This document shows positions 1-62,306 of a stretch of 62,306 bases of DNA, in pieces; positions within the stretch are counted from its first letter, which is position 1, and the number at the start of each line of letters is the position of its first letter. The stretch is from Thermodesulfovibrionia bacterium (GTDB lineage: Bacteria > Nitrospirota > Thermodesulfovibrionia > UBA6902), in assembly GCA_947259645.1 (NCBI GenBank), contig CAMYND010000003.1, positions 1 to 62,306 of the forward strand, read 5' to 3'. The notes below the pieces were generated by a model, which was not told the DNA's origin, ran no database searches, and saw only the letters and a program-made list of their open reading frames with translations. The translations under genes and the position numbers were made by a program.

Positions 1-163
1 TTATCAGATCCATAACCTCCTCCCACTTCCCTTCCACGACTGTGCCCATCGGATTTACCTTGTAGGGCAAACCGCTCCGGTCAACCATATTGATGACCTT
101 TGCCACATCTGCACCGACTCCCGGTCCTTTGCCGATCGGAATAATGCTGAATTCAACTAACAT
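1..163 (-). CDS. MTH1187/YkoF-family thiamine-binding-like protein, 3' end outside window
   Basis: The first 54 residues of a small protein are visible; the rest lies beyond the window edge. The opening (MLVEFSIIPIGKG, then GVGADVAKVINMVDRSGLPY and NPMGTVVEG) matches the MTH1187 (DUF77) family of about 100-residue ferredoxin-fold proteins that bind thiamine or hydroxymethylpyrimidine-like ligands. I chose the ATG at 163 because a GGAGG lies 7 bases upstream; another in-frame ATG at 169 is only one base from that GGAGG. It follows the EF-G paralogue by about 60 bases and is probably the last visible gene of the same transcription unit. The family match is by sequence pattern; the ligand is unknown here. 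Confidence 0.8.
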   Translation of the reverse strand, partial: MLVEFSIIPIGKGPGVGADVAKVINMVDRSGLPYKVNPMGTVVEGKWEEVMDLI

Positions 164-221
164 GAACATTCCTCCTTCCACACAGTCTCAAATACAAACA
201 AATAGCGTATGTATTACGCTG

Positions 222-2309
222 CTACTCTTCCTTCTTTCCCGCTTCCTTTTCCGCAATCAGTTTCTGTGCTACATGAGCCGGTACTTCCTCATAGTGGGAA
301 GATTCCATGGTGTACAACCCCTGACCGCTGGTGAGGGCATTCAGCTGGTTTGCGTAGGTAAGCATCTCTGACATCGGCACAAGTGCCGAGACATTCTGAA
401 GACCACTCGGGAGTGAGTCAACTCCCTGCACTTTCCCCCGTTTCGCGTTCAGGTCTCCAATGACGTTCCCGAGGTACTCTTCCGGTGTATTTACTTCAAC
501 CTTGACAATCGGTTCAAGAATAACAGGTTTCGCCTTTGGAGCAGCCTTCTGAAGCCCCATTGATCCGGCAATTTTAAAGGCCATCTCTGATGAATCCACA
601 TTGTGGTAAGAACCATCATACAGTGTCGCTCTTAAATCCACGACAGGATATCCTGCGAGCAGGCCTTCTTTCATCTTCGCAACAATGCCTTTTTCCACTG
701 CCGGTATATACTGCCTCGGAATGGCACCTCCCACAATCTCATTAACAAATTCAAATCCACTGCCCCTCGGCAACGGTTCTATCTTGATCCAGCAATCTCC
801 GAACTGTCCTCTGCCGCCTGACTGTTTTTTGTACTTGCCCTGCGCGCTCGACGATGTTTTAATGGCTTCTCTGTATGGGATCTTCGGTGTCTTCATTATG
901 ACTTCTACCCCGAACTTCCGTTTCAGCTTCTCCAGGGTCACCTCAAGATGCATCTGCCCCATGCCGCCCAGTATCATTTCAGCTGATTCCGGGTCCCTGT
1001 GGAATTTCAATGTCGGATCCTCTTCCAGCATCCTGTGAAGGCCTGTGCTCACCTTTTCCTCGTCTCCCCTGGACTTGGGCTCCATAGCATAGGATATCAT
1101 CGGGTCAGCAAACTGTAGCGGATCAAAAAGTATGGGCTTTGCCGGATCAGCCAGGGTATCTCCTGTCTGGGCTGTCTTCAGTTTGGCAACAGCGGCAATT
1201 TCTCCGGGACCAACCTCTTTTACCGGAACCTGTTTTTTGCCAAGCAGGTAAAACATATTACCCATCTTCTCCTTGCTGTCCTGGGTAGCATTGTACGTGT
1301 TTGAGTCAGACCTGAGCACACCGGAGTATACCCTGAACAGTGTCAGCTTCCCTGCAAAGGGATCTGCAATGGTCTTGAAAACCCTGACGGATAATGGATC
1401 GGTTGCCACAGGGTTTCTCGTCGCCGCTTCTCCGCTTTTTGTGTCCTTGCCTTTCAGGGGTGAAGTCTCCGCCCTTTCAGAAGGAGAAGGAAGACAGGAG
1501 GTGATGGTCTCCAGAAGCTGCTGAATACCGATATTGGAAGCAGCGGAACCGCACAGAGTCGGTATCAGGCTCCTCTTCAGGGAACCCTCCCTGACCCCCT
1601 TGATGATTTCCTCATTAGTGAGGTCTGTTCCTTCAAGATACTTTTCAAGCAGGTCGTCATCTGATTCAGCTATTTTCTCGACCAGCTTCTTTCTGTATTC
1701 ATCAGCCTCGGCTTTATACGCTTCTGGTATTTCTTCTTCGGTTATCTCTCCGTTTTTGCTTCTTCTTGCCTTCATCGCGATAAGGTCGATTACACCTTCC
1801 AGGTTCCCGTCAGTTCCCATCGGAATATTCAGGGGGACCACGGACACGCCGTAGGCCTTCTCCACACTGTCCATGGCAGAGAGGAAATTGGCATTTTCCC
1901 GGTCCATCTTATTTATGAACACCAGTCTCGGAATTTCATAGGTATCAGCAAACTGCCATATTTTGCCTGTTTCAGCTTTCACGCCCGAAAGCCCGCTCAC
2001 GATAACTACAGCGCCGTCAACGGCGCTGAGACAGCACTTGGTATCTTCAAGAAAGTTTATGTATCCGGGAGTGTCAACAATATTAATCCTGTGACCCTTC
2101 CAATCACAATATGCAAGGGCGGAAGAAATCGAAATCTTGCGGTTAATCTCTTCGGGTTCATAATCTGTAACAGTGTTGCCATCATCAGACTTTCCCAACC
2201 TGTCCGTTGCCTTAGCATTAAAAAGCATAGCTTCTACCAAAGATGTCTTCCCCGCGCCTCCATGAGCTATGACTGCTACATTCCTGATTTTGTCTACATC
2301 AATAGGCAT
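222..2309 (-). CDS. fusA2: Elongation factor G paralogue (EF-G2-like translational GTPase)
   Basis: A full-length EF-G of 695 residues: GTP-binding domain, beta-barrel domain II, and domains III-V. G1 is AHGGAGKT at residues 15-22, DTPG at 79-82 and NKMD at 133-136. Canonical EF-G has AHIDAGKTT and RGITI in the first two motifs; here they are AHGGAGKTS and RKISI (57-61), as in the second EF-G subgroup that usually accompanies a standard FusA. EF-G drives ribosomal translocation and, with RRF, ribosome recycling; EF-G2-type paralogues often keep only part of this. It lies between rseC and an MTH1187-type gene, not in a str operon, which supports a paralogue. The start is ATG 2309, six bases after a GGAGGG; a TTG two codons upstream lies too close to it. 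Confidence 0.88.
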   Translation of the reverse strand: MPIDVDKIRNVAVIAHGGAGKTSLVEAMLFNAKATDRLGKSDDGNTVTDYEPEEINRKISISSALAYCDWKGHRINIVDTPGYINFLEDTKCCLSAVDGAVVIVSGLSGVKAETGKIWQFADTYEIPRLVFINKMDRENANFLSAMDSVEKAYGVSVVPLNIPMGTDGNLEGVIDLIAMKARRSKNGEITEEEIPEAYKAEADEYRKKLVEKIAESDDDLLEKYLEGTDLTNEEIIKGVREGSLKRSLIPTLCGSAASNIGIQQLLETITSCLPSPSERAETSPLKGKDTKSGEAATRNPVATDPLSVRVFKTIADPFAGKLTLFRVYSGVLRSDSNTYNATQDSKEKMGNMFYLLGKKQVPVKEVGPGEIAAVAKLKTAQTGDTLADPAKPILFDPLQFADPMISYAMEPKSRGDEEKVSTGLHRMLEEDPTLKFHRDPESAEMILGGMGQMHLEVTLEKLKRKFGVEVIMKTPKIPYREAIKTSSSAQGKYKKQSGGRGQFGDCWIKIEPLPRGSGFEFVNEIVGGAIPRQYIPAVEKGIVAKMKEGLLAGYPVVDLRATLYDGSYHNVDSSEMAFKIAGSMGLQKAAPKAKPVILEPIVKVEVNTPEEYLGNVIGDLNAKRGKVQGVDSLPSGLQNVSALVPMSEMLTYANQLNALTSGQGLYTMESSHYEEVPAHVAQKLIAEKEAGKKEE

Positions 2310-2339
2310 AACCAACCCTCCTTAACAAGATTATATTTT

Positions 2340-2807
2340 TTATGTAGAATGAACAGAATCATCCGCCTGAACGTGCTGGTCCAGAACTTTCTCTATGACA
2401 GGCTTATATTCTGTTTTTGATCCTATATTTTTTGACCAGACCTTAATGCCAAACAGCGAGAGCCCAAGCAGTGCAAATCCAGCAACAGCAGCAATAAGTT
2501 CAGAGTTTATTTCAGTAAGGTAAAGCTCACCAAGGCTTTTTCCGAGGATCGAGCCTGCGACAAGCGCAACAACCGGAATTCCATAGACGAGCATGGTCCC
2601 TTTAAGATATGTATAAGGTTTTAAGGTGAGTTTGACGACCTGACCCACTTTCGCGTTAACAGGATTAAGGGCCTCAATTACAGCTCCTTCAGGTGTGTGC
2701 TGGCATGCCCCCCCTGCGGTACATCCGTCACAGCTGCTCTTTTTCTGGACAATCACCTTTGCCATGATCCCTTGAACTTCGGTTATAGTACCGGTTTCTT
2801 CAATCAT
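2340..2807 (-). CDS. rseC: RseC/MucC-family membrane protein
   Basis: A 155-residue protein with a cytoplasmic N-terminal region carrying the cysteine motif C26-x2-C29-x5-C35, then two hydrophobic helices (about residues 68-90 and 102-125) and a short charged tail. This is the RseC/MucC layout. In other bacteria RseC belongs to the Rsx/Rnf-linked system that reduces SoxR or modulates RseA. No rnf/rsx or rpoE genes are nearby; it sits downstream of cimA after a 7-base-periodic repeat and just upstream of the EF-G paralogue. The cysteines could bind an Fe-S cluster or act as redox thiols; that is inference. Confidence 0.8.
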   Translation of the reverse strand: MIEETGTITEVQGIMAKVIVQKKSSCDGCTAGGACQHTPEGAVIEALNPVNAKVGQVVKLTLKPYTYLKGTMLVYGIPVVALVAGSILGKSLGELYLTEINSELIAAVAGFALLGLSLFGIKVWSKNIGSKTEYKPVIEKVLDQHVQADDSVHST

Positions 2808-2817
2808 ATTCGGAGCG

Positions 2818-2916
2818 GTCAGCTGTCAGCCTTTAGCTATCAGCTATAAATAAGGTTATCCATTTTTCAGCTGCCAGCTGATTGCTGAACGCTGATTGCT
2901 GAACACTGACAGCTGC
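2818..2916. repeat. Seven-base-periodic intergenic repeat (AGCTGNN-type heptamers)
   Basis: The interval between cimA and rseC is built from near-heptameric units. From 2821 the string splits as agctgtc, agccttt, agctatc, agctata; after about 20 unrelated bases come agctgcc, agctgat, tgctgaa, cgctgat, tgctgaa, cactgac, agctgct. The unit gctgattgctgaac occurs twice in direct tandem. It has no coding capacity and little perfect dyad symmetry. It lies inside the presumed transcription unit. Confidence 0.7.
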
Positions 2917-2917
2917 T

Positions 2918-4480
2918 TCACCCTCTCAAGAGTTTATATTCTATACTGTCCACAAGTGCCTGCCAGGAAGCCTCTATGATATTTTCAGATACACCAACTG
3001 TTCCCCATTTGTGTTTGCTGTCGCCTGACTCTATCAGGACTCTGACATTCGTAGCGGTGCCCTTTCCAGCTGTCAGCACCCGTACCTTGTAGTCTATGAG
3101 CTTAACGTCTTTGAGCTGGGGATAGTATTCTTCAAGGGCTTTTCTCAGTGCATTATCAAGAGCGTTCACCGGACCATTTCCCACTGATGCTGTATGTTCA
3201 ACACCCCGGGGCGTCTTCACCATTATCGTAGCTTCGCAGATAGGGTCCTCGCCCTCTTTTCGTTTGGAAACGATCACTCTGAATCCGATGAGGTCAAAGA
3301 ATTTCCTGTGAAGCCCAAAAGCCTTTTTCAGCAGGAGTTCAAAGGACGCTTCCGCGCCTTCAAACTGCATACCCTGGTTTTCAAGAATCTTCAGCTCTTT
3401 TACGACCTCGGCTACTTTGGGTGATTTTGGATCTACCCGCAGTTTAAAGTCATCTATCTTTCGGATGATGTTGCTTTTCCCGGCCAGGTCTGACACCAGC
3501 ACCCTTTGATAGTTGCCGACTGACTCGGGCCTGATATGTTCATAGGTCTCCGGGTGCCTTTGGATCGCACTGACATGTATTCCTCCCTTGTGAGCAAATG
3601 CACTGTCGCCGACAAATGGCTGGTTCTTGAAATGCCTTAAATTGGCTATTTCAGTGACAAACCGGGAAACATCCTTTAATTTCTTTAATTTACTTATCGT
3701 TAAACATCCTTTGTTCATTTTTAACTTTAGGTTTGGAATGAGCGAAATCAGGTTTGCATTGCCGCACCGCTCACCCAGTCCGTTTATTGTCCCCTGCACC
3801 TGTGATGCCCCGGCATGCACAGCGACAAGAGAGTTGGCCACAGCGCATTCCGAGTCATTATGGGCATGAATGCCTACAGGTGTTTTAAAGGCCGCTGTTA
3901 CCGTCCTGACCTGTGATTCCACCTCACCGGGCAGGGACCCTCCGTTTGTATCGCAAAGAATAATGCGATCTGCCCCTGCTGAAATCGCGGCCTCCAGTGT
4001 CTGTATCGCATAATCAGGATTGGCCTTGTATCCGTCAAAGAAGTGTTCCGCGTCATAAAAAACATTGGGGACCCTTTTCTTTAGATGAGAAACTGTGTTG
4101 AATATCAGATCAAGGTTTGCCTGAAGAGAAACTCTCAGCGCTTCCCGTACATGAAAATCCCATGTCTTTCCGAATATCGTGACAACGGACGCATGGGCCT
4201 TTAGCAGTGCCTCGATGCCCGGATCTTTATCAACTTTAAGAGAGGCCCTGTGGGTTGATCCAAATGCTGCCAGGCTGGAATTGCGCAGTTTGAGCTTCCG
4301 CGCTTTCTCAAAAAATTCCACATCCCTGGGATTCGCTCCGGGCCATCCGCCTTCAATATAATGAATACCGAATTCATCAAGTTTTGATAGAATTCTCAGT
4401 TTGTCTTCTACAGAAAAGGATACATCCTCTGACTGAGAACCATCCCTGAGGGTTGTGTCATATATTTCAATCTTGGCCAT
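2918..4480 (-). CDS. cimA: (R)-citramalate synthase
   Basis: A 520-residue enzyme that condenses pyruvate and acetyl-CoA to citramalate, the first step of the threonine-independent route to 2-oxobutyrate and isoleucine. The N-terminal HMGL-like TIM barrel has the DTTLRDGSQ motif (8-16) and the metal-binding GIHAHND near residue 203. The C-terminal 130 residues form the LeuA allosteric domain, with a region rich in small residues ([12 protein letters not shown]). Opening residues [10 protein letters not shown] and the length separate it from LeuA and homocitrate synthase and match the long CimA group. It follows lysC by 143 bases, placing isoleucine synthesis next to aspartate-family genes. 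No strong Shine-Dalgarno precedes the ATG. Confidence 0.92.
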
Positions 4481-4623
4481 AGATCACAAAATCGAGAATA
4501 TCAGAAGCTGCATTGTTCAGCACGAAACTGTTCTGCGACTCTCCCAATCTCTCCGTCTTTTCAGTTGTCTTAATTTGAACTACTTTCCTGCAATACCTTG
4601 ATATAACACCATATATAATAAGC

Positions 4624-5844
4624 CTACTCTTTTGCAAGTTCAAACACCGTGTGGAGCTCACGGACAGCCTGTTCAGACTGGCTTGCAGCAACGACACAGG
4701 ATATTTTGATTTCAGATGTGCTGATCATCATTATATTGATCCCGGCCTGTGATAAGGTCTCGAACATCGTAGCTGCAACGCCAAAGTGGGACTGCATGCC
4801 CACGCCGATTATCGAAACTTTTGCCACATCAGGATTCATATTGACACCACTGGTACCCAGTTTATCAGAAACCTGTTGCGCGATCTCAAAAGCCTTATCG
4901 CCGTCTGTTTTCGATACAGTAAACGAGATGTCCGTAGCCTGGTCATCGTGGCTTATGTTCTGCACGATCATATCAACATTGACATTGGCCGCGGCTATCT
5001 TATTAAACAGTGACGCTGCAATACCCGGCCTGTCCGGCATACCCATTATCGTTATTCTTGCCTGGTTTTTATCCTGAGCCACACCAGTGACGACAACTTT
5101 TTCCATTTCACCATCCTCCTTTGTAACAAGCGTTCCCGGACTGTCGTTGTAACTGGACCGGACAACGAGAGGCACATTAAACTTTTTCGCAAATTCTACA
5201 GACCGGCCATGAAGGACCTTGGCCCCAAGACTGGCCATTTCCAGCATTTCATCATACGATATCCTCGTCATTTTTCTGGCTTCAGGGACTATTCTCGGAT
5301 CTGTTGTATACACACCATCCACATCAGTGTAGATTTCGCACAAATCCGCTTTCAAAGCAGCTGCTATTGCTACAGCGGTGGTATCAGATCCGCCCCGTCC
5401 CAGTGTTGTGACATCAGAATATTCATTGATTCCCTGGAACCCTGCTACAACAGGTATCTTGTCATGACCAAGGGCTGATTTGAGCCTGCCGGCTTCTATA
5501 TGGTCAATTAACGCCTTTGTGTGCGAACTGTCAGTAAAGATCCCCACCTGCCTTCCGGTAAAACTGATCGCCTTGCGGCCAAGCGCCTGTATCGCCATTG
5601 CCATGAGGGCGCTCGTCACCCGTTCTCCTGATGAAAGCAGCATGTCCATTTCACGCTCATCAGGTCTCGATGTGATTTCATTGGCAAATTTAATAAATTT
5701 GTCTGTCTCTCCGGCCATGGCCGATACAACAACGATAACTTTATTTCCTTCCGCTGCCCTTTCTACTACTCTCCTGGCAACAGCCTTGATTCTCTCTGTG
5801 TCCTTTACCGATGTACCGCCATATTTCTGTACTATAAGCTTCAA
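4624..5844 (-). CDS. lysC: Aspartate kinase
   Basis: A 406-residue monofunctional aspartokinase that phosphorylates aspartate as the entry to lysine, threonine and methionine synthesis. KYGGTS (7-12) is the signature substrate/ATP site, and the aspartate/nucleotide region GRGGSDTTA lies near 149-157. Two ACT domains follow from about residue 262 ([11 protein letters not shown] and SIIGVGMQS), so feedback control by lysine and/or threonine is expected. It is 17 bases downstream of the apgM-like gene and cotranscribed with it. I see no lysine riboswitch upstream, so transcriptional control probably comes from the operon promoter. Confidence 0.95.
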
Positions 5845-5861
5845 TTAAAATCTCCCGCGGC

Positions 5862-7094
5862 TCAGGCCTTCCTTGCTTCCAGAAAGTAGTCCATCAGCCT
5901 GTATCCCTTTTCAAATTTCTTGATATCTTTCATTCTGCCAATATATTCAGAATAATATCTGGCTTTTTTCTTCCTGTCAGTACCGTGAACATCACTCCTG
6001 TATAAGGCAAATGGCACCGGCTCTCCGGTATGTGTCTTTACCTTGATGGGTGTATAGTGGTCAGGCATGAGCAGTATTCTGTGTTCTCCGAATTTGCCGA
6101 CCCCTTTGAGTATGGTTCCCACCACTTTGGAATCAAAATCCTCAATCGCCTGTATTTTGGCATTCACATCTCCATTGTGGCCTGCCTCGTCTGGTGCCTC
6201 AACATGCACGTAAACGATGTCATACTTGTTTAGGGCCCGCAGGGCAGCCCTGGCTTTTCCAATATAGTTCGTATCAATATATCCTGTTGCGCCTTTCACC
6301 TTGATAATGTCAAAACCAGCGCAGAGTCCCAGCCCTTTTGTTAAATCAACAGCGGATATCAATGCCCCTTTCAGACCATATTTATCTTTAAACTGCGGGA
6401 GCGGCATCTTCTTCCCCTGCCCCCAGAACCATATGCTGTTGGCCGGGCTCAGACCTTTTCTGAATCTCTTTTGATTAACCGAATGCTTCGTCAGGATATC
6501 CACAGACCGCTCCATCAGATCATTCAGTGTATCAGCTCCCTTGCCCGATGGAAGGTATCGCTCTACCTTCCTGTCAGAAATATCATGGGGCGGAGTACAG
6601 GCAACCCGGTCTTTCCCGTTTTTCCAGATCATCAGATGGCGGTAGCTCATGCCATGATAGAACCTGATATCAGGTCCCCCCAGTTCACTGTCAAGGCTCC
6701 TGATCAATAGTGAAGCCTCGGGAGTCGAGATATGTCCTGCACTGAAATCCTTCATCATAGCCCTGTCTCTGCTGCCTATTTCCGGAAATTCCAGAGTTAC
6801 CAGGTTACAGCGGAAAGCAACGTCATCCCTGCCGAGGTCAATCCCCCTGTACTCAGCCTCTATGGGCGCTCTGCCGCTATAATATTTTGCAGGGTCATAT
6901 CCGAGGATGGAAAGGTTTGCAACATCAGAACCGGGTTCTATTCCTGCCGGCACAGTCCGTGCTATTCCGGTTTCACCATAAGTCGCGAGCCAGTCCATGT
7001 TTGGCGTCTCTGCCTTTTGAAGACATGTTTTATAGCCGAGGGATTTCAATGGCCGGTCAGCCATTCCATCGCCAACAAGTACAATGAATTTCAT
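5862..7094 (-). CDS. apgM: ApgM-type cofactor-independent phosphoglycerate mutase family; candidate homoserine kinase analogue
   Basis: A 410-residue member of the alkaline phosphatase superfamily, archaeal-type 2,3-bisphosphoglycerate-independent mutase branch. The metal-binding start (LVGDGMADRP, D9) is intact, as are the catalytic serine S62 in GSDVANLSILGYD and the late metal-site motifs VEAPDEAGHNGD and MPDHYTP. The start is the ATG at 7094, which gives the family N-terminus; the longer frame back to a TTG at 7181 adds 29 unrelated residues. No clear Shine-Dalgarno is present. Its place between thrC and lysC, in a locus with hom and thrC but no thrB, fits the published subsystem prediction that such proteins act as a functional analogue of homoserine kinase. 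Glycolytic mutase is the alternative. Confidence 0.85.
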   Translation of the reverse strand: MKFIVLVGDGMADRPLKSLGYKTCLQKAETPNMDWLATYGETGIARTVPAGIEPGSDVANLSILGYDPAKYYSGRAPIEAEYRGIDLGRDDVAFRCNLVTLEFPEIGSRDRAMMKDFSAGHISTPEASLLIRSLDSELGGPDIRFYHGMSYRHLMIWKNGKDRVACTPPHDISDRKVERYLPSGKGADTLNDLMERSVDILTKHSVNQKRFRKGLSPANSIWFWGQGKKMPLPQFKDKYGLKGALISAVDLTKGLGLCAGFDIIKVKGATGYIDTNYIGKARAALRALNKYDIVYVHVEAPDEAGHNGDVNAKIQAIEDFDSKVVGTILKGVGKFGEHRILLMPDHYTPIKVKTHTGEPVPFALYRSDVHGTDRKKKARYYSEYIGRMKDIKKFEKGYRLMDYFLEARKA

Positions 7095-7205
7095 TTTACA
7101 CAATAAACATAAGTCATCAATTAATGGTTTTTGGTCTGTGCGGCTGTCCGCATTCCAAGCCTCTGCTTTGACAGTCTGCAATGAAAATCTGACAACTCAT
7201 TTTAA

Positions 7206-8273
7206 TTAAATACAGCATCCTGTCAAAAGGTCTTCTATAGCTGACACATCCGCCTTGATCCTGACAGGCCTTTCAGACAGCTCAAGGGCATTGTCAGGGT
7301 CCTTTAATCCGTTACCCGTAAGAGTGCATACCACGGTATCGCCTTCTGAGAATAAATTTCTTTTCGCAAGCTTCATCAGACCTGCCAGCGTGGCTGCAGA
7401 TGCAGGCTCAGTAAAGATTCCTTCCTTTGAGGCCAGGAGCTGGTATGCCTCCAGTATCTCTTCGTCACTTACCGCTTCGATAAGCCCCTGAGACTCGTCT
7501 CTGGCTGAAAGAGCTCCGCTCCAGCTCGCCGGATTTCCGATTCGGATAGCCGTTGCAATGGTTTCAGGTTTCTCAACCGGCCGATCATTCACGATAGGCG
7601 CTGCACCGGCTGCCTGAAAACCAAGGATCCGGGGGAGAGAACTCACGTTGCCTGCCTCTTTGTACTCCCTGTATCCTTTCCAGTATGCGGTTATGTTTCC
7701 GGCATTGCCCACAGGCAGCACATGGAAGTCGGGCGCTTCTCCCAGCTGATCACAGATTTCAAATGCCGCTGTTTTCTGTCCCTCGATCCTGAATGGATTT
7801 ATCGAGTTGACCAGGGCAATTGGATGTCTCTCAACCAGTTCCTTGACAATTCTCAGTGCATCGTCAAAATTACCTTCTATCTGGATTACCAGGGCACCAT
7901 GAATCAATGCCTGCGCAAGCTTGCCCATAGCTATCTGTCCTTCAGGAATTAATACAATGCAGGACATGGCAGCCTTTGCCGAGTAGGCGGCCGCTGATGC
8001 TGAAGTGTTGCCCGTGGAGGCGCAGATTACCGCCCGCGACCCTTTCTCTTTCGCTTTAGAAATTGCAAGGGTCATGCCACGGTCTTTAAAGGAACCGGTC
8101 GGATTGGAACCTTCATATTTGAAGTACAGATTTATATTCTCGTGAATCAGTTTATCTACATATGATGATTTGATTAAAGGGGTGTTGCCTTCGTTCAGGG
8201 TCACGACCGGGGTCGTCTGCGAAACAGGGAGGTATTGTCTGTAGTGATTGATCAGTCCATTCCAGGGTTCCAT
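7206..8273 (-). CDS. thrC: Threonine synthase
   Basis: A 355-residue fold-type II PLP enzyme that converts O-phosphohomoserine to threonine. The N-terminal motif GNTPLI (29-34) is typical, the PLP lysine is K63 in [10 protein letters not shown], and the phosphate-binding loop is [13 protein letters not shown]. There is no N-terminal extension or zinc ribbon, so this is the short, typically bacterial form. Its start lies two bases from the stop of the NIL-domain gene, implying translational coupling. Of the two ThrC-like proteins in this operon this is the one closest to the classical enzyme. Confidence 0.93.
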
Positions 8274-8275
8274 AT

Positions 8276-8512
8276 TTATTCCAGTATGTCACCTTCCACA
8301 AGTTCAACATTCACTCCCTGCTGTTTCATCTCAGCGATTCCTTTTTCAATTGCTTCATCAGAGCCCTCCAGTTCGAGAATCATCTCACCTACAGTCTCTG
8401 TTACCCTGGCCCTTCTGATATTTGGTATTACATCATACTTTCTGGCCATGGTAAAGATTACCGGCTCTTTAATAAGGTCCTGTGGAAAGGTCAGCTTTAT
8501 CCTGGTCTTCAT
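8276..8512 (-). CDS. Stand-alone NIL-domain protein
   Basis: A 78-residue protein made almost entirely of a NIL (ACT-like ferredoxin-fold) domain, recognised from its pattern: basic strand [19 protein letters not shown], helix, then [15 protein letters not shown] and a final helix before VELVEG. NIL domains occur at the C-terminus of MetN methionine-import ATPases and fused to a 4Fe-4S ferredoxin in methanogen homocysteine synthesis. This copy has no cysteine and no fused ferredoxin. It is tightly coupled to thrC (2-base gap) and close to the MoaD-like gene, so it may sense or bind a sulfur amino acid or assist sulfur transfer; that is inference. Confidence 0.82.
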
Positions 8513-8551
8513 TCTAGCCCCCGATTATTCCTGCATTTAATTGTATCATTC

Positions 8552-8836
8552 TTAAGACGCTACACTTCCGCCCGCAATAGCAGGAACAATGGACACCTCA
8601 TCACCGTCCTTGACCTCTGTTTCCTCGTTCTTCAGAAACCTCACATCTTCTTCATTTACATAGACATTCACAAATCGCCGCAACTTTCCGTCTTCAGAGA
8701 TCCGTTCAGCAAGTCCCGGGTACAACTTATCCAGATCATTCACAAGCGCTATAATGGAGCCGGCTGCTCCTTCAACTTCTTCTTTCCCCTGAGTAAGCCT
8801 CTGAAGGGGCACTGGTATTTTCACTTTCACTGCCAT
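8552..8836 (-). CDS. MoaD/ThiS-like ubiquitin-fold sulfur carrier
   Basis: A 94-residue beta-grasp protein. The pattern KVKIPVPLQRLTQGK at the start and VYVNEEDVRFLKNEETEVKDGDEVSIVPAIAGG near the end is the MoaD/CysO/HcyS signature. The diglycine (GG, residues 89-90) is followed by four more residues, SVAS. The protein would therefore need C-terminal trimming before the glycine could be adenylated and converted to a thiocarboxylate. In this locus, with an E1-like ThiF and a TusA-like protein nearby and a PLP enzyme immediately upstream, I infer an amino acid biosynthesis sulfur carrier, not molybdopterin synthase. No moaE, moaA or thiG is present. Confidence 0.85.
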   Translation of the reverse strand: MAVKVKIPVPLQRLTQGKEEVEGAAGSIIALVNDLDKLYPGLAERISEDGKLRRFVNVYVNEEDVRFLKNEETEVKDGDEVSIVPAIAGGSVAS

Positions 8837-8940
8837 CTATTATCCTCCTCGTATCCTTTGCGGTCTGTAAAATTTCCGCGTTTTTTTATCATGTATGCAT
8901 GCCTGGTATCCGGGGCATGTCGCACGTATCTGAAAATGCG

Positions 8941-10176
8941 TCAGCTGCCGATCTTGGCCATCACTTCTTCAAATGATTTCATGTTCGCGCTGATGTGATG
9001 AGGTTCACCTGTGTGTCCTGTGAGCGCCTCTTTTGTCTTCATTCCATTGCCCGTAATGCAGAGAACCGTGCGGTCATCCCTTTTAATATGTCCGCTCTTA
9101 ATGAGCTTAATGGCAGACGCAAGGGTCACGCCTCCTGCTGTCTCCGCAAAAATGCCCTCCGTAGCAGCGAGAAGTTTTATGGCATCAATGATTTCCGGAT
9201 CAGAAACATCAGCACCAAATCCACCCGAATCCTTGATGACCTTTGTCGCGTAATACCCGTCGGCCGGATTTCCAATGGCAAGAGATTTGGCTATCGTATT
9301 CGGTTTTACCGGCTTAATAACATCAACCCCTTCCTTTATGGCGGCAACTATAGGAGAACAGCCTGTGGCCTGGGCCGAGAATACTTTGCAGTTGAGCTGG
9401 TCAATCAACCCTATTTCCTTCATCTCTTTAAAACTCTTCCAGATTTTGGTAAGCAATGATCCGCTGGCACAGGGGACAACTACTGCGTCAGGGGTCTTCC
9501 AGTCAAGCTGCTCGACAATTTCATATCCCTGGGTCTTTGACCCTTCAGCATAAAAAGGCCGGATGTTAATGTTGACGAATGCCCACTTATATTTATTTGC
9601 AACTTCACTGCAGAGGCGGTTCACATCATCATAGTTACCGTCAACAGCGATCAGGTTGGGCCCATAGGCAAGTGACGCAACGATTTTACTGCGTTCAAGA
9701 CTTGCCGGTATAAAGATAAACCTCTTTAATCCGGCTGCCGCGCCATGGGCAGATACAGAATGGGCCAGGTTGCCCGTAGACGCACAGGCTACGGTATCAA
9801 AACCAAACTCTTTGGCCTTTGTGAGAGCAACAGCAACAACACGGTCCTTAAAGGAAAGCGTCGGATGTGTGACGGTATCATCTTTTATGTAAAGCTCCTT
9901 GAGCCCTATCTGCTCAGCCAGTTTGTCCGCTCTGACCAGAGGAGTAAAGCCGGAATAAAGTCCGCACGTGGGTTCCCCGTCAATCGGCATCAGTTCCCTG
10001 TAACGCCACAGGTTTTGCGGCCTTGACAGTATCTGTTCCCTCGTTAAGACGTTCTTTATCTTTTCATAATCGTAAGCAACCTCGAGAGGACCGAAGCAGA
10101 ACTCGCACACATAAATGGGTTCGACCGGATATTCCCTTCCGCACTCTCTGCATTTAAGTCCTTTAACAAATCCCAT
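8941..10176 (-). CDS. Threonine synthase paralogue with N-terminal zinc ribbon
   Basis: A 411-residue fold-type II PLP enzyme of the ThrC family. It begins with a zinc-ribbon-like segment (C9-x2-C12 and C24-x2-C27). The PLP lysine is K110 in HPTLSFKDRV, where the usual P-T-G-S of threonine synthase is replaced by H-P-T-L-S. The phosphate loop is PCASGSLLTKIWKSF. A second, classical thrC lies 670 bases downstream in the same operon. The gene is flanked by an E1-like activator and a MoaD-like carrier, so it may be the PLP partner in a protein-thiocarboxylate pathway (compare CysM, also fold-type II), acting on O-phosphohomoserine or O-phosphoserine. Ordinary threonine synthase remains possible. 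Confidence 0.85.
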   Translation of the reverse strand: MGFVKGLKCRECGREYPVEPIYVCEFCFGPLEVAYDYEKIKNVLTREQILSRPQNLWRYRELMPIDGEPTCGLYSGFTPLVRADKLAEQIGLKELYIKDDTVTHPTLSFKDRVVAVALTKAKEFGFDTVACASTGNLAHSVSAHGAAAGLKRFIFIPASLERSKIVASLAYGPNLIAVDGNYDDVNRLCSEVANKYKWAFVNINIRPFYAEGSKTQGYEIVEQLDWKTPDAVVVPCASGSLLTKIWKSFKEMKEIGLIDQLNCKVFSAQATGCSPIVAAIKEGVDVIKPVKPNTIAKSLAIGNPADGYYATKVIKDSGGFGADVSDPEIIDAIKLLAATEGIFAETAGGVTLASAIKLIKSGHIKRDDRTVLCITGNGMKTKEALTGHTGEPHHISANMKSFEEVMAKIGS

Positions 10177-10289
10177 CTCTATCGCCTCCGTGCAAATACA
10201 CCATAATTCTTAACTCCTTATTCAGTCACCATGACATTCCCTGTCAATTCAGGCCCTCTTCTCATGATCGTATCCGCCTGCATTGATAA

Positions 10290-11090
10290 TTAAATTGAAC
10301 AATACTCCTCAGGCAAATCATTCAGTTCTGTTATGGTTGGATTTTTTCCGCAAATAGCGCAATTCTCATTTTTCGGTACCTTAACTTTTCTGAAATTGAC
10401 TCCCAGGGCATCATAGATCAGCAAGCTGCCTTTCAGTGGCTGCCCTTTGCCCAGGATAAGCTTCAGCACCTCGGTAGCCTGCAACGCGCCTATCACACCT
10501 GGCAGGACTCCAAGCACACCCGCTTCCTGACAGGATGGCACGAGCCCCGGCGGGGGCGGCTCCTCGAAGAGACAGCGATAACATGGCCCGTCATTGGGTA
10601 TTATTGTTGTAACCTGCCCTTCAAATCTCAGGATTGCACCGCTGACAAGAGGTTTATTAAGCATGACACAGGCATCATTTATCAGGTATCTCGTGGGAAA
10701 ATTGTCTGTGCCGTCAACAATCACATCGTAGTCCTTAAACAGTCCCAGAATATTTTTACTGTTGATTCTTTCCTTGATTGTGACAACATTCACATCAGGG
10801 TTCAGCCCTTCGAATGTCTGCTTCGCTGATTCGGCCTTGTTTACGCCGAGCGTCTTTACACTGTGGGCGATCTGCCTCTGGAGATTGCTGAGTTCAACCT
10901 CATCATTGTCCACGAGGGCCAGCGTACCTACGCCGGCCGCGGCAAGGTAATAGCCCACCGGGCATCCCAGTCCTCCGGCACCGACTATCATGACCTTTGC
11001 CTCGGATATTTTCTTCTGGCCCTTCCCTCCCACTTCCGGGAGAATAATGTGCCTGCTGTATCTTTTTAACTGCTCCTCTGTTAAATCCAT
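10290..11090 (-). CDS. ThiF/MoeB/HesA-family E1-like adenylyltransferase
   Basis: A 266-residue E1-like enzyme that adenylates the C-terminal glycine of ubiquitin-fold sulfur carriers. The ATP-binding loop is GAGGLG at 37-42, NLQRQ carries the arginine finger, and DGTDN lies near 125. A candidate catalytic cysteine lies in VPSCQEAGVLG. The two zinc-binding cysteine pairs are CYRC and CAIC. It has no C-terminal rhodanese domain, so sulfur must come from another protein; the adjacent TusA-like gene is a candidate. The start is ATG 11090, overlapping the tusA stop as TAATG with GAGG just upstream; an upstream in-frame start would add 12 poorly matching residues. Confidence 0.92.
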   Translation of the reverse strand: MDLTEEQLKRYSRHIILPEVGGKGQKKISEAKVMIVGAGGLGCPVGYYLAAAGVGTLALVDNDEVELSNLQRQIAHSVKTLGVNKAESAKQTFEGLNPDVNVVTIKERINSKNILGLFKDYDVIVDGTDNFPTRYLINDACVMLNKPLVSGAILRFEGQVTTIIPNDGPCYRCLFEEPPPPGLVPSCQEAGVLGVLPGVIGALQATEVLKLILGKGQPLKGSLLIYDALGVNFRKVKVPKNENCAICGKNPTITELNDLPEEYCSI

Positions 11091-11338
11091 TAGTCCTCTA
11101 CCTCTTTTCTCACCTGGAGAATCCATTCCTTGGCATTTATTTTTTCAATCTTCAAAACCTTATGTCCGTAATTCTCCATTGCTTTCGGAACACTGTCGGC
11201 AGCCTCCGGATAGTCAAGTATGATCTCGATGATCTGCCCTACTTCAATGCTCTCTATTCCAAGTTTTGACTTGACCAGCGTATAAGGGCAGACATCACCT
11301 CTTATGTCCAGGTTCTTATCAATTTTAATGTCTTCCAT
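11090..11338 (-). CDS. TusA/SirA-family sulfur-relay protein
   Basis: An 82-residue TusA-fold protein. The persulfide-carrying cysteine is C17 in the motif DIRGDVCPYTLVKSK; the usual CPxP is CPYT here. TusA proteins accept sulfane sulfur from cysteine desulfurases or rhodaneses and pass it on. Its start overlaps hom by 14 bases and its stop overlaps the ThiF-like start, so hom, this gene and the E1-like gene are translationally coupled. I infer it delivers sulfur to the E1/MoaD pair. Confidence 0.9.
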   Translation of the reverse strand: MEDIKIDKNLDIRGDVCPYTLVKSKLGIESIEVGQIIEIILDYPEAADSVPKAMENYGHKVLKIEKINAKEWILQVRKEVED

Positions 11339-12650
11339 TTGAATCTTCGCCTCCCTCGACCCTCAGGTACATTGTTTTGTCAGATACGATTGAGAGCCTG
11401 TTGATCTGCTTCAGGGCCCGCACCATATCTTTTTCCCTTGCTTCATGGGTCATCATGACCAATGTCACAGCCTCTTCCTTATTCCTGCCTTTTTGAATCA
11501 TTGACTTAATACTGATGTTGTTACTTCCGAGTATTCCCGAAATCTTTGAAAGAACCCCTGGTTTGTCCATCGCCGACATTCGCAGGTAGTAGCAGGTCCG
11601 TATATCTTCCATCTTTTTAATTCTCAGCGCAGGGTTCACTGAAGTCCCGATGCCCTGGAGCCTCTCTACGGCCCCTGTTTTAATGTTTCTCGCGATATCA
11701 ACAATGTCACTGACAACAGCGCTTCCTGTCGGCATATCACCGGCTCCCCGTCCATAATACAGGCCTGCACCGGCAGCATCACCTTCTATATATATCGCGT
11801 TAAAGACACCATTCACGCTTGAGATCAGATCATCCTGCGGAATCATTGTCGGATGCACCCGCAACTCAACTTCATTATCCACCTGTTTTGCGATTGCCAG
11901 TAGTTTTATCCTGTAACCGAATTCAGACGCAAATTCTATGTCAAGCGGTGTAATTCGGGTTATCCCTTCAGTGTATATTTTTTTAAATGATAAGGGTAAG
12001 CCAAAAGAGAGCGACGCCATTAAGGTGAGCTTATGGGCTGAATCAACGCCTTCTATATCAAAGGTCGGATCAGCTTCAGCATAACCGAGCGACTGTGCCT
12101 CCTTTAACACTGTTGCGAACTCTACCCCTTCTTCAGTCATCTTTGTCAGGATATAATTAGCGGTCCCGTTTATAATTCCGAAAATACTGGTAATTTTATT
12201 TCCTATGAGCGACTCCCTGACTACCTTGATAATCGGGATGCTGCCGGCTACCGAGGCTTCATACCCTATGTCCCTGCCGCATTTTGCCGCGGTGTCGAAT
12301 ATAGCTTTGCCTGACTCGGCAAGAAGGGCCTTGTTTGCCGTTACAATATGCTTGCCCTGCTTAAGGGCGCTGATGATCAGTTCTTTTGCAGGGTGTATCC
12401 CGCCGATAAGCTCAACAACAATATCAATCTCAGGATCATACAATATTTTTTTGCTGTCCTTGATAAGCATCCCTTTCGGAAGCTTGAGTCCGCGGCTCCG
12501 TTTGACATCGAGATCAGCAATATGTTTTATCCGAATCGGGAAGCCCAGCTTTTTTTCAAGGGTCTTTTGCCTGTTGAGCAGTATTGCCGCAGTTCCGGCT
12601 CCAACTGTTCCAAATCCGATAATCCCGATCTGTATGGCATCTTTCTTCAA
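11325..12650 (-). CDS. hom: Homoserine dehydrogenase
   Basis: A 441-residue enzyme reducing aspartate semialdehyde to homoserine. It has an N-terminal NAD(P) Rossmann motif (GIIGFGTVGAGTA), the NKALLAE segment, the family catalytic region GINGTANYILTKM (here IINGTANYILTKM) and GLGYAEADPTFDIEG (here SLGYAEADPTFDIEG). A C-terminal ACT domain (about 360-441, MSAMDKPGVLSKISGIL) suggests threonine feedback. The start is a TTG at 12650 with AAGGAG 6-7 bases upstream. This is the first gene of the aspartate/sulfur-relay operon; a TTGACA-type promoter lies about 60-90 bases upstream. Confidence 0.95.
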   Translation of the reverse strand: MKKDAIQIGIIGFGTVGAGTAAILLNRQKTLEKKLGFPIRIKHIADLDVKRSRGLKLPKGMLIKDSKKILYDPEIDIVVELIGGIHPAKELIISALKQGKHIVTANKALLAESGKAIFDTAAKCGRDIGYEASVAGSIPIIKVVRESLIGNKITSIFGIINGTANYILTKMTEEGVEFATVLKEAQSLGYAEADPTFDIEGVDSAHKLTLMASLSFGLPLSFKKIYTEGITRITPLDIEFASEFGYRIKLLAIAKQVDNEVELRVHPTMIPQDDLISSVNGVFNAIYIEGDAAGAGLYYGRGAGDMPTGSAVVSDIVDIARNIKTGAVERLQGIGTSVNPALRIKKMEDIRTCYYLRMSAMDKPGVLSKISGILGSNNISIKSMIQKGRNKEEAVTLVMMTHEAREKDMVRALKQINRLSIVSDKTMYLRVEGGEDSNGRH

Positions 12651-12708
12651 TTGATCTCCTTAGGGTTGTGCAATGGTCTTTTTACTAACTTGATATTATG
12701 CGCCAAAA

Positions 12709-12739
12709 GTTATATTAATTCAAGAGTTGGGACTGTCAA
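12709..12739 (-). promoter_or_regulatory. Candidate sigma-70 promoter for the hom operon
   Basis: On the minus strand a perfect -35 TTGACA (12734-12739) is followed by an AT-rich -10 region. TATAAC with a 19-base spacer or ATATAA with 18 are both possible, so the -10 call is imprecise. It sits 60 bases upstream of the hom TTG start in the 258-base gap that otherwise shows no gene. Confidence 0.4.
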
Positions 12740-12908
12740 CCAGGGTACGATGGGAAAGACTCCACAGCACGGGACGACCAACAGGCTCATGGAGTGAACT
12801 AACTTGTTAATAGTTAAGGTTATTCGCGCTTTCAGGAGAACCGGCCAAGATGATCATTGCAGACCCTTTCTGTGGTGCACGAAACTCCTTCTGAATATTT
12901 CCGTCGAA

Positions 12909-14081
12909 TCATCTATTGAGGGCTTTTTTAATCCCCCGAGTTGCCTGCCGTATCCTCTGTTCATTCTCAACAAGCGCAAAACGGACAAAACCCTCACCTG
13001 CGGGGCCGAAACCTATTCCCGGGGAAACAGCAACCCCTGCGGTTTTCAGCAGATACTTGGTGAATTCCAGAGATCCCATATCCTTAAAGGGGTCGGGGAT
13101 CTCGGCCCAGACAAACATGGTCGCCTTCGGAGGTTCAATGTCCCACCCGGCATTTTTCAGTCCCTGGATCAGGATATTTCTTCTGTTCTGGTATACGCCG
13201 ACTATATCGCTCACACACTTCTGGTCTCCCCTGAGAGCAATTATGCTCGCTATCTGAATAGGCTGAAACATACCATAGTCAAGATAACTCTTTATGGTAG
13301 TGAGAGCGCCAACAAGTTCCCTGTTGCCGCAGCAGAAGCCTACCCGCCATCCAGCCATTGAATAACTTTTTGTTAATGAAAAGAATTCCACGCCAACCTC
13401 CTTCGCGCCTTTGGCCTGGAGAAAACTGGGAGGCTTATAACCATCAAAGGTCAGGTCAGCATAGGCAAAGTCATGAAGCACAATAACATCGTTCTCTTTC
13501 GCAAAATCCACAACTCTCTGAAAAAACTCCAGATCAGTGCATGTAGTGGTCGGGTTGTGCGGGAAGTTGATTAAGAGGATTTTCGGCTTCGGCCATGCTG
13601 ACTTGAATACCTCTTCCATGGCGTAAAAGAAATCCGCGCCCTTCTGCACCGGGATGCTCCTGACATCACCTCCTGCAAGGATGAAGCTGTAGGGGTGAAT
13701 CGGGTAAGCCGGGGCGGGCGTCAGAACCAGGTCACCGGGTTCTATCATTGCATATGCAAGATGAGACAGCCCCTCTTTAGAACCGATCGTGGCAACAGCC
13801 TCTGTTTCGTGATCAAGGTCTACATCAAACCGCCTCTTATACCATTCACAGATGGCAAGCCTTAACTGGCCGATACCCTTTGAAGCGGAATAGCGGTGGT
13901 TTTTTGGGTTTCTGGCAGCCTCCACAAGCTTTTCAACAATATGCACCGGTGTGGGTAGGTCCGGGTTTCCCATTCCCAGATCAATAATATCCTCACCCCT
14001 TCTTCGCGCTTCCATTTTCAGCTGATTTACAATTGCAAATACATATGGCGGCAGCCGCTTTACCCGTTTAAACTCTTGCAT
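12909..14081 (-). CDS. alaC: AlaC-type class I aminotransferase
   Basis: A 390-residue PLP aminotransferase of fold type I. The substrate-binding motif is [12 protein letters not shown] (36-47), the PLP-phosphate region NFPHNPTT lies near 170, and the PLP lysine is in [12 protein letters not shown] near 235. The opening [20 protein letters not shown] and overall length match the AlaC glutamate-pyruvate transaminase group. Members are often labelled LL-diaminopimelate aminotransferase, and both activities are possible from sequence. AAGGAG precedes the ATG. It lies between lipA and hom on the same strand, so a link to aspartate-family amino acids, including lysine, is plausible. Confidence 0.85.
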
Positions 14082-14202
14082 GTATAGTTCTCCTTCTTAA
14101 TAACTTCCGCAGATTATACAGATTATCAAGATTAAAATATAAAGCTGATAATTTCAATATTCCCGGCATTATTAAACCTGTCTCACCTGTTCAGTCAACG
14201 GC

Positions 14203-15039
14203 TCAATTGCCAAACATCCTGCCTGCGTGCATTGAGCTTCTCGTCAATGGGGACGACGCTACGGCCTCAAACCCCATCTCAAGACCCTTTACCCGGTAGT
14301 CTTCAAACTTTTCAGGCCGGACATACGCTACAACCGGAATATTTGTCCTTCGGGGCTGAAGGTACTGGCCTATAGTCAGAAAGTTGCACCCGTTTTTTAC
14401 CAGGTCCGCCATGACTGACTCTACTTCATCGTCTCTTTCACCCAGGCCCAGCATGATACCGGACTTAATTTTTATATTAGGATCAGAAGTCGCGGCATTT
14501 CTCAGAACACTGACGGACTGTTCATAATCAGCCATCGGCCTGACCCTGCCGTACAGGCGGGGAACAGTTTCTACATTGTGATTAAATACATCGGGCCGGG
14601 CATCAAGAACGATGTTCAGTGAATCAAGATTCCCCTGAAAATCAGGCGTCAATACTTCTATTTTCACGGTATTATTTCTGTTTCTTATCGCCTCAATAGT
14701 CCGGCTAAACTGTCGGGCCCCTCCATCCGGAAGATCATCCCGTGTTACTGAGGTTATCACGACATACTCAAGCCCGAGTTCAATCGCCGCATCAGCAACT
14801 CGTGCAGGTTCGTCCTGGTCAGGAGGCAGCGGTGTCATCGAATTTACAGCGCAGAAGGAACAGTTCCGGGTGCAGCGGTCACCAAGTATCATAAAAGTAG
14901 CTGTGTTCTCTGAAAAACAGGTTCCCTGGTTCGGGCAGCGTGCCTCCTCACATACAGTGGAAACATTATGATTTCTCAAAACTCTTTTCGTTCCGTGCAT
15001 GCCTGCCAAACTTACCTTGACCCAGTCGGGGTGTCTCAA
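14203..15039 (-). CDS. lipA: Lipoyl synthase
   Basis: A 278-residue radical SAM enzyme that inserts two sulfurs into octanoyl groups on lipoyl domains. Both Fe-S cluster motifs are intact: auxiliary C-x4-C-x5-C (CEEARCPNQGTC) and radical SAM C-x3-C-x2-C (CTRNCSFC). The C-terminal serine ligand motif is RSSMHA rather than the usual RSSYHA. It is slightly short at the N-terminus. The start is a TTG at 15039 preceded by GAGGAG. No lipB is adjacent. Confidence 0.95.
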   Translation of the reverse strand: MRHPDWVKVSLAGMHGTKRVLRNHNVSTVCEEARCPNQGTCFSENTATFMILGDRCTRNCSFCAVNSMTPLPPDQDEPARVADAAIELGLEYVVITSVTRDDLPDGGARQFSRTIEAIRNRNNTVKIEVLTPDFQGNLDSLNIVLDARPDVFNHNVETVPRLYGRVRPMADYEQSVSVLRNAATSDPNIKIKSGIMLGLGERDDEVESVMADLVKNGCNFLTIGQYLQPRRTNIPVVAYVRPEKFEDYRVKGLEMGFEAVASSPLTRSSMHAGRMFGN

Positions 15040-15066
15040 ATTTTTATCTCCTCTTTTTGTAGAGCT

Positions 15067-15095
15067 ACGTTAACCAATTTATCGAGAGAAGTCAA
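15067..15095 (-). promoter_or_regulatory. Candidate promoter for lipA
   Basis: On the minus strand TTGACT (15090-15095), a 17-base spacer and TAACGT (15067-15072) lie about 28 bases upstream of the lipA start. The -35 is good, the -10 weak. Confidence 0.35.
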
Positions 15096-15296
15096 CTGAC
15101 AGGGTTCATGGTAAATGAGCTGAAAAGTCTTTTTTTAAGTACTCTTAGCATATCAAAGCCGATTAATCACAGCATCTGACTTTGATGGAAGCAGGAACGA
15201 TTTTCCCTAAGGATTTTCATTGAGTAGAGCCTTAAGTATTTTAGCAAATTATCCGATAAATGATTGTATAGAGAGTAAGAAAAGGACGTTAAATAA

Positions 15297-18200
15297 TTGA
15301 ACCTGTTTGCCTTAACAACATTATCCTGCGGCATTGCCAGTATTATTCTGTCTGTAATAGCTTTTTGTTTTGGTAAAACACGACTTCATAGACAGCTGTT
15401 TTTCTTCAATGCAATGGTAGCTGTGTGGGGAATGGGCTTGTTCTTTGCCGGGATAGCCCAGTCTGAAGATCTGGCACTTGCCAGCTGGAAGATCGCTACT
15501 ATGGGCGGAATCTTAATCGGGCCGGCATTTTACCACCTCATCAGTATCCTCTGCGGGACGAGCCGAAAATCATTACAGTATTTTGGCTATATACAGGGAG
15601 CAATCTTAGCTGTTGCAACTGTCGGGACAGATCTGGTCATTAACAGTACCAGATATGTTTATGGACTGCACTATATTGTCGCCACATACCCGTTTACTTT
15701 TTTATTGGGAATCTATGCCTTATTTGTAGGCCTGAGCTTTTTAAAACTCTTCAGGCATATGTACGAACTGACAGGTTATAAACGACTGCAGGCACAGTAT
15801 ATTGCAGGAGGTTTTTCAATCGGTTTTTTCGGGGCAACTACCGCTTTTCTGCCAGCATACAGCATTGATGTCATGTATCCCTTTGGCAACTTTGGCATAA
15901 CGATTTACTGCATGATTGTCACCTATTCGATAATTCGCCACCGCATTATGGATATCCGGATCGTTGTCAAGAAAAGCCTTGTCTACTCCCTTTCTGTCAG
16001 TTTAATCACCGCTCTCTATATTGTTCTTGTTCTTCTTGCGACAAAGTATTTATCTCACCTCACACATATATCATCCCTGAGCATTACAGCTGCGTCCGCA
16101 CTCATTATCGCTCTGCTCTTTACCCCATTAAAAAACAGGGTCCAGCTGTTTATAGAAAAACTGTTTTATAAATCAACACCGGATTATTACAAAATTATTC
16201 AGAACACCAGCCACAAGCTTGCTTCATCGATCCAGTTAGATCAGATTTATCAGATTCTTGTTGATTCTATTCAGAACACTTTGAACCTGAAAACCGCATA
16301 CCTTCTTGCTGCCAGGGAAGAGTGCTTTGAGCCGGTATATTTCAGGCTTGCCAATAATAAGTCAGTGGAACGTGAAAACGCCCCGGGGCATAGTTCTGAG
16401 AGCGATGTTAAAGAAAATTTAACTGACAACAATAAGAAGAAGAGATTGTCCAGATCAGGACAGCTGCTAAAGCTTTTAAAATGTAATTACATGATTACTA
16501 AAGACGAAGTGATCGGGCTTTATAATGATGAGCGTAAGGAACAGATTAAAGAGGAGTTCGAACTTTTTAACGGTGAAGTCGCGGTGCAGATGCATGTGGA
16601 TGGAAAAATGGCATATGTTCTGGTCCTTGGAGGATCACTGTCAGAAGACCCTCTCTCGGATAAAGAAATAACAATGGTCAAAACACTGGTTTCTCAGGCC
16701 TCACTTGCCCTTAAGAATGGAAAGCTCTATGAAGAGCTGGACAGACGGGTTGAGAAAAGAACAGAGGAACTGTCTTTGGCAAATGACAACCTCAATATAG
16801 AAATTGCTGAACGCAAAGTTATTGAGAATGAACTGCAGAGTATACAGAAAGAACTGGAACATCGCGTTGATGAGCGCACCAGTGATCTGAAAAAGGTAAA
16901 TGAGAAACTTGAAACAGAGATCCTTGATCGCCGCCGCGCAGAAGAGCATATGATTAAGGCTTACCAATTATCCCATAAAATTCTTGAAAAATCCCCGATA
17001 GGCATCTATATGGTCGACAACAATGGCTCTGTTGAGTATGTAAACAAGGCAATGCTCGATATCAACGGTGAAACCCATAAACAGTTTGCCGGCAATAGCA
17101 TTTTTGAATTGGGCAGCTATGCAGATCTCGGCCTCGATGAGAAAATTAAAAATACACTGAAGGGCACTCCTTTTGTCATGGGGCCTCTTGAATACAGATC
17201 TGAATTCGGAAAAAGAACCAGGATAGCAAAAATACACGGGTTTCCTGTTAGTGAGGAAGACGATAAAAAAGCCCTTATATTTTTTGAAGACCTTACAGAG
17301 CTTCACACTATCAGGGAAGAGCTTTTCCTGGCGCGAAATGACTGGGAGGAGACATTTAATACCATTACCGACATCATCACAGTACATGACAGGGATTTCA
17401 ATATTATCGGAGCTAATGACGCTGCAAAATTACTTCTAAACCTTCCTGAACTGGAGATGAACAAAAAAATAAAATGTTATGAAAAGTATCATGGTACTGA
17501 TTCCCCACCTGATGGATGCCCTGGCTGTGATTGCCTAAAATCAAATGAGCCGGGAATCTATGAAGTATACGAGCCCCACCTTAATGCCTATATTGAGATA
17601 AGATCTATTCCGAGGTTTGACAATAATGATCGTTTTTCAGGCGTTATTCATATATGCAGGGACATTACCAAGCGGAAGGAAAATGAGGCCCTCATTCAGA
17701 CCAGCATGAACCGTTTAAATGCTCTTCGATCAATTGACAAAGCCATAATCGGCAGTATTGATCTCAATATGACACTGGACATCTTCCTTCATCAGGTCAC
17801 GTCTGAACTCAAGGTGGACGCTGCATCCGTGCTGCTGCTGAACAAGAAAAATCAGATGATGAAATATGTCAGCAGTAAAGGTTTCCGTTCCAACGCACTG
17901 AAACACACCCTTTTACGGCTGGGAGACGGTCTGGCCGGTCGTGCTGCAGTTGAACGCCGCATTATTGAGGTACAGAACCTGAAGGAGATACCTGATCCTT
18001 TTGTCCGTTCAAAAGAGTTTGAACAGGAAGGCTTTGTTTCCTACTTTGCGGTCCCCCTGATTGCCAAGGGAGACGTGAAGGGAGTGTTGGAACTGTTTCA
18101 TCGTTCAGAAATGATGGCCAGTGCGGACTGGCTCGAATTTCTTGAGTCCATAACCGATCAGGGTGCAATTGCTATTGACAACTCGACCATGTTCAATGAC

Positions 18201-18812
18201 CTTGAGCGCACAAATATTGACCTGTCATTAGCCTATGACAAAACAATCGAAGGCTGGTCAAGGGCCATGGACATGAGAGACAAGGAAACTGAAGGGCACT
18301 CCCAGAGAGTTACAGAACTGACCATACGGATCGCCCAGGAACTGGGGATAGACGACAAAAGCCTCGTTCATATAAGGAGAGGCGCGCTTCTTCATGACAT
18401 GGGGAAACTTGGCATTCCTGACAGCATACTCCTGAAACCCGGAAAACTGACTGAAGAAGAATGGGTCATCATGAAAAAACATCCTGAATTCGCATATGAA
18501 ATGCTCCATCCGATCGAACACCTCAGATCTGCCCTGGACATACCCTACTACCATCATGAAAAGTGGGACGGCACCGGTTACCCCAAAGGCCTCAGTGGTG
18601 AAGATATCCCTGTCTCAGCCAGAATATTCGCTATCGTTGATGTCTGGGACGCCCTGTGTTCAGACCGTCCATACCGGCCCGGATGGCCAAAGGAAAAGGT
18701 AATGGACCATATACGTTCCCTTTCAGGATCTCACTTTGACGCGGAGATCGTTGAAATATTCTTTAAAATAGAGTGGGAAGTACGTTCCGGTGAGTTAACA
18801 ATCTCTTCATAG
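15297..18812 (+). CDS. Membrane multi-sensor HD-GYP protein (7TM-GAF-PAS-PAS-GAF-HD-GYP)
   Basis: A 1171-residue signalling protein. Residues 5-220 form a seven-helix membrane module like the N-termini of PrsK-type histidine kinases, and a further hydrophobic pair spans about 225-275. Then come a GAF-like domain (300-470), a coiled coil (475-555), two PAS domains (about 560-670 and 680-790), a GAF domain (806-960) and HD-GYP (985-1165). The HD-GYP motifs HDMGKLG (near 1031) and HHEKWDGTGYP (near 1085) are intact, so it probably hydrolyses c-di-GMP. The second PAS has the motif CYEKYHG followed by C-P-G-C-D-C. There is no GGDEF and no kinase domain. The start is a TTG with AAAGGA upstream; the next ATG would remove a helix. 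Confidence 0.85.
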   Translation: MNLFALTTLSCGIASIILSVIAFCFGKTRLHRQLFFFNAMVAVWGMGLFFAGIAQSEDLALASWKIATMGGILIGPAFYHLISILCGTSRKSLQYFGYIQGAILAVATVGTDLVINSTRYVYGLHYIVATYPFTFLLGIYALFVGLSFLKLFRHMYELTGYKRLQAQYIAGGFSIGFFGATTAFLPAYSIDVMYPFGNFGITIYCMIVTYSIIRHRIMDIRIVVKKSLVYSLSVSLITALYIVLVLLATKYLSHLTHISSLSITAASALIIALLFTPLKNRVQLFIEKLFYKSTPDYYKIIQNTSHKLASSIQLDQIYQILVDSIQNTLNLKTAYLLAAREECFEPVYFRLANNKSVERENAPGHSSESDVKENLTDNNKKKRLSRSGQLLKLLKCNYMITKDEVIGLYNDERKEQIKEEFELFNGEVAVQMHVDGKMAYVLVLGGSLSEDPLSDKEITMVKTLVSQASLALKNGKLYEELDRRVEKRTEELSLANDNLNIEIAERKVIENELQSIQKELEHRVDERTSDLKKVNEKLETEILDRRRAEEHMIKAYQLSHKILEKSPIGIYMVDNNGSVEYVNKAMLDINGETHKQFAGNSIFELGSYADLGLDEKIKNTLKGTPFVMGPLEYRSEFGKRTRIAKIHGFPVSEEDDKKALIFFEDLTELHTIREELFLARNDWEETFNTITDIITVHDRDFNIIGANDAAKLLLNLPELEMNKKIKCYEKYHGTDSPPDGCPGCDCLKSNEPGIYEVYEPHLNAYIEIRSIPRFDNNDRFSGVIHICRDITKRKENEALIQTSMNRLNALRSIDKAIIGSIDLNMTLDIFLHQVTSELKVDAASVLLLNKKNQMMKYVSSKGFRSNALKHTLLRLGDGLAGRAAVERRIIEVQNLKEIPDPFVRSKEFEQEGFVSYFAVPLIAKGDVKGVLELFHRSEMMASADWLEFLESITDQGAIAIDNSTMFNDLERTNIDLSLAYDKTIEGWSRAMDMRDKETEGHSQRVTELTIRIAQELGIDDKSLVHIRRGALLHDMGKLGIPDSILLKPGKLTEEEWVIMKKHPEFAYEMLHPIEHLRSALDIPYYHHEKWDGTGYPKGLSGEDIPVSARIFAIVDVWDALCSDRPYRPGWPKEKVMDHIRSLSGSHFDAEIVEIFFKIEWEVRSGELTISS

Positions 18813-18829
18813 AGAAATAATCGTCTTCA

Positions 18830-18859
18830 TTGACAGAGCGCAAATTCAAAAGCTAAAAT
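18830..18859 (+). promoter_or_regulatory. Sigma-70-type promoter for the FmdB-like gene
   Basis: TTGACA (18830-18835), an 18-base spacer and TAAAAT (18854-18859) lie 29 bases before the start codon, with a GGAGG Shine-Dalgarno between. The gene is probably transcribed independently of the HD-GYP gene before it. Confidence 0.65.
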
Positions 18860-18887
18860 AACAGATAGACTTTTGGAGGTTTAATAT

Positions 18888-19091
18888 ATGCCAATTTATG
18901 AATATCAATGCTTAGAATGTAATGAAAAGTTTGCTCTTTTGCAAAGCCTGTATCCGGCGGAAAATGATACGCAGTGCCCAAAATGCTCTTCCAGTGATGT
19001 GAAAAAGGTGCTGTCCTCCTTTAGCTGCAATTCCGGGGATTCTGTCTCATCTTCTGCTCCCGCTCCCAGGTTCGGCGGAGGGGGCGGCTGA
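18888..19091 (+). CDS. FmdB-family zinc-ribbon protein
   Basis: A 67-residue protein opening MPIYEYQCLEC, the FmdB signature. Two cysteine pairs (C8-x2-C11 and C31-x2-C34) form a zinc ribbon. The tail is low complexity and ends in glycine repeats. FmdB proteins were named as putative regulators of formamidase/amidase genes, but their role is generally unknown. A GGAGG and a near-consensus promoter precede it. Confidence 0.9.
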   Translation: MPIYEYQCLECNEKFALLQSLYPAENDTQCPKCSSSDVKKVLSSFSCNSGDSVSSSAPAPRFGGGGG

Positions 19092-19166
19092 GGCATCTCA
19101 TCCTGCTAGACAGTTGTCTGGCACCTTACAATTTAAACATTAAGCCTATTTAGTAAATGTTATTCA

Positions 19167-20030
19167 TCAGGCTATAAGGCTATTCCAGTCGGATGAAAAC
19201 CGTTCCATTCCCTTCACGGTCAGGTCATGGGCTATGTTGTAATCCTGCCATTTTCCGGAAAGGTCTATCTCCTGATAGGGGATGGCTTTCAGGTCACCGG
19301 CATTATATTTGAACTCATCCCCCGGCACGGTCATACCATTCTGGCCCCATTCCTTCAAAGCCTTGAAAGGAGCTGTAATGATATCAGATCCCAATTTGAG
19401 CGCGTAGAGCATATGGTCATATGATCTGACGCTTGCGGTTAAGACTTCTACATGGCCGTCACTATTTTTGTACATTTTGATTATGTTAGCGATAAGATCC
19501 ATGCCGTTCTCATTGAGATCATCAAGTCTGCCGATAAAGGGAGAAACAAAGACATCGCCTTTTTTCGCCCCTGCTGTTGCAGCATACACAGCTGCTGCCT
19601 GCTGCTGCTGAAAACAGAGGGTCATATTAACCCGCATGCCCTCTTTAATAGACCTCTCTGCCGCTTTAAAACCTTCATGTGATGAGGGGTACTTGATATG
19701 GGCATTGGGGATCCATGAAAACATTTCCTTCCCCTGCTCAAACATCTGATCTGCCCCTGTTGAGAGGTCAGAATATACTTCAACGGATATGGAGCCATCA
19801 GGAATCAGGTCTGATAATTCTTTCACTACACCCTTATAAAAATCGTAAATTTCCGTTTCACTGAACTTGTCCCCCCGCTCGAGACGGTCGCGTGCCTCAG
19901 GGTTCTTTGCTATAAGCGTGGGATTTGTAGTCTGGCCGTCGACAAAACCGATGAGTTTAATAAGCTCTTTGGTTTCATCAGGGTCTCCTCCATCAAGAAA
20001 TATTTTCGTCTTAAGGTTTTCAGGTCTCAT
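19167..20030 (-). CDS. tal: Transaldolase
   Basis: A 287-residue class I aldolase-fold transaldolase of the pentose phosphate pathway. The early motif VDGQTTNPTLIAKNP (30-44) is typical, and the Schiff-base lysine is probably K113 in AHIKYPSSHEG. The later motifs VSPFIGRLDD and TASVRSYDHM are also present. Its ATG overlaps the tkt stop as ATGA, so the two enzymes are translationally coupled for non-oxidative pentose interconversion. Confidence 0.9.
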   Translation of the reverse strand: MRPENLKTKIFLDGGDPDETKELIKLIGFVDGQTTNPTLIAKNPEARDRLERGDKFSETEIYDFYKGVVKELSDLIPDGSISVEVYSDLSTGADQMFEQGKEMFSWIPNAHIKYPSSHEGFKAAERSIKEGMRVNMTLCFQQQQAAAVYAATAGAKKGDVFVSPFIGRLDDLNENGMDLIANIIKMYKNSDGHVEVLTASVRSYDHMLYALKLGSDIITAPFKALKEWGQNGMTVPGDEFKYNAGDLKAIPYQEIDLSGKWQDYNIAHDLTVKGMERFSSDWNSLIA

Positions 20031-21862
20031 AACAGACTCCTCACTTTCGATATAATTGCACTGCCTGATATTCCCTCATAGTCAAGCAGTTCATCAGGTT
20101 TACCGCTTCTCGGCATTTTTCTGACAGCAAGGGAATGAACCGGGATGTGGGTTTCCGTAAGGGCGCTTCTTACTGCTTCACCGATTCCCCCTTCACTGAA
20201 ATGGTCTTCCACCGTTATAATCGCACGCGTACTCTTTGCAGCATCCAGGAGAGTCACCGTGTCAACAGGCTTCACACTGTAGAGGTCAATGACCCTGATA
20301 TGAATATTCTCGTTCTGCAATTCCTCGTAGGCCTTGAGTGCCTCATGAAGAGTAATCCCGGCCCCAATAACGGTCAGGGCATCATCATCGCTTTTTCTCA
20401 GTACTTTAGACCCTCCTATCTCAAATGCTTCATCACTCGTATAGAGTATCGGGGTCGCGCTTCTCGTTGTCCTGATATAGGAAATGCCTCTGTGTTCAGC
20501 CATTTTCTCAATGAGTCTTTCCGTGGATACCGCGTCGCTGGGATAGAGTACAACACTGCCAAGGATAGCCCTGAACATGGCAAGGTCTTCCAGGCCCATC
20601 TGTGAGGCACCGTCTTCACCAATCGAGACACCGGCATGTGAGCCGCAGAACTTGATATTCGCTTCTGAGTACTGCCCCATTCTTATCTGATCATAGGCCC
20701 GTGTCAAAAATGCGGCAAAGGTTGATACAAATGGGATTTTCCCCCGCGTTGAAAACCCCATGGCAGCGCCAACCATATTTTGCTCCGCAATAAACATTTC
20801 AAAGAAATTTTCAGGGTAGGCGTTTTTGAATGTCTCCGCAAAGGTTGAATTGCTAACCTCAGCATCCAGAACAACCATCTGGGGATAAGCCGGGAATATG
20901 CGCTTGAGAGCATTGCCATAGGCCTTTCTTGTTGCCATGGGCGTATCAGGACTGTATGCTGGTCCATCGATAGTATCAGATCTGTTCTGGCCCGGCGACA
21001 AGTTCTCTGGTTTCTGAATTTCGCCCCTGAGGCTCGTATCAACTGATCCTATCTCCTTGAGTGCAACTTCAAGGTCCTCTTTATTGAGAGGTTTCCCGTG
21101 CCAGCCATCCTTATTCTCTATCAGCGACACCCCTTTACCTTTCAGGGTCTTGGCGATAATCATGAAAGGCCTGTCCTGAGATGAGCCTGTCTTTTCATAC
21201 GCAGAAAGAATCTCTTTTATGGAGTGGCCATCAATAACCACTGTGTCCCACCCGAATGATGCGATGCGGTCTCTGTATCCATCAACGTCATGACCGTACA
21301 TGGTTTCGCCGCGCTGCCCCAGGCGGTTCACATCCAGAATCCCCACGAGATTATCAAGCTTGTAATGTGCTGCTACCTGCAGTGCCTCCCACTGGGAGCC
21401 CTCTGCCATCTCGCTGTCTCCAAGCAATACATAGGTCTTGTACGGGAGTTTGTCTATATACTTCGCGCTCAGGGCTATTCCAACACCAACAGACAGCCCC
21501 TGACCAAGTGATCCCGTGGCAGCCTCAACAAAATTAAACTCTTTTGTAGGGTGACCCTCAAGACGTGAACCGAATTTCCTCAGGCTCATCAATTCCTTCT
21601 CCTCAAGTACACCGGCAGCAACCCATTGTGCGTAATAAAGTGGTGAGGCATGGCCTTTTGAAAATATAAGCCTGTCATTGTTGGGATGAGCGGGGTTACC
21701 CGTGTCAAACCTGAATGTGCCTCCAAATAATAAGGCTGTCATCAGATCAGTAGCGGAGAGGGAAGACGTTGGATGTCCTGACCCCGCATTTGTTGTGGAA
21801 ATAAGGCTGTAGTAACGAATTAATTTTGCAATTTCCTGCAGCGTGCCCTGGTCATTCACCAT
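20027..21862 (-). CDS. tkt: Transketolase
   Basis: A single-chain transketolase of 611 residues, TPP-dependent, moving two-carbon units between sugar phosphates. The N-terminal PP domain carries GHPTSSLS and the TPP/Mg motif GDSEMAEGSQ near 147. The Pyr domain carries the conserved catalytic region EQNMVGAAMGFS, and the C-terminal domain follows. It is the first gene of a tkt-tal operon, with an AAGGAG before the ATG and a strong promoter about 55 bases upstream. In some bacteria this protein is split into two subunits; here it is fused. Confidence 0.95.
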   Translation of the reverse strand: MVNDQGTLQEIAKLIRYYSLISTTNAGSGHPTSSLSATDLMTALLFGGTFRFDTGNPAHPNNDRLIFSKGHASPLYYAQWVAAGVLEEKELMSLRKFGSRLEGHPTKEFNFVEAATGSLGQGLSVGVGIALSAKYIDKLPYKTYVLLGDSEMAEGSQWEALQVAAHYKLDNLVGILDVNRLGQRGETMYGHDVDGYRDRIASFGWDTVVIDGHSIKEILSAYEKTGSSQDRPFMIIAKTLKGKGVSLIENKDGWHGKPLNKEDLEVALKEIGSVDTSLRGEIQKPENLSPGQNRSDTIDGPAYSPDTPMATRKAYGNALKRIFPAYPQMVVLDAEVSNSTFAETFKNAYPENFFEMFIAEQNMVGAAMGFSTRGKIPFVSTFAAFLTRAYDQIRMGQYSEANIKFCGSHAGVSIGEDGASQMGLEDLAMFRAILGSVVLYPSDAVSTERLIEKMAEHRGISYIRTTRSATPILYTSDEAFEIGGSKVLRKSDDDALTVIGAGITLHEALKAYEELQNENIHIRVIDLYSVKPVDTVTLLDAAKSTRAIITVEDHFSEGGIGEAVRSALTETHIPVHSLAVRKMPRSGKPDELLDYEGISGSAIISKVRSLL

Positions 21863-21914
21863 GCTTCTCCTTAACGTACGTATTTACACTGTACAGCGTT
21901 TCTTATTCCCCTGC

Positions 21915-21943
21915 ATTATAAAGTTTGACGACTGAATATGCAA
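21915..21943 (-). promoter_or_regulatory. Sigma-70-type promoter for tkt-tal
   Basis: On the minus strand TTGCAT (21938-21943), a 17-base spacer and a perfect TATAAT (21915-21920) lie about 53 bases upstream of tkt. The remaining part of the 251-base gap to the TPR gene shows no ORF or obvious hairpin. Confidence 0.7.
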
Positions 21944-22113
21944 TTATTATCCCAAGGAAGCCAGATAGATTCCTGCCATAAATCACCTGCTGCATCAGTC
22001 TGCACAGGGGCACTTCGGCCACGCACTGTCACATGTCATCTCAGTCTTCATGGAAGTCCATGATAAATGCTCGACCAGCAGTGCTGTCCGGTTCATTCTG
22101 TGCAGATGAATAC

Positions 22114-22683
22114 TCAATGCAATGTTTCTTTATCGATTATTGTATTTATATGACGGACTTCGTCATCGGACAGCGTTGTTGACAATGGCTTTGCTTTATC
22201 TGATACAATCGTCAAAACTCTGTCAAACTGAGTCCTGCACAATGCAATGGTATCTTCAAGACCGTGCGCGCTCGTCTCAGGAATTGCTGCCGCGATCTGA
22301 ATATTTTTTTTCGCTTCAACTTCATTCCCAATCTGTGCATATGCCGCACCCCGTGCCATATAAGCCGCAATATTGTCCGGTTGAATCTGTATGGTCGTGT
22401 CAAAGTCCACAATTGCTTCCTTATAATGATTCTTTGTCATGTAGGCTATTCCCCGGTAAAAATGGGCCCTCACATTATCATCATTCATCTGGACCGCTGC
22501 ACTGAAATCTTTAATCGCATCCTCTTCATGCCTCGCTTGCAGATACGCCACCCCCCGGCTGAGATAAGCAATTTCCGTTGTTTCACCCGCGTCAATCGCT
22601 CTGGAAAAGGCGGTTATGCTTTCTCTTATTTTTCCCTTTATGAAAAGTCTCTGCGCGTTTTTAAATATTTTTTTTGCCTCCAT
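22114..22683 (-). CDS. Tetratricopeptide-repeat protein
   Basis: A 189-residue protein with about four TPR units between residues 1 and 140. Repeat signatures such as AYLSRGVAYLQ, AHFYRGIAYMTKNHYKEAIVDFDTTI and AAYMARGAAYAQIG are clear. There is no signal peptide or other domain, so it is probably a cytoplasmic adaptor. The C-terminal 50 residues do not match the repeat. No functional partner is evident; it stands alone on the minus strand, divergent from the small cysteine-rich gene. Confidence 0.85.
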   Translation of the reverse strand: MEAKKIFKNAQRLFIKGKIRESITAFSRAIDAGETTEIAYLSRGVAYLQARHEEDAIKDFSAAVQMNDDNVRAHFYRGIAYMTKNHYKEAIVDFDTTIQIQPDNIAAYMARGAAYAQIGNEVEAKKNIQIAAAIPETSAHGLEDTIALCRTQFDRVLTIVSDKAKPLSTTLSDDEVRHINTIIDKETLH

Positions 22684-22807
22684 GGCATCACCTTATGACA
22701 AAAGGCCTGATTTACTAATCAGTATCCTTAATCATTTGACTCATTGTAGTTATTAAAAATACGTTAATCACTCACTATCAACTATAAGTCCATACCATAC
22801 CCTCGAA

Positions 22808-22823
22808 TATGATATATATCATA
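22808..22823. promoter_or_regulatory. 16-base perfect AT-rich palindrome in a divergent intergenic region
   Basis: TATGATATATATCATA reads the same on both strands. It lies between the divergent TPR gene and the small cysteine-rich gene, about 45 bases upstream of the latter's -10 box, where an operator could sit. AT-rich palindromes also arise by chance. Confidence 0.35.
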
Positions 22824-22864
22824 GTTAATAATCGTAACTGTGTATTCTCTGTTCCACACCAGGC

Positions 22865-22873
22865 TGGTATAAT
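22865..22873 (+). promoter_or_regulatory. Extended -10 promoter, probably giving a leaderless transcript
   Basis: TGGTATAAT (TGN plus a perfect TATAAT at 22868-22873) ends 7 bases before the ATG at 22881. No Shine-Dalgarno lies between, so transcription would begin at or next to the start codon. Confidence 0.5.
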
Positions 22874-22880
22874 AGATTTT

Positions 22881-23036
22881 ATGCCTGACAAGAGAACATC
22901 ACGTAAGCGCCCTGTGAAAAAAAGCGCTCCTGATCCATCTCCTGAAACGCCCTGCTATAACAGAGACTGCAAGCTGAGAAAGCAGAAGTCGTGTAAAGGA
23001 TTTGAAGCATGCCCGGGATTCAAAGGAAATAAGTGA
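22881..23036 (+). CDS. Small cysteine-rich basic protein of unknown function
   Basis: A 51-residue ORF with a lysine/arginine-rich first half and a compact cysteine motif C-x4-C-x7-C-x5-C in the second half, which may bind zinc. I do not recognise the family. The frame extends upstream to 22809, but the ATG at 22881 sits 7 bases after an extended -10 box and starts the compositionally biased part. The cysteine spacing and promoter argue that it is real; the absence of a ribosome-binding site argues that, if real, it is translated from a leaderless mRNA. Confidence 0.5.
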   Translation: MPDKRTSRKRPVKKSAPDPSPETPCYNRDCKLRKQKSCKGFEACPGFKGNK

Positions 23037-23053
23037 CGTAATGTGCTGCCACG

Positions 23054-23332
23054 CTAGAGAATGACCCGGTAGACACCGAGCCAGATCAGGCATCCGGAGA
23101 AGGCAATAACCTTTTCAATAACAGTCAGCCTCTTTGTCAGGACAAGTGAATAAAGGCTTAGGGGAGATGTGAGGAAACAGGCAGTGAAGTACACCCACTT
23201 CGGCACCTCTTCTTTACGCTCTTTATCAGGGAAATTCGAGCAAAAGGGGCATTCGATCTCATTATCAATCCTGTGTCCGCACCGTGCACAGCGAGTAATG
23301 CCAAGAATTTCATCCTTTTCCTCATCCCGCAT
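23054..23332 (-). CDS. Small zinc-ribbon membrane protein
   Basis: A 92-residue protein with an N-terminal zinc ribbon (CARCGHRI then CPFC) followed by two hydrophobic helices (about 46-66 and 71-91). The topology suggests a cytoplasmic ribbon anchored in the membrane. The function is unknown. It is 13 bases downstream of the methyltransferase gene on the same strand and probably cotranscribed. Confidence 0.75.
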   Translation of the reverse strand: MRDEEKDEILGITRCARCGHRIDNEIECPFCSNFPDKERKEEVPKWVYFTACFLTSPLSLYSLVLTKRLTVIEKVIAFSGCLIWLGVYRVIL

Positions 23333-23345
23333 GCCGTCCCTTCCG

Positions 23346-24038
23346 CTACTTCAGCGCAAACTCGAGGATATACTGGTAGGGGAGAAACTCATGAGTTGCT
23401 ATCGGTCTGTACCCTGCCCTGTCCAGTTCCTGAATAACGACTTTTTTTGCCAGCGTATGCACAGGCGGCGGGCAGACAGGACATGGCTTGTTGTAGAAAT
23501 CAACAATTACCAGTCTTCCGTCCTTTTTTATCGCCTTTCTGATCTTTTCAAAATAGCTGGCTCTATTTTCGATATGGTGGTATGTGTTGCAGAGAAAGAC
23601 AAGGTCAAATGATGCAGGGGTCAGCTCCGGATCATCTTTTTTCACCACCCTTGCATGATAATTCTCAAGATGAAGCCGTTGAGCATCCTGCTTCATGTAA
23701 TCTACCATTGACTGTTCAATGTCAAGTCCAATGGCCTTGCCACGAGGACCAACTGACCGGGCAAAATGGCGTGTAAAATAGCCGGTACCAGCGCCGATGT
23801 CAGCAACTGCGTCACCGGGCTTTAATTGAAGGGCCGCAACCACTTCAGCAGGTTTTTGCCATTCTTCGCGTCCCGGGTCTTCAAACCTCGCCTCCCATAC
23901 AGCAATATCATCAAACCTGTGCTGGGGAACTTCAGATTGATGAGCCTGATGATTGGAACATGCAGCAGGCACGGATATAAAAAGTAACAGATAAATAAGG
24001 GTTAAAAACCGTTTCTTCACGACAATCTTCTCTGTCAT
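23346..24038 (-). CDS. Class I SAM-dependent methyltransferase with lipoprotein-type signal
   Basis: A 230-residue protein. Residues 1-27 look like a lipoprotein signal: basic start, hydrophobic core, then PAAC as a lipobox-like site. The mature part is a Rossmann-fold methyltransferase with motif I VADIGAGTGYFTRHFA, motif II IGLDIE, and the later YHHIENR and GRLVIVDFY motifs. It follows the family of signal-bearing methyltransferases seen in many Gram-negatives. The substrate is unknown, and SAM supply outside the cytoplasm is puzzling. The segment NKPCPVCPPP near the C-terminus is an unusual cysteine/proline insert. Confidence 0.8.
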   Translation of the reverse strand: MTEKIVVKKRFLTLIYLLLFISVPAACSNHQAHQSEVPQHRFDDIAVWEARFEDPGREEWQKPAEVVAALQLKPGDAVADIGAGTGYFTRHFARSVGPRGKAIGLDIEQSMVDYMKQDAQRLHLENYHARVVKKDDPELTPASFDLVFLCNTYHHIENRASYFEKIRKAIKKDGRLVIVDFYNKPCPVCPPPVHTLAKKVVIQELDRAGYRPIATHEFLPYQYILEFALK

Positions 24039-24085
24039 AATTCCTCCATGGTCTCATAGTTCGTTCAGGGCACACCAGCCCCTGA

Positions 24086-24535
24086 CTATACTGTAGCAGG
24101 GTCTTCAGGAGGCAGCGCAGCCTCGTCAAACGGCATGACACCAAGCTGTGTCATAACGTTTTGAAGTCGATCCAACAGGGACGCGCAGTCATACCCGACC
24201 AACTCTTCTTTAAGTGCGTTATCAACGATCTCGTTCAATGCGTCATACTCCAGGCTATTATCAATTATTCCCGATTCCTGAAGGAATATGTAGATAGTTC
24301 TATCATCCCTGAAGTCCCTGTCAGGGTTCTGCCGTGCAAGGTGTTCGTTCTCCGGAATCTGGACATACCACTGAAGGGCTGAGTTCAGGGCGTCATAGAG
24401 CGTCAATATTCCCAGCGATATTTTACCGTTCTCGCCAACCCTTCTCCTGCCGCACCTTATATGAAGTCTGGCACGCATCAGCAGACTTTCAACAGGTCCG
24501 TATTTGTGTTCGTCTATTAATCCGAAGTGGGGCAT
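24086..24535 (-). CDS. Conserved-looking hypothetical protein
   Basis: A 149-residue soluble, acidic, helix-rich protein with no signal peptide or membrane segment. I do not recognise a domain. The codon pattern and an AAGGAA before the ATG support a real gene. Notable segments are MRARLHIRCGRRRVGENG near 20 and a stretch of predicted helices to the end. It is 47 bases upstream of the methyltransferase gene and probably heads the same minus-strand unit. An 18-base palindrome lies just upstream of its start. Confidence 0.7.
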   Translation of the reverse strand: MPHFGLIDEHKYGPVESLLMRARLHIRCGRRRVGENGKISLGILTLYDALNSALQWYVQIPENEHLARQNPDRDFRDDRTIYIFLQESGIIDNSLEYDALNEIVDNALKEELVGYDCASLLDRLQNVMTQLGVMPFDEAALPPEDPATV

Positions 24536-24598
24536 TCTATTTCCTTACAGCAACGTTAAAGGCATTTCCCGCGTAAAACCAGATTCCAACCAGTTTAT

Positions 24599-24616
24599 CA
24601 TATTTAGCTAAATATG
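24599..24616. promoter_or_regulatory. 18-base perfect palindrome, candidate operator
   Basis: CATATTTAGCTAAATATG is a perfect inverted repeat. It lies in the 248-base gap between the divergent hypothetical gene (start 24535) and the HD-GYP response regulator (start 24784), 64 bases from the former. The length and central placement suit a dimeric regulator. Confidence 0.45.
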
Positions 24617-24783
24617 GATAAAGACACTCCGGGCTCCATATATAAAATACATTATTTTAATCAGCCAGAAATCTCTCTACTCCATAAAAAGCCATTATTT
24701 ATTCAAGGTTTTACTGTAATTTTCCGTAAATAAAAAAGGACATGATAATCCAGATAACCCTGATAGAGAGAGAGAAATAGCAG

Positions 24784-25758
24784 ATGCTGTCTTCTGTGCT
24801 GTTCGTTGATGATGACGTCGATGTATTGAGTTCCATCGACAAATTATTTACGGGAATTGATTTGAACGTCTTTCATGCCCTGAACGCGGATGAAGCCTTT
24901 GAGATCATAGGCAATGAAGAGATCGCGGTCATCGTCTCTGACTATGCAATGCCGGGCATGAAAGGAACAGAGCTGTTGTCAAGAGTAAAATCTCTCTCTC
25001 CGGATACCTTACGAATGTTGATGACCACTCATCGAAACCTTGATGTGGCAGTTAATGCGATTAATGAAGGTGAAATATTCAGGTTTATTGTCAAGCCATG
25101 GGACAATGAGGGCATGGCCGAAACAGTTCAGGAAGCGGTCCACAGGTACAGCCTTATTCAGTCATTAAGAAATAACAGTGAAACAACCCTTCTTTCCGTT
25201 TCACAGACAATAGAGCTCAAAGACCCTTATACAAGGGGGCACTGTGAAAGAGTCGCCAGATACTCGCTGATGACAGCCCGGGAACTGGGGCTTTCTGCTG
25301 CCTCTCTCGATTCAATCAAGTATGGGAGCTGGTTGCATGACTGCGGAAAAATAGGTGTGCCGGAGCATATCCTGAACAAGGCAGGGCCTCTTGATGAAAT
25401 GGAATTCGACATTATAAAAAAGCACCCTGACTGGGGCGCGGAAGTGGCACGGCAGGCAAATTTGTCTCAGACAGTCATAAATATCATCCTCTACCACCAT
25501 GAAAGGTATGACGGGTCAGGATATCCATCAGGCATTCAAGGGGAAAAGATTCCGATCGAAGCTAAAATTGTAGCTGTCTCAGATATCTTTGACGCCCTTA
25601 CCAGTGACCGAGCATACAGGGCCAAATACGACAACGCGCGGGCTGTTAATATCATACTCAAGATGAGCGGCAATATTCTTGACCCCGTTGTCATTGATGC
25701 CTTTGTCTTTAAGGGGATGAAATTCAGCAGAGGCAGCTCACCCATTCTGTCCGGTTGA
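24784..25758 (+). CDS. Response regulator with HD-GYP output domain
   Basis: A 324-residue RpfG-type protein. The receiver domain (1-120) has the acidic pocket D9-D11, phosphoacceptor D53 in VSDYAMPGM, a T-rich switch (MTTH) and the lysine in IVKPWD. The HD-GYP domain (about 135-315) has HDCGKIG and HHERYDGSGYP intact, so phosphorylation probably controls c-di-GMP hydrolysis. No cognate kinase is adjacent. It is one of two HD-GYP genes in the window. Confidence 0.92.
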   Translation: MLSSVLFVDDDVDVLSSIDKLFTGIDLNVFHALNADEAFEIIGNEEIAVIVSDYAMPGMKGTELLSRVKSLSPDTLRMLMTTHRNLDVAVNAINEGEIFRFIVKPWDNEGMAETVQEAVHRYSLIQSLRNNSETTLLSVSQTIELKDPYTRGHCERVARYSLMTARELGLSAASLDSIKYGSWLHDCGKIGVPEHILNKAGPLDEMEFDIIKKHPDWGAEVARQANLSQTVINIILYHHERYDGSGYPSGIQGEKIPIEAKIVAVSDIFDALTSDRAYRAKYDNARAVNIILKMSGNILDPVVIDAFVFKGMKFSRGSSPILSG

Positions 25759-26000
25759 TTAACCATACCTCGTCTTTTGTCTTGTCTCATCCAGACGTAC
25801 CTTCAAGAACCAGTCTCACTGACCTTTTCCTTTTCATATGATATTCTATACCTAGTAAGGATACAGGATGATAACTGCGTATCTCTTCTATACGGATGAG
25901 GTTCCCTGTGTCAAGCGCAAACGTGCTCGATGTAAGGCCATTGCCGAAAATTAACCATATCAGTCAGATGTGCTGAACGTTCAAAGATAAGAGGGTGTTG

Positions 26001-27722
26001 ATGAAGAGGTGGAAAAGAGACTGGACACTGATGAGTGTCTTCTTCGACGGCAATGAGATTTCATCTATCACGAACAAACTGAAAAATCTGAAGATCAGCA
26101 CTGTCGTGTTCTGCTCATTTGAAAACCGTTTCGCAAAAGCGGGTGGACTGACATCTGTAATAACGAACATCCTTCCCTACATAAAAGACACAACCCGGTT
26201 TACTGATGTTATTTTAATTTCACCTTTTTACCCGAAACTTATGAAAACAAAATCCTTGTCTAAAACCGGAATCAGATTCCCTGTTCCTTACGGCCCTCAT
26301 ATTGTCCGGGCTGAACTGTACGAATATACCTGTAGATTCAGCACCCCCTCTTCGGGGGCGATAAAAGAGTATTTTCTCAAAGCACCCTCCTTTTTTAATT
26401 CCGGGAGCAAACTTAACAATCCCTATGTTTACGTTGAAGGTGACAGCGCAGGTAACAGCGAGGCCATGAATGAGAACTCCCTGTTCTTCTGCAAAGCTGT
26501 ACCTTACGCGCTCAATGCACTGGGAATCCGGAAAGATATAGTCCTTCATTTGCATGAGTGGCAAACAGCATTGATCTCGCTTACGGCAAAAAAAGCGATG
26601 ATCAGCGGGATTCTCGAATCATGCGGCACTGTTCAGACCATTCATAACTCCTTTGATTCAGCAATCCCCTGGAAGCTTCTGGCAAAAATTGAAGGCAGGA
26701 CAAAAAAACTCAAGCTGGCAGGATTTACCGGTGACACACTCACTGCCTACCAGATAGGCCTTCAGCTGGTTGATTCCCCGGTTACAACGGTGAGCCAGAA
26801 CTTTGCCAGAGAACTTACCTCAGATGTTATTCAGGCCCAATATTACGCACCTCACCTGCAGCACATACTCATTAAAAACAGAGTTATCGGCATAGACAAC
26901 GGGATGTTCAGCGGTTTTTCGCCGGAGTTTCCAAAACAGGAAAAACACTCAGTAGATGAAATCAGGAAGATCAAACTGAGAAACAGAAAATCCATGCTTA
27001 AACTTCTCAGGACCTATAACCCCGGAAACCGCTTTGGCGAGTTAACCTATAAATCCGGTTCAATAACAAAATTGCCCGATACTGTACCGATTTTTGTTAT
27101 GTCCGGACGGCTGGACCCTGTTCAGAAGGGATATGACATACTGCTTCGTGTCATTGAAGGGTTTGCTGAGGACGAGGCGAAATTTATCCTGACACCTATG
27201 CCGGCAGCCCTTTCAGACCTCGACTACTTTTACGAAGTCGCCTGTAAATGCCGGGGCAATGTGACGGTATTCCCCATGAGAATGGACCTCGGTTATCAGG
27301 AACTCCAGACTGGCTGCACCTTTGGGATCATGCCGTCTATTTATGAACCTTTTGGAGCTGCTGTTGAGTATATGGCCAACGGGACCGTAAATATCGGGAG
27401 AGCAACAGGGGGCCTTGTGAATCAAATTGATAAGAAGTGCGGTTTCCTCTACAAGGAAGACTCACGTTTTTATTCTCTTGATTACATTGAGTCATTTATC
27501 AGGTCAGGCACCATTGTCCAGACAAGAAAGACAAACGCCTTTGCCCAGAGCATGACTGCCAGTCTTTCTGAGGTGATGAAACACGCTGCTCGCCTCTATC
27601 AAAAGAAACCGGAACGTTATTATCAGATGATTATTCAGGGATTCAGGCAGGCCCGGAAATTCAACTGGAAGACAAGTGCTGAGCAGTACTATAACGTATA
27701 CAAAATGATCAGCAGGGCCTGA
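26001..27722 (+). CDS. Glycogen/starch synthase-like glycosyltransferase (GT5)
   Basis: A 573-residue GT-B fold enzyme. The ADP-glucose-binding motif KAGGL lies in ENRFAKAGGLTSVITN about 45 residues in. The C-terminal domain has SGRLDPVQKGYD and the acidic motif PSIYEPFGAAVEYMANG. It is about 100 residues longer than GlgA and diverged in the middle, so donor and acceptor are uncertain. It faces the glgB gene convergently with a 30-base gap, which supports alpha-glucan synthesis. The start is ATG 26001, six bases after GAGG; in-frame GTG and TTG just upstream overlap or lie too close to that site. Confidence 0.82.
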   Translation: MKRWKRDWTLMSVFFDGNEISSITNKLKNLKISTVVFCSFENRFAKAGGLTSVITNILPYIKDTTRFTDVILISPFYPKLMKTKSLSKTGIRFPVPYGPHIVRAELYEYTCRFSTPSSGAIKEYFLKAPSFFNSGSKLNNPYVYVEGDSAGNSEAMNENSLFFCKAVPYALNALGIRKDIVLHLHEWQTALISLTAKKAMISGILESCGTVQTIHNSFDSAIPWKLLAKIEGRTKKLKLAGFTGDTLTAYQIGLQLVDSPVTTVSQNFARELTSDVIQAQYYAPHLQHILIKNRVIGIDNGMFSGFSPEFPKQEKHSVDEIRKIKLRNRKSMLKLLRTYNPGNRFGELTYKSGSITKLPDTVPIFVMSGRLDPVQKGYDILLRVIEGFAEDEAKFILTPMPAALSDLDYFYEVACKCRGNVTVFPMRMDLGYQELQTGCTFGIMPSIYEPFGAAVEYMANGTVNIGRATGGLVNQIDKKCGFLYKEDSRFYSLDYIESFIRSGTIVQTRKTNAFAQSMTASLSEVMKHAARLYQKKPERYYQMIIQGFRQARKFNWKTSAEQYYNVYKMISRA

Positions 27723-27752
27723 TGCTGCGATTGAGGCCGTTTGACTGCCTTC

Positions 27753-29639
27753 TCAGCGAGTGATGTCCAGAGACTTGAAGAGCATGCCATGGAGTGGCAG
27801 CAGCCTGGTCTTTATACTGTAGCGGTGATGATATGACTGCACTTCTTCAGCCTGATACTCAGCTATCAAGTTATGCCCGTTGCCCCCGTATTCCTGGGCA
27901 TCAGTATCAAGAACTTTATAATATGTTCCCCGAAAGGGGACTCCCAGCCTGAAATCATTGAAGTACTCCCGTGACAGGTTCAGCAGATAAATCATAAGTT
28001 CAGAATACTGCTTGTTGTACCTGACAAAGGCGAGAATATTCTGCCTGTAATTCTGACACTCAATCCATTCAAAACCGTTTTCGATATTATCACCCTCATG
28101 CATGGCAGGTATATGTTTATAGACTTCATTCAGCCGCTTTACATACCACTGCATGGCCTTGTGCCTGTGGTCCCACAATGATTCCCAGGGGAGCTGCTGC
28201 TCAGCGTTCCACTCATTCATCTGCCCGAACTCCTGCCCCATAAAGAGCAGTTTTTTGTGGGGCATGCCGAACTGAAGAAGATAGAGAAGGCGCAAGTTTG
28301 CGAACTTTTCAAATTCACTCATATCTTCTGTCTTGTTTACCATGGTCCGTTTCATGTGCACTACCTCGTCATGGCAGAGCGGAAAGAGAAAGTTCTCTGT
28401 ATGATGATAAAGCAGCGGATAGGTGAGATCGCCATAGTGATTGCTCCGTTCAGATACGGGCGCCCTGAAGTATTTCATCAAGTGGCTCGTACAACCAAGG
28501 TCCCATTTATAGTCAAAGCCATGACCGCCGTGTTCAACAGGCTTGGTAACGCCGCTGGCTATGGTGGAGTCCTCCGCGATAAGCAGTACTTCCGGGTGCT
28601 CCTTTTTGATCGAATAGTTCATGGTCTGCATAAAACGAAATCCTTCCGGATTGTGGCAGTTGCCATAGCGACGTATGAATTCGCGATGTTTTTCATCTGA
28701 CTGAAACTCATAATGATGAAAGTGGCCTGCTGCATCAAACCTGAAGCCGTCAATATTATACTCTTCAATCCAGTAGATGATATTTGAGATCAGATAACTG
28801 ACAACCTCAGCCCGCCCGAAATCAAAGTAAAAGGTATCCCATGCTGTGTATTTGCGCTCAGGTATGGGACTTTCAAAAAGGTAGTCACTGTCATACTGGG
28901 CCAGACCTGTTTCATCCTTGGGAAAGTGGACTAACACTGTATCCAGTATAACGCCGATCCCTTCCCGGTGAAAGGCATCCACTAACTGCTTGAATTCCAC
29001 AGGTGTGCCCATCCTCGACGTAGGAGCGTAAAAGCCGATCACCTGATATCCCCATGAAGGCACGTAGGGATGCTCCATGATACCCATCAGTTCAACGTGA
29101 GTATACTCCATATATTTCACGTACGGGACCAGTTCGTCAATCAGTTCGAGATAGCTAAGCGGCCGGCCGTCTCTGTAACGCCACGAGAGCGGGTGAACTT
29201 CGAATATATTTAAGGGCCGGGTAAATTTATTTCTGTCCTCAGGTTTTGCATGCTGAAATTCATAATAATCATCAACAAGTATTGGCGTACGGTCTTCCTC
29301 GTTCTGTATAAACCGGGCAAAGGGATCAGTCTTAAAGGACCATTGCCCCCCTGCCTTACGAATAGCAAACTTGTAATAAATCCCCTTCTCAAGTCCGGGA
29401 ATAAAGCGCTCCCAGACGCCTGTCCCGCCCCTTTTGGCCATGGCGTGGGAATGAATATTCCAGTTATTAAAGTTTCCGACAACCGCCACTTCCATGGCGT
29501 TCGGCGCCCAGACAGCAAAGCGCACACCATGGCCGAGATGGTGGGCACCAAGGTACCGATGAATCCGGACATGCTCTCCAATATTGAAATAATAGAGATC
29601 TTCTTCCGGTATGGATTCGTATTTTTCAGATTCTGGCAT
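27753..29639 (-). CDS. glgB: 1,4-alpha-glucan branching enzyme
   Basis: A 628-residue GH13 enzyme that makes alpha-1,6 branches in glycogen. A CBM48 domain (about 30-125) precedes the catalytic barrel. The nucleophile is in DGFRFDAAGHF, the acid/base glutamate in LLIAEDST and the third carboxylate in LCHDEVVHMK, and an all-beta C-terminal domain closes the protein. It lacks the extra N1 domain of E. coli GlgB, as do many short forms. It is the last gene of a minus-strand unit with a SLOG-like gene and an uncharacterised gene. Confidence 0.93.
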   Translation of the reverse strand: MPESEKYESIPEEDLYYFNIGEHVRIHRYLGAHHLGHGVRFAVWAPNAMEVAVVGNFNNWNIHSHAMAKRGGTGVWERFIPGLEKGIYYKFAIRKAGGQWSFKTDPFARFIQNEEDRTPILVDDYYEFQHAKPEDRNKFTRPLNIFEVHPLSWRYRDGRPLSYLELIDELVPYVKYMEYTHVELMGIMEHPYVPSWGYQVIGFYAPTSRMGTPVEFKQLVDAFHREGIGVILDTVLVHFPKDETGLAQYDSDYLFESPIPERKYTAWDTFYFDFGRAEVVSYLISNIIYWIEEYNIDGFRFDAAGHFHHYEFQSDEKHREFIRRYGNCHNPEGFRFMQTMNYSIKKEHPEVLLIAEDSTIASGVTKPVEHGGHGFDYKWDLGCTSHLMKYFRAPVSERSNHYGDLTYPLLYHHTENFLFPLCHDEVVHMKRTMVNKTEDMSEFEKFANLRLLYLLQFGMPHKKLLFMGQEFGQMNEWNAEQQLPWESLWDHRHKAMQWYVKRLNEVYKHIPAMHEGDNIENGFEWIECQNYRQNILAFVRYNKQYSELMIYLLNLSREYFNDFRLGVPFRGTYYKVLDTDAQEYGGNGHNLIAEYQAEEVQSYHHRYSIKTRLLPLHGMLFKSLDITR

Positions 29640-29673
29640 TGGTTATTTCCAGGCTACGCCATTGAGCAGGACT

Positions 29674-30378
29674 TCAGGATTCAATGTCCAGGTCCTTGTA
29701 TAGAGAAATAATGTCTCTTTCACCCATCCTGTCACTGTTCAGAAGTATGAGGCAGCGCTTGGCGAACTCCGGGTCATTCTTTATCCTTTTCACAATATAA
29801 TCTTCAACTGTTTTTTTTGTAATACGCTTTTCAGCATAAAGAGCGTCCACTTCTTTTTTTGAGCGTTTGAGCCATTGTTTTTTCTCATACTCATCTTCAT
29901 ACACTGTTTCCTGGCTCATCCACTCCCAGTCAATTCTCTGGAGCCACAATTTTTCACCCTGGTAAATGGAGTTAATATTCAGGCAGCAGTCATCACTAAC
30001 CCAGTGGCGGGTTTCCGAGTCAACATACATGCTCCCCTCCACCGCGTTTGGAAGATCAACATGGGTGCCGGAAAAGGTCCTGATATTCACGTTAGCATTC
30101 TCTGTTGTCCTGTAGGCAATGGAAAGAAGAAGATACAGGCCTTCCCTCTCATACTTATCTTTTCTGGGCAAAAGGTCCCGGAAAGAAAGGGCCGGTCCCG
30201 CGTCATAAATTTCGATAAGGTTTTCTTCCCTGTTACGGTACCAGTTAGATCCGTAAATCTCCGCTTCAGCCGCCATCACTGATCCCCTGAAGGAAAGCAC
30301 ATCTGTCTCCTCTTTCACAACAGGACGGGGGATACAGGTCTTTCTTACTTTTGGAAAAAACTCTCTCTTAACTTTCAT
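29674..30378 (-). CDS. Uncharacterised protein in the glgB operon
   Basis: A 234-residue soluble protein of unknown family. It has a basic N-terminus, a central part rich in aromatic residues and beta-type sequence, and a charged helical C-terminus. I chose the ATG at 30378 with GAGAGG upstream; the frame extends 16 codons further back without support. It lies between a SLOG-like gene and glgB on one transcript. A role in polysaccharide metabolism is only guilt by association. Confidence 0.7.
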   Translation of the reverse strand: MKVKREFFPKVRKTCIPRPVVKEETDVLSFRGSVMAAEAEIYGSNWYRNREENLIEIYDAGPALSFRDLLPRKDKYEREGLYLLLSIAYRTTENANVNIRTFSGTHVDLPNAVEGSMYVDSETRHWVSDDCCLNINSIYQGEKLWLQRIDWEWMSQETVYEDEYEKKQWLKRSKKEVDALYAEKRITKKTVEDYIVKRIKNDPEFAKRCLILLNSDRMGERDIISLYKDLDIES

Positions 30379-30463
30379 GTCTGAACCTCTCTCATTGTTT
30401 GGGCATACTGATCCCCCAATTTGCACCTCTCCTGCCTTTCAAGAACAGAATAATTCAGCCCCT

Positions 30464-31024
30464 CTAGGTTCCGGCGATATTAAAGGAGTTCTCAAACAGC
30501 TCATCAATCGCTTCTTTGCCCTCGTCGCTCAAATATCGTGTACCGGTAACACCGAGAGTTCTGTGAGATATGACCGGATCGTCAGTGATCCATGTGTTAT
30601 CGACCCATGACACCCACTCTTTTCTGTCCTGCTCAAAGAGATGGACCGGCCTGTTAAAGAGCTTTGCCAGTTCAACGCCCCATCCTGTGCCGCCCTTAAC
30701 AGTCCCATTTGAAAGGAGCCAGCCTGCTGCAAAAACCTGGTAACCATTATTTACGACATGAAACATCACCTGAAATATTTTCTGCATATAGGGTGTCCGG
30801 GCAAAGTCACGTTCAAGCCGATTTTTTATAATATCTGGCCCTACCCCGCCGCGGGACAGTTCCTCTTCAGTCAAGATCTTTAACCCGCGGTCGCGACTTA
30901 TGGAATGGCCTTCAAAATTAAAGGTAACCTCCTGGATGCCCCACTTCTCCGCGGCCTGACCAAAGTACTCTTCCGTACCCTTGTGCCCCCCGGAATAAAT
31001 AGTAACTTTATTTGGTTTCAGCAT
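30464..31024 (-). CDS. SLOG/LOG-like nucleotide-binding protein
   Basis: A 186-residue protein resembling the SLOG superfamily (DprA, LOG, TIGR00725-type Rossmannoid folds). It opens with a strand and glycine loop, VTIYSGGHKGTEEYFG, followed by a helix, and later has a second glycine-rich motif NGTVKGGTGWGVELAKLFNRPVH before an aromatic stretch. SLOG domains bind nucleotides or nucleotide-derived ligands and may be enzymes or sensors. It heads the operon that ends in glgB, with a strong promoter 73 bases upstream. The family call is moderate; the function is unknown. Confidence 0.55.
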   Translation of the reverse strand: MLKPNKVTIYSGGHKGTEEYFGQAAEKWGIQEVTFNFEGHSISRDRGLKILTEEELSRGGVGPDIIKNRLERDFARTPYMQKIFQVMFHVVNNGYQVFAAGWLLSNGTVKGGTGWGVELAKLFNRPVHLFEQDRKEWVSWVDNTWITDDPVISHRTLGVTGTRYLSDEGKEAIDELFENSFNIAGT

Positions 31025-31096
31025 AATAGTCTCCTTTTGCTCTTGTCATTAAATGTCAAATGTATAGAATACAGGAAACTTCTCTTTATGTGAAGC

Positions 31097-31124
31097 ATTA
31101 TAGCAGGAAATAACACGGCGTCAA
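31097..31124 (-). promoter_or_regulatory. Sigma-70-type promoter for the SLOG-glgB operon
   Basis: On the minus strand TTGACG (31119-31124), a 16-base spacer and a perfect TATAAT (31097-31102) preceded by TGC (extended -10). It drives the genes starting at 31024. Confidence 0.7.
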
Positions 31125-31189
31125 ACCTGCTGAAGAGACCCATGCAATGATTCTGGAGGTTAAAGCCAAAATCACTTATGAAATAGTAT

Positions 31190-31813
31190 TTAGTTTATGG
31201 CATGCAGCAGTTGATTGATATTCCCTTTTATATCCCCTGATAAGATCGCGGAAGCAACCGCAACTGAATCAGCTCCCGCATTCAGCACTTGCCTGATATT
31301 GTCTGAACTTATTCCCCCTATTGCCACGATGGGGATATTGACCTGCTTTCTTATTTTCTCTAAAGCCCTGATGCCGCGGGGACGTCCTGCATCCTTCGTA
31401 GATGTCGCGAAGATGGGTCCGAAACCGATATAGTCTGCCCCTTCATTTTCGGCCAGCAGTGCCTGTCTGAGATTGTGCGTTGAGATGCCTATGATTCTCT
31501 TTTTACCCATGAGCTTTCTGGCTTCCGTGACCGGCATATCGTTCTGCCCCAGATGGACACCGTCTGCGTCAGCGGCAAGGGCGATATCGATGTAATCGTT
31601 TACTATAAATGTGGCATTCTGTTGCGAGGTGATCTCTCTCATCTTCAGCGCTTCTCTGAATATTTCCCTCTTTGAGATTCTTTTCTCCCGGAGTTGAATG
31701 ATTCTTATTCCTGAGGATATGGCTTTGCGAGCAACCTGCGTATGGCTTCGGCCTGAAACGGCCTGGTCTGTCAAGAGATAAAGAGGATTTGATTTTTTGA
31801 AAAGAGCATTCAA
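31190..31813 (-). CDS. thiE: Thiamine-phosphate synthase
   Basis: A 207-residue TIM barrel joining HMP-pyrophosphate and thiazole phosphate to thiamine phosphate. It has QLREKR near 38, the NDYIDIALAADADGVHLGQNDMP segment and GADYIGFGPIFATSTK, with the phosphate-binding VAIGGI later. All are typical. It follows accC by 14 bases at the end of a long housekeeping run; no TPP riboswitch is seen. It could alternatively be TenI-like, but the pyrophosphate-binding QLREK supports ThiE. Confidence 0.9.
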   Translation of the reverse strand: MNALFKKSNPLYLLTDQAVSGRSHTQVARKAISSGIRIIQLREKRISKREIFREALKMREITSQQNATFIVNDYIDIALAADADGVHLGQNDMPVTEARKLMGKKRIIGISTHNLRQALLAENEGADYIGFGPIFATSTKDAGRPRGIRALEKIRKQVNIPIVAIGGISSDNIRQVLNAGADSVAVASAILSGDIKGNINQLLHAIN

Positions 31814-31827
31814 TCTTCCGCGCCTGA

Positions 31828-33186
31828 TTAAAGGTCCTGAACTACTCTTTTTCGGTCTTCAAGAAAGTGTGTATTAAAATTTCCGCTTATGAAATCAGGA
31901 TCATCAAGTATATCAAGGAAAAATGGTATCGTTGTTTTTATCCCCTCGATGATGAATTCACGGAGTGCCCTTTTCATCCGTGCGATCGCCTCTGTCCTGT
32001 CATGGCCATGAACAATAAGCTTTGCTATCAGTGAATCATAGTGCGCAGGAACATTCCATCCGGAATAGGCAGCAGTGTCTACTCGTACCCCCGGGCCCCC
32101 GGGCTGGATAAAAAGGGATATCTTCCCCGGCTGCGGGATAAATTTTTCAGGGTCTTCCGCGTTTATTCTGCACTCTATGCTGTGTCCCCTGAATTTTACA
32201 TCCTGCTGTTTCATTTCAAGAGAAGCTCCGGCGGCAAGCTTGATCTGCTCTTTGATGATATCAATACCGGTAATCATCTCTGTTATGGGATGTTCAACCT
32301 GGATTCGTGTGTTTATCTCCATGAAGTAAATCTCATCGTCCTTGTCAAGAATAAATTCTACGGTACCGACGTTTTTGTATTTCATCGCCTTGGCCGCTTT
32401 AATGGCTGTATCACCGACTTTTTTCCTGAACTTTGCGTCAGCAAACATATAGGGTGCTTCCTCAATAAGCTTTTGATGCCTCCGCTGAATCGAACACTCC
32501 CGTTCTCCAAGATGAATTGTGTTTCCTTTATTGTCCGCTAGTATCTGTACCTCAATGTGCTTCATTTCAGATATGTATTTCTCAATATATAAATCACCGT
32601 TCCCAAAAGCAGCAAAGGCCTCCTTGTGTGCAGTATGATAGAGCGGCATAAGATTTTCTTCATCATGTACAATTCGCATTCCCCTTCCACCACCGCCTGC
32701 TGACGCCTTCAGAATAACGGGAAAGCCGATCTTCCTGCATATTTTCAATGCCTGCTCTTCATTTTTAACCGGAGCGTCACTGCCGGCAACGACGGGAACA
32801 TTTTTTTTCTTCATAACCTGCCGCGCTTTTGCCTTGTCACCCCCAATGCGGATATTGTCAGCAGAGGGACCAATAAATGTAATGGCTGAAGCGGTACAGG
32901 CCTCCACAAACTGAGCGTTTTCAGCCAGAAAGCCGTATCCGGGATGTATTGCCTCAGCATCGGTAATTTCAGCAGCAGTAATAATCGCAGGAATATTCAG
33001 GTAGCTCTGAGCAGCCTGGGTTGGGCCTATGCAGATTGCCTCGTCAGCCAGTTTCACCGCAAGGGTATCTCTGTCTATATCGGAGTAAACAACAGCCGTG
33101 GAAATGCCGAGCTCATGGCATGCCCTTATAATTCTGACGGCAATTTCTCCCCTGTTTGCGATAAGAACCTTCTTGAATAGTTTCAT
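31828..33186 (-). CDS. accC: Biotin carboxylase subunit of acetyl-CoA carboxylase
   Basis: A 452-residue ATP-grasp enzyme that carboxylates biotin on AccB. The start KVLIANRGEIAVRIIRA is the family signature. The glycine loop KASAGGGGRGM and the catalytic region MEINTRIQVEHPITEM are intact. Its ATG overlaps the accB stop, so the two subunits are coupled. AccA and AccD are not in the window. Confidence 0.95.
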   Translation of the reverse strand: MKLFKKVLIANRGEIAVRIIRACHELGISTAVVYSDIDRDTLAVKLADEAICIGPTQAAQSYLNIPAIITAAEITDAEAIHPGYGFLAENAQFVEACTASAITFIGPSADNIRIGGDKAKARQVMKKKNVPVVAGSDAPVKNEEQALKICRKIGFPVILKASAGGGGRGMRIVHDEENLMPLYHTAHKEAFAAFGNGDLYIEKYISEMKHIEVQILADNKGNTIHLGERECSIQRRHQKLIEEAPYMFADAKFRKKVGDTAIKAAKAMKYKNVGTVEFILDKDDEIYFMEINTRIQVEHPITEMITGIDIIKEQIKLAAGASLEMKQQDVKFRGHSIECRINAEDPEKFIPQPGKISLFIQPGGPGVRVDTAAYSGWNVPAHYDSLIAKLIVHGHDRTEAIARMKRALREFIIEGIKTTIPFFLDILDDPDFISGNFNTHFLEDRKRVVQDL

Positions 33187-33626
33187 GATGCGGGCTCAAC
33201 AAGATAAAGGGGCTCACCATACTCAACAGGATGTCCGTTTTCCACCAGGACCTTTGCGATCACACCATCTGTGTCACACTCAATTTCATTCATCAGCTTC
33301 ATGGCCTCAACAATACACAATACCTGTCCCTTTTTTACGGGGCTTCCCACTTCTACAAAGGGCTGAGCTTCAGGTGAAGTTGCGCTATAGAATATTCCAA
33401 CAATCGGTGAGGTGATTGTGACCTGTTTATCAGTTTCAGCTGGCTCGGCCTCCCTTTCTTGAGCTGCGGTCTGTGCAGGGGATGGTGTGCTCGGCATCAC
33501 TTCAAAAGAGGATAAAAATTTCTCCCGCTTTATTTTCAGCTTGGCCCCATCCCGTTCAATGAGAAGCTCTGTTATATCTGTATCTTGCAAAAGTTCTATC
33601 AAATTTTTTATTTCATCAAGTTCCAT
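33183..33626 (-). CDS. accB: Biotin carboxyl carrier protein
   Basis: A 147-residue BCCP with an N-terminal helix pair, a proline/alanine-rich linker (about 45-70) and a C-terminal biotinyl domain. The biotin-accepting lysine lies in VEAMKLMNEI. It overlaps accC by the ATGA-type junction and follows efp by 98 bases. Confidence 0.94.
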   Translation of the reverse strand: MELDEIKNLIELLQDTDITELLIERDGAKLKIKREKFLSSFEVMPSTPSPAQTAAQEREAEPAETDKQVTITSPIVGIFYSATSPEAQPFVEVGSPVKKGQVLCIVEAMKLMNEIECDTDGVIAKVLVENGHPVEYGEPLYLVEPAS

Positions 33627-33724
33627 GCTTTCTCCGCTCAGTTTTTATAAATATTTAAAGCTCTGATAGTTAAGAACATATATGCTCCAGTATCCTGCGG
33701 GACCGTTTTCTCTCAACCAGCCCA

Positions 33725-34285
33725 TTATTTCACCCGTTCAATGTATTCCGACGTCCTTGTATCTACTTTTATGATATCACCCTCACTCAGGTGAAAAGGG
33801 ACTTTTACGGTGGCTCCTGATTCCAGAACCGCGGGCTTGCTCCCCCCGCTTGCTGTGTCTCCCTTGAAACCCGGGTCTGTTTTGTCTATCTTCAGCTCTA
33901 CAAACATCGGTAACGCTACTGTCAATGGCGAACCGCTGTACAAAAGTATTTTGACTGCCATATTTTCGATTAAAAACTTTTTTGCGTCACCCAGCTGCTC
34001 CTCGGTCAGGGGCAGCTGCTCAAAGGTTTCATTGTCCATGAAATAGAAGTGATCACCATCCTTGTACAGGTACTGCATAGACCGCTCTTCAAGGTTGGGT
34101 GTCTTAAATTTTTCACCTCCCTTGAAGGAGTCATCAAAGATACTCCCGGTTATCAGGTTTTTCAGTTTTGTTCTGACTATTGCACCGCCCCTGCCCATTT
34201 TATGATGCTGAAAGTCTACAATCTCATGGGGCGCCCCTTTATACTCAATTTTGGCCCCTTTTCGAAAATCACTTGTTGATATCAT
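33725..34285 (-). CDS. efp: Elongation factor P with arginine at the tip position
   Basis: A 186-residue EF-P of three beta-barrel domains that relieves ribosome stalling at proline runs. The loop that reaches the peptidyl-transferase centre reads HHKMGRGGAIVRTKLKN, placing R32 where E. coli EF-P has its beta-lysylated lysine. Arginine-type EF-P is rhamnosylated by EarP in Pseudomonas and relatives; no earP is in the window. It lies between the M24 peptidase and accB, a common efp-accBC order. Confidence 0.93.
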   Translation of the reverse strand: MISTSDFRKGAKIEYKGAPHEIVDFQHHKMGRGGAIVRTKLKNLITGSIFDDSFKGGEKFKTPNLEERSMQYLYKDGDHFYFMDNETFEQLPLTEEQLGDAKKFLIENMAVKILLYSGSPLTVALPMFVELKIDKTDPGFKGDTASGGSKPAVLESGATVKVPFHLSEGDIIKVDTRTSEYIERVK

Positions 34286-34288
34286 TCA

Positions 34289-35356
34289 TTACCTTTCAAT
34301 TATTTTTAGCTTTTTCGGCAGTGACGTCATGACTTCGCACCTGCTTTTGCCGACTGTCACCATATCTTCTATTCGAACCCCGCCGAATCCCGGCAGGTAA
34401 ATACCGGGCTCAACAGTAAAAACCATATTTTCTCTTATGGTTTCCTTGTTACGCCATGATACTACAGGCTTTTCATGAACTGCAAGCCCGACTCCATGAC
34501 CGGTACCGTGCCCGAAAAAATCTTCATATCCCTTTTTGTTTATGTAATCTCTCGCTGCAGCATCAACAACGGCTGAGAGAATCCCGGACTTTACAGCCTT
34601 GATCGCCCTGCTTTGAGCCTCAAAGACAGTGTAGTATAACTCTTTTTGCTTTGAAATGTTGTTCCCCTTGACAAGGACGGTCCGCGTCATGTCTGAATAA
34701 TATCCCTCCGACTCCCCTCCCCAGTCAAAAACTACAAGGTCGCCCTTTTTCAGTTTCCTTTCAGTAGGTTGGGCATGAGGAAGGGCTGACATCGGGCCAG
34801 AGGCAACTATAACCGCGAATGGAAGTCTTTTGCAGCCTTCTTTTTTAAGCAGATATTCAAGTGTTAATGCAAGTTTCTGCTCCGATGCTCCCGCCCTGAT
34901 GTGAGGCATCAGTTTTCTGAAGGCTGACTCTGCCCGTTTGACAGCTGAATTGATGTGTGAGAGTTCCTGGCTTGCCTTGATTATTCGAAGGGATTCGACA
35001 GTGTTTGCCAGAGGTTTTAGGCTTACCTTTCTTTTGCTCAAATTACGGTAAAATGAATAGGTGACATTCTGCTCTTCAAAGCCAAGCTTTTTAATCCCCT
35101 TCGCGTGACAGACAGCTTCTATCTCCTTTGTTCTCTCCCCGTGCTCGATTATGACATCAAAACCCCTGACCTCTTCTGCTGCCTGCTCCTGATAACGAAA
35201 ATCCGTTAACAGGACTGATTTTTTCTTTGTAATTATGAGCGAGCCTGATGATCCGGTAAACCCGGAAAGGTACCGTACGTTTACAAGGTCTGTTATGAGT
35301 ATTGCATCAACTCCCAGAGCCGGGAGCCGCTTGTTAAGAATTGATCTGTTTTGCAT
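34289..35356 (-). CDS. M24-family Xaa-Pro aminopeptidase
   Basis: A 355-residue metallopeptidase of the PepP/PepQ family. The N-terminal creatinase-like domain (1-125) has [20 protein letters not shown]. The C-terminal pita-bread domain carries the metal ligands in [32 protein letters not shown], and the two glutamates in [19 protein letters not shown]. It probably removes N-terminal residues before proline. The start is ATG 35356, overlapping the aroQ end by 23 bases; a TTG two codons upstream is less likely. Order aroQ-pepQ-efp is a familiar bacterial arrangement. Confidence 0.9.
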
Positions 35357-35780
35357 TGGCAATCAAAAGGGCAGCCCTGAGGCCGAGGAAGTAGCTGTCA
35401 GGACCAAATCCTGCTATTTGCCCATCTGCAACAGGTGAAATGAGGGACTTATGCCTGAACTCCTCCCGTTTATATATATTTGAAAGGTGGATCTCAACAG
35501 TCGGTATCTGGACACCTGCAATCGCATCTCTGATAGCAACACTGGTATGCGTATAGGCAGCAGGATTTATTAAGAGAGCATTATACTCTTTTGAGTTCTG
35601 TATGGCATCCACTATCTCACCTTCATGGTTGGATTGAAGAATAGTCAGCTCAGCACCCAGTTCAGAAGCAAGGCCTTGAAGGTCTGAATTTATCTCTTCA
35701 AGGGTCCTGGTGCCGTACACTTCAGATTCCCGTGTTCCAAGCAGGTTGAGGTTAGGTCCATGTATGACCAGGATTTTCAT
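35334..35780 (-). CDS. aroQ: Type II 3-dehydroquinate dehydratase
   Basis: A 148-residue enzyme of the shikimate pathway. The opening [16 protein letters not shown], the lid tyrosine region around residue 23 ([13 protein letters not shown]), [15 protein letters not shown] and [18 protein letters not shown] are all diagnostic. AAGGAG lies upstream of the ATG. It overlaps the following peptidase gene by 23 bases. Confidence 0.95.
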
Positions 35781-35789
35781 AAATGCTCC

Positions 35790-36965
35790 TTACTTTTTCA
35801 GTTCTCTTATTTTATGGAATATGATATCAGCTACCTTATCCTTACTCAACAGGGGGTATTCGGTAATCGTATTGTTACTGTCTATCAGAGTCACAATGTT
35901 TGTATCAACATCAAAACCAGCGCCCTCCTGCTGAACATCATTCAGTACAATCAGGTCGAGTTTCTTTTCTTTTAGCTTTGCCTCTGCTTTCTTGATATCC
36001 TTCCCGGTCTCTGCTGCAAAACCTATATGCAGGCGATCTCCCTTTTTCTTACTTATCTTTTTCAGTATATCATTGTTTTGACTTAAATCTAAGGCAGTTA
36101 TGCTGCCTTTACTATGTTTCACTTTAGATTTTTCGCGCGGGGTAAAGTCAGCAACTGCTGCTGCCATGATTACACAGTCTGCTTTGGGCAGACTCTTGAG
36201 GACAGCCGCCTCCATCTCAGCGGCTGTTTCAGCAGAGAGGAGTGAAACCCGTTCCGGCGGCACCAGATTTACCGGCCCGCTGACAAGAGTCACTTCCGCC
36301 CCCCTTCGCACAGCAGAGCGCGCAATGGCATATCCCATTTTCCCGGAAGAGCGATTGGAGATAAACCGTACCGGGTCAATCGGCTCACGTGTCGGCCCCG
36401 CGGTTACGAGAATATTCATCCCTGCCAGGTCCTTTTCAGAAAGGACATATGTACAGGACTCAACTATTACTGGAATGTCCTCCATTCGCCCCGGGCCCTC
36501 TTCTCCGCAAGCCAGACTTCCGCTCCCCGGCCCGACAAAATGCACCCCGTTCTTTTTCAGTTCTTTCAGATGTTTCTTTACCGAGGGGCTGCGATACATC
36601 CTGAAATTCATGGCCGGTGCCACGAGTGCGGGGCCTTCATAGGTAAGCCACAGGTTGGTCAGAAGATTATCTGCAATTCCGCATGAAAGCTTGTTTATTG
36701 TGTTTGCGGTCGCGGGCGCTATGATAAAGAGGTCAGATTGTTTTGACAGCTCGATATGACTGTATGGATCTGCAAAGAGGTCGGTCCGGACCGGATTTCC
36801 TGTAACCGCCTCAAAGAGATAGGGAGTTATAAAGCGGCACGCTGCTTCTGTCATTACAACAGAAACAGAGGCACCCTCATCCATAAGCCTGCGAGCGAGG
36901 TCAACAGACTTGTATGCCGCTATGCTACCGGTAACACCAAGAAGGATCTTCCGATCTTTCAACAC
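35790..36965 (-). CDS. coaBC: Bifunctional phosphopantothenoylcysteine decarboxylase/synthetase
   Basis: A 391-residue fusion for coenzyme A synthesis. The FMN-dependent CoaC half (1-180) has LGVTGSIAAYKS, the PAMNFRMY motif and the catalytic cysteine in SLACGEEGPGRM. The CoaB half (from about 185) has TAGPTREPIDPVRFISNRSSGKMGYA and AAAVADFTP. It follows rpoZ directly (5-base gap), as in many bacteria. Confidence 0.95.
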   Translation of the reverse strand: MLKDRKILLGVTGSIAAYKSVDLARRLMDEGASVSVVMTEAACRFITPYLFEAVTGNPVRTDLFADPYSHIELSKQSDLFIIAPATANTINKLSCGIADNLLTNLWLTYEGPALVAPAMNFRMYRSPSVKKHLKELKKNGVHFVGPGSGSLACGEEGPGRMEDIPVIVESCTYVLSEKDLAGMNILVTAGPTREPIDPVRFISNRSSGKMGYAIARSAVRRGAEVTLVSGPVNLVPPERVSLLSAETAAEMEAAVLKSLPKADCVIMAAAVADFTPREKSKVKHSKGSITALDLSQNNDILKKISKKKGDRLHIGFAAETGKDIKKAEAKLKEKKLDLIVLNDVQQEGAGFDVDTNIVTLIDSNNTITEYPLLSKDKVADIIFHKIRELKK

Positions 36966-36969
36966 TTAA

Positions 36970-37353
36970 TCAGCTTTCTCCAAATATATCCTCAATAGTC
37001 CTTTTCTGTTCAGAGTCGCTTTTTTCACTCAGATAAACTTTGAGGTCCTTCTCGAGTTCGCTCATATCCTCAGGCATTGTTTCCTTCTGCTGGGCCTCAT
37101 CCATCATCTTCTTGTGCGTCATCTTCCGTGATAATTCATTTGCTTTTACGGCCTCTTCTCCAATAAGGACATCAACAGCTCCTTCAACAACCTCCTGAAT
37201 AGCAAGTGTGGTAATTTTCTGGGCCTTTGATGATATCAACGGAAGGGCGCCCATTGAAAGGTCTTTCGCTCTCTTTACTGCCGCTATCACAAGTCTGTAC
37301 GTCCCATCCAAATCATCATTATCATGCTCAATAGGCAATGAGATTATATCCAT
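36970..37353 (-). CDS. rpoZ: RNA polymerase omega subunit
   Basis: A 127-residue omega. The conserved core is TYRLVIAAVKRAKDLS near 18-33, followed by KITTLAIQEVVEGAV. It has a longer acidic C-terminal tail than E. coli omega. It stabilises beta-prime and lies between gmk and coaBC, the usual gmk-rpoZ order. Confidence 0.9.
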   Translation of the reverse strand: MDIISLPIEHDNDDLDGTYRLVIAAVKRAKDLSMGALPLISSKAQKITTLAIQEVVEGAVDVLIGEEAVKANELSRKMTHKKMMDEAQQKETMPEDMSELEKDLKVYLSEKSDSEQKRTIEDIFGES

Positions 37354-37363
37354 GCATTTCCTC

Positions 37364-37981
37364 CTAATTGTTTAGTTTCTGTATCCAGTTGATATCTAAA
37401 TTTTCTTTTTTAACTCGTGTTGCAAGGATTATGCTTTCGAACTCACGGTACGCCTTCTCCAGTTTGTCATTTCGAATAACATAATCATACTCTTTATAGT
37501 GCTGAATTTCCTCCTTTGCGTTATTCAGACGCTGAACAACAACCTCTTTTGAATCAGTACCGCGATCCTGAAGCCTTTTCTTTAAAGCATTCATCGATGG
37601 CGGCAGGACAAAAATATATATAGCGTTTTCATAGTTTTTCTTTATCTGCATGGCGCCATGAATATCAATATCAAGTATCACATCATAGCCCCTGCTGCTC
37701 AATTCCTTCAGCCTCTTCAGAGAAGTCCCATACAAATTACTGTGTACCATTGCCCATTCTGCAAACTCTCCCCGATGAAGCATTGTCTTAAATTTTTTCT
37801 CCGTTATAAAAGTATAATGGATGTCGTTTCGCTCTCCCTTTCTCCGGGGCCGGGTCGTATACGAAACAGACAACTTGACATCAGGCACGGTTTTCAGCAG
37901 TTTCTGACAGAGAGTGGATTTCCCGCTGCCTGACGGCGCTGACAGGACAAAAAGACTTCCCTTTTTCCGGTGCTTTCTCAA
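37364..37981 (-). CDS. gmk: Guanylate kinase
   Basis: A 205-residue GMP kinase. The P-loop SAPSGSGKSTLCQ is at 14-26, with the GMP-binding SYTTRPRRKGE region and DIDIHGAMQIKK following. It sits in the classic yicC-remA-gmk-rpoZ gene order. Confidence 0.95.
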   Translation of the reverse strand: MRKHRKKGSLFVLSAPSGSGKSTLCQKLLKTVPDVKLSVSYTTRPRRKGERNDIHYTFITEKKFKTMLHRGEFAEWAMVHSNLYGTSLKRLKELSSRGYDVILDIDIHGAMQIKKNYENAIYIFVLPPSMNALKKRLQDRGTDSKEVVVQRLNNAKEEIQHYKEYDYVIRNDKLEKAYREFESIILATRVKKENLDINWIQKLNN

Positions 37982-38005
37982 TTTATCTTTCCTGCTTTCG
38001 CCATA

Positions 38006-38266
38006 TTATTTTTCCAGAGAAAACCTCTGGGTAATCGTTTCCACCTGAAGACCGGACAGGACAATATGATCACTGTCCATTACAATTATGGCTCTTGTCT
38101 TGCGGCCTTCTGTCGCGTCAATAAGTTTCCCCCGTGAAGCTGCCTCCTCACGGAGCCTCCTCATTGGCGAAGACCCGGGGGAAATAACCGATACAACATG
38201 CGACGCAGAAACAACATTGCCAAACCCTATATTTACCAGCACTGTGCCTTTATCAGTCTTCAACAT
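38006..38266 (-). CDS. remA: RemA-family (DUF370) regulatory protein
   Basis: An 86-residue protein whose start ([30 protein letters not shown]) and centre ([25 protein letters not shown]) match RemA. In Bacillus subtilis RemA is a DNA-binding activator of biofilm-matrix genes. In other phyla it is found with yicC and gmk, as here, with unclear targets. Confidence 0.9.
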
Positions 38267-38292
38267 AATGTTACACGCCTTTAATCATCGGC

Positions 38293-39144
38293 TTATTGCA
38301 GGTTCTGCACCTGCTCTTTGATTTTTTCAATCTCATGTCTCATTTCAACCACATTTGTGGCTATATCGATATCATGGGTCTTGGAGCTGATAGTATTGAC
38401 CTCCCTGCGCATTTCCTGAACAATAAAATCAAGTTTCTTCCCGATCGTATCACCCGACTCCAGCACTTCCCTGAATTGCTTCATATGGCTCTTAATTCTC
38501 ACAATTTCCTCTGTTATATCAGACTTCTCGATTATAACAGCAGTCTCCTGAATAAGACGCGATTCATCCATCTGAACATCTCCAAGAAACTCTTTTAACC
38601 GATCATGAAGTTTCTGCCTTGCATCAGCTATATACTCCCCCCGTCTTCCTTCCACACGGAGCAGATACTCATCGAGCAGCTTCAGTCTGTTCCTGATATC
38701 ATCTGCGAGATGGCCGCCTTCCTCTGCACGACTTTTTGCGAGTTCTTCAAGCGCGGACTCAACAGCACTGAATAATTCATTCTCATCAATATCAGGTTCA
38801 TCTACAAGAAAAATGTCTCTCTGTGATGCAAGCAGATCAATGCCAACTTCCTCGGATATTAACAACTCATTTTTTAATGAAACAAGGGCCTCAAAATACT
38901 CTCTCGCCAGAGCCTTGTTAACTTTCAGTTTCACGCTCTCCACTTCCTGCTTGGGCATATAGATATCAATGCGCCCACGGCTGCATTTCTTCCTGACATT
39001 CTTTCGTATCTCGTGATCGTATGAATATAAATAGTGAGGGATATTCAGGTGAATGTCGAGGTTTTTGTGGTTTGATGTGCGCACCTCTACCTTAAAATTA
39101 TCGGAAGTTCCTCTTCCATATCCTGTCATAGATTGGGGGCGCAT
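38293..39144 (-). CDS. yicC: YicC-family endoribonuclease-like protein
   Basis: A 283-residue protein opening with the family signature SMTGYGRG and ending with the conserved GKKLDFIVQEMRREVNTISSK region and a helical tail. YicC proteins have been linked to RNA cleavage and small-RNA decay. It is the first gene of the long housekeeping run that continues to thiE, with a candidate promoter about 55 bases upstream. Confidence 0.93.
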   Translation of the reverse strand: MRPQSMTGYGRGTSDNFKVEVRTSNHKNLDIHLNIPHYLYSYDHEIRKNVRKKCSRGRIDIYMPKQEVESVKLKVNKALAREYFEALVSLKNELLISEEVGIDLLASQRDIFLVDEPDIDENELFSAVESALEELAKSRAEEGGHLADDIRNRLKLLDEYLLRVEGRRGEYIADARQKLHDRLKEFLGDVQMDESRLIQETAVIIEKSDITEEIVRIKSHMKQFREVLESGDTIGKKLDFIVQEMRREVNTISSKTHDIDIATNVVEMRHEIEKIKEQVQNLQ

Positions 39145-39196
39145 AATAATTCAGTCTCTTTTAATTCAATCTGTTAGCACAAATGCACAACATATT

Positions 39197-39225
39197 AACA
39201 TATAATATTAGGAATAATAAGTCAA
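39197..39225 (-). promoter_or_regulatory. Candidate promoter for the yicC-remA-gmk-rpoZ run
   Basis: On the minus strand TTGACT (39220-39225), a 17-base spacer and TATGTT (39197-39202) lie 52 bases upstream of yicC. Confidence 0.5.
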
Positions 39226-39303
39226 ATCATGAAGATCTGAGGGGGATATCCCGGGGCAGAAGATTGTATATGCGGGAATGGGTAAAGAATACAGCGAGAC
39301 GAT

Positions 39304-41748
39304 TTAGTTGCTCGAGGAGATAAGGGCTTCTACTTCACTTTCAACAAAAACCGGCTCATTGTTTTCGAGAACAACCTTAACTTTCTTTACATCCTTGAAC
39401 TTCCCTCTCAGAATCTCTTCAGAGAGTGTGTCTTCAATGTGCCGTTGAATCGCCCTTCTCATGGGACGCGCACCGTAGGATGGCTCATAGTTGTTTTCTA
39501 TAATCCACTCAACAATCTCTTCAGAAAGTTCTATTGCGAGGTCCTGATCAATTAAGCGCCTGTTCAACTCGTCCATAAGGAGGCTGACAATATTAACAAG
39601 ATGTTCTTTCTCAAGCTGGTGAAAAACAACGATCTCATCTATACGGTTTAAAAATTCAGGATTAAACTTGTTCTTCAGCTCATCAAGAACAGCGGTCTTG
39701 ATTTTGCCGTAATTGTTTCCAGCTGTTTCCTGATGAAAACCGAGTGGGGTGGCATTTTCTATGAATCTCGTACCCACATTGGACGTCATAATAATTACTG
39801 TGTTTTTGAAATCAACTTTTCTTCCCAGATTATCTGTAATCACACCTTCATCAAGAACCTGAAGCAGCACATTGAACACATCGGGATGCGCCTTTTCTAT
39901 CTCGTCAAAAAGAACAACTGAGTACGGCCTTCTTCGCACCTGCTCTGTTAACTGTCCTCCCTCGTCATAACCCACATAACCGGGAGGTGCTCCTGTCAGG
40001 CGGGACACATTAAAACGCTCCATATATTCGGACATATCAATTTTTATAAGCGCATTTTCATCATTGAAAAGAATCTCTGTCAGGGCCTTAGCCAGCTCTG
40101 TTTTTCCGACACCCGTAGGTCCAAGGAAGAAAAATGATCCGATCGGTCTTTTCCTTGCTTTAAGCCCGGCCCTGGACCGTCTGATCGCTTTAGAAATCGC
40201 AATGACCGCTTCGTCCTGTCCAACGATTCTCTTGTGAAGTTCCTCTTCCATGCGAAGCAATTTCTCAGATTCCTTCTCTTCCAGTCTTGCCAAGGGTATA
40301 CCGGTTATTGTCGAAACAGTAAAGGACACATCATCTTCAGACAAGATCGGGGTGTCTTTCTGCTGATTGTCACGCCACTTTTTGTTCAGTTCGTCATAGA
40401 GCTTTCTTATCCTGTCTTCCTCATTCTTTACAGAAGCCCCTTTTTCGAAATCATGAAGTTTAACGTAGAGCCCCTTTTCCTTATTGAGCCTCTTCAGTTC
40501 CTTTTCCAGTTCACGGAGTTCCGGCGGCATTGTGAATCGTTTCAGTTTTATCCGTGCCCCAGTCTCGTCCATCACATCAATGGCCTTGTCAGGAAGATAC
40601 CGTTCAGTGATATATCTGTCAGAAAGATTAACACAGGCATTCAATGCCTCAGGAGTCACTTTGACCTTGTGGTGAACTTCATACCTTGTCTTAAGGCCTT
40701 TGAGTATTTCCACACTTTCATCTATGGTCGGGGGCTGCAGATAAATCGGCTGAAACCTTCTTTCAAAGGCACCGTCTTTTTCAATGTACTTTCTGTATTC
40801 ATCCGGTGTGGTAGCACCGATACACTGAATTTCGCCTCTTGAGAGAGCCGGTTTCAGCATGTTTGAGGCATCGATAGAACCTTCTGCCGCACCAGCACCG
40901 ACGAGGGTATGCAGCTCGTCAATAAAAAGTATCACATCATTATTTTGAACAATTTCTTTCATGACAAGCTTGAGTCTCTCTTCAAACTGTCCTCTGTACT
41001 TGGTGCCGGCTATAAGGGCACCCAGGTCCAGGCTGACTATTCTCTTGCTGAGGAGATTTTCCGGAATGTCCTCTGCTATTATTCTTTGCGCCAGTCCTTC
41101 AACAATTGCTGTTTTTCCAACTCCTGATTCACCGATTACCACCGGATTATTTTTTACCCGTCTTCCCAGGATCTGAAGCACCCGCTCTATTTCATTTTCT
41201 CTTCCAACAACAGGGTCAAGTTTCCCTTCCCTGGCAAGTTGCGTAATGTCCCTGCCGAACTCATCCAGCGCGGGGGTATGGCTTTTCTTTTCTTTTTTCC
41301 CGGACTGGGACTTTCTCATAGAGAGGTTGATCGCGAGCTGTCTGACACCAAGCAGATTGGCACCGAGGCTTCTAAGAATTTTGCCTGCGATACCGGCGTC
41401 TTCCCTGATAAGCCCAATAAGGAGATGTTCACTGCCGATGTAGCTGTGACCAAGCAGGCGTGCTTCCTCAACAGCAAGTTCGAGAACTTTCTTTGCTCGC
41501 GGGGTAAAGGGGATATCTCCAAAAGTGAGAATATTGGATCCTGTCGGAAGGTTTCTCTCAACCTCCATCCGCAGTTCCTCAGCTGAAAGTCCCATTTTCT
41601 TAAGGATGACCATGGGCAGGCTTTCTTCTTCACGCAACAGTCCCAGGAGAAGATGTTCCGTACCCAGGTAATCATTTTGCCGTTTTTCTGCCTCTTCACG
41701 GGCATAGATAATTACCTTGCGGCCTCTTTCAGTAAATTTCTCAAACAT
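39304..41748 (-). CDS. clpC: ClpC-type AAA+ unfoldase of the Clp protease
   Basis: An 814-residue Hsp100 protein with an N-domain of two Clp repeats (1-145), two AAA+ modules (Walker [10 protein letters not shown] and GPTGVGKTE), and a middle domain between them (about 395-470) of the ClpC length, shorter than ClpB. It unfolds substrates for ClpP. The arginine-rich segment and C-terminal D2-small domain are normal. The start is ATG 41748, with AGGAG upstream; the frame extends 16 codons further without support. A near-consensus promoter precedes it. I see no CtsR-type operator, and no mcsA/mcsB neighbours. Confidence 0.94.
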
Positions 41749-41767
41749 GGTGATTACTCCTAATCTT

Positions 41768-41796
41768 AATATATCGTTTCCACTGCATATTGTCAA
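41768..41796 (-). promoter_or_regulatory. Near-consensus sigma-70 promoter for clpC
   Basis: On the minus strand TTGACA (41791-41796), a 17-base spacer and TATATT (41768-41773) lie 19 bases from the clpC start, with AGGAG in the short leader. Confidence 0.75.
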
Positions 41797-41887
41797 GACA
41801 AGTGACAGCGCTGTAACCCATATACTTATATAAGTAATCGGAAATTAGCGAGATAACTTTAATTAAATAATAATTTGTCAGAAAAGG

Positions 41888-42355
41888 TTACTGCGGGTCT
41901 TTCTTATTGTAGGCGATATCTTTTATTTCCTGGATAAACTCATTGATGTCTTTAAACTGCCTGTACACTGAGGCAAACCTCACATATGCAACTTCATCGA
42001 TATCCTTAAGTCCTGTCATGATATGTTCACCGATCATGGAACTCGGTATTTCTTTATCACCAGCGGCGTAAAGAGATTTTTCAATCCTGTTCACAAGGGC
42101 CTCTGTAATTTCGACACTTATGGGCCTTTTTTCACATGCCCGTTCAAGGCCCTGGAGAATCTTCTGTCTGTCAAAGGGTTCACGCCGCCCGTCTTTCTTT
42201 ATTACATGCGGCAGAATGTCATCGATTCGCTCATAACTTGTGAAGCGGCCCTCGCATTTCAGGCATTCACGTCTACGCCTTATAACGTCGCCGTCTTTAC
42301 TCTGGCGTGAGTCAATGACCTTGTCTTCGATATGGTTACAAAAAGGGCAGCGCAT
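41888..42355 (-). CDS. nrdR: Transcriptional repressor NrdR
   Basis: A 155-residue regulator of ribonucleotide reductase genes. The zinc ribbon (CPFC and CLKC, with [19 protein letters not shown] between) occupies 1-45 and the ATP-cone domain 49-139 follows. It is the last gene of rpiB-glyA-nrdR. No nrd genes are in the window. Confidence 0.95.
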
Positions 42356-42386
42356 AATAAATAGTCACCAAGCAGTTATCATGTTT

Positions 42387-43640
42387 CTACAGTTCAATAT
42401 CTTCATAAACCGGAAACTTTTTGCAGAGCACCTTTACCTTATCCCTTACATGGTGAATGGTTTCACTGCTCTTGGGATTGTCCAGAACCTTCATGATAAG
42501 ATCAGCGATCATAACCATCTCCGGTTCCTTCATTTTCCTGCTCGTTACAATAGGTGTACCAAGCCTGATACCACTGGTAACTGTAGCAGGCTGATCATCG
42601 TAGGGAATCGAATTTTTATTAACAGTAATACCTGCCAGATCAAGGGCAGATTCAGCAACTTTTCCTGTCAATTTTTTTCCTGTTAAATCTATAAGCATGA
42701 GATGCGTATCAGTTCCACCGGAAATCACTTTTAAGCCCCTGCTGATAAGGGCGTCAGAAAGTTCTTTTGCGTTTCTGATGATCTGCAGCTGGTATTGGGA
42801 AAATTCCTGGGTCAGCGCTTCCTTAAATGCCACGGCTTTTGCCGCGATCACATGAACCAGCGGACCTCCCTGCATTCCGGGGAAGACCATCTTGTCTATG
42901 GCCTTCGCATATTCGGCTTTACACATGACCATGCCGCCCCGCGGCCCTCTGAGCGTTTTATGCGTCGTCGAGGTAACGAAATCAGCATACGGCACAGGAG
43001 AAGGATGGTTGCCTGTAGCGATCAGGCCTGCGATGTGAGCTATGTCAGCAAGGAGATAGGCCCCAACTTCTTTTGCAATATCATAGAGCGCTTTAAAATC
43101 AATTATCCGTGAATAGGCGCTTGCACCCGCGAGTATCATCCTGGGCTTGTGATCTTTGGCGATTTTGCGGACTTCATCGTAGTTAATCAGACCTGACTTC
43201 TTTTCAACTCCGTACGAACGGGGGTTGTAGAGCATTCCCGAAAAATTAACAGAAAAACCGTGTGAGAGGTGTCCGCCATGATTTAAACTCAGGCCAAGAA
43301 TCCTGTCCCCGGGCTTTAGCATGGAAAGGTATACCGCCATGTTTGCCTGTGTTCCGGAGTGCGGCTGGACATTTACATGCTCAGCCCCGAAAAGCTCTTT
43401 TGCCCTCTCTATGGCAAGGTTTTCAACAATATCGGCATATTCGCAGCCACCATAGTACCGCCTGTGAGGATATCCTTCGGCATACTTATTCGTAAACACG
43501 GAACCCTGAGCTTCAAGGACCGCCATGCTTGCATAGTTTTCCGACGCGATGAGCACTATTTTTTCCTGCTCGCGCTTCACCTCATCAACAATCGCATTAT
43601 AGACTTCAGGATCACTCTTTTTTATATCACTCAGACCCAT
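42387..43640 (-). CDS. glyA: Serine hydroxymethyltransferase
   Basis: A 417-residue fold-type I PLP enzyme that makes glycine and methylene-tetrahydrofolate from serine. [22 protein letters not shown] and the PLP-lysine motif [14 protein letters not shown] are intact. It lies four bases after rpiB; both are transcribed from the promoter upstream of rpiB. Confidence 0.96.
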
Positions 43641-43643
43641 TTC

Positions 43644-44093
43644 TTATTTACACAACCTTTTTTCGATTTCCGCTATCTTGTCAAGTCGTCGCTGATGCCG
43701 CCCACCTTCGAATTCAGTTTCAAACCATACCTTGATTATTTTCCTTGCCAGGTCAGCATCTATGATCCTTCCGGCTATTACAAGCACATTTGCATCATTA
43801 TGCAAACGGCTCATTTTCGCGGAATACTCTTCATTACACAGAGCAGCCCTGACGCCGGGAAATTTATTTGCCACTATAGACATGCCGATCCCGGAACCGC
43901 AGATAAGCACGCCTCGTTCAACACTGCCCTTTGAGACCTCTTCAGAAACTTTCTGGCCAAAATCAGGGTAGTCGCAGGAGTCTTCACTTTTAGTGCCATA
44001 GTCTTCCCATGCAATATCCAGGTCTTTCAGAAGGGGGAGAATCTTGTTTTTCATCTCAAGGCCGGCATGATCACAACCAACAGCTATCTTCAT
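43644..44093 (-). CDS. rpiB: Ribose-5-phosphate isomerase B
   Basis: A 149-residue RpiB/LacAB-fold isomerase of the pentose phosphate pathway. The start KIAVGCDHAGLEMK and the motifs GVLICGSGIGMSIVANK and ARLHNDANV (here SRLHNDANV) are diagnostic. It starts the rpiB-glyA-nrdR operon and has AGGAGG just upstream. Confidence 0.95.
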   Translation of the reverse strand: MKIAVGCDHAGLEMKNKILPLLKDLDIAWEDYGTKSEDSCDYPDFGQKVSEEVSKGSVERGVLICGSGIGMSIVANKFPGVRAALCNEEYSAKMSRLHNDANVLVIAGRIIDADLARKIIKVWFETEFEGGRHQRRLDKIAEIEKRLCK

Positions 44094-44190
44094 CTATCCT
44101 CCTGTAAATTGGTTATGTACTGACTCTGATACAGTGTCTCTTTACTGCTCCAGCTCATTCTGATCGGGATGCATTAAAATAAGGTAAATT

Positions 44191-44219
44191 ATCTTATCAA
44201 CCTTGCAAATCTAAGTCAA
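44191..44219 (-). promoter_or_regulatory. Sigma-70-type promoter for rpiB-glyA-nrdR
   Basis: On the minus strand TTGACT (44214-44219), a 17-base spacer and TAAGAT (44191-44196) lie about 97 bases upstream of rpiB. Confidence 0.6.
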
Positions 44220-44292
44220 GGATAGATCAGGGAAAGCGGTAGAGGGTCTTCTGCTTGTTTTCTCTATTGTACAAGCAACGTTAACCGCACTC

Positions 44293-44301
44293 TGTTATAA
44301 T
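44293..44301 (+). promoter_or_regulatory. Extended -10 promoter abutting coaE
   Basis: TGTTATAAT (TGN plus a perfect TATAAT at 44296-44301) ends 6 bases before the coaE ATG at 44308. No Shine-Dalgarno fits in the gap, pointing to a leaderless mRNA. No good -35 is seen at the right distance. Confidence 0.45.
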
Positions 44302-44307
44302 TCCGAT

Positions 44308-44907
44308 ATGCCAACTATAGCGTTGACCGGTAATTTTGGGACCGGCAAAACCTCGGTTTTAGGACTGTTTCAAAAACTGGGTGCACATACCTTTAATATT
44401 GACGGCTATGTCCATGATATCCACTCAAAGCCTGAGACTATTCGTGCAATAACAGAGCTTTTGGGAGACTCTATTCTCTGTAATGGACCAAATGGTCCCT
44501 GCACAGACAAAAAAAGGGTTGCCGATATTATTTTCAATGACCCGGAAAAACGAAGGGCTGTGGAAAAAATAATTCACCCTGCAGTAATGCGTATAGTCGT
44601 CGAGACTGAGTCACGTATTTCAAGGGAAAACCCGTCAGCATTGATCATGTTTGAAGTGCCGCTGTTGTATGAAGCAGGCTATGATAAATATTTCGAGAAA
44701 GTCATTGTTGTTTACTGTAAGCGCGATATCGTCCTTGAAAGACTAGCTAAAAAAGGTTTTTCAAGAGAAGATGCGCTGAAAAGATTAAGCGCTCAGATGC
44801 CGATCACGAGAAAAATGAAACGTGGTGACTATGTCATTGATAACAGCGAAGACCTCAAGACAACAGAAAAAAAGGTAGCGAAAGTTTTCCGGGAGCTCAC
44901 CTTATAA
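44308..44907 (+). CDS. coaE: Dephospho-CoA kinase
   Basis: A 199-residue P-loop kinase for the last step of coenzyme A synthesis. The P-loop is GNFGTGKTS (7-15) instead of the common GGIGSGKS. The rest of the CoaE pattern is present: DGYVHDI, FEVPLLYEAG, and the C-terminal ADYVIDN-type motif (GDYVIDNSE). There is no ribosome-binding site and the -10 box is 6 bases from the start codon. It precedes the ABC exporter genes by 31 bases on the same strand. Confidence 0.9.
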   Translation: MPTIALTGNFGTGKTSVLGLFQKLGAHTFNIDGYVHDIHSKPETIRAITELLGDSILCNGPNGPCTDKKRVADIIFNDPEKRRAVEKIIHPAVMRIVVETESRISRENPSALIMFEVPLLYEAGYDKYFEKVIVVYCKRDIVLERLAKKGFSREDALKRLSAQMPITRKMKRGDYVIDNSEDLKTTEKKVAKVFRELTL

Positions 44908-44938
44908 AACCTGTTCAATCAGTTAATATACCTCTGAT

Positions 44939-45925
44939 ATGCTTGCGATAAACGTTAAAAACCTTTCAAAAAAATTCGGGGCCACAACCGCAGTCGATGA
45001 TATATCCCTGGAAGTACCTGAGGGGACGATTTTTGGTTTTCTTGGCCCCAATGGAGCCGGAAAGACAACGACTATCAACATTCTCTGCACACTGCTTTCC
45101 CCTTCATCAGGAACCGCCTTTATCGCAGGCCATGACTGTTCACGCGAACCCTCGAAAGTCAGGAAGTCCATAGGGATTGTATTTCAGGATACAACATTGG
45201 ATAAAGACCTCACCGCATATGAAAATCTGATGTTTCATGCCTACCTTTATAATGTAAAGAAAAAAGAGATGAAAGGCCGCATCCATGATCTGCTCCATTT
45301 TATCGGTCTCTATGACAGAAAGGACGACCTGGTCAAGAAGTTCTCCGGGGGAATGAAAAGGAGGCTTGAAGTTGCCCGGGGTCTTGTGCACAGGCCGCAA
45401 GTCCTCTTTCTCGATGAACCTACACTTGGGCTTGACCCGCAATCACGTGCCCTGCTCTGGGAATTTATCGTTGAACTCCCCAAAAAGCACAATGTCAGTG
45501 TCTTTATGACAACACATTATATGGAAGAAGCAGAGGTATGCAATGATATCGCTATCATAGACAATGGAAAAATTATAGCCACTGGCTCTCCCGCTGAATT
45601 AAAAAAGACACTGGGAGGAGATGTCATTTATGTCAGAACATCGGATAACAAGAGTGCAAAAATAGAGATTGAAAACCTTTTTGACGTACATGTTCATGAG
45701 AAAAACGATGAGTTATTCCTGACAGCTCTCAGAGGGGATGCATGTATACCAGAACTGATCAACTCAATTGGTGAAACCGTTCTTTCTGTTAGGCTCCAGA
45801 GGCCGACCCTGAATGATGTTTTTCTGAAAATGACGGGCCGGCAGATAAGAGACTCTGACATGACCTCAAATGACACGGTAAAAGAAAGCATCCGCGCCTA
45901 CAGGAGGAAACTTGATAGACACTAA
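44939..45925 (+). CDS. ABC-2 transporter ATP-binding subunit (DrrA-like)
   Basis: A 328-residue ABC ATPase. Walker A GPNGAGKTT lies near 38, the signature KKFSGGMKRRLEVARG and Walker B VLFLDEPTLGLD follow, and the H-loop is TTHYMEE. A C-terminal extension of about 80 residues is typical of DrrA-type exporters. The permease gene overlaps its end by 14 bases. The substrate is unknown; no antibiotic pathway is nearby. Confidence 0.9.
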   Translation: MLAINVKNLSKKFGATTAVDDISLEVPEGTIFGFLGPNGAGKTTTINILCTLLSPSSGTAFIAGHDCSREPSKVRKSIGIVFQDTTLDKDLTAYENLMFHAYLYNVKKKEMKGRIHDLLHFIGLYDRKDDLVKKFSGGMKRRLEVARGLVHRPQVLFLDEPTLGLDPQSRALLWEFIVELPKKHNVSVFMTTHYMEEAEVCNDIAIIDNGKIIATGSPAELKKTLGGDVIYVRTSDNKSAKIEIENLFDVHVHEKNDELFLTALRGDACIPELINSIGETVLSVRLQRPTLNDVFLKMTGRQIRDSDMTSNDTVKESIRAYRRKLDRH

Positions 45926-46670
45926 TGCCGTGTATGTGCTCATCGCGCGTGACTTCAAAAAATTCATACGGGAAAAGAGCAGGCTCATTTCAACCCTGGC
46001 CCGCCCCCTTATATGGCTTTTTCTTGTCGGAGGAGGAATGTCGCGGCTGGTTACTCCGGAAATTGGGATGTCCTATCTACAGTTTATTTTCCCGGGGATT
46101 CTGGGCATGACAATCCTCTTCAGTTCAATATTTTCATCCATCTCAATAATCTGGGACAAGGAGTTCGGACTGATGAAAGCCATCCTTGTCGCGCCTGTTT
46201 CACGGTTGTCCATTGTTACAGGAAAAGCATTAAGCGGGGCAGTGATCTCAATTATCCAGACCGTCCTCTTACTGGCAATAGCGCCATTACTTAACATAGA
46301 TATCACTCTGATCTCAATAATTCAGGTGATCCTGATCTCCTTTATCCTCGCATTCTGCATATCCTCTATCGGGATAATTATAGCTACTTTTTTTGAGAGC
46401 TTCGAGAGTTTCAGCGCGATAATGAACTTTGTTGTCATGCCGATGTTCTTTCTCTCAGGAGCCTTGTACCCAGTTAAACAACTTCCCTTCGCATTAAAGC
46501 TGCTCACAGGCATCAACCCGCTGACATATGGGGTGGACGCCTTGAAACATGTAATGCTGACTGACTACGGGATTTCAGATTTCTCGATCATGACAGATTT
46601 AATATTTCTGATCGTCGCCTCACTCATTTTTGTCACCATCGCTGCTTTTCTTTTTGAGAGAAAAAAATAA
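45912..46670 (+). CDS. ABC-2 transporter permease
   Basis: A 252-residue membrane protein with about six helices and the ABC-2 pattern (SRLISTLARPLIWLFLVGG near 20, MPMFFLSGALYPVKQLP near 175). The start is a TTG at 45912 with AGGAGG four bases upstream, overlapping the ATPase gene. It forms the exporter with the ATPase before it. Confidence 0.88.
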   Translation: MIDTNAVYVLIARDFKKFIREKSRLISTLARPLIWLFLVGGGMSRLVTPEIGMSYLQFIFPGILGMTILFSSIFSSISIIWDKEFGLMKAILVAPVSRLSIVTGKALSGAVISIIQTVLLLAIAPLLNIDITLISIIQVILISFILAFCISSIGIIIATFFESFESFSAIMNFVVMPMFFLSGALYPVKQLPFALKLLTGINPLTYGVDALKHVMLTDYGISDFSIMTDLIFLIVASLIFVTIAAFLFERKK

Positions 46671-46720
46671 CACTGCTTCGTCAAACTTCAGTTCAGTGTT
46701 TTATGGGGGGATGTTCGTTA

Positions 46721-47044
46721 TTAGCGGCTTGCAAGATAATCTTTGTATGCCTGCGGAGGTTCGATCAGTTCCATTCCCATGCTGAAGGTTACGCCATAGG
46801 GGGTAGGTTTTGTCTGAAACCACTTTACTTCACAATTTATTTTTATTTCATTGCCGGTAGGGAGCTTGCACTTCACCTCTATCTTTGAAGATGGCGGTAT
46901 ATCAACCACTTCATAGGTTGTAGCGGTGACCAGGTACATGCCTTCCTCAGAGTAATTCAAAATGAGACCCGAATATGCCACCCCTCCCGCTACTATTTCA
47001 ACATCGAGGCTGTCAGTTAATCTTTCGGATTTTCTATTTTCCAT
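46721..47044 (-). CDS. PilZ-domain protein
   Basis: A 107-residue single PilZ domain, a c-di-GMP receptor. The RxxxR switch is represented by RKSER (residues 4-8), and the second motif by NYSEEGMYL. It contains no effector domain, so it probably acts by protein-protein contact. Its start codon is 7 bases from an extended -10 (see promoter), without a Shine-Dalgarno. It sits convergent to the ABC exporter genes. Together with the two HD-GYP proteins it points to active c-di-GMP signalling. Confidence 0.85.
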   Translation of the reverse strand: MENRKSERLTDSLDVEIVAGGVAYSGLILNYSEEGMYLVTATTYEVVDIPPSSKIEVKCKLPTGNEIKINCEVKWFQTKPTPYGVTFSMGMELIEPPQAYKDYLASR

Positions 47045-47051
47045 GGATATA

Positions 47052-47060
47052 AGTATAGCA
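47052..47060 (-). promoter_or_regulatory. Extended -10 promoter abutting the PilZ gene
   Basis: On the minus strand TGCTATACT (TATACT at 47052-47057, TGC at 47058-47060) ends 7 bases before the ATG at 47044. There is no Shine-Dalgarno, so the transcript is probably leaderless. Confidence 0.5.
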
Positions 47061-47240
47061 GATATTAAAAAAAATGCTCTATTTTTTTCAAGGGCTCCAG
47101 AGGCCTAAATAATATGCGTTACCGGTCACTACAGCAGGCCCTGTAAACTATACATAAAACTGTCAGGAGAGGCTCGATGGGATTTACAGAATAAATCTGA
47201 TAAACTTTATCATTACATTCGAATGGGAGACTGTCTTTTT

Positions 47241-47651
47241 ATGAAAATATTGATGTTTTATGCGCCAAGTTTCTGGTTCAAGACCTATGAAAGAGTGCTT
47301 GAGAGTGTCCCCGATCAGAACAGAGAGGATTCCGCTGAAAATGCGATTGTTGTCTTTTATCACGTAGAGGCTGGAGACACCGGGAGGAAGAACGCTGTGC
47401 TGACGAAACTGATTAAAAATATCAAATGGCTGGCCGGCAAATTTAATACGAAAACTCTGGTTCTCCATTCATTCAATCATCTTTCAGTATCAAAGGCCCC
47501 GGCTGAATTTTCTCGGGAACTCATTGAAGGCGCTAAAGCCCGCCTCCTTAATTCTCAATTCACTATTACTGAAACACCCTTTGGTTATTTGAATGAGTGG
47601 AAGATCCATGTTGCCGGAGAATCTCTGGGCAAAGTATTTAAAGAGCTATAA
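47241..47651 (+). CDS. Freestanding archaeal-type threonyl-tRNA synthetase editing domain
   Basis: A 136-residue protein resembling the N-terminal editing domain of archaeal ThrRS (tRNA-Thr_ED, a D-aminoacyl-tRNA deacylase-like fold) that hydrolyses Ser-tRNA-Thr. Supporting features are the opening strand KILMFYAPSFWFKTYERV, the central TLVLHSFNHLS, and the C-terminal TPFGYLNEWKIHVAGESLGK, equivalent to the PFG-W-k-f-i-GHPL region. The length equals the domain alone; no synthetase is attached. I start it at the ATG at 47241, which begins the domain; an ATG six codons upstream also has no good ribosome-binding site. The closest alternative is a DTD-like deacylase. Confidence 0.72.
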   Translation: MKILMFYAPSFWFKTYERVLESVPDQNREDSAENAIVVFYHVEAGDTGRKNAVLTKLIKNIKWLAGKFNTKTLVLHSFNHLSVSKAPAEFSRELIEGAKARLLNSQFTITETPFGYLNEWKIHVAGESLGKVFKEL

Positions 47652-47665
47652 TACCGCAGACCTGA

Positions 47666-47693
47666 TTGACTATCCAGCCCCTTTTGTTATACT
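47666..47693 (+). promoter_or_regulatory. Sigma-70-type promoter for slp
   Basis: TTGACT (47666-47671), a 16-base spacer and TATACT (47688-47693) with a TGT extension lie 38 bases before the slp ATG. An AAGGA lies in the leader. Confidence 0.65.
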
Positions 47694-47731
47694 GAAAGAA
47701 AGGAGTATAGTTCTGAATATAAGGAATTGAT

Positions 47732-48289
47732 ATGAGTAAACTCGCCCCACTCTTCATTGTATCTCTACTCTTCCTGTCCTGCGCTCCAGTGCTGAACGAA
47801 AACCTGATGCGTGAAGGACGGTATATGCCAAGTCTTTCCGACCTCAAGCAGAATCCGGATTTATACAGAGGAAATACCTTTATTCTCGGCGGTATCATTG
47901 TCAAGACGTCTATAACTAAAGAAGGGTCCCTCATAGAAGCTCTCTATGTGCCGGTAAATACACGAGGATACTTAAAGAGTCTTCAAACTGGAACCGGCCG
48001 TTTCCTTGCCATCTACAAAAACAGAGATATTTTAGACCCCCTGATTTTTGAAGAAAAAAGAGAGATCACACTGGCGGGAGAATTTGTGAGAACCCAGTCT
48101 TCCAAGATTGGAGAGGCAGATTATGTTTACCCGCTATTTTCTGTCAGGGAGATATATTTATGGCCGGAAAAAAGAGAACGGGATTACTATTATCCACCGT
48201 ACCCGCCGTACCCGCCGTATCCTTATTACAGACCATGGTATGATTACCGCCGCCAACACGATCCATTTTATCCCTGGAGATATTACTAA
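47732..48289 (+). CDS. slp: Slp-family outer-membrane lipoprotein
   Basis: A 185-residue lipoprotein with a signal peptide and lipobox LFLSC (C17). The Slp core follows: LKQNPDLYRGNTFILGGIIVKT, an EALYVPVNTRGYLK segment and GRFLAIYKNRDILDPLIFEEKREITLAGEF. The C-terminus is an unusual proline/tyrosine-rich tail with tandem Y-P-P repeats. Slp is starvation- or stress-linked in E. coli. It has its own promoter. It converges with the CPBP gene. Confidence 0.88.
   Translation: MSKLAPLFIVSLLFLSCAPVLNENLMREGRYMPSLSDLKQNPDLYRGNTFILGGIIVKTSITKEGSLIEALYVPVNTRGYLKSLQTGTGRFLAIYKNRDILDPLIFEEKREITLAGEFVRTQSSKIGEADYVYPLFSVREIYLWPEKRERDYYYPPYPPYPPYPYYRPWYDYRRQHDPFYPWRYY
48191..48226 (+). repeat. Nine-base tandem repeat encoding Y-P-P units
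   Basis: Inside slp, the codons TAT/TAC-CCA/CCG-CCG repeat three times, then TAT-CCT-TAT. The middle two copies are identical (taccc gccg), so copy number could vary by slippage. Confidence 0.7.
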
Positions 48290-48320
48290 GGGAATCGCTC
48301 AGATATAAAATTTAGATGCC

Positions 48321-48920
48321 TTAATCATTCCGCTCGATATTCTGCTGACTGCTTTCTCTGCCATTGGGATGCCAGTAATACCGGAGATACAACAGGGCAG
48401 CAAAATCATAGATAAAATGCATCTGAATCGGGGGCAGCAGACTCCCGCTCACGCGGTAAATTAATCCTATGTATAAACCCATAATTACTGTTACAACGAC
48501 ATAGGCAACTGAAACAGCATGTGCCAGTCCAAAGAGAACACTTGCCACGGCAATTCCGTATTTAACCTGCAGAACACCCCTGAACAACAGCTCCTCAGCC
48601 ACTCCTGCCAAAAGTGATATGATCAACAAATCCAGAACACTCATTGTGCTGAACATGGGCTTCACATCTGTCAGAAGCTTTGACCTGAGTGACCCGATCA
48701 GCGGCATTGCTCCGCCAGCCTCACTGAGGGTAAAGAGAAAGAAAGCAAAAGGAGGTAACGCGGCAGCAGTTCCCAGCAGGAGATCAAGGACAACGCTCTC
48801 TGAAACCGGAAAAAGAGGTATCACAAAGTACCATGAAAGCAGAAATGCCAGAACTCCTGCTCCAGACTCAATAAGTACGGCGGCTGCAACTATTCTGTAC
48901 CGCGAATAGTTCACGCTCAT
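48321..48920 (-). CDS. CPBP-family intramembrane metalloprotease
   Basis: A 199-residue protein with about six membrane helices and the CPBP/Abi motifs: EELLFRGVLQ (motif 1, near 112), FGLAHAVS (motif 2) and MHFIYDFAAL (motif 3), which together supply the glutamates and histidines of the metal site. Family members process prenylated proteins or act in bacteriocin self-immunity. Its ATG overlaps the preceding ABC ATPase stop (ATGA type), so the two are coupled. Confidence 0.85.
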   Translation of the reverse strand: MSVNYSRYRIVAAAVLIESGAGVLAFLLSWYFVIPLFPVSESVVLDLLLGTAAALPPFAFFLFTLSEAGGAMPLIGSLRSKLLTDVKPMFSTMSVLDLLIISLLAGVAEELLFRGVLQVKYGIAVASVLFGLAHAVSVAYVVVTVIMGLYIGLIYRVSGSLLPPIQMHFIYDFAALLYLRYYWHPNGRESSQQNIERND

Positions 48921-49687
48921 ACCTCTACCCAGGGGCGATTGTTACGCCACCTCATTGTTACAGATGTTTCAAAGAAAGAAGAGAGATTTTTTTGAGTGAG
49001 GACCTGCTTTGATAAACCGGCTGAATGAACTTCACCCCGCCTGAGGAGAAGGGAAAAGTTGAAGACCGGCAATATTTCCTCGATATGATGTGAAACGTAG
49101 AGGATAGTCGGTGCTTGTTTTAATCTGGTGATTTGATCAATTGAGTTCAATAGAAGCTCCCGTGCGAATATATCAAGACCGGCACAAGGCTCATCCAGTA
49201 TAAGAAGTTCGGGCGTGTTCACAAGGGCCCTGGCAATAAGTACTTTCTGTTTTTCACCCTGCGAAAGTGTTGAATAGGCCTGATGAGCCAGGTGATGGCA
49301 GTTGAGCTGTTTAAGACGTAACACCGCGGCTTTCGTATGCTTTTTTGCTGGCTCGTCGTATAAACCGATCGTGGCAAAAATCCCGCCGGTCACTATGTCC
49401 AGAGCAGTTTCTCCACCATAAAACTTTTCCTGCAATGAAGAACTGACAATTCCGATTTTCCTCCGCAGTTTTCGCCAGTCATACGAGCCAAAAGACCTGC
49501 CCAGAACACTCATGTCCCCGCCTGATGGAAATACGTATCCACAGAGCATGTTCAAAAGCGTTGTTTTGCCAGACCCGTTTAACCCGACAATAGCCCAATG
49601 CTGGCCAGCCTCTACAGTCCAGTTCATTCCCTTCAGAATATATTTATCGTTCTTGATGCAAGAGATATTTGCCATAGACAGGATCAT
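48917..49687 (-). CDS. Stand-alone ABC ATPase (YlmA/ModF-like)
   Basis: A 256-residue ABC protein without transmembrane segments. Walker A is GLNGSGKTT, the signature YSTLSQGEKQKVLIARAL, Walker B LLILDEPCAGLD and the H-loop YVSHHIEE. The sequence and the SYDWRKLRRKIGIVSSSLQEK region resemble YlmA and the ModF/PhrA-type ATPases. No permease is adjacent; the coupled gene is a CPBP protease. The start is ATG 49687 with GAGG nine bases upstream; ATG 49675 is an alternative. Confidence 0.8.
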   Translation of the reverse strand: MILSMANISCIKNDKYILKGMNWTVEAGQHWAIVGLNGSGKTTLLNMLCGYVFPSGGDMSVLGRSFGSYDWRKLRRKIGIVSSSLQEKFYGGETALDIVTGGIFATIGLYDEPAKKHTKAAVLRLKQLNCHHLAHQAYSTLSQGEKQKVLIARALVNTPELLILDEPCAGLDIFARELLLNSIDQITRLKQAPTILYVSHHIEEILPVFNFSLLLRRGEVHSAGLSKQVLTQKNLSSFFETSVTMRWRNNRPWVEV

Positions 49688-50344
49688 AATTCTTAACCTC
49701 ACATATTTATCTGAATTATATTTGTGCGCATATCAATTACCGTATCAAACATCGCATCAGCAACTCTTATCAGATCTCCAACCTCTCTCCTTACACCCCA
49801 AGCAGAATTTACATTTCACTCTAACATTTCGCCTGGATTGTTTTCAGTAAGGTATTCAATTCATCTTATGTGCCACAGTGAAGTCATGCCATGGAAAAAA
49901 AGTATTTTAAATAACGGAATATGTTACTGACAATGAAGATGCGTATGCGAAGGTTATTTCAATTGGTGATGAGAAGCTGCATATTGCACTTGCAGAGTTT
50001 TTTTATGAGAGAATGCAAAACATATCCACTTTAATGGCATCACAGAAAAAGTGTAAATTAATTTACATTATGCAAGCTTTATTGACATTTGAGCGTGGCC
50101 TTTTTTACATAAAACCATTTACTAATAGGGAGTTCTGAACTGGCATTGACTTTGCTATTTATAAGTTAATCATTGATAAACAAACAATCTGAACAATATA
50201 TGCCGCTGAGTTAATTATCTGTTCATGGGGCTGGAATTAAATCGTCTGCATAATAACTTATTTCAAAAGGAGGGAATAACATTATCGGAAAATGATTTTA
50301 TTTTCTCGTATTCAACCTGTAATTAATTTATTCGGAGGATTAAA
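49688..50344. other. Gene-poor AT-rich stretch with possible gene remnants
   Basis: About 650 bases without a convincing gene. On the plus strand 49911-50138 is open for 75 codons and reads protein-like (for example SIGDEKLHIALAEFFYERMQ), but it lacks a start codon at the front. On the minus strand about 49699-49815 is open for 38 codons without a start. These may be fragments of decayed genes. The last 60 bases contain the AAGGAGG and CGGAGG leader region of the secreted protein gene. No terminal repeats or transposase pieces are seen. Confidence 0.4.
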
Positions 50345-51565
50345 ATGACAATTTCACACAATCGTACACACTCAAGGTACGGAGCAATTCTGTGCATGCT
50401 TGTTGCAATTTTATTATGTGCGCCATCAATGTCACATGCCGCTGTGACCATAACCACGGACCTTGCCGAATGGGAAAGTATGGTATCAGATATTGAGGTT
50501 TTAGTAACCACAGCAGACAATATAGCCAAAGCTGTTGAGGTAGATTCAGCGCCCGGAGATAATGAGGCTCTTGGGAGTCACTTGAGCTTCCCGCCCGATA
50601 TAATGCTGGATAACGAGACCAAGCTTACGCGAGGATTCCAGATTTTCAATGAACAGGTTATAGGAGAAGATCCAGACGGCAATCCTGTATACGCAGATTT
50701 CGTATTTAATAATTTCACTGATGAAGATTGGCAAGACGCACTCTCAGTAGGTGATCATAGCGTTAATCACTCAGATGACGACTGGAGTCTAAGATTACGC
50801 GGTGGTGCTACCATGACGGCCTTTGGTGTGGAGATTCGTAATTCTCGCAACCTTGAAGCCGAAACAATAACACTATATTTAATGGCTCAGGATAAAGTCG
50901 TAGAAATTATCGAGCTTAATGATGTTCCCAATGATCCCAATTTCCTCTTTTTGGGAATAGTTACCGATACCCCCTTCGACCGTGTTTTCTTCGACGAAAA
51001 TGCTGATACTGACGATATTGCCATCGCAGATTTTCGTTTCGCTTCAACACGCATGGAAACACAGATCTGCTCCAGACTTGGTGATAATCCGAGGCCCTAT
51101 ATTCGTGACCTTGATATCTTCAAGTTCAAGGGCGAGATGGGAGAAAAGGTTGCTGTTTATCTTGATAAAGATCCTGAAGGTGAGCACAAGGGAGAGCGTG
51201 CCACTCTAATCCTCAAGGGAAGATGCATCAAATACTGTTCTCTCAGTGCAGACCGGACCACTACTGATTATAAAATAACAGCTGTTGCTCCTGAACTGGC
51301 AGATGATGTCGCAGTAATCCAGAGAGACTATACAAGCACCTGTTTAATCAGGGTAGACCGCGGTGCTTTACCAAACGAAGTATCTGCTGAGTTACCTGCT
51401 GACGGTGTGTACACTGTTATCGTAGCTGAACAGCGCGAGTTTAGGAGACGCCTATTAACCAGACCTGACATTTATACTCCTCCGTTTAAAGGCGACTACT
51501 GTGTATCCATGGAGTCATCCGGAGATGCTTCCGAATCCTTTACACCTACTCGCTGGGTTGAATAG
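50345..51565 (+). CDS. Secreted protein with a PPC-like C-terminal domain
   Basis: A 406-residue exported protein. A Sec signal (basic start, hydrophobic core, cleavage after SMSHA near 33) is clear. The first half looks like a beta-sandwich seen in PEP-CTERM-type extracellular proteins (FLGIVTDTPFDRVFFDE followed by DDIAIADFRFA), though there is no PEP-CTERM tail. The second half (about 255-395) resembles a pre-peptidase C-terminal (PPC) domain: DIFKFKGEMGEKVAVYLD, then LPADGVYTVIVAEQ and GDYCVSMES. Four to five cysteines could form disulfides. No catalytic motif is seen. CGGAGG precedes the ATG and a strong terminator follows, so it is a single-gene unit. Confidence 0.75.
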   Translation: MTISHNRTHSRYGAILCMLVAILLCAPSMSHAAVTITTDLAEWESMVSDIEVLVTTADNIAKAVEVDSAPGDNEALGSHLSFPPDIMLDNETKLTRGFQIFNEQVIGEDPDGNPVYADFVFNNFTDEDWQDALSVGDHSVNHSDDDWSLRLRGGATMTAFGVEIRNSRNLEAETITLYLMAQDKVVEIIELNDVPNDPNFLFLGIVTDTPFDRVFFDENADTDDIAIADFRFASTRMETQICSRLGDNPRPYIRDLDIFKFKGEMGEKVAVYLDKDPEGEHKGERATLILKGRCIKYCSLSADRTTTDYKITAVAPELADDVAVIQRDYTSTCLIRVDRGALPNEVSAELPADGVYTVIVAEQREFRRRLLTRPDIYTPPFKGDYCVSMESSGDASESFTPTRWVE

Positions 51566-51605
51566 CAGCACTAGCTGACAGAGGCAGTTGAATCATAGCA
51601 ATCAT

Positions 51606-51644
51606 GAAAGGCAGGGCCTGAAGGCTCTGCCTTTCTTCATTTTT
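51606..51644 (+). terminator. Rho-independent terminator after the secreted protein gene
   Basis: A 13-pair stem (51606-51618 with 51623-51635, one G-T wobble) closes a TGAA loop. It is followed by a T-rich run to 51644. It lies 40 bases after the stop codon. Confidence 0.75.
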
Positions 51645-51665
51645 CAGACCAGGCCGATAATTTTC

Positions 51666-51698
51666 AGCTTAGTTTGCAAAGTAACTGAGCTTATTTTT
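51666..51698 (+). terminator. Second weak terminator-like hairpin
   Basis: AGCTTAGTT (51666-51674) pairs with AACTGAGCT (51683-51691) with one wobble, across an 8-base loop; TATTTTT follows. It is weaker than the one just upstream and may be a backup. Confidence 0.3.
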
Positions 51699-51923
51699 CT
51701 GCCATAAATTCAGGCACAATTCATACTTCCCTTAACGTAAAAGCTATTACTGACCTCAAGTTCTTATCTGCCTCAAGACATTCCGACAGTAACACTCCAT
51801 TACACAGTTATCAAAGAAGCAGAAAAAAATATACCAATCATGCCTGAATTTCCGTATTATACATATGGTGAATTTGATGGAACCATCAGCCATACCTGGG
51901 TAAAACAGGATTCAATTGAGATT

Positions 51924-52730
51924 ATGATAAAAGGAATTATAGACTTTCATACTCATGCCTTTCCCGATGAGATAGCCGCAAAGGCGATGAAAAGGCTCGC
52001 TCATGAAGGTGAAATCAAGCCTCATCTTAACGGCACAGTTTCTTCTCTCCTCTCGTCAATGGATTCATGCGGGATAGAAAAGAGTGTTGTCTGCTCCATT
52101 GCTACAAAGCCTGCTCAGTTCAGCCCAATTATTGAGTGGTCCAGAACGATACGGACCGAGCGAATCATCCCCTTTCCTTCAATTCACCCGGATGACAAAG
52201 AAGCGGTCAATCAGGTTGCTCAAATTAAAAATAAAGGATTCTCGGGCATCAAGTTCCACCCCTATTATCAGGACTTTACTATTGATGAGGAGAAGATGTT
52301 CCCGATTTACGAGGAAATTGTAAAAAATAACCTGATTGTTGTCATGCATACAGGGTTTGATTTTGCCTTTGAGAGAAAAAGGATTGCAGACCCGGTAAAA
52401 GTCCTGAATGTGGTGAATTCCTTTCCAATGATGAAGATTGTGACAACCCACTGCGGTTCCTGGGATGACTGGGATGAAGCTGAAAAACATCTTGTCGGAA
52501 AGGATATTTATATGGAAATATCATTTTCTCTTGAATACTTGAATAAGGAACGCGCACAGTCTATAATATCAAGGCATCCTGCAGAATATATGCTTTTCGG
52601 CACAGATTCTCCATGGACTGATCAGGAGAAGACGTTGTCACTTTTGCGTGAACTTAATCTCGGACAGGAGCGGGAAGAACTCATACTCAGAACCAATGCG
52701 ATACAGCTTCTCGACTCTGTCAGTAATTAA
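51924..52730 (+). CDS. Amidohydrolase-2-type metal-dependent hydrolase
   Basis: A 268-residue TIM-barrel hydrolase. The metal motif DFHTH is at the very start, with GIKFHPYYQDF, VVMHTGFDF, VTTHCGSWDDW and FGTDSPW supplying the later ligands, as in the amidohydrolase 2 (2-amino-3-carboxymuconate semialdehyde decarboxylase-like) group. It could be a hydrolase or a decarboxylase. I start at the ATG at 51924, which begins the domain; the ATG at 51840 adds 28 residues with no family character. It lies 64 bases upstream of iorA. Confidence 0.8.
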   Translation: MIKGIIDFHTHAFPDEIAAKAMKRLAHEGEIKPHLNGTVSSLLSSMDSCGIEKSVVCSIATKPAQFSPIIEWSRTIRTERIIPFPSIHPDDKEAVNQVAQIKNKGFSGIKFHPYYQDFTIDEEKMFPIYEEIVKNNLIVVMHTGFDFAFERKRIADPVKVLNVVNSFPMMKIVTTHCGSWDDWDEAEKHLVGKDIYMEISFSLEYLNKERAQSIISRHPAEYMLFGTDSPWTDQEKTLSLLRELNLGQEREELILRTNAIQLLDSVSN

Positions 52731-52794
52731 TTGCAGCTCCGTAACTCGTTTTATAACGTCATTAGTAGTGCATGAAGAATAACTCTAACTAGTA

Positions 52795-54621
52795 ATGAGA
52801 AAAAAAAGTCCCTCAAAAAAAACTGAACTTCTCTCAGGAAATGAAGCAATTGCCAGGGGCGCCTACGAAGCGGGCGTCACCATAGCATCCGGATATCCCG
52901 GAACGCCTTCAACAGAAATCCTGGAAAATCTCGCCACCTATGAGGGCATTGATTCAGAATGGGCCCCGAATGAAAAAGTTGCCCTTGAGGTCTGCCTGGG
53001 TGCGTCCTTTGCAGGTGTCCGGGCACTCTCAACAATGAAGCATGTCGGACTGAATGTAGCTGCTGACCCGCTTTTTACATCGGCATATACAGGGGTTCAG
53101 GGCGGACTGGTAGTTATTACTGCTGATGACCCTGAAATGCACAGCTCCCAGAATGAGCAGGACAACAGAAACTATGCCTTCGCCGCAAAGATTCCGATGC
53201 TTGAACCTGCAGATGCTGCTGAAGCAAAGGAGTTCACAAAAACTGCATTTGCCCTGAGTGAAAAATTCGACACCCCGTTTCTTCTCAGGACCACCACAAG
53301 AGTTTCCCATGTGAAGGGAATTGTTCCCATTGGGAAAAAAGAGACTCCCCCGGTAAAACCGGGGATCAGGAAAATACCTCAAAAATTTGTGATGCTCCCT
53401 GTTAATGCCCGGAAGAGAAGAATTGACCTGGAAAAGCGGATGCATGATCTCCAGGATTTTGCCGAGACGTTTGAAGAAAACAAAATAGAGTGGGGAGATA
53501 AAAAGAAGGGGTTCATTACCTCAGGAGTTTCTTATTTATATGTAAAAGAGGCGTTTCCCGATGCATCTGTTCTTAAACTCGGCATGGTATTCCCCTTCCC
53601 GGAAAAGATGATCAGGCGTTTTGCTCGGGCGGTGAAAGACCTGTATATAGTGGAAGAGCTTGACCCGTTTATTGAACTTCATGTTAAAGCGATGGGCATA
53701 AAATGCAGAGGAAAAGACCTTATCCCTGCTTACGGTGAGCTGAATTCCTATATCGTCAAGCAATCAATTACAAAGCGAAAAGGCGCAAAATTATTTAAAC
53801 CGCTCGAGATCCCGATGCGACCGCCCAACCTCTGCCCGGGATGCCCGCACAGGGGGCTCTTTCATGTCCTGACAAAATTCAACGTCTTTATATCAGGTGA
53901 TATCGGCTGTTACACCCTGGCTGCACTGAAACCGCTTTCTGCAATGGATACATGCGTCTGCATGGGGGCCAGCATCGGCGTGGCCTTTGGTATGGAAAAA
54001 GCCCTGGGTAAGGATTCACTGGGTAAGATAGTCGCTGTGATCGGCGATTCGACTTTCATGCATTCAGGTGTCACAGGCCTGATGAATATTGTTTACAACG
54101 GGGGATTTTCAACCGTTATCATCCTCGACAACAGCACAACAGGGATGACAGGGCATCAGCCAAATCCGTCTACAGGAATAACTATTTCCGGGGAACCGGG
54201 CAGATCTGTTAATATCGAGGCACTCTGCAGGGCGATCGGCGTTAACCATGTGCATACTGTTAATCCCCATGACCTTGCGCATACAGAAAAAATACTGAAA
54301 GCAGAAATAGACCGCCCTGAACCGTCTGTTGTTATTACTCAATATCCCTGCGTACTTTTACCTGAAATGAAAAAGAGACAGAACAAACCTCTGTATTCCA
54401 TCGTATCAGAGAACTGTACAGGCTGTAGAGCATGCCTGAAAATCGGCTGCCCTGCTATCGAATGGGTTCCGCTGAGCCCGAAGGAAGCAAAAGAGCAGGG
54501 CTTCAAACCAAAGCAAAAGGGATATTCAAGAATTAACAGCGTGCTTTGTGACGGCTGCGCACAGTGTGTAACACTGTGTAAATTTAGCGCAATAGTGCTT
54601 GAAGAGGCAGAGAATGAGTGA
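52795..54621 (+). CDS. iorA: Indolepyruvate:ferredoxin oxidoreductase alpha subunit
   Basis: A 608-residue subunit that oxidatively decarboxylates aryl-pyruvates to aryl-acetyl-CoA and reduces ferredoxin. The N-terminal pyruvate-oxidoreductase-like half has the conserved GYPGTPSTEI. The TPP-binding half has SGDIGCYTLAAL and VIGDSTFMHSGVTGL. Two ferredoxin-type cluster motifs (CTGCRACLKIGC and CDGCAQCVTLC) close the chain. It overlaps iorB by 8 bases. The donors are likely transaminated Trp, Phe or Tyr. Confidence 0.95.
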   Translation: MRKKSPSKKTELLSGNEAIARGAYEAGVTIASGYPGTPSTEILENLATYEGIDSEWAPNEKVALEVCLGASFAGVRALSTMKHVGLNVAADPLFTSAYTGVQGGLVVITADDPEMHSSQNEQDNRNYAFAAKIPMLEPADAAEAKEFTKTAFALSEKFDTPFLLRTTTRVSHVKGIVPIGKKETPPVKPGIRKIPQKFVMLPVNARKRRIDLEKRMHDLQDFAETFEENKIEWGDKKKGFITSGVSYLYVKEAFPDASVLKLGMVFPFPEKMIRRFARAVKDLYIVEELDPFIELHVKAMGIKCRGKDLIPAYGELNSYIVKQSITKRKGAKLFKPLEIPMRPPNLCPGCPHRGLFHVLTKFNVFISGDIGCYTLAALKPLSAMDTCVCMGASIGVAFGMEKALGKDSLGKIVAVIGDSTFMHSGVTGLMNIVYNGGFSTVIILDNSTTGMTGHQPNPSTGITISGEPGRSVNIEALCRAIGVNHVHTVNPHDLAHTEKILKAEIDRPEPSVVITQYPCVLLPEMKKRQNKPLYSIVSENCTGCRACLKIGCPAIEWVPLSPKEAKEQGFKPKQKGYSRINSVLCDGCAQCVTLCKFSAIVLEEAENE

Positions 54622-55219
54622 TAACGGGAAGAACATTCTCATTTGCGGCGTAGGCGGCCAGGGAATTCTGCTTGCCAGTGAGATTACAGCCTACGCCCTG
54701 ATCAAAGCAGGATTCGATGTCAAGAAAAGCGAGGTACATGGAATGGCACAGCGCGGGGGATCTGTTGTGGCGCATTTGAAATATGGTGATAAGGTCTATT
54801 CACCAATCATCGAGCCGGGGAAAGCTGATATTGAGGTCGCCTTTGAAATGCTTGAATCAGCACGATATCTTCCATACCTTCATAAAAAAAGCAGGGTAAT
54901 TGTTAATACACAAAAAATATATCCCCCATCTGTCACAACGGGCATTGAAACCTACCCTGACGATATATTAGACCGTCTGACTGAGAAGAACATTTCTGTC
55001 ATGCCTCTCGATGCCTTTGACATTGCCCGTTCTCTTGGAGAAACAAGGGCTGTTAATATGGTCCTGGTTGGAGCTCTGTCCTCATTCTTGCCTGTTGAGG
55101 AGAAAGTTTTCAAATCCGTTATCAATGAGCGCGTACGTGAAAATTTTCGCGCGGTGAATATGAAGGCTTTTCAAAAAGGAAGAGAAATAATAATGACTAG
55201 CCGGGAGGAAACAGATTAA
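54614..55219 (+). CDS. iorB: Indolepyruvate:ferredoxin oxidoreductase beta subunit
   Basis: A 201-residue gamma-type domain of pyruvate oxidoreductases. It opens [17 protein letters not shown] and continues with the [15 protein letters not shown] motif. It is the partner of IorA. The start is ATG 54614, overlapping the iorA stop and six bases after AGAGG; an in-frame TTG at 54599 is less likely. Confidence 0.93.
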
Positions 55220-55221
55220 CC

Positions 55222-56523
55222 ATGATCTTGAATACTGAGTTGGAATCTCTTTCACGGGAATCTTTGGAGAAACTTCAGCTTGAGCGACTGCAATCAGTTA
55301 TCGAAAGAGTATATAGCGCTGTCCCCTATTACCGAAAAAAAATGGACGACGCAGGTGTCAAGCCTTCAGACATAAACACCCTTTCCGATCTCAGTAAACT
55401 TCCCTACACAACAAAAGAAGATCTCCGTCTCAACTACCCCTTTGGACTCTTTACCGTCCCTATGGATAAAGTCGTCCGGGTCCACGCTTCTTCGGGTACC
55501 ACCGGCAAACCCACAGTAGTGGGCTATACAAAAAATGATATTGAGACCTGGGCTGAACTGATGGCGCGATCTCTTGCGTCAGCCGGCGCTGACAGGGGAG
55601 ACATGGTGCATAACGCATACGGCTACGGCCTTTTCACGGGAGGATTGGGAGCGCATTATGGGGCTGAAAAACTGGGGGCGACAGTTATCCCGGTCTCAGG
55701 GGGAAACACGAAAAGGCAGATCATGCTGATGCAAGATTTCGGCTCAACAGTACTTCTCTGCACCCCTTCCTATGCACTTAATCTTGCCGAAGTAATGGCT
55801 GAAATGGGAGTTGATCCCGGATCACTCAAGCTGAAGGTAGGGATATTCGGGGCCGAGCCCTGGAGTTCGAACATGAAAACAGAAATAGAGAACAAACTGA
55901 AAATAGACGCCCTTGATATATACGGCCTGAGTGAAGTCATGGGCCCCGGAGTATCCTGTGAATGCATAGAGGGAAGAAATGGCCTTCATATTTTTGAAGA
56001 CCACTTCATTCCTGAAATAATAGATCCTGAAACAGGAAAGGTCATGCCGCCGGGAGAGATGGGTGAGCTTGTGTTTACCACAATAACAAAAGAGGCCTTT
56101 CCGGTTATCCGCTACCGGACCAAGGACCTTACCCGTTTAAGTGGAGAGCCCTGCGCCTGCGGTCGAACGTTCCGCAGAATGCAGAGGGTCACCGGAAGAA
56201 CAGATGACATGCTCATCATCAGAGGGGTGAACGTATTCCCCTCTCAGATCGAGCATGTACTCATGAGCGTCAAAGGCGTTGAACCTCACTATCAGTTGAT
56301 CGTGAACAGAAAGGGAGCTCTGGATACACTTGAAGCCCAGGTAGAGGTCAGCGAGGATCTGTTCTCTGATGAAATCAAGGCCCTGGAAGGGCTTACCAGA
56401 TCTATAGAGAAAGAGATCAAGGATCTCCTCGGCATTACCTGCAAAATAAAACTTGTTGAGCCAAAGACCATTCAGAGGAGTGAAGGCAAGGCTAAACGTG
56501 TCATTGACAACAGGGAAATATAA
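55222..56523 (+). CDS. paaK: Phenylacetate-CoA ligase
   Basis: A 433-residue AMP-forming ligase. The ATP motif [16 protein letters not shown] lies near 92-107, with [13 protein letters not shown] and the YRTKDLTRL motif later, then the mobile C-terminal domain. It activates phenylacetate or other arylacetates, or runs in reverse to make ATP from the aryl-acetyl-CoA produced by IorAB. It starts three bases after iorB. A second, closely similar paaK lies at the end of the liv block. Confidence 0.93.
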
Positions 56524-56534
56524 AGGGGGGGAAT

Positions 56535-56966
56535 ATGAAAGTCGAGCAGATATCGATATTCCTTGAAAACAAATCAGGCAGACTGGCTGATGTAACCGGA
56601 GTTCTCGCCAAAGCAGGCATAAATATCCGGGCACTGACGCTTGCAGACACAACAGATTTCGGCATACTGCGATTGATTGTGAACGATACAGAGAAGGCGA
56701 AGCAGGTCCTCAAAGATAACGACTTTACTGTCGGGAAGACAGAAGTTATCGCGGTCGAGGTCAAGGATGACCCCGGAGGACTGGCCACCATTCTTGATGT
56801 GATTCAGCGTGAAAACATAAATGTGGAATATATGTACGCCTTTCTGGAAAAACATGAAGACAAGGCCATAATTATATTCCGTTTTGATGATCTTGAAAAA
56901 GCAATAGCGGTTTTGAATAATGCCGGAATAGGCATCTTAAAAGGTGAGTATGTTTACTCCATCTAA
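56535..56966 (+). CDS. Tandem ACT-domain protein
   Basis: A 143-residue protein of two ACT domains (about 3-68 and 70-140). The first opens [32 protein letters not shown]; the second has the [27 protein letters not shown] pattern. Such proteins commonly follow paaK and may bind amino acids or modulate PaaK or transcription. It has a GGGGGG-rich ribosome-binding region. Confidence 0.9.
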
Positions 56967-56990
56967 ACACTTAACTTCAAGGAGGTCGAA

Positions 56991-58139
56991 ATGCGTATAG
57001 CAAGATTATTATCAGCAGCAGCGTTAACATTAATTTTTATGTTTTCGTTATCGTGCACCGAAAAGAAGGAGGCCATCAAGGTAGGTGCCATTCTCGCCGT
57101 AACCGGCCCTGCATCTTTCCTGGGCGCTCCTGAAGCAAAAACCATTGAAATGCTCGCTGCTGATCTCAACGCAAAAGGCGGCATTAACGGACAGAAGATC
57201 GAGCTCATAATCAAAGACTCTGCAGCAAATCCTGAAAAAGCCATATCATTTGCCAAACAGCTTATCGAAGAAGACAAAGTCCTCGCAATTATCGGACCTT
57301 CCACAAGCGGGGAAACAATGAAGATCAAAAATATCATGGAAGAAGCCAAAACCGTGCTCCTCTCATGTGCTGCTGCAGAAGTCATTGTTAACCCGGTTGC
57401 AAAGTACGTGTTTAAGACACCGCAGAAGGACAGCTTTGCCGTCAAAAAAATATATACTCAGATGAAAAAAATGGGTATCTCAAAGATCGGGGTTGTTGTT
57501 GGGAACACAGGATTCGGTAAGGCCGGCAAGGCCCAGCTTGAAAAAATCGCCCCCGAGTTCGGTATTGACGTCCTTATCAGCGAAGTCTACGACAAAAAGG
57601 CAACTGACCTGACTGCAGTAGTTACCAAGGTCAAGGCAAAAAATGTCCAGGCAGTAGTCAACTGGTCTATAGTTCCTGCCCAGTCAATCATTGTTAAGAA
57701 TATGAAGCAGATCGGTCTGAATGTCCCCCTCTTCCAGAGCCATGGATTTGGCAACATAAAATTTGTTCAGGCTGCAGGAGATGCGGCTGAAGGCATAATA
57801 TTTCCGGCCGGCCGTCTGCTCGTCTCGGATGTCATTCCTGACAGCAACGCTCAGAAACCTGTACTGATGAAATACAAGAAAGATTATGAATCTAAGTATA
57901 ATGAAGACGCTAGCACATTTGGAGGTCATGCATATGATGCGTTCATGATCTTTGTCGAGGCTCTTAAAAAATCCGGTCCTGACAGGGAAAAACTGAGAGA
58001 TGCCGTGGAAAATATGAAGGGTTTTGTAGGGACCGGCGGCATTTTCAATTTCTCCGCTGAAGACCACAACGGCCTGGACATTGAGGCATTTGAAATGCTC
58101 ACTGTCAAGGACGGCAAGTTTGCCCTTTTAAAAGAATAG
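56991..58139 (+). CDS. livK: Branched-chain amino acid ABC transporter substrate-binding lipoprotein
   Basis: A 382-residue periplasmic-binding protein of the LivJ/LivK family. A lipoprotein signal ends at FSLSC (C22). The mature protein opens IKVGAILAVTGPASFLGAPE and has the later VVVGNTGFGKAGKAQLEK pattern. AAGGAGGT precedes the ATG. The substrate could be an aromatic or other amino acid, or an aromatic acid, given the iorAB-paaK neighbours. Confidence 0.9.
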   Translation: MRIARLLSAAALTLIFMFSLSCTEKKEAIKVGAILAVTGPASFLGAPEAKTIEMLAADLNAKGGINGQKIELIIKDSAANPEKAISFAKQLIEEDKVLAIIGPSTSGETMKIKNIMEEAKTVLLSCAAAEVIVNPVAKYVFKTPQKDSFAVKKIYTQMKKMGISKIGVVVGNTGFGKAGKAQLEKIAPEFGIDVLISEVYDKKATDLTAVVTKVKAKNVQAVVNWSIVPAQSIIVKNMKQIGLNVPLFQSHGFGNIKFVQAAGDAAEGIIFPAGRLLVSDVIPDSNAQKPVLMKYKKDYESKYNEDASTFGGHAYDAFMIFVEALKKSGPDREKLRDAVENMKGFVGTGGIFNFSAEDHNGLDIEAFEMLTVKDGKFALLKE

Positions 58140-58169
58140 AGAAGCCTCATACTTCAACTTAACCTGTGG

Positions 58170-58206
58170 GCGGGGGTATTCAATGCTGATATTGAATGCT
58201 TCCCGC
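58170..58206 (+). promoter_or_regulatory. Stem-loop between livK and livH
   Basis: GCGGG and ATTCAAT on the 5' side (58170-58184) pair with ATTGAAT and CCCGC on the 3' side (58191-58206), with a small internal mismatch and a GCTGAT loop. A short T-rich run (tcattattttgtt) follows, so it may be a partial terminator or RNA-stabilising element that sets binding protein above permease levels. Confidence 0.5.
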
Positions 58207-58224
58207 TCATTATTTTGTTAACCC

Positions 58225-59115
58225 ATGACTCTCGAACTGCTTTTTCAATATCTGGTCGCTGGCATCACCTATGGAATCATATACGCCATAGTTGCCATCG
58301 GCTTTAATATCATATATAACACGACAGGGATTATTAATTTTGCGCAGGGTGAATTTGTAATGCTCGGAGGCATGACCGCGGTCACCCTGAACACGTTCAT
58401 GCCTGTCCCTCTCGCTATTGTCGCAGCCGTCCTAATTACCATGATAATAGGGGCGTTAATAGAAATTATCTTTATTCGCTGGCTTGATAATCCGACTGTC
58501 CTGCGCATGATCATTATTACCATCGGTCTTTCAATTCTGATCAGGGAAGTCGCCCTCCATGTCTGGGATGAAAAGGTAAGAGCTTTGCCCTATTTCAGCG
58601 GTACAGCAACATCTTCAATCTCGATCAAAGGGGTGTACATTTCACCACAGGTTCTCTGGGTTATCGGAATCTGTACTCTCATCGTTATTATTCTGAACTT
58701 TTTTTTCTCACATACCCTTCTCGGAAGACAGATGCGGGCATGTTCTTCAAACAGAAAGGCTGCGCGTCTGTGTGGAATAAGCGTGCAGAACATGGTCACA
58801 CTCTCTTTTGTCCTCAGTGCCGGTATCGGGGCTCTTGCGGGATGTATTGTATCGCCGATAACGTACATTCAGTATGACAGCGGGACCGGACTGGCCATCA
58901 AAGGCTTTACTGTTGCGATCCTTGGCGGTCTGGGAAACAGCATGGCTGCGGTGGCAGCAGGCCTGATACTGGGAGTGCTTGAGTCATTCAGCATCTGGAT
59001 TCTGCCAACAGCATACAAAGACGCGATCTCAATATCGATTTTACTCTTAATCCTATTTGTCAGGCCGGGTGGTCTCTTCGGAAGCAGAGAGGCATTGAGC
59101 CTGAAGGAATTCTGA
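58225..59115 (+). CDS. livH: Branched-chain amino acid ABC transporter permease LivH
   Basis: A 296-residue permease with about eight membrane helices. The segments GITYGIIYAIVAIGFNIIYNTTGIIN and GFTVAILGGLGNSMAAVAAGLILGVLES match LivH. Its stop overlaps the livM start by one base. Confidence 0.93.
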   Translation: MTLELLFQYLVAGITYGIIYAIVAIGFNIIYNTTGIINFAQGEFVMLGGMTAVTLNTFMPVPLAIVAAVLITMIIGALIEIIFIRWLDNPTVLRMIIITIGLSILIREVALHVWDEKVRALPYFSGTATSSISIKGVYISPQVLWVIGICTLIVIILNFFFSHTLLGRQMRACSSNRKAARLCGISVQNMVTLSFVLSAGIGALAGCIVSPITYIQYDSGTGLAIKGFTVAILGGLGNSMAAVAAGLILGVLESFSIWILPTAYKDAISISILLLILFVRPGGLFGSREALSLKEF

Positions 59116-60191
59116 TGAAAAGACTGAGACATCTGCATATAGTTTACATGGCGCTGCTTATAGTCGGAATACAGGTGGTTACTTCTGCTACTGATACCGC
59201 TTATTTCCTGACCCAACTGACCATGTCAGCGTATTACTCGCTGATCATCATCGGCCTCAGCCTTGTAATGGGATATGCCGGTCAGATTTCAATCGGCCAT
59301 GCCGGATTCTTCGCGATCGGCGGATACCTGTCTGCATTCCTCACGACGTATAACCTTCTTCCATACCAGGAAACCGGGATTGTGGCATTTCTTTCAAATG
59401 CAGGGCTTTTGGTTTTCAGCCAGGACATTTACGGAACCGATCTCCTCACCGTGCATCCCTGGTGCGCATTCATATCAGCAATAATTCTTACGACATCAAT
59501 AGCATATGTCATAGGCAGGCCCGTGCTCAAACTGAAGGGTCATTACCTTGCCATGGCAACACTTGGATTTGGAATAATCATTTTCAGGATCGTCCTCGGA
59601 TCTTCCTACTTTGGTGAAGCTGACGGACTTTCAGATGTCCCTGGATTTCCCCTAATCGGCGGTGTTGAAATCAGCGGGAACATGTCCGCCAGAATCGTGA
59701 ATTATTATATTGCCTGGGGTCTCGTAATCATCGGGATGGTCCTTCTCTTAAACCTTGTAAAGTCAAGAGTCGGAAGGGCATTGAGATCGATTCACGGTTC
59801 AGAAGATGCTGCAAAAGCAATGGGTGTTGATGCGGCGAAGTATAAGCTCCATACCTTTGTCCTGAGCGCTGTCTTTGCAGCGGTCGCAGGTGTTATGTTG
59901 ACCCACTACAATGGCGGGATCGGCCCTTCCGAGGCTTCGGTCATGAAATCAGTCCGCTATGTGGCGATTGTGGCCATTGGCGGAATGGCAAACCTCTGGG
60001 GTGCCCTTATCATGGGCTCGGTGCTCAATTTTCTCTCTTTGCGCGGTTATTTCGGATCCATGGACGACGCGGTTTTCGGATCTATATTAATCATCATCAT
60101 GCTCTTTGCCCCGCAGGGGATTTTACGGAAGGGAATACTAAAGGACCTGAGAAATAAACTGACCGGAAATCCAGAGGTGAAACAGTCATAA
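59115..60191 (+). CDS. livM: Branched-chain amino acid ABC transporter permease LivM
   Basis: A 358-residue permease with about ten helices. The opening region YSLIIIGLSLVMGYAGQISIGHAGFFAIGGY and the late RSIHGSEDAAKAMGVD coupling motif are characteristic. It is followed immediately by livG. Confidence 0.93.
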   Translation: MKRLRHLHIVYMALLIVGIQVVTSATDTAYFLTQLTMSAYYSLIIIGLSLVMGYAGQISIGHAGFFAIGGYLSAFLTTYNLLPYQETGIVAFLSNAGLLVFSQDIYGTDLLTVHPWCAFISAIILTTSIAYVIGRPVLKLKGHYLAMATLGFGIIIFRIVLGSSYFGEADGLSDVPGFPLIGGVEISGNMSARIVNYYIAWGLVIIGMVLLLNLVKSRVGRALRSIHGSEDAAKAMGVDAAKYKLHTFVLSAVFAAVAGVMLTHYNGGIGPSEASVMKSVRYVAIVAIGGMANLWGALIMGSVLNFLSLRGYFGSMDDAVFGSILIIIMLFAPQGILRKGILKDLRNKLTGNPEVKQS

Positions 60192-60956
60192 ATGGCATTC
60201 TTTGAAGTACACAATCTATCACGGAGCTTTGGCGGACTTAAAGCTGTAAGCAATGTCAGTTTTACTGTAACAAAAAATACCGTCAAATCAATCATCGGGC
60301 CAAACGGTGCCGGCAAAACAACCCTTTTTAATCTAATATCCGGTTTTCTTCCGCCTGATGAGGGCAGTGTTACTCTTGAGACCAGGCAACTCGAGGATCT
60401 TTCTCCAGATAAAATCGCGGGGCATGGAGTATCACGGACATTTCAAAACCTGAAACTGTTTCATGGAATGACCGCTCTGGAAAATGTCATGATCGGCAGG
60501 CACACTCACAGCAGGTCAGGGTTTCTCTCCGGCATGCTGAGCCTGCCCTGGACATGGGTAGAAGAGAAGGCGATAGTCAAAGACTCTCTTGAGGTAATGG
60601 ATTTTTTCGGCATAGCTCATTTGGCTGACTCAGAGGCTACAAGCCTCGCCTACGGTCAGCAGAGAGTTGTTGAGCTTGCCCGGGCCATGGCCTGTAAACC
60701 CGATCTTCTCCTCCTTGATGAACCGGCTGCCGGACTCAATATGAAAGAAACAGCAGAAATGGGAAAACTGATATGTAAAATACGGGACAAGGGAGTTACT
60801 GTACTCCTTGTTGAACATGATATGTCTCTCGTTATGAATATATCCGATGAGATTCTTGTTCTAAGTTATGGTGAAAAAATTGCTGAAGATTCGCCTCTCG
60901 CGATTCAGCAGGATAAAGAGGTAATCCGGGTCTACCTTGGTGAAGACGATGCTTAG
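60192..60956 (+). CDS. livG: Branched-chain amino acid ABC transporter ATPase LivG
   Basis: A 254-residue ATPase. Walker A GPNGAGKTT, the signature LAYGQQRVVELARAM and Walker B LLLLDEPAAGLN are intact. It starts directly at the livM stop and overlaps livF. Confidence 0.94.
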   Translation: MAFFEVHNLSRSFGGLKAVSNVSFTVTKNTVKSIIGPNGAGKTTLFNLISGFLPPDEGSVTLETRQLEDLSPDKIAGHGVSRTFQNLKLFHGMTALENVMIGRHTHSRSGFLSGMLSLPWTWVEEKAIVKDSLEVMDFFGIAHLADSEATSLAYGQQRVVELARAMACKPDLLLLDEPAAGLNMKETAEMGKLICKIRDKGVTVLLVEHDMSLVMNISDEILVLSYGEKIAEDSPLAIQQDKEVIRVYLGEDDA

Positions 60957-61683
60957 GATCCGAAATCTCGAAACAGCATATGGCAATCTCAGAGTCCTCA
61001 GAAGGCTCAGCATGCACGTGGCCCCGGGAGAAATCGTCACCATTATAGGGGCAAACGGGGCGGGTAAAACAACACTGCTGAACACATTGTCCGGACTTCT
61101 TTCTGCCAGATCCGGAGAGGTGGAATTTAACAGGAAGAATATTTTCAATATGCCAGCTGAAAAAATTGTCTTAATGGGATGCTCACTGGTGCCTGAAGGA
61201 AGACAGGTATTTGCCACGATGTCAGTGCACGAAAACCTGCTGCTCGGTGGATATGTCCTTCACAAAAGGAAAGAACAACAGATGATCGATGAGGAGTTAC
61301 AGAAAGTATATGCTCTGTTTCCAATTTTAAAAGAGCGGGGAAACCAGCTTGCGGGGACACTTTCCGGTGGTGAACAGCAGATGGTCGCTATTGGCAGGGC
61401 CCTCATGGCACGACCAAACATGATAATGATGGATGAGCCCTCAATGGGGCTTGCACCTTTGATCGTGAAAGAAATCTTTCAGATCATACTCAGGCTCCGA
61501 GAGGCAGGCAAAACTGTTCTTCTGGTTGAGCAGAACGCAAAGGCAGCCCTCGCCATTGCAGACAGGGGATATGTGCTTGAAACAGGCAGGATAATAAGTC
61601 AGGGACCCGCAGAAGACCTATTGTCAAACAGGGATGTGCAGAGAGCATATCTCGGCAGGGACCTTGATTCTGAGAATCCATAA
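60949..61683 (+). CDS. livF: Branched-chain amino acid ABC transporter ATPase LivF
   Basis: A 244-residue ATPase. Walker A GANGAGKTT, signature LSGGEQQMVAIGRAL and Walker B MIMMDEPSMGLAP are typical of LivF. The start is ATG 60949, overlapping livG by 8 bases; earlier in-frame TTG and GTG codons lie deeper in livG. Confidence 0.94.
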   Translation: MLRIRNLETAYGNLRVLRRLSMHVAPGEIVTIIGANGAGKTTLLNTLSGLLSARSGEVEFNRKNIFNMPAEKIVLMGCSLVPEGRQVFATMSVHENLLLGGYVLHKRKEQQMIDEELQKVYALFPILKERGNQLAGTLSGGEQQMVAIGRALMARPNMIMMDEPSMGLAPLIVKEIFQIILRLREAGKTVLLVEQNAKAALAIADRGYVLETGRIISQGPAEDLLSNRDVQRAYLGRDLDSENP

Positions 61684-61698
61684 CGAGTGGAGGAAACT

Positions 61699-62306
61699 AT
61701 GTACTGGGAAGAGGAAAAAGAGTGTATGAACAGGGATGACCTGGAACAGTTGCAGCTGGAAAGACTGGAATCAACGCTAAGCCGTGTCCAGATGAATGTT
61801 CCCTTTTACCGGAACAAATTTGATGAACTGAAAATAGACACAGACAATATCCGCTCACTTGCGGACCTTCCCTCACTGCCCTTTACAACGAAAAATGATC
61901 TGCGGGATAACTATCCCTACGGCCTCTTTGCTGTTCCATTGAGAGAAGTTGTGAGAGTGCACGCGTCTTCCGGAACCACAGGCCTTTCAACGGTCGTCGG
62001 CTACACGCAAAATGATATTAAAACGTGGTCCAATCTGGTAGCCAGGATACTGACCGCCGGCGGACTGACCAAAGACGATGTAATACAGATATCCTTCGGC
62101 TACGGGCTTTTTACCGGCGGGTTCGGTCTTCACTACGGCGCTGAACGTATCGGGGCCTCTGTCATTCCCATGTCAAGCGGCAACACGAGGAGACAGATCA
62201 GGATCATGCAGGATTTTAAAACAACCGCCCTGGTATGCACACCGAGCTATGCATTGCTTTTGGCAGAAACGATGTATGACATGGGTATTAACATAAACTC
62301 CCTTTC
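61699..62306 (+). CDS. paaK: Second phenylacetate-CoA ligase, 3' end outside window
   Basis: The first 202 residues of a PaaK-type ligase. The ATP motif [16 protein letters not shown] and the [20 protein letters not shown] segment align closely with the first paaK, so this is a paralogue. TGGAGGAAA precedes the ATG. It follows livF by 15 bases, suggesting that the iorAB-paaK-ACT-liv unit continues beyond the window. The two copies may serve different arylacetates or different directions of the reaction. Confidence 0.92.

Follow-up and report, generated by a model that had tools for sequence, protein, structure and literature searches.

Homoserine kinase is one of the steps most often missing from predicted bacterial amino-acid pathways: among 148 prototrophs, GapMind gives it low confidence in 29, and 15 of these carry a member of the protein family TIGR02535 (PMC7311316). 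The locus described here raises the same question, namely which enzyme phosphorylates homoserine where a threonine operon lacks thrB. The operon lies on the minus strand of the window, that is, the whole 62,306-nucleotide stretch of a Thermodesulfovibrionia contig (CAMYND010000003.1) that was analysed, and its gene order is hom, thiF/moeB, thrC-like, thiS, NIL, thrC, apgM-like, lysC and cimA. Homoserine dehydrogenase (hom, 11325-12650) is the maker of the presumed substrate; upstream of it is a pyridoxal phosphate (PLP) aminotransferase gene (12909-14081, minus strand; alanine or LL-diaminopimelate aminotransferase-like), which is retained in many relatives. Canonical threonine synthase (thrC, 7206-8273; 489 bits to the solved threonine synthase 2zsj) is the expected user of O-phosphohomoserine. 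It is followed by the apgM-like gene (5862-7094) and, 17 nt further downstream, by lysC for a monofunctional aspartate kinase (4624-5844). Citramalate synthase (cimA, 2918-4480; TIGR00977, 783 bits) is the usual final gene of the conserved operon. An Rfam search returned no elements in the window.

The original prediction described an operon with lysC, hom and thrC but without thrB, and this was confirmed; thrB is also missing from the genome as a whole (131 contigs totalling 3.41 Mb, with 99.55% completeness). Genome-wide, the top match to thrB (TIGR00191) reached only 39.5 bits and is IspE, encoded next to Prs, the top match to thrB_alt (TIGR00938) reached 16 bits, and IspE alone represents the GHMP kinases (PF00288). 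The idea that IspE is a thrB in disguise was excluded by its family score. Two phosphoglycerate mutases are encoded elsewhere in the genome, GpmI (TIGR01307, 715 bits) and GpmA (PRK14115, 371 bits; truncated at a contig end), so glycolysis does not depend on the apgM-like protein. The homoserine kinase step would thus otherwise be empty, while the glycolytic step is doubly filled. The opposite pattern, against which the original prediction was staked (thrB at another locus, and the apgM-like gene as the sole phosphoglycerate mutase), is absent on both points.

The apgM-like open reading frame starts with an ATG at 7094, ends with its stop codon at 5862 and encodes 410 amino acids. Profile searches placed the protein in TIGR02535, ‘proposed homoserine kinase’ (ThrB2), with 537.7 bits against a cut-off of 446.3, and gave 552 bits for PRK04200 and 512 bits for the apgM superfamily model TIGR00306. 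Its Pfam matches are PF10143 and PF01676 only, which sets it outside GHMP-type ThrB (TIGR00191), and it is the only PF10143 protein in the genome. The reading frame, the profile scores and the neighbours at 7206-8273 and 4624-5844 all agree with the earlier description of an ApgM homologue between thrC and lysC. An AlphaFold model built from 36 aligned sequences (pLDDT 95) has the ApgMs 2zkt and 3kd8 as its closest solved structures, and D9, S56, D302, H306, D345, H346 and H355 are all identical to their counterparts in Pyrococcus ApgM 2zkt (7/7). The metal site and the serine nucleophile are therefore intact, as had been claimed, although the ‘S62’ given for the serine is GpmI numbering and the homologous residue here is S56. 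Such a fold and catalytic centre, and the PRK04200 name (cofactor-independent phosphoglycerate mutase), would also suit an ordinary glycolytic phosphoglycerate mutase located by chance in the threonine operon. We regard this as very improbable: GpmI and GpmA are already present, the score against the true-ApgM model PRK04024 (319 bits) is below the cut-off of 489, the arginines and lysine conserved in the ApgM sequences compared are replaced, and a chance location leaves both the conservation of the operon and the exclusion of thrB (see below) unexplained.

The replaced residues emerged from a comparison with true ApgM, which the original prediction had called for and which was made here at the level of sequence. 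At positions where all four proteins of a small ApgM set (the solved 2zkt and 3kd8 plus two distant ApgM homologues) carry R, R, R, R and K, at least 90% of 126 TIGR02535 relatives carry Y/F117, S118, H121, W224 and E299, and Y151 and H153 are likewise changed in TIGR02535 sequences relative to the ApgMs, as are positions 222 and 303. The window protein reads D-F-S-A-G-H at the DRRAGR site and has W224 and E299 in place of R224 and K299. E299 and E303 lie at most three residues from the metal ligand D302, and it is from such adjacency to metal ligands in the sequence that the changed residues are argued to be close to the substrate. Judged against this small ApgM set, basic residues have been lost and acidic ones gained, as would be required if the substrate had shifted from phosphoglycerate to an amino acid. 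In another locus (L094:650-1921), a second and distant ApgM homologue that carries DRRAGR (29% identity) was seen about 5 kb from the TIGR02535 gene and on the opposite strand.

We propose that the apgM-like protein probably replaces homoserine kinase, by phosphotransfer to homoserine via phosphoserine. The basis for this is the predicted fold, the metal ligands, the nucleophile, the place in the operon, the lack of thrB and the presence of two other mutases. As a metal-dependent phosphotransferase of the alkaline phosphatase superfamily, the protein would use two metals to bring a phosphoryl group onto S56, and the resulting phosphoserine intermediate would pass it to the gamma-hydroxyl of homoserine, the likely substrate, to yield O-phosphohomoserine for ThrC. 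The phosphoryl donor may be phosphoglycerate or PEP rather than ATP; PEP is the kind of donor that the curators of TIGRFAM suggested for TIGR02535 (quoted in PMC7311316), and phosphoglycerate is equally possible. That such proteins are functional analogues of homoserine kinase, which the original prediction credited to comparative genomics, is indeed an already published proposal (TIGR02535; GapMind 2020, PMC7311316; ThrB2 2022; PMC9026213; PMC9765024), and the window gene is a further member of this family. In Bacteroides, loss of the homologue BT2402 impairs growth in minimal medium, and threonine cures the defect, which counts for a kinase role, whereas the same homologue did not complement an Escherichia coli thrB mutant, which counts against it (PMC7311316). 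A literature search found no genetic data on any Nitrospirota member of TIGR02535.

The distribution of TIGR02535 and thrB was surveyed in 296 Nitrospirota genomes. TIGR02535 exceeded its cut-off in 142 genomes and thrB in 40, and both were present in only two, G027, which has 6% contamination, and G139, where thrB accompanies an intact TIGR02535 copy. This mutual exclusion had a Fisher p of 3.3e-10 per genome and 3.2e-6 per family, the latter being the safer figure because the surveyed genomes are related, and exactly one of the two was found in 35 of 39 families. No thrB_alt exceeded the cut-off anywhere in the surveyed phylum. The order hom-(...)-thrC-apgM-lysC-cimA is conserved in much of the Nitrospirota, across classes. 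In Thermodesulfovibrionia and other lineages, the metal ligands are all intact, in 46/46 survey copies and in all complete named loci. The genomic support for the window gene as a family member is unusually clean, with thrC and lysC flanking it and hom in the same row. Mutual exclusion with thrB, together with the missing basic residue set of true ApgM, is a further basis for a homoserine kinase role. The overall reading of the original prediction, that of a putative homoserine kinase, is supported by the thrB exclusion, the thrC-apgM-lysC order and the altered charged residues.

Homologues from the Nitrospiraceae fit this picture badly. All 31 sequences (L081 and L164-L193) have lost H346 or H355, and 29 have lost both, with the gene in an unchanged thrC-lysC slot at L081, L181, L185 and L190. 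No thrB or thrB_alt exceeded its cut-off in the sampled Nitrospiraceae genomes, whose motif-recognisable GHMP kinases resemble sugar-phosphate-kinase types on motif inspection. In the tree, the metal-site-broken Nitrospiraceae copies form a derived branch (100/100) within a supported set (100/98) that also includes the intact-ligand copies L074 and L080, plus G199 and G296. The last two genomes conserve the slot with altered proteins: D9N, H306P and H355P in L079 (G199), a genome with thrB, and S56G and D345N in L082 (G296), a genome for which thrB is not listed. Elsewhere, a Desulfoscipio geothermicus MAG (L134) has hom, thrB, lysC and a TIGR02535-like apgM in one row, an arrangement that argues against the two kinases being simply redundant. 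This row, like the co-occurrence of thrB and an intact copy in G139, counts against a homoserine kinase role.

Broken copies without thrB suggest that, in Nitrospiraceae, either another kinase has replaced the apgM-like protein or its function extends past phosphotransfer. Taken phylum-wide, the second option would make it a non-catalytic subunit, accessory or regulatory, in threonine synthesis, with an unrecognised kinase as the catalyst. Retention of the Nitrospiraceae slot despite histidine loss in 31/31 sequences and despite the lack of a detectable thrB or thrB_alt would suit such a subunit, as would the failure of BT2402 in E. coli (PMC7311316), but ligands conserved in all 46 survey copies from Thermodesulfovibrionia and other lineages would be needless in a non-catalytic protein, and the broken copies are a derived branch in a set that also has intact ones; we therefore consider an accessory role unlikely. 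The Nitrospiraceae with a broken protein sharpen the homoserine kinase puzzle, and the Nitrospirota, with exclusion between the substitute and thrB in most families and a broken copy in one, offer matched natural controls for the function of the substitute and for a possible third enzyme.

If the apgM-like protein is a kinase, threonine could be its substrate instead. As an L-threonine kinase it would provide CobD with the threonine phosphate used in the cobalamin side chain, and a different enzyme would phosphorylate homoserine. The genome does encode a cobalamin cluster with cobC and the threonine-phosphate decarboxylase gene cobD (L277:13222-14379; TIGR01140, 361 bits, cut-off 290.6), it has no PduX-type threonine kinase, IspE being its sole GHMP kinase, and a TIGR02535 gene in a Dehalobacter corrinoid operon has been proposed as a threonine kinase (PMC4285132). 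However, the cobD cluster is on another contig (C1), the apgM-like gene is found in the hom-thrC-lysC operon rather than with cob genes, in this genome as in its relatives throughout the phylum, and mutual exclusion with thrB is accounted for by phosphorylation of homoserine and not of threonine. A threonine kinase is a rival to be taken seriously but is unlikely on these grounds; one enzyme using both homoserine and threonine is possible.

The ThrC-like/ThiS/NIL/ThiF gene set (8276-11126, minus strand), which the original prediction left out, is conserved beside the apgM-like gene. It comprises a second, divergent threonine-synthase-like gene (8941-10176), which adjoins thiS in relatives and encodes ASGSL where canonical ThrC has the loop GNAGN; a ThiS-family sulfur carrier (8552-8836) with the C-terminus GGSVAS; a free-standing NIL-domain protein (8276-8512; PF09383, 67.7 bits); and a ThiF/MoeB-type adenylyltransferase (10290-11126), the presumed activator of ThiS. 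In most of 31 ThiS relatives, AIAGG is followed by a few variable C-terminal residues, and such a masked C-terminus implies a trimming protease. In Wolinella, masked ThiS-like carriers supply the synthesis of homocysteine, a pathway in which methanogens have NIL proteins. The genome encodes no genuine PF01053 enzymes (MetB/MetC/MetY/MetZ), an absence that is only suggestive of another route to homocysteine, as it also occurs in genomes without these ThiS genes.

By analogy, these genes suggest, as a lead only, that O-phosphohomoserine may also supply homocysteine synthesis. The ThiF/MoeB and NIL proteins and the trimming protease would then supply thiocarboxylated ThiS to the second ThrC-like enzyme. 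A broader scheme would make O-phosphohomoserine a branch point, from which ThrC leads to threonine and the ThrC-like enzyme with thiocarboxylated ThiS leads to homocysteine, and would add a third homoserine kinase in place of the metal-site-broken Nitrospiraceae protein; in this combined form it seems doubtful. A ThrC-like/ThiS homocysteine route was not found in the open-access literature, and we found no earlier report of the broken-copy pattern in Nitrospiraceae or of thrC-like/ThiS genes in this operon.

As a putative homoserine kinase, the apgM-like protein can be set beside four known systems. It shares its predicted product and operon role with the GHMP homoserine kinase ThrB (TIGR00191), but the two have unrelated folds, and ThrB is missing from this genome. 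With ApgM (2zkt, 3kd8) it shares the fold, the S56 nucleophile, six metal ligands and ~30% identity, and differs in the replacement of DRRAGR, R224 and K299, in missing the PRK04024 cut-off and in its amino-acid-synthesis context. PhpG, the CMP-5'-phosphonoformate--3-phosphoglycerate phosphonoformyl transferase (NF038358), is a related protein (212 bits, far below the cut-off of 545) whose name denotes an intermolecular transfer with 3-phosphoglycerate and so provides a precedent within the superfamily, although the group moved is phosphonoformyl rather than phosphoryl. TIGR02535/ThrB2, represented by Bacteroides BT2402 (Q5LHR7), is the same family over the cut-off; its genes are likewise grouped with hom and thrC, its distribution is complementary to that of thrB (PMC9026213) and BT2402 has the conserved metal site (PMC9765024), whereas the operon in the window adds lysC, cimA and the ThrC-like/ThiS/NIL/ThiF set.
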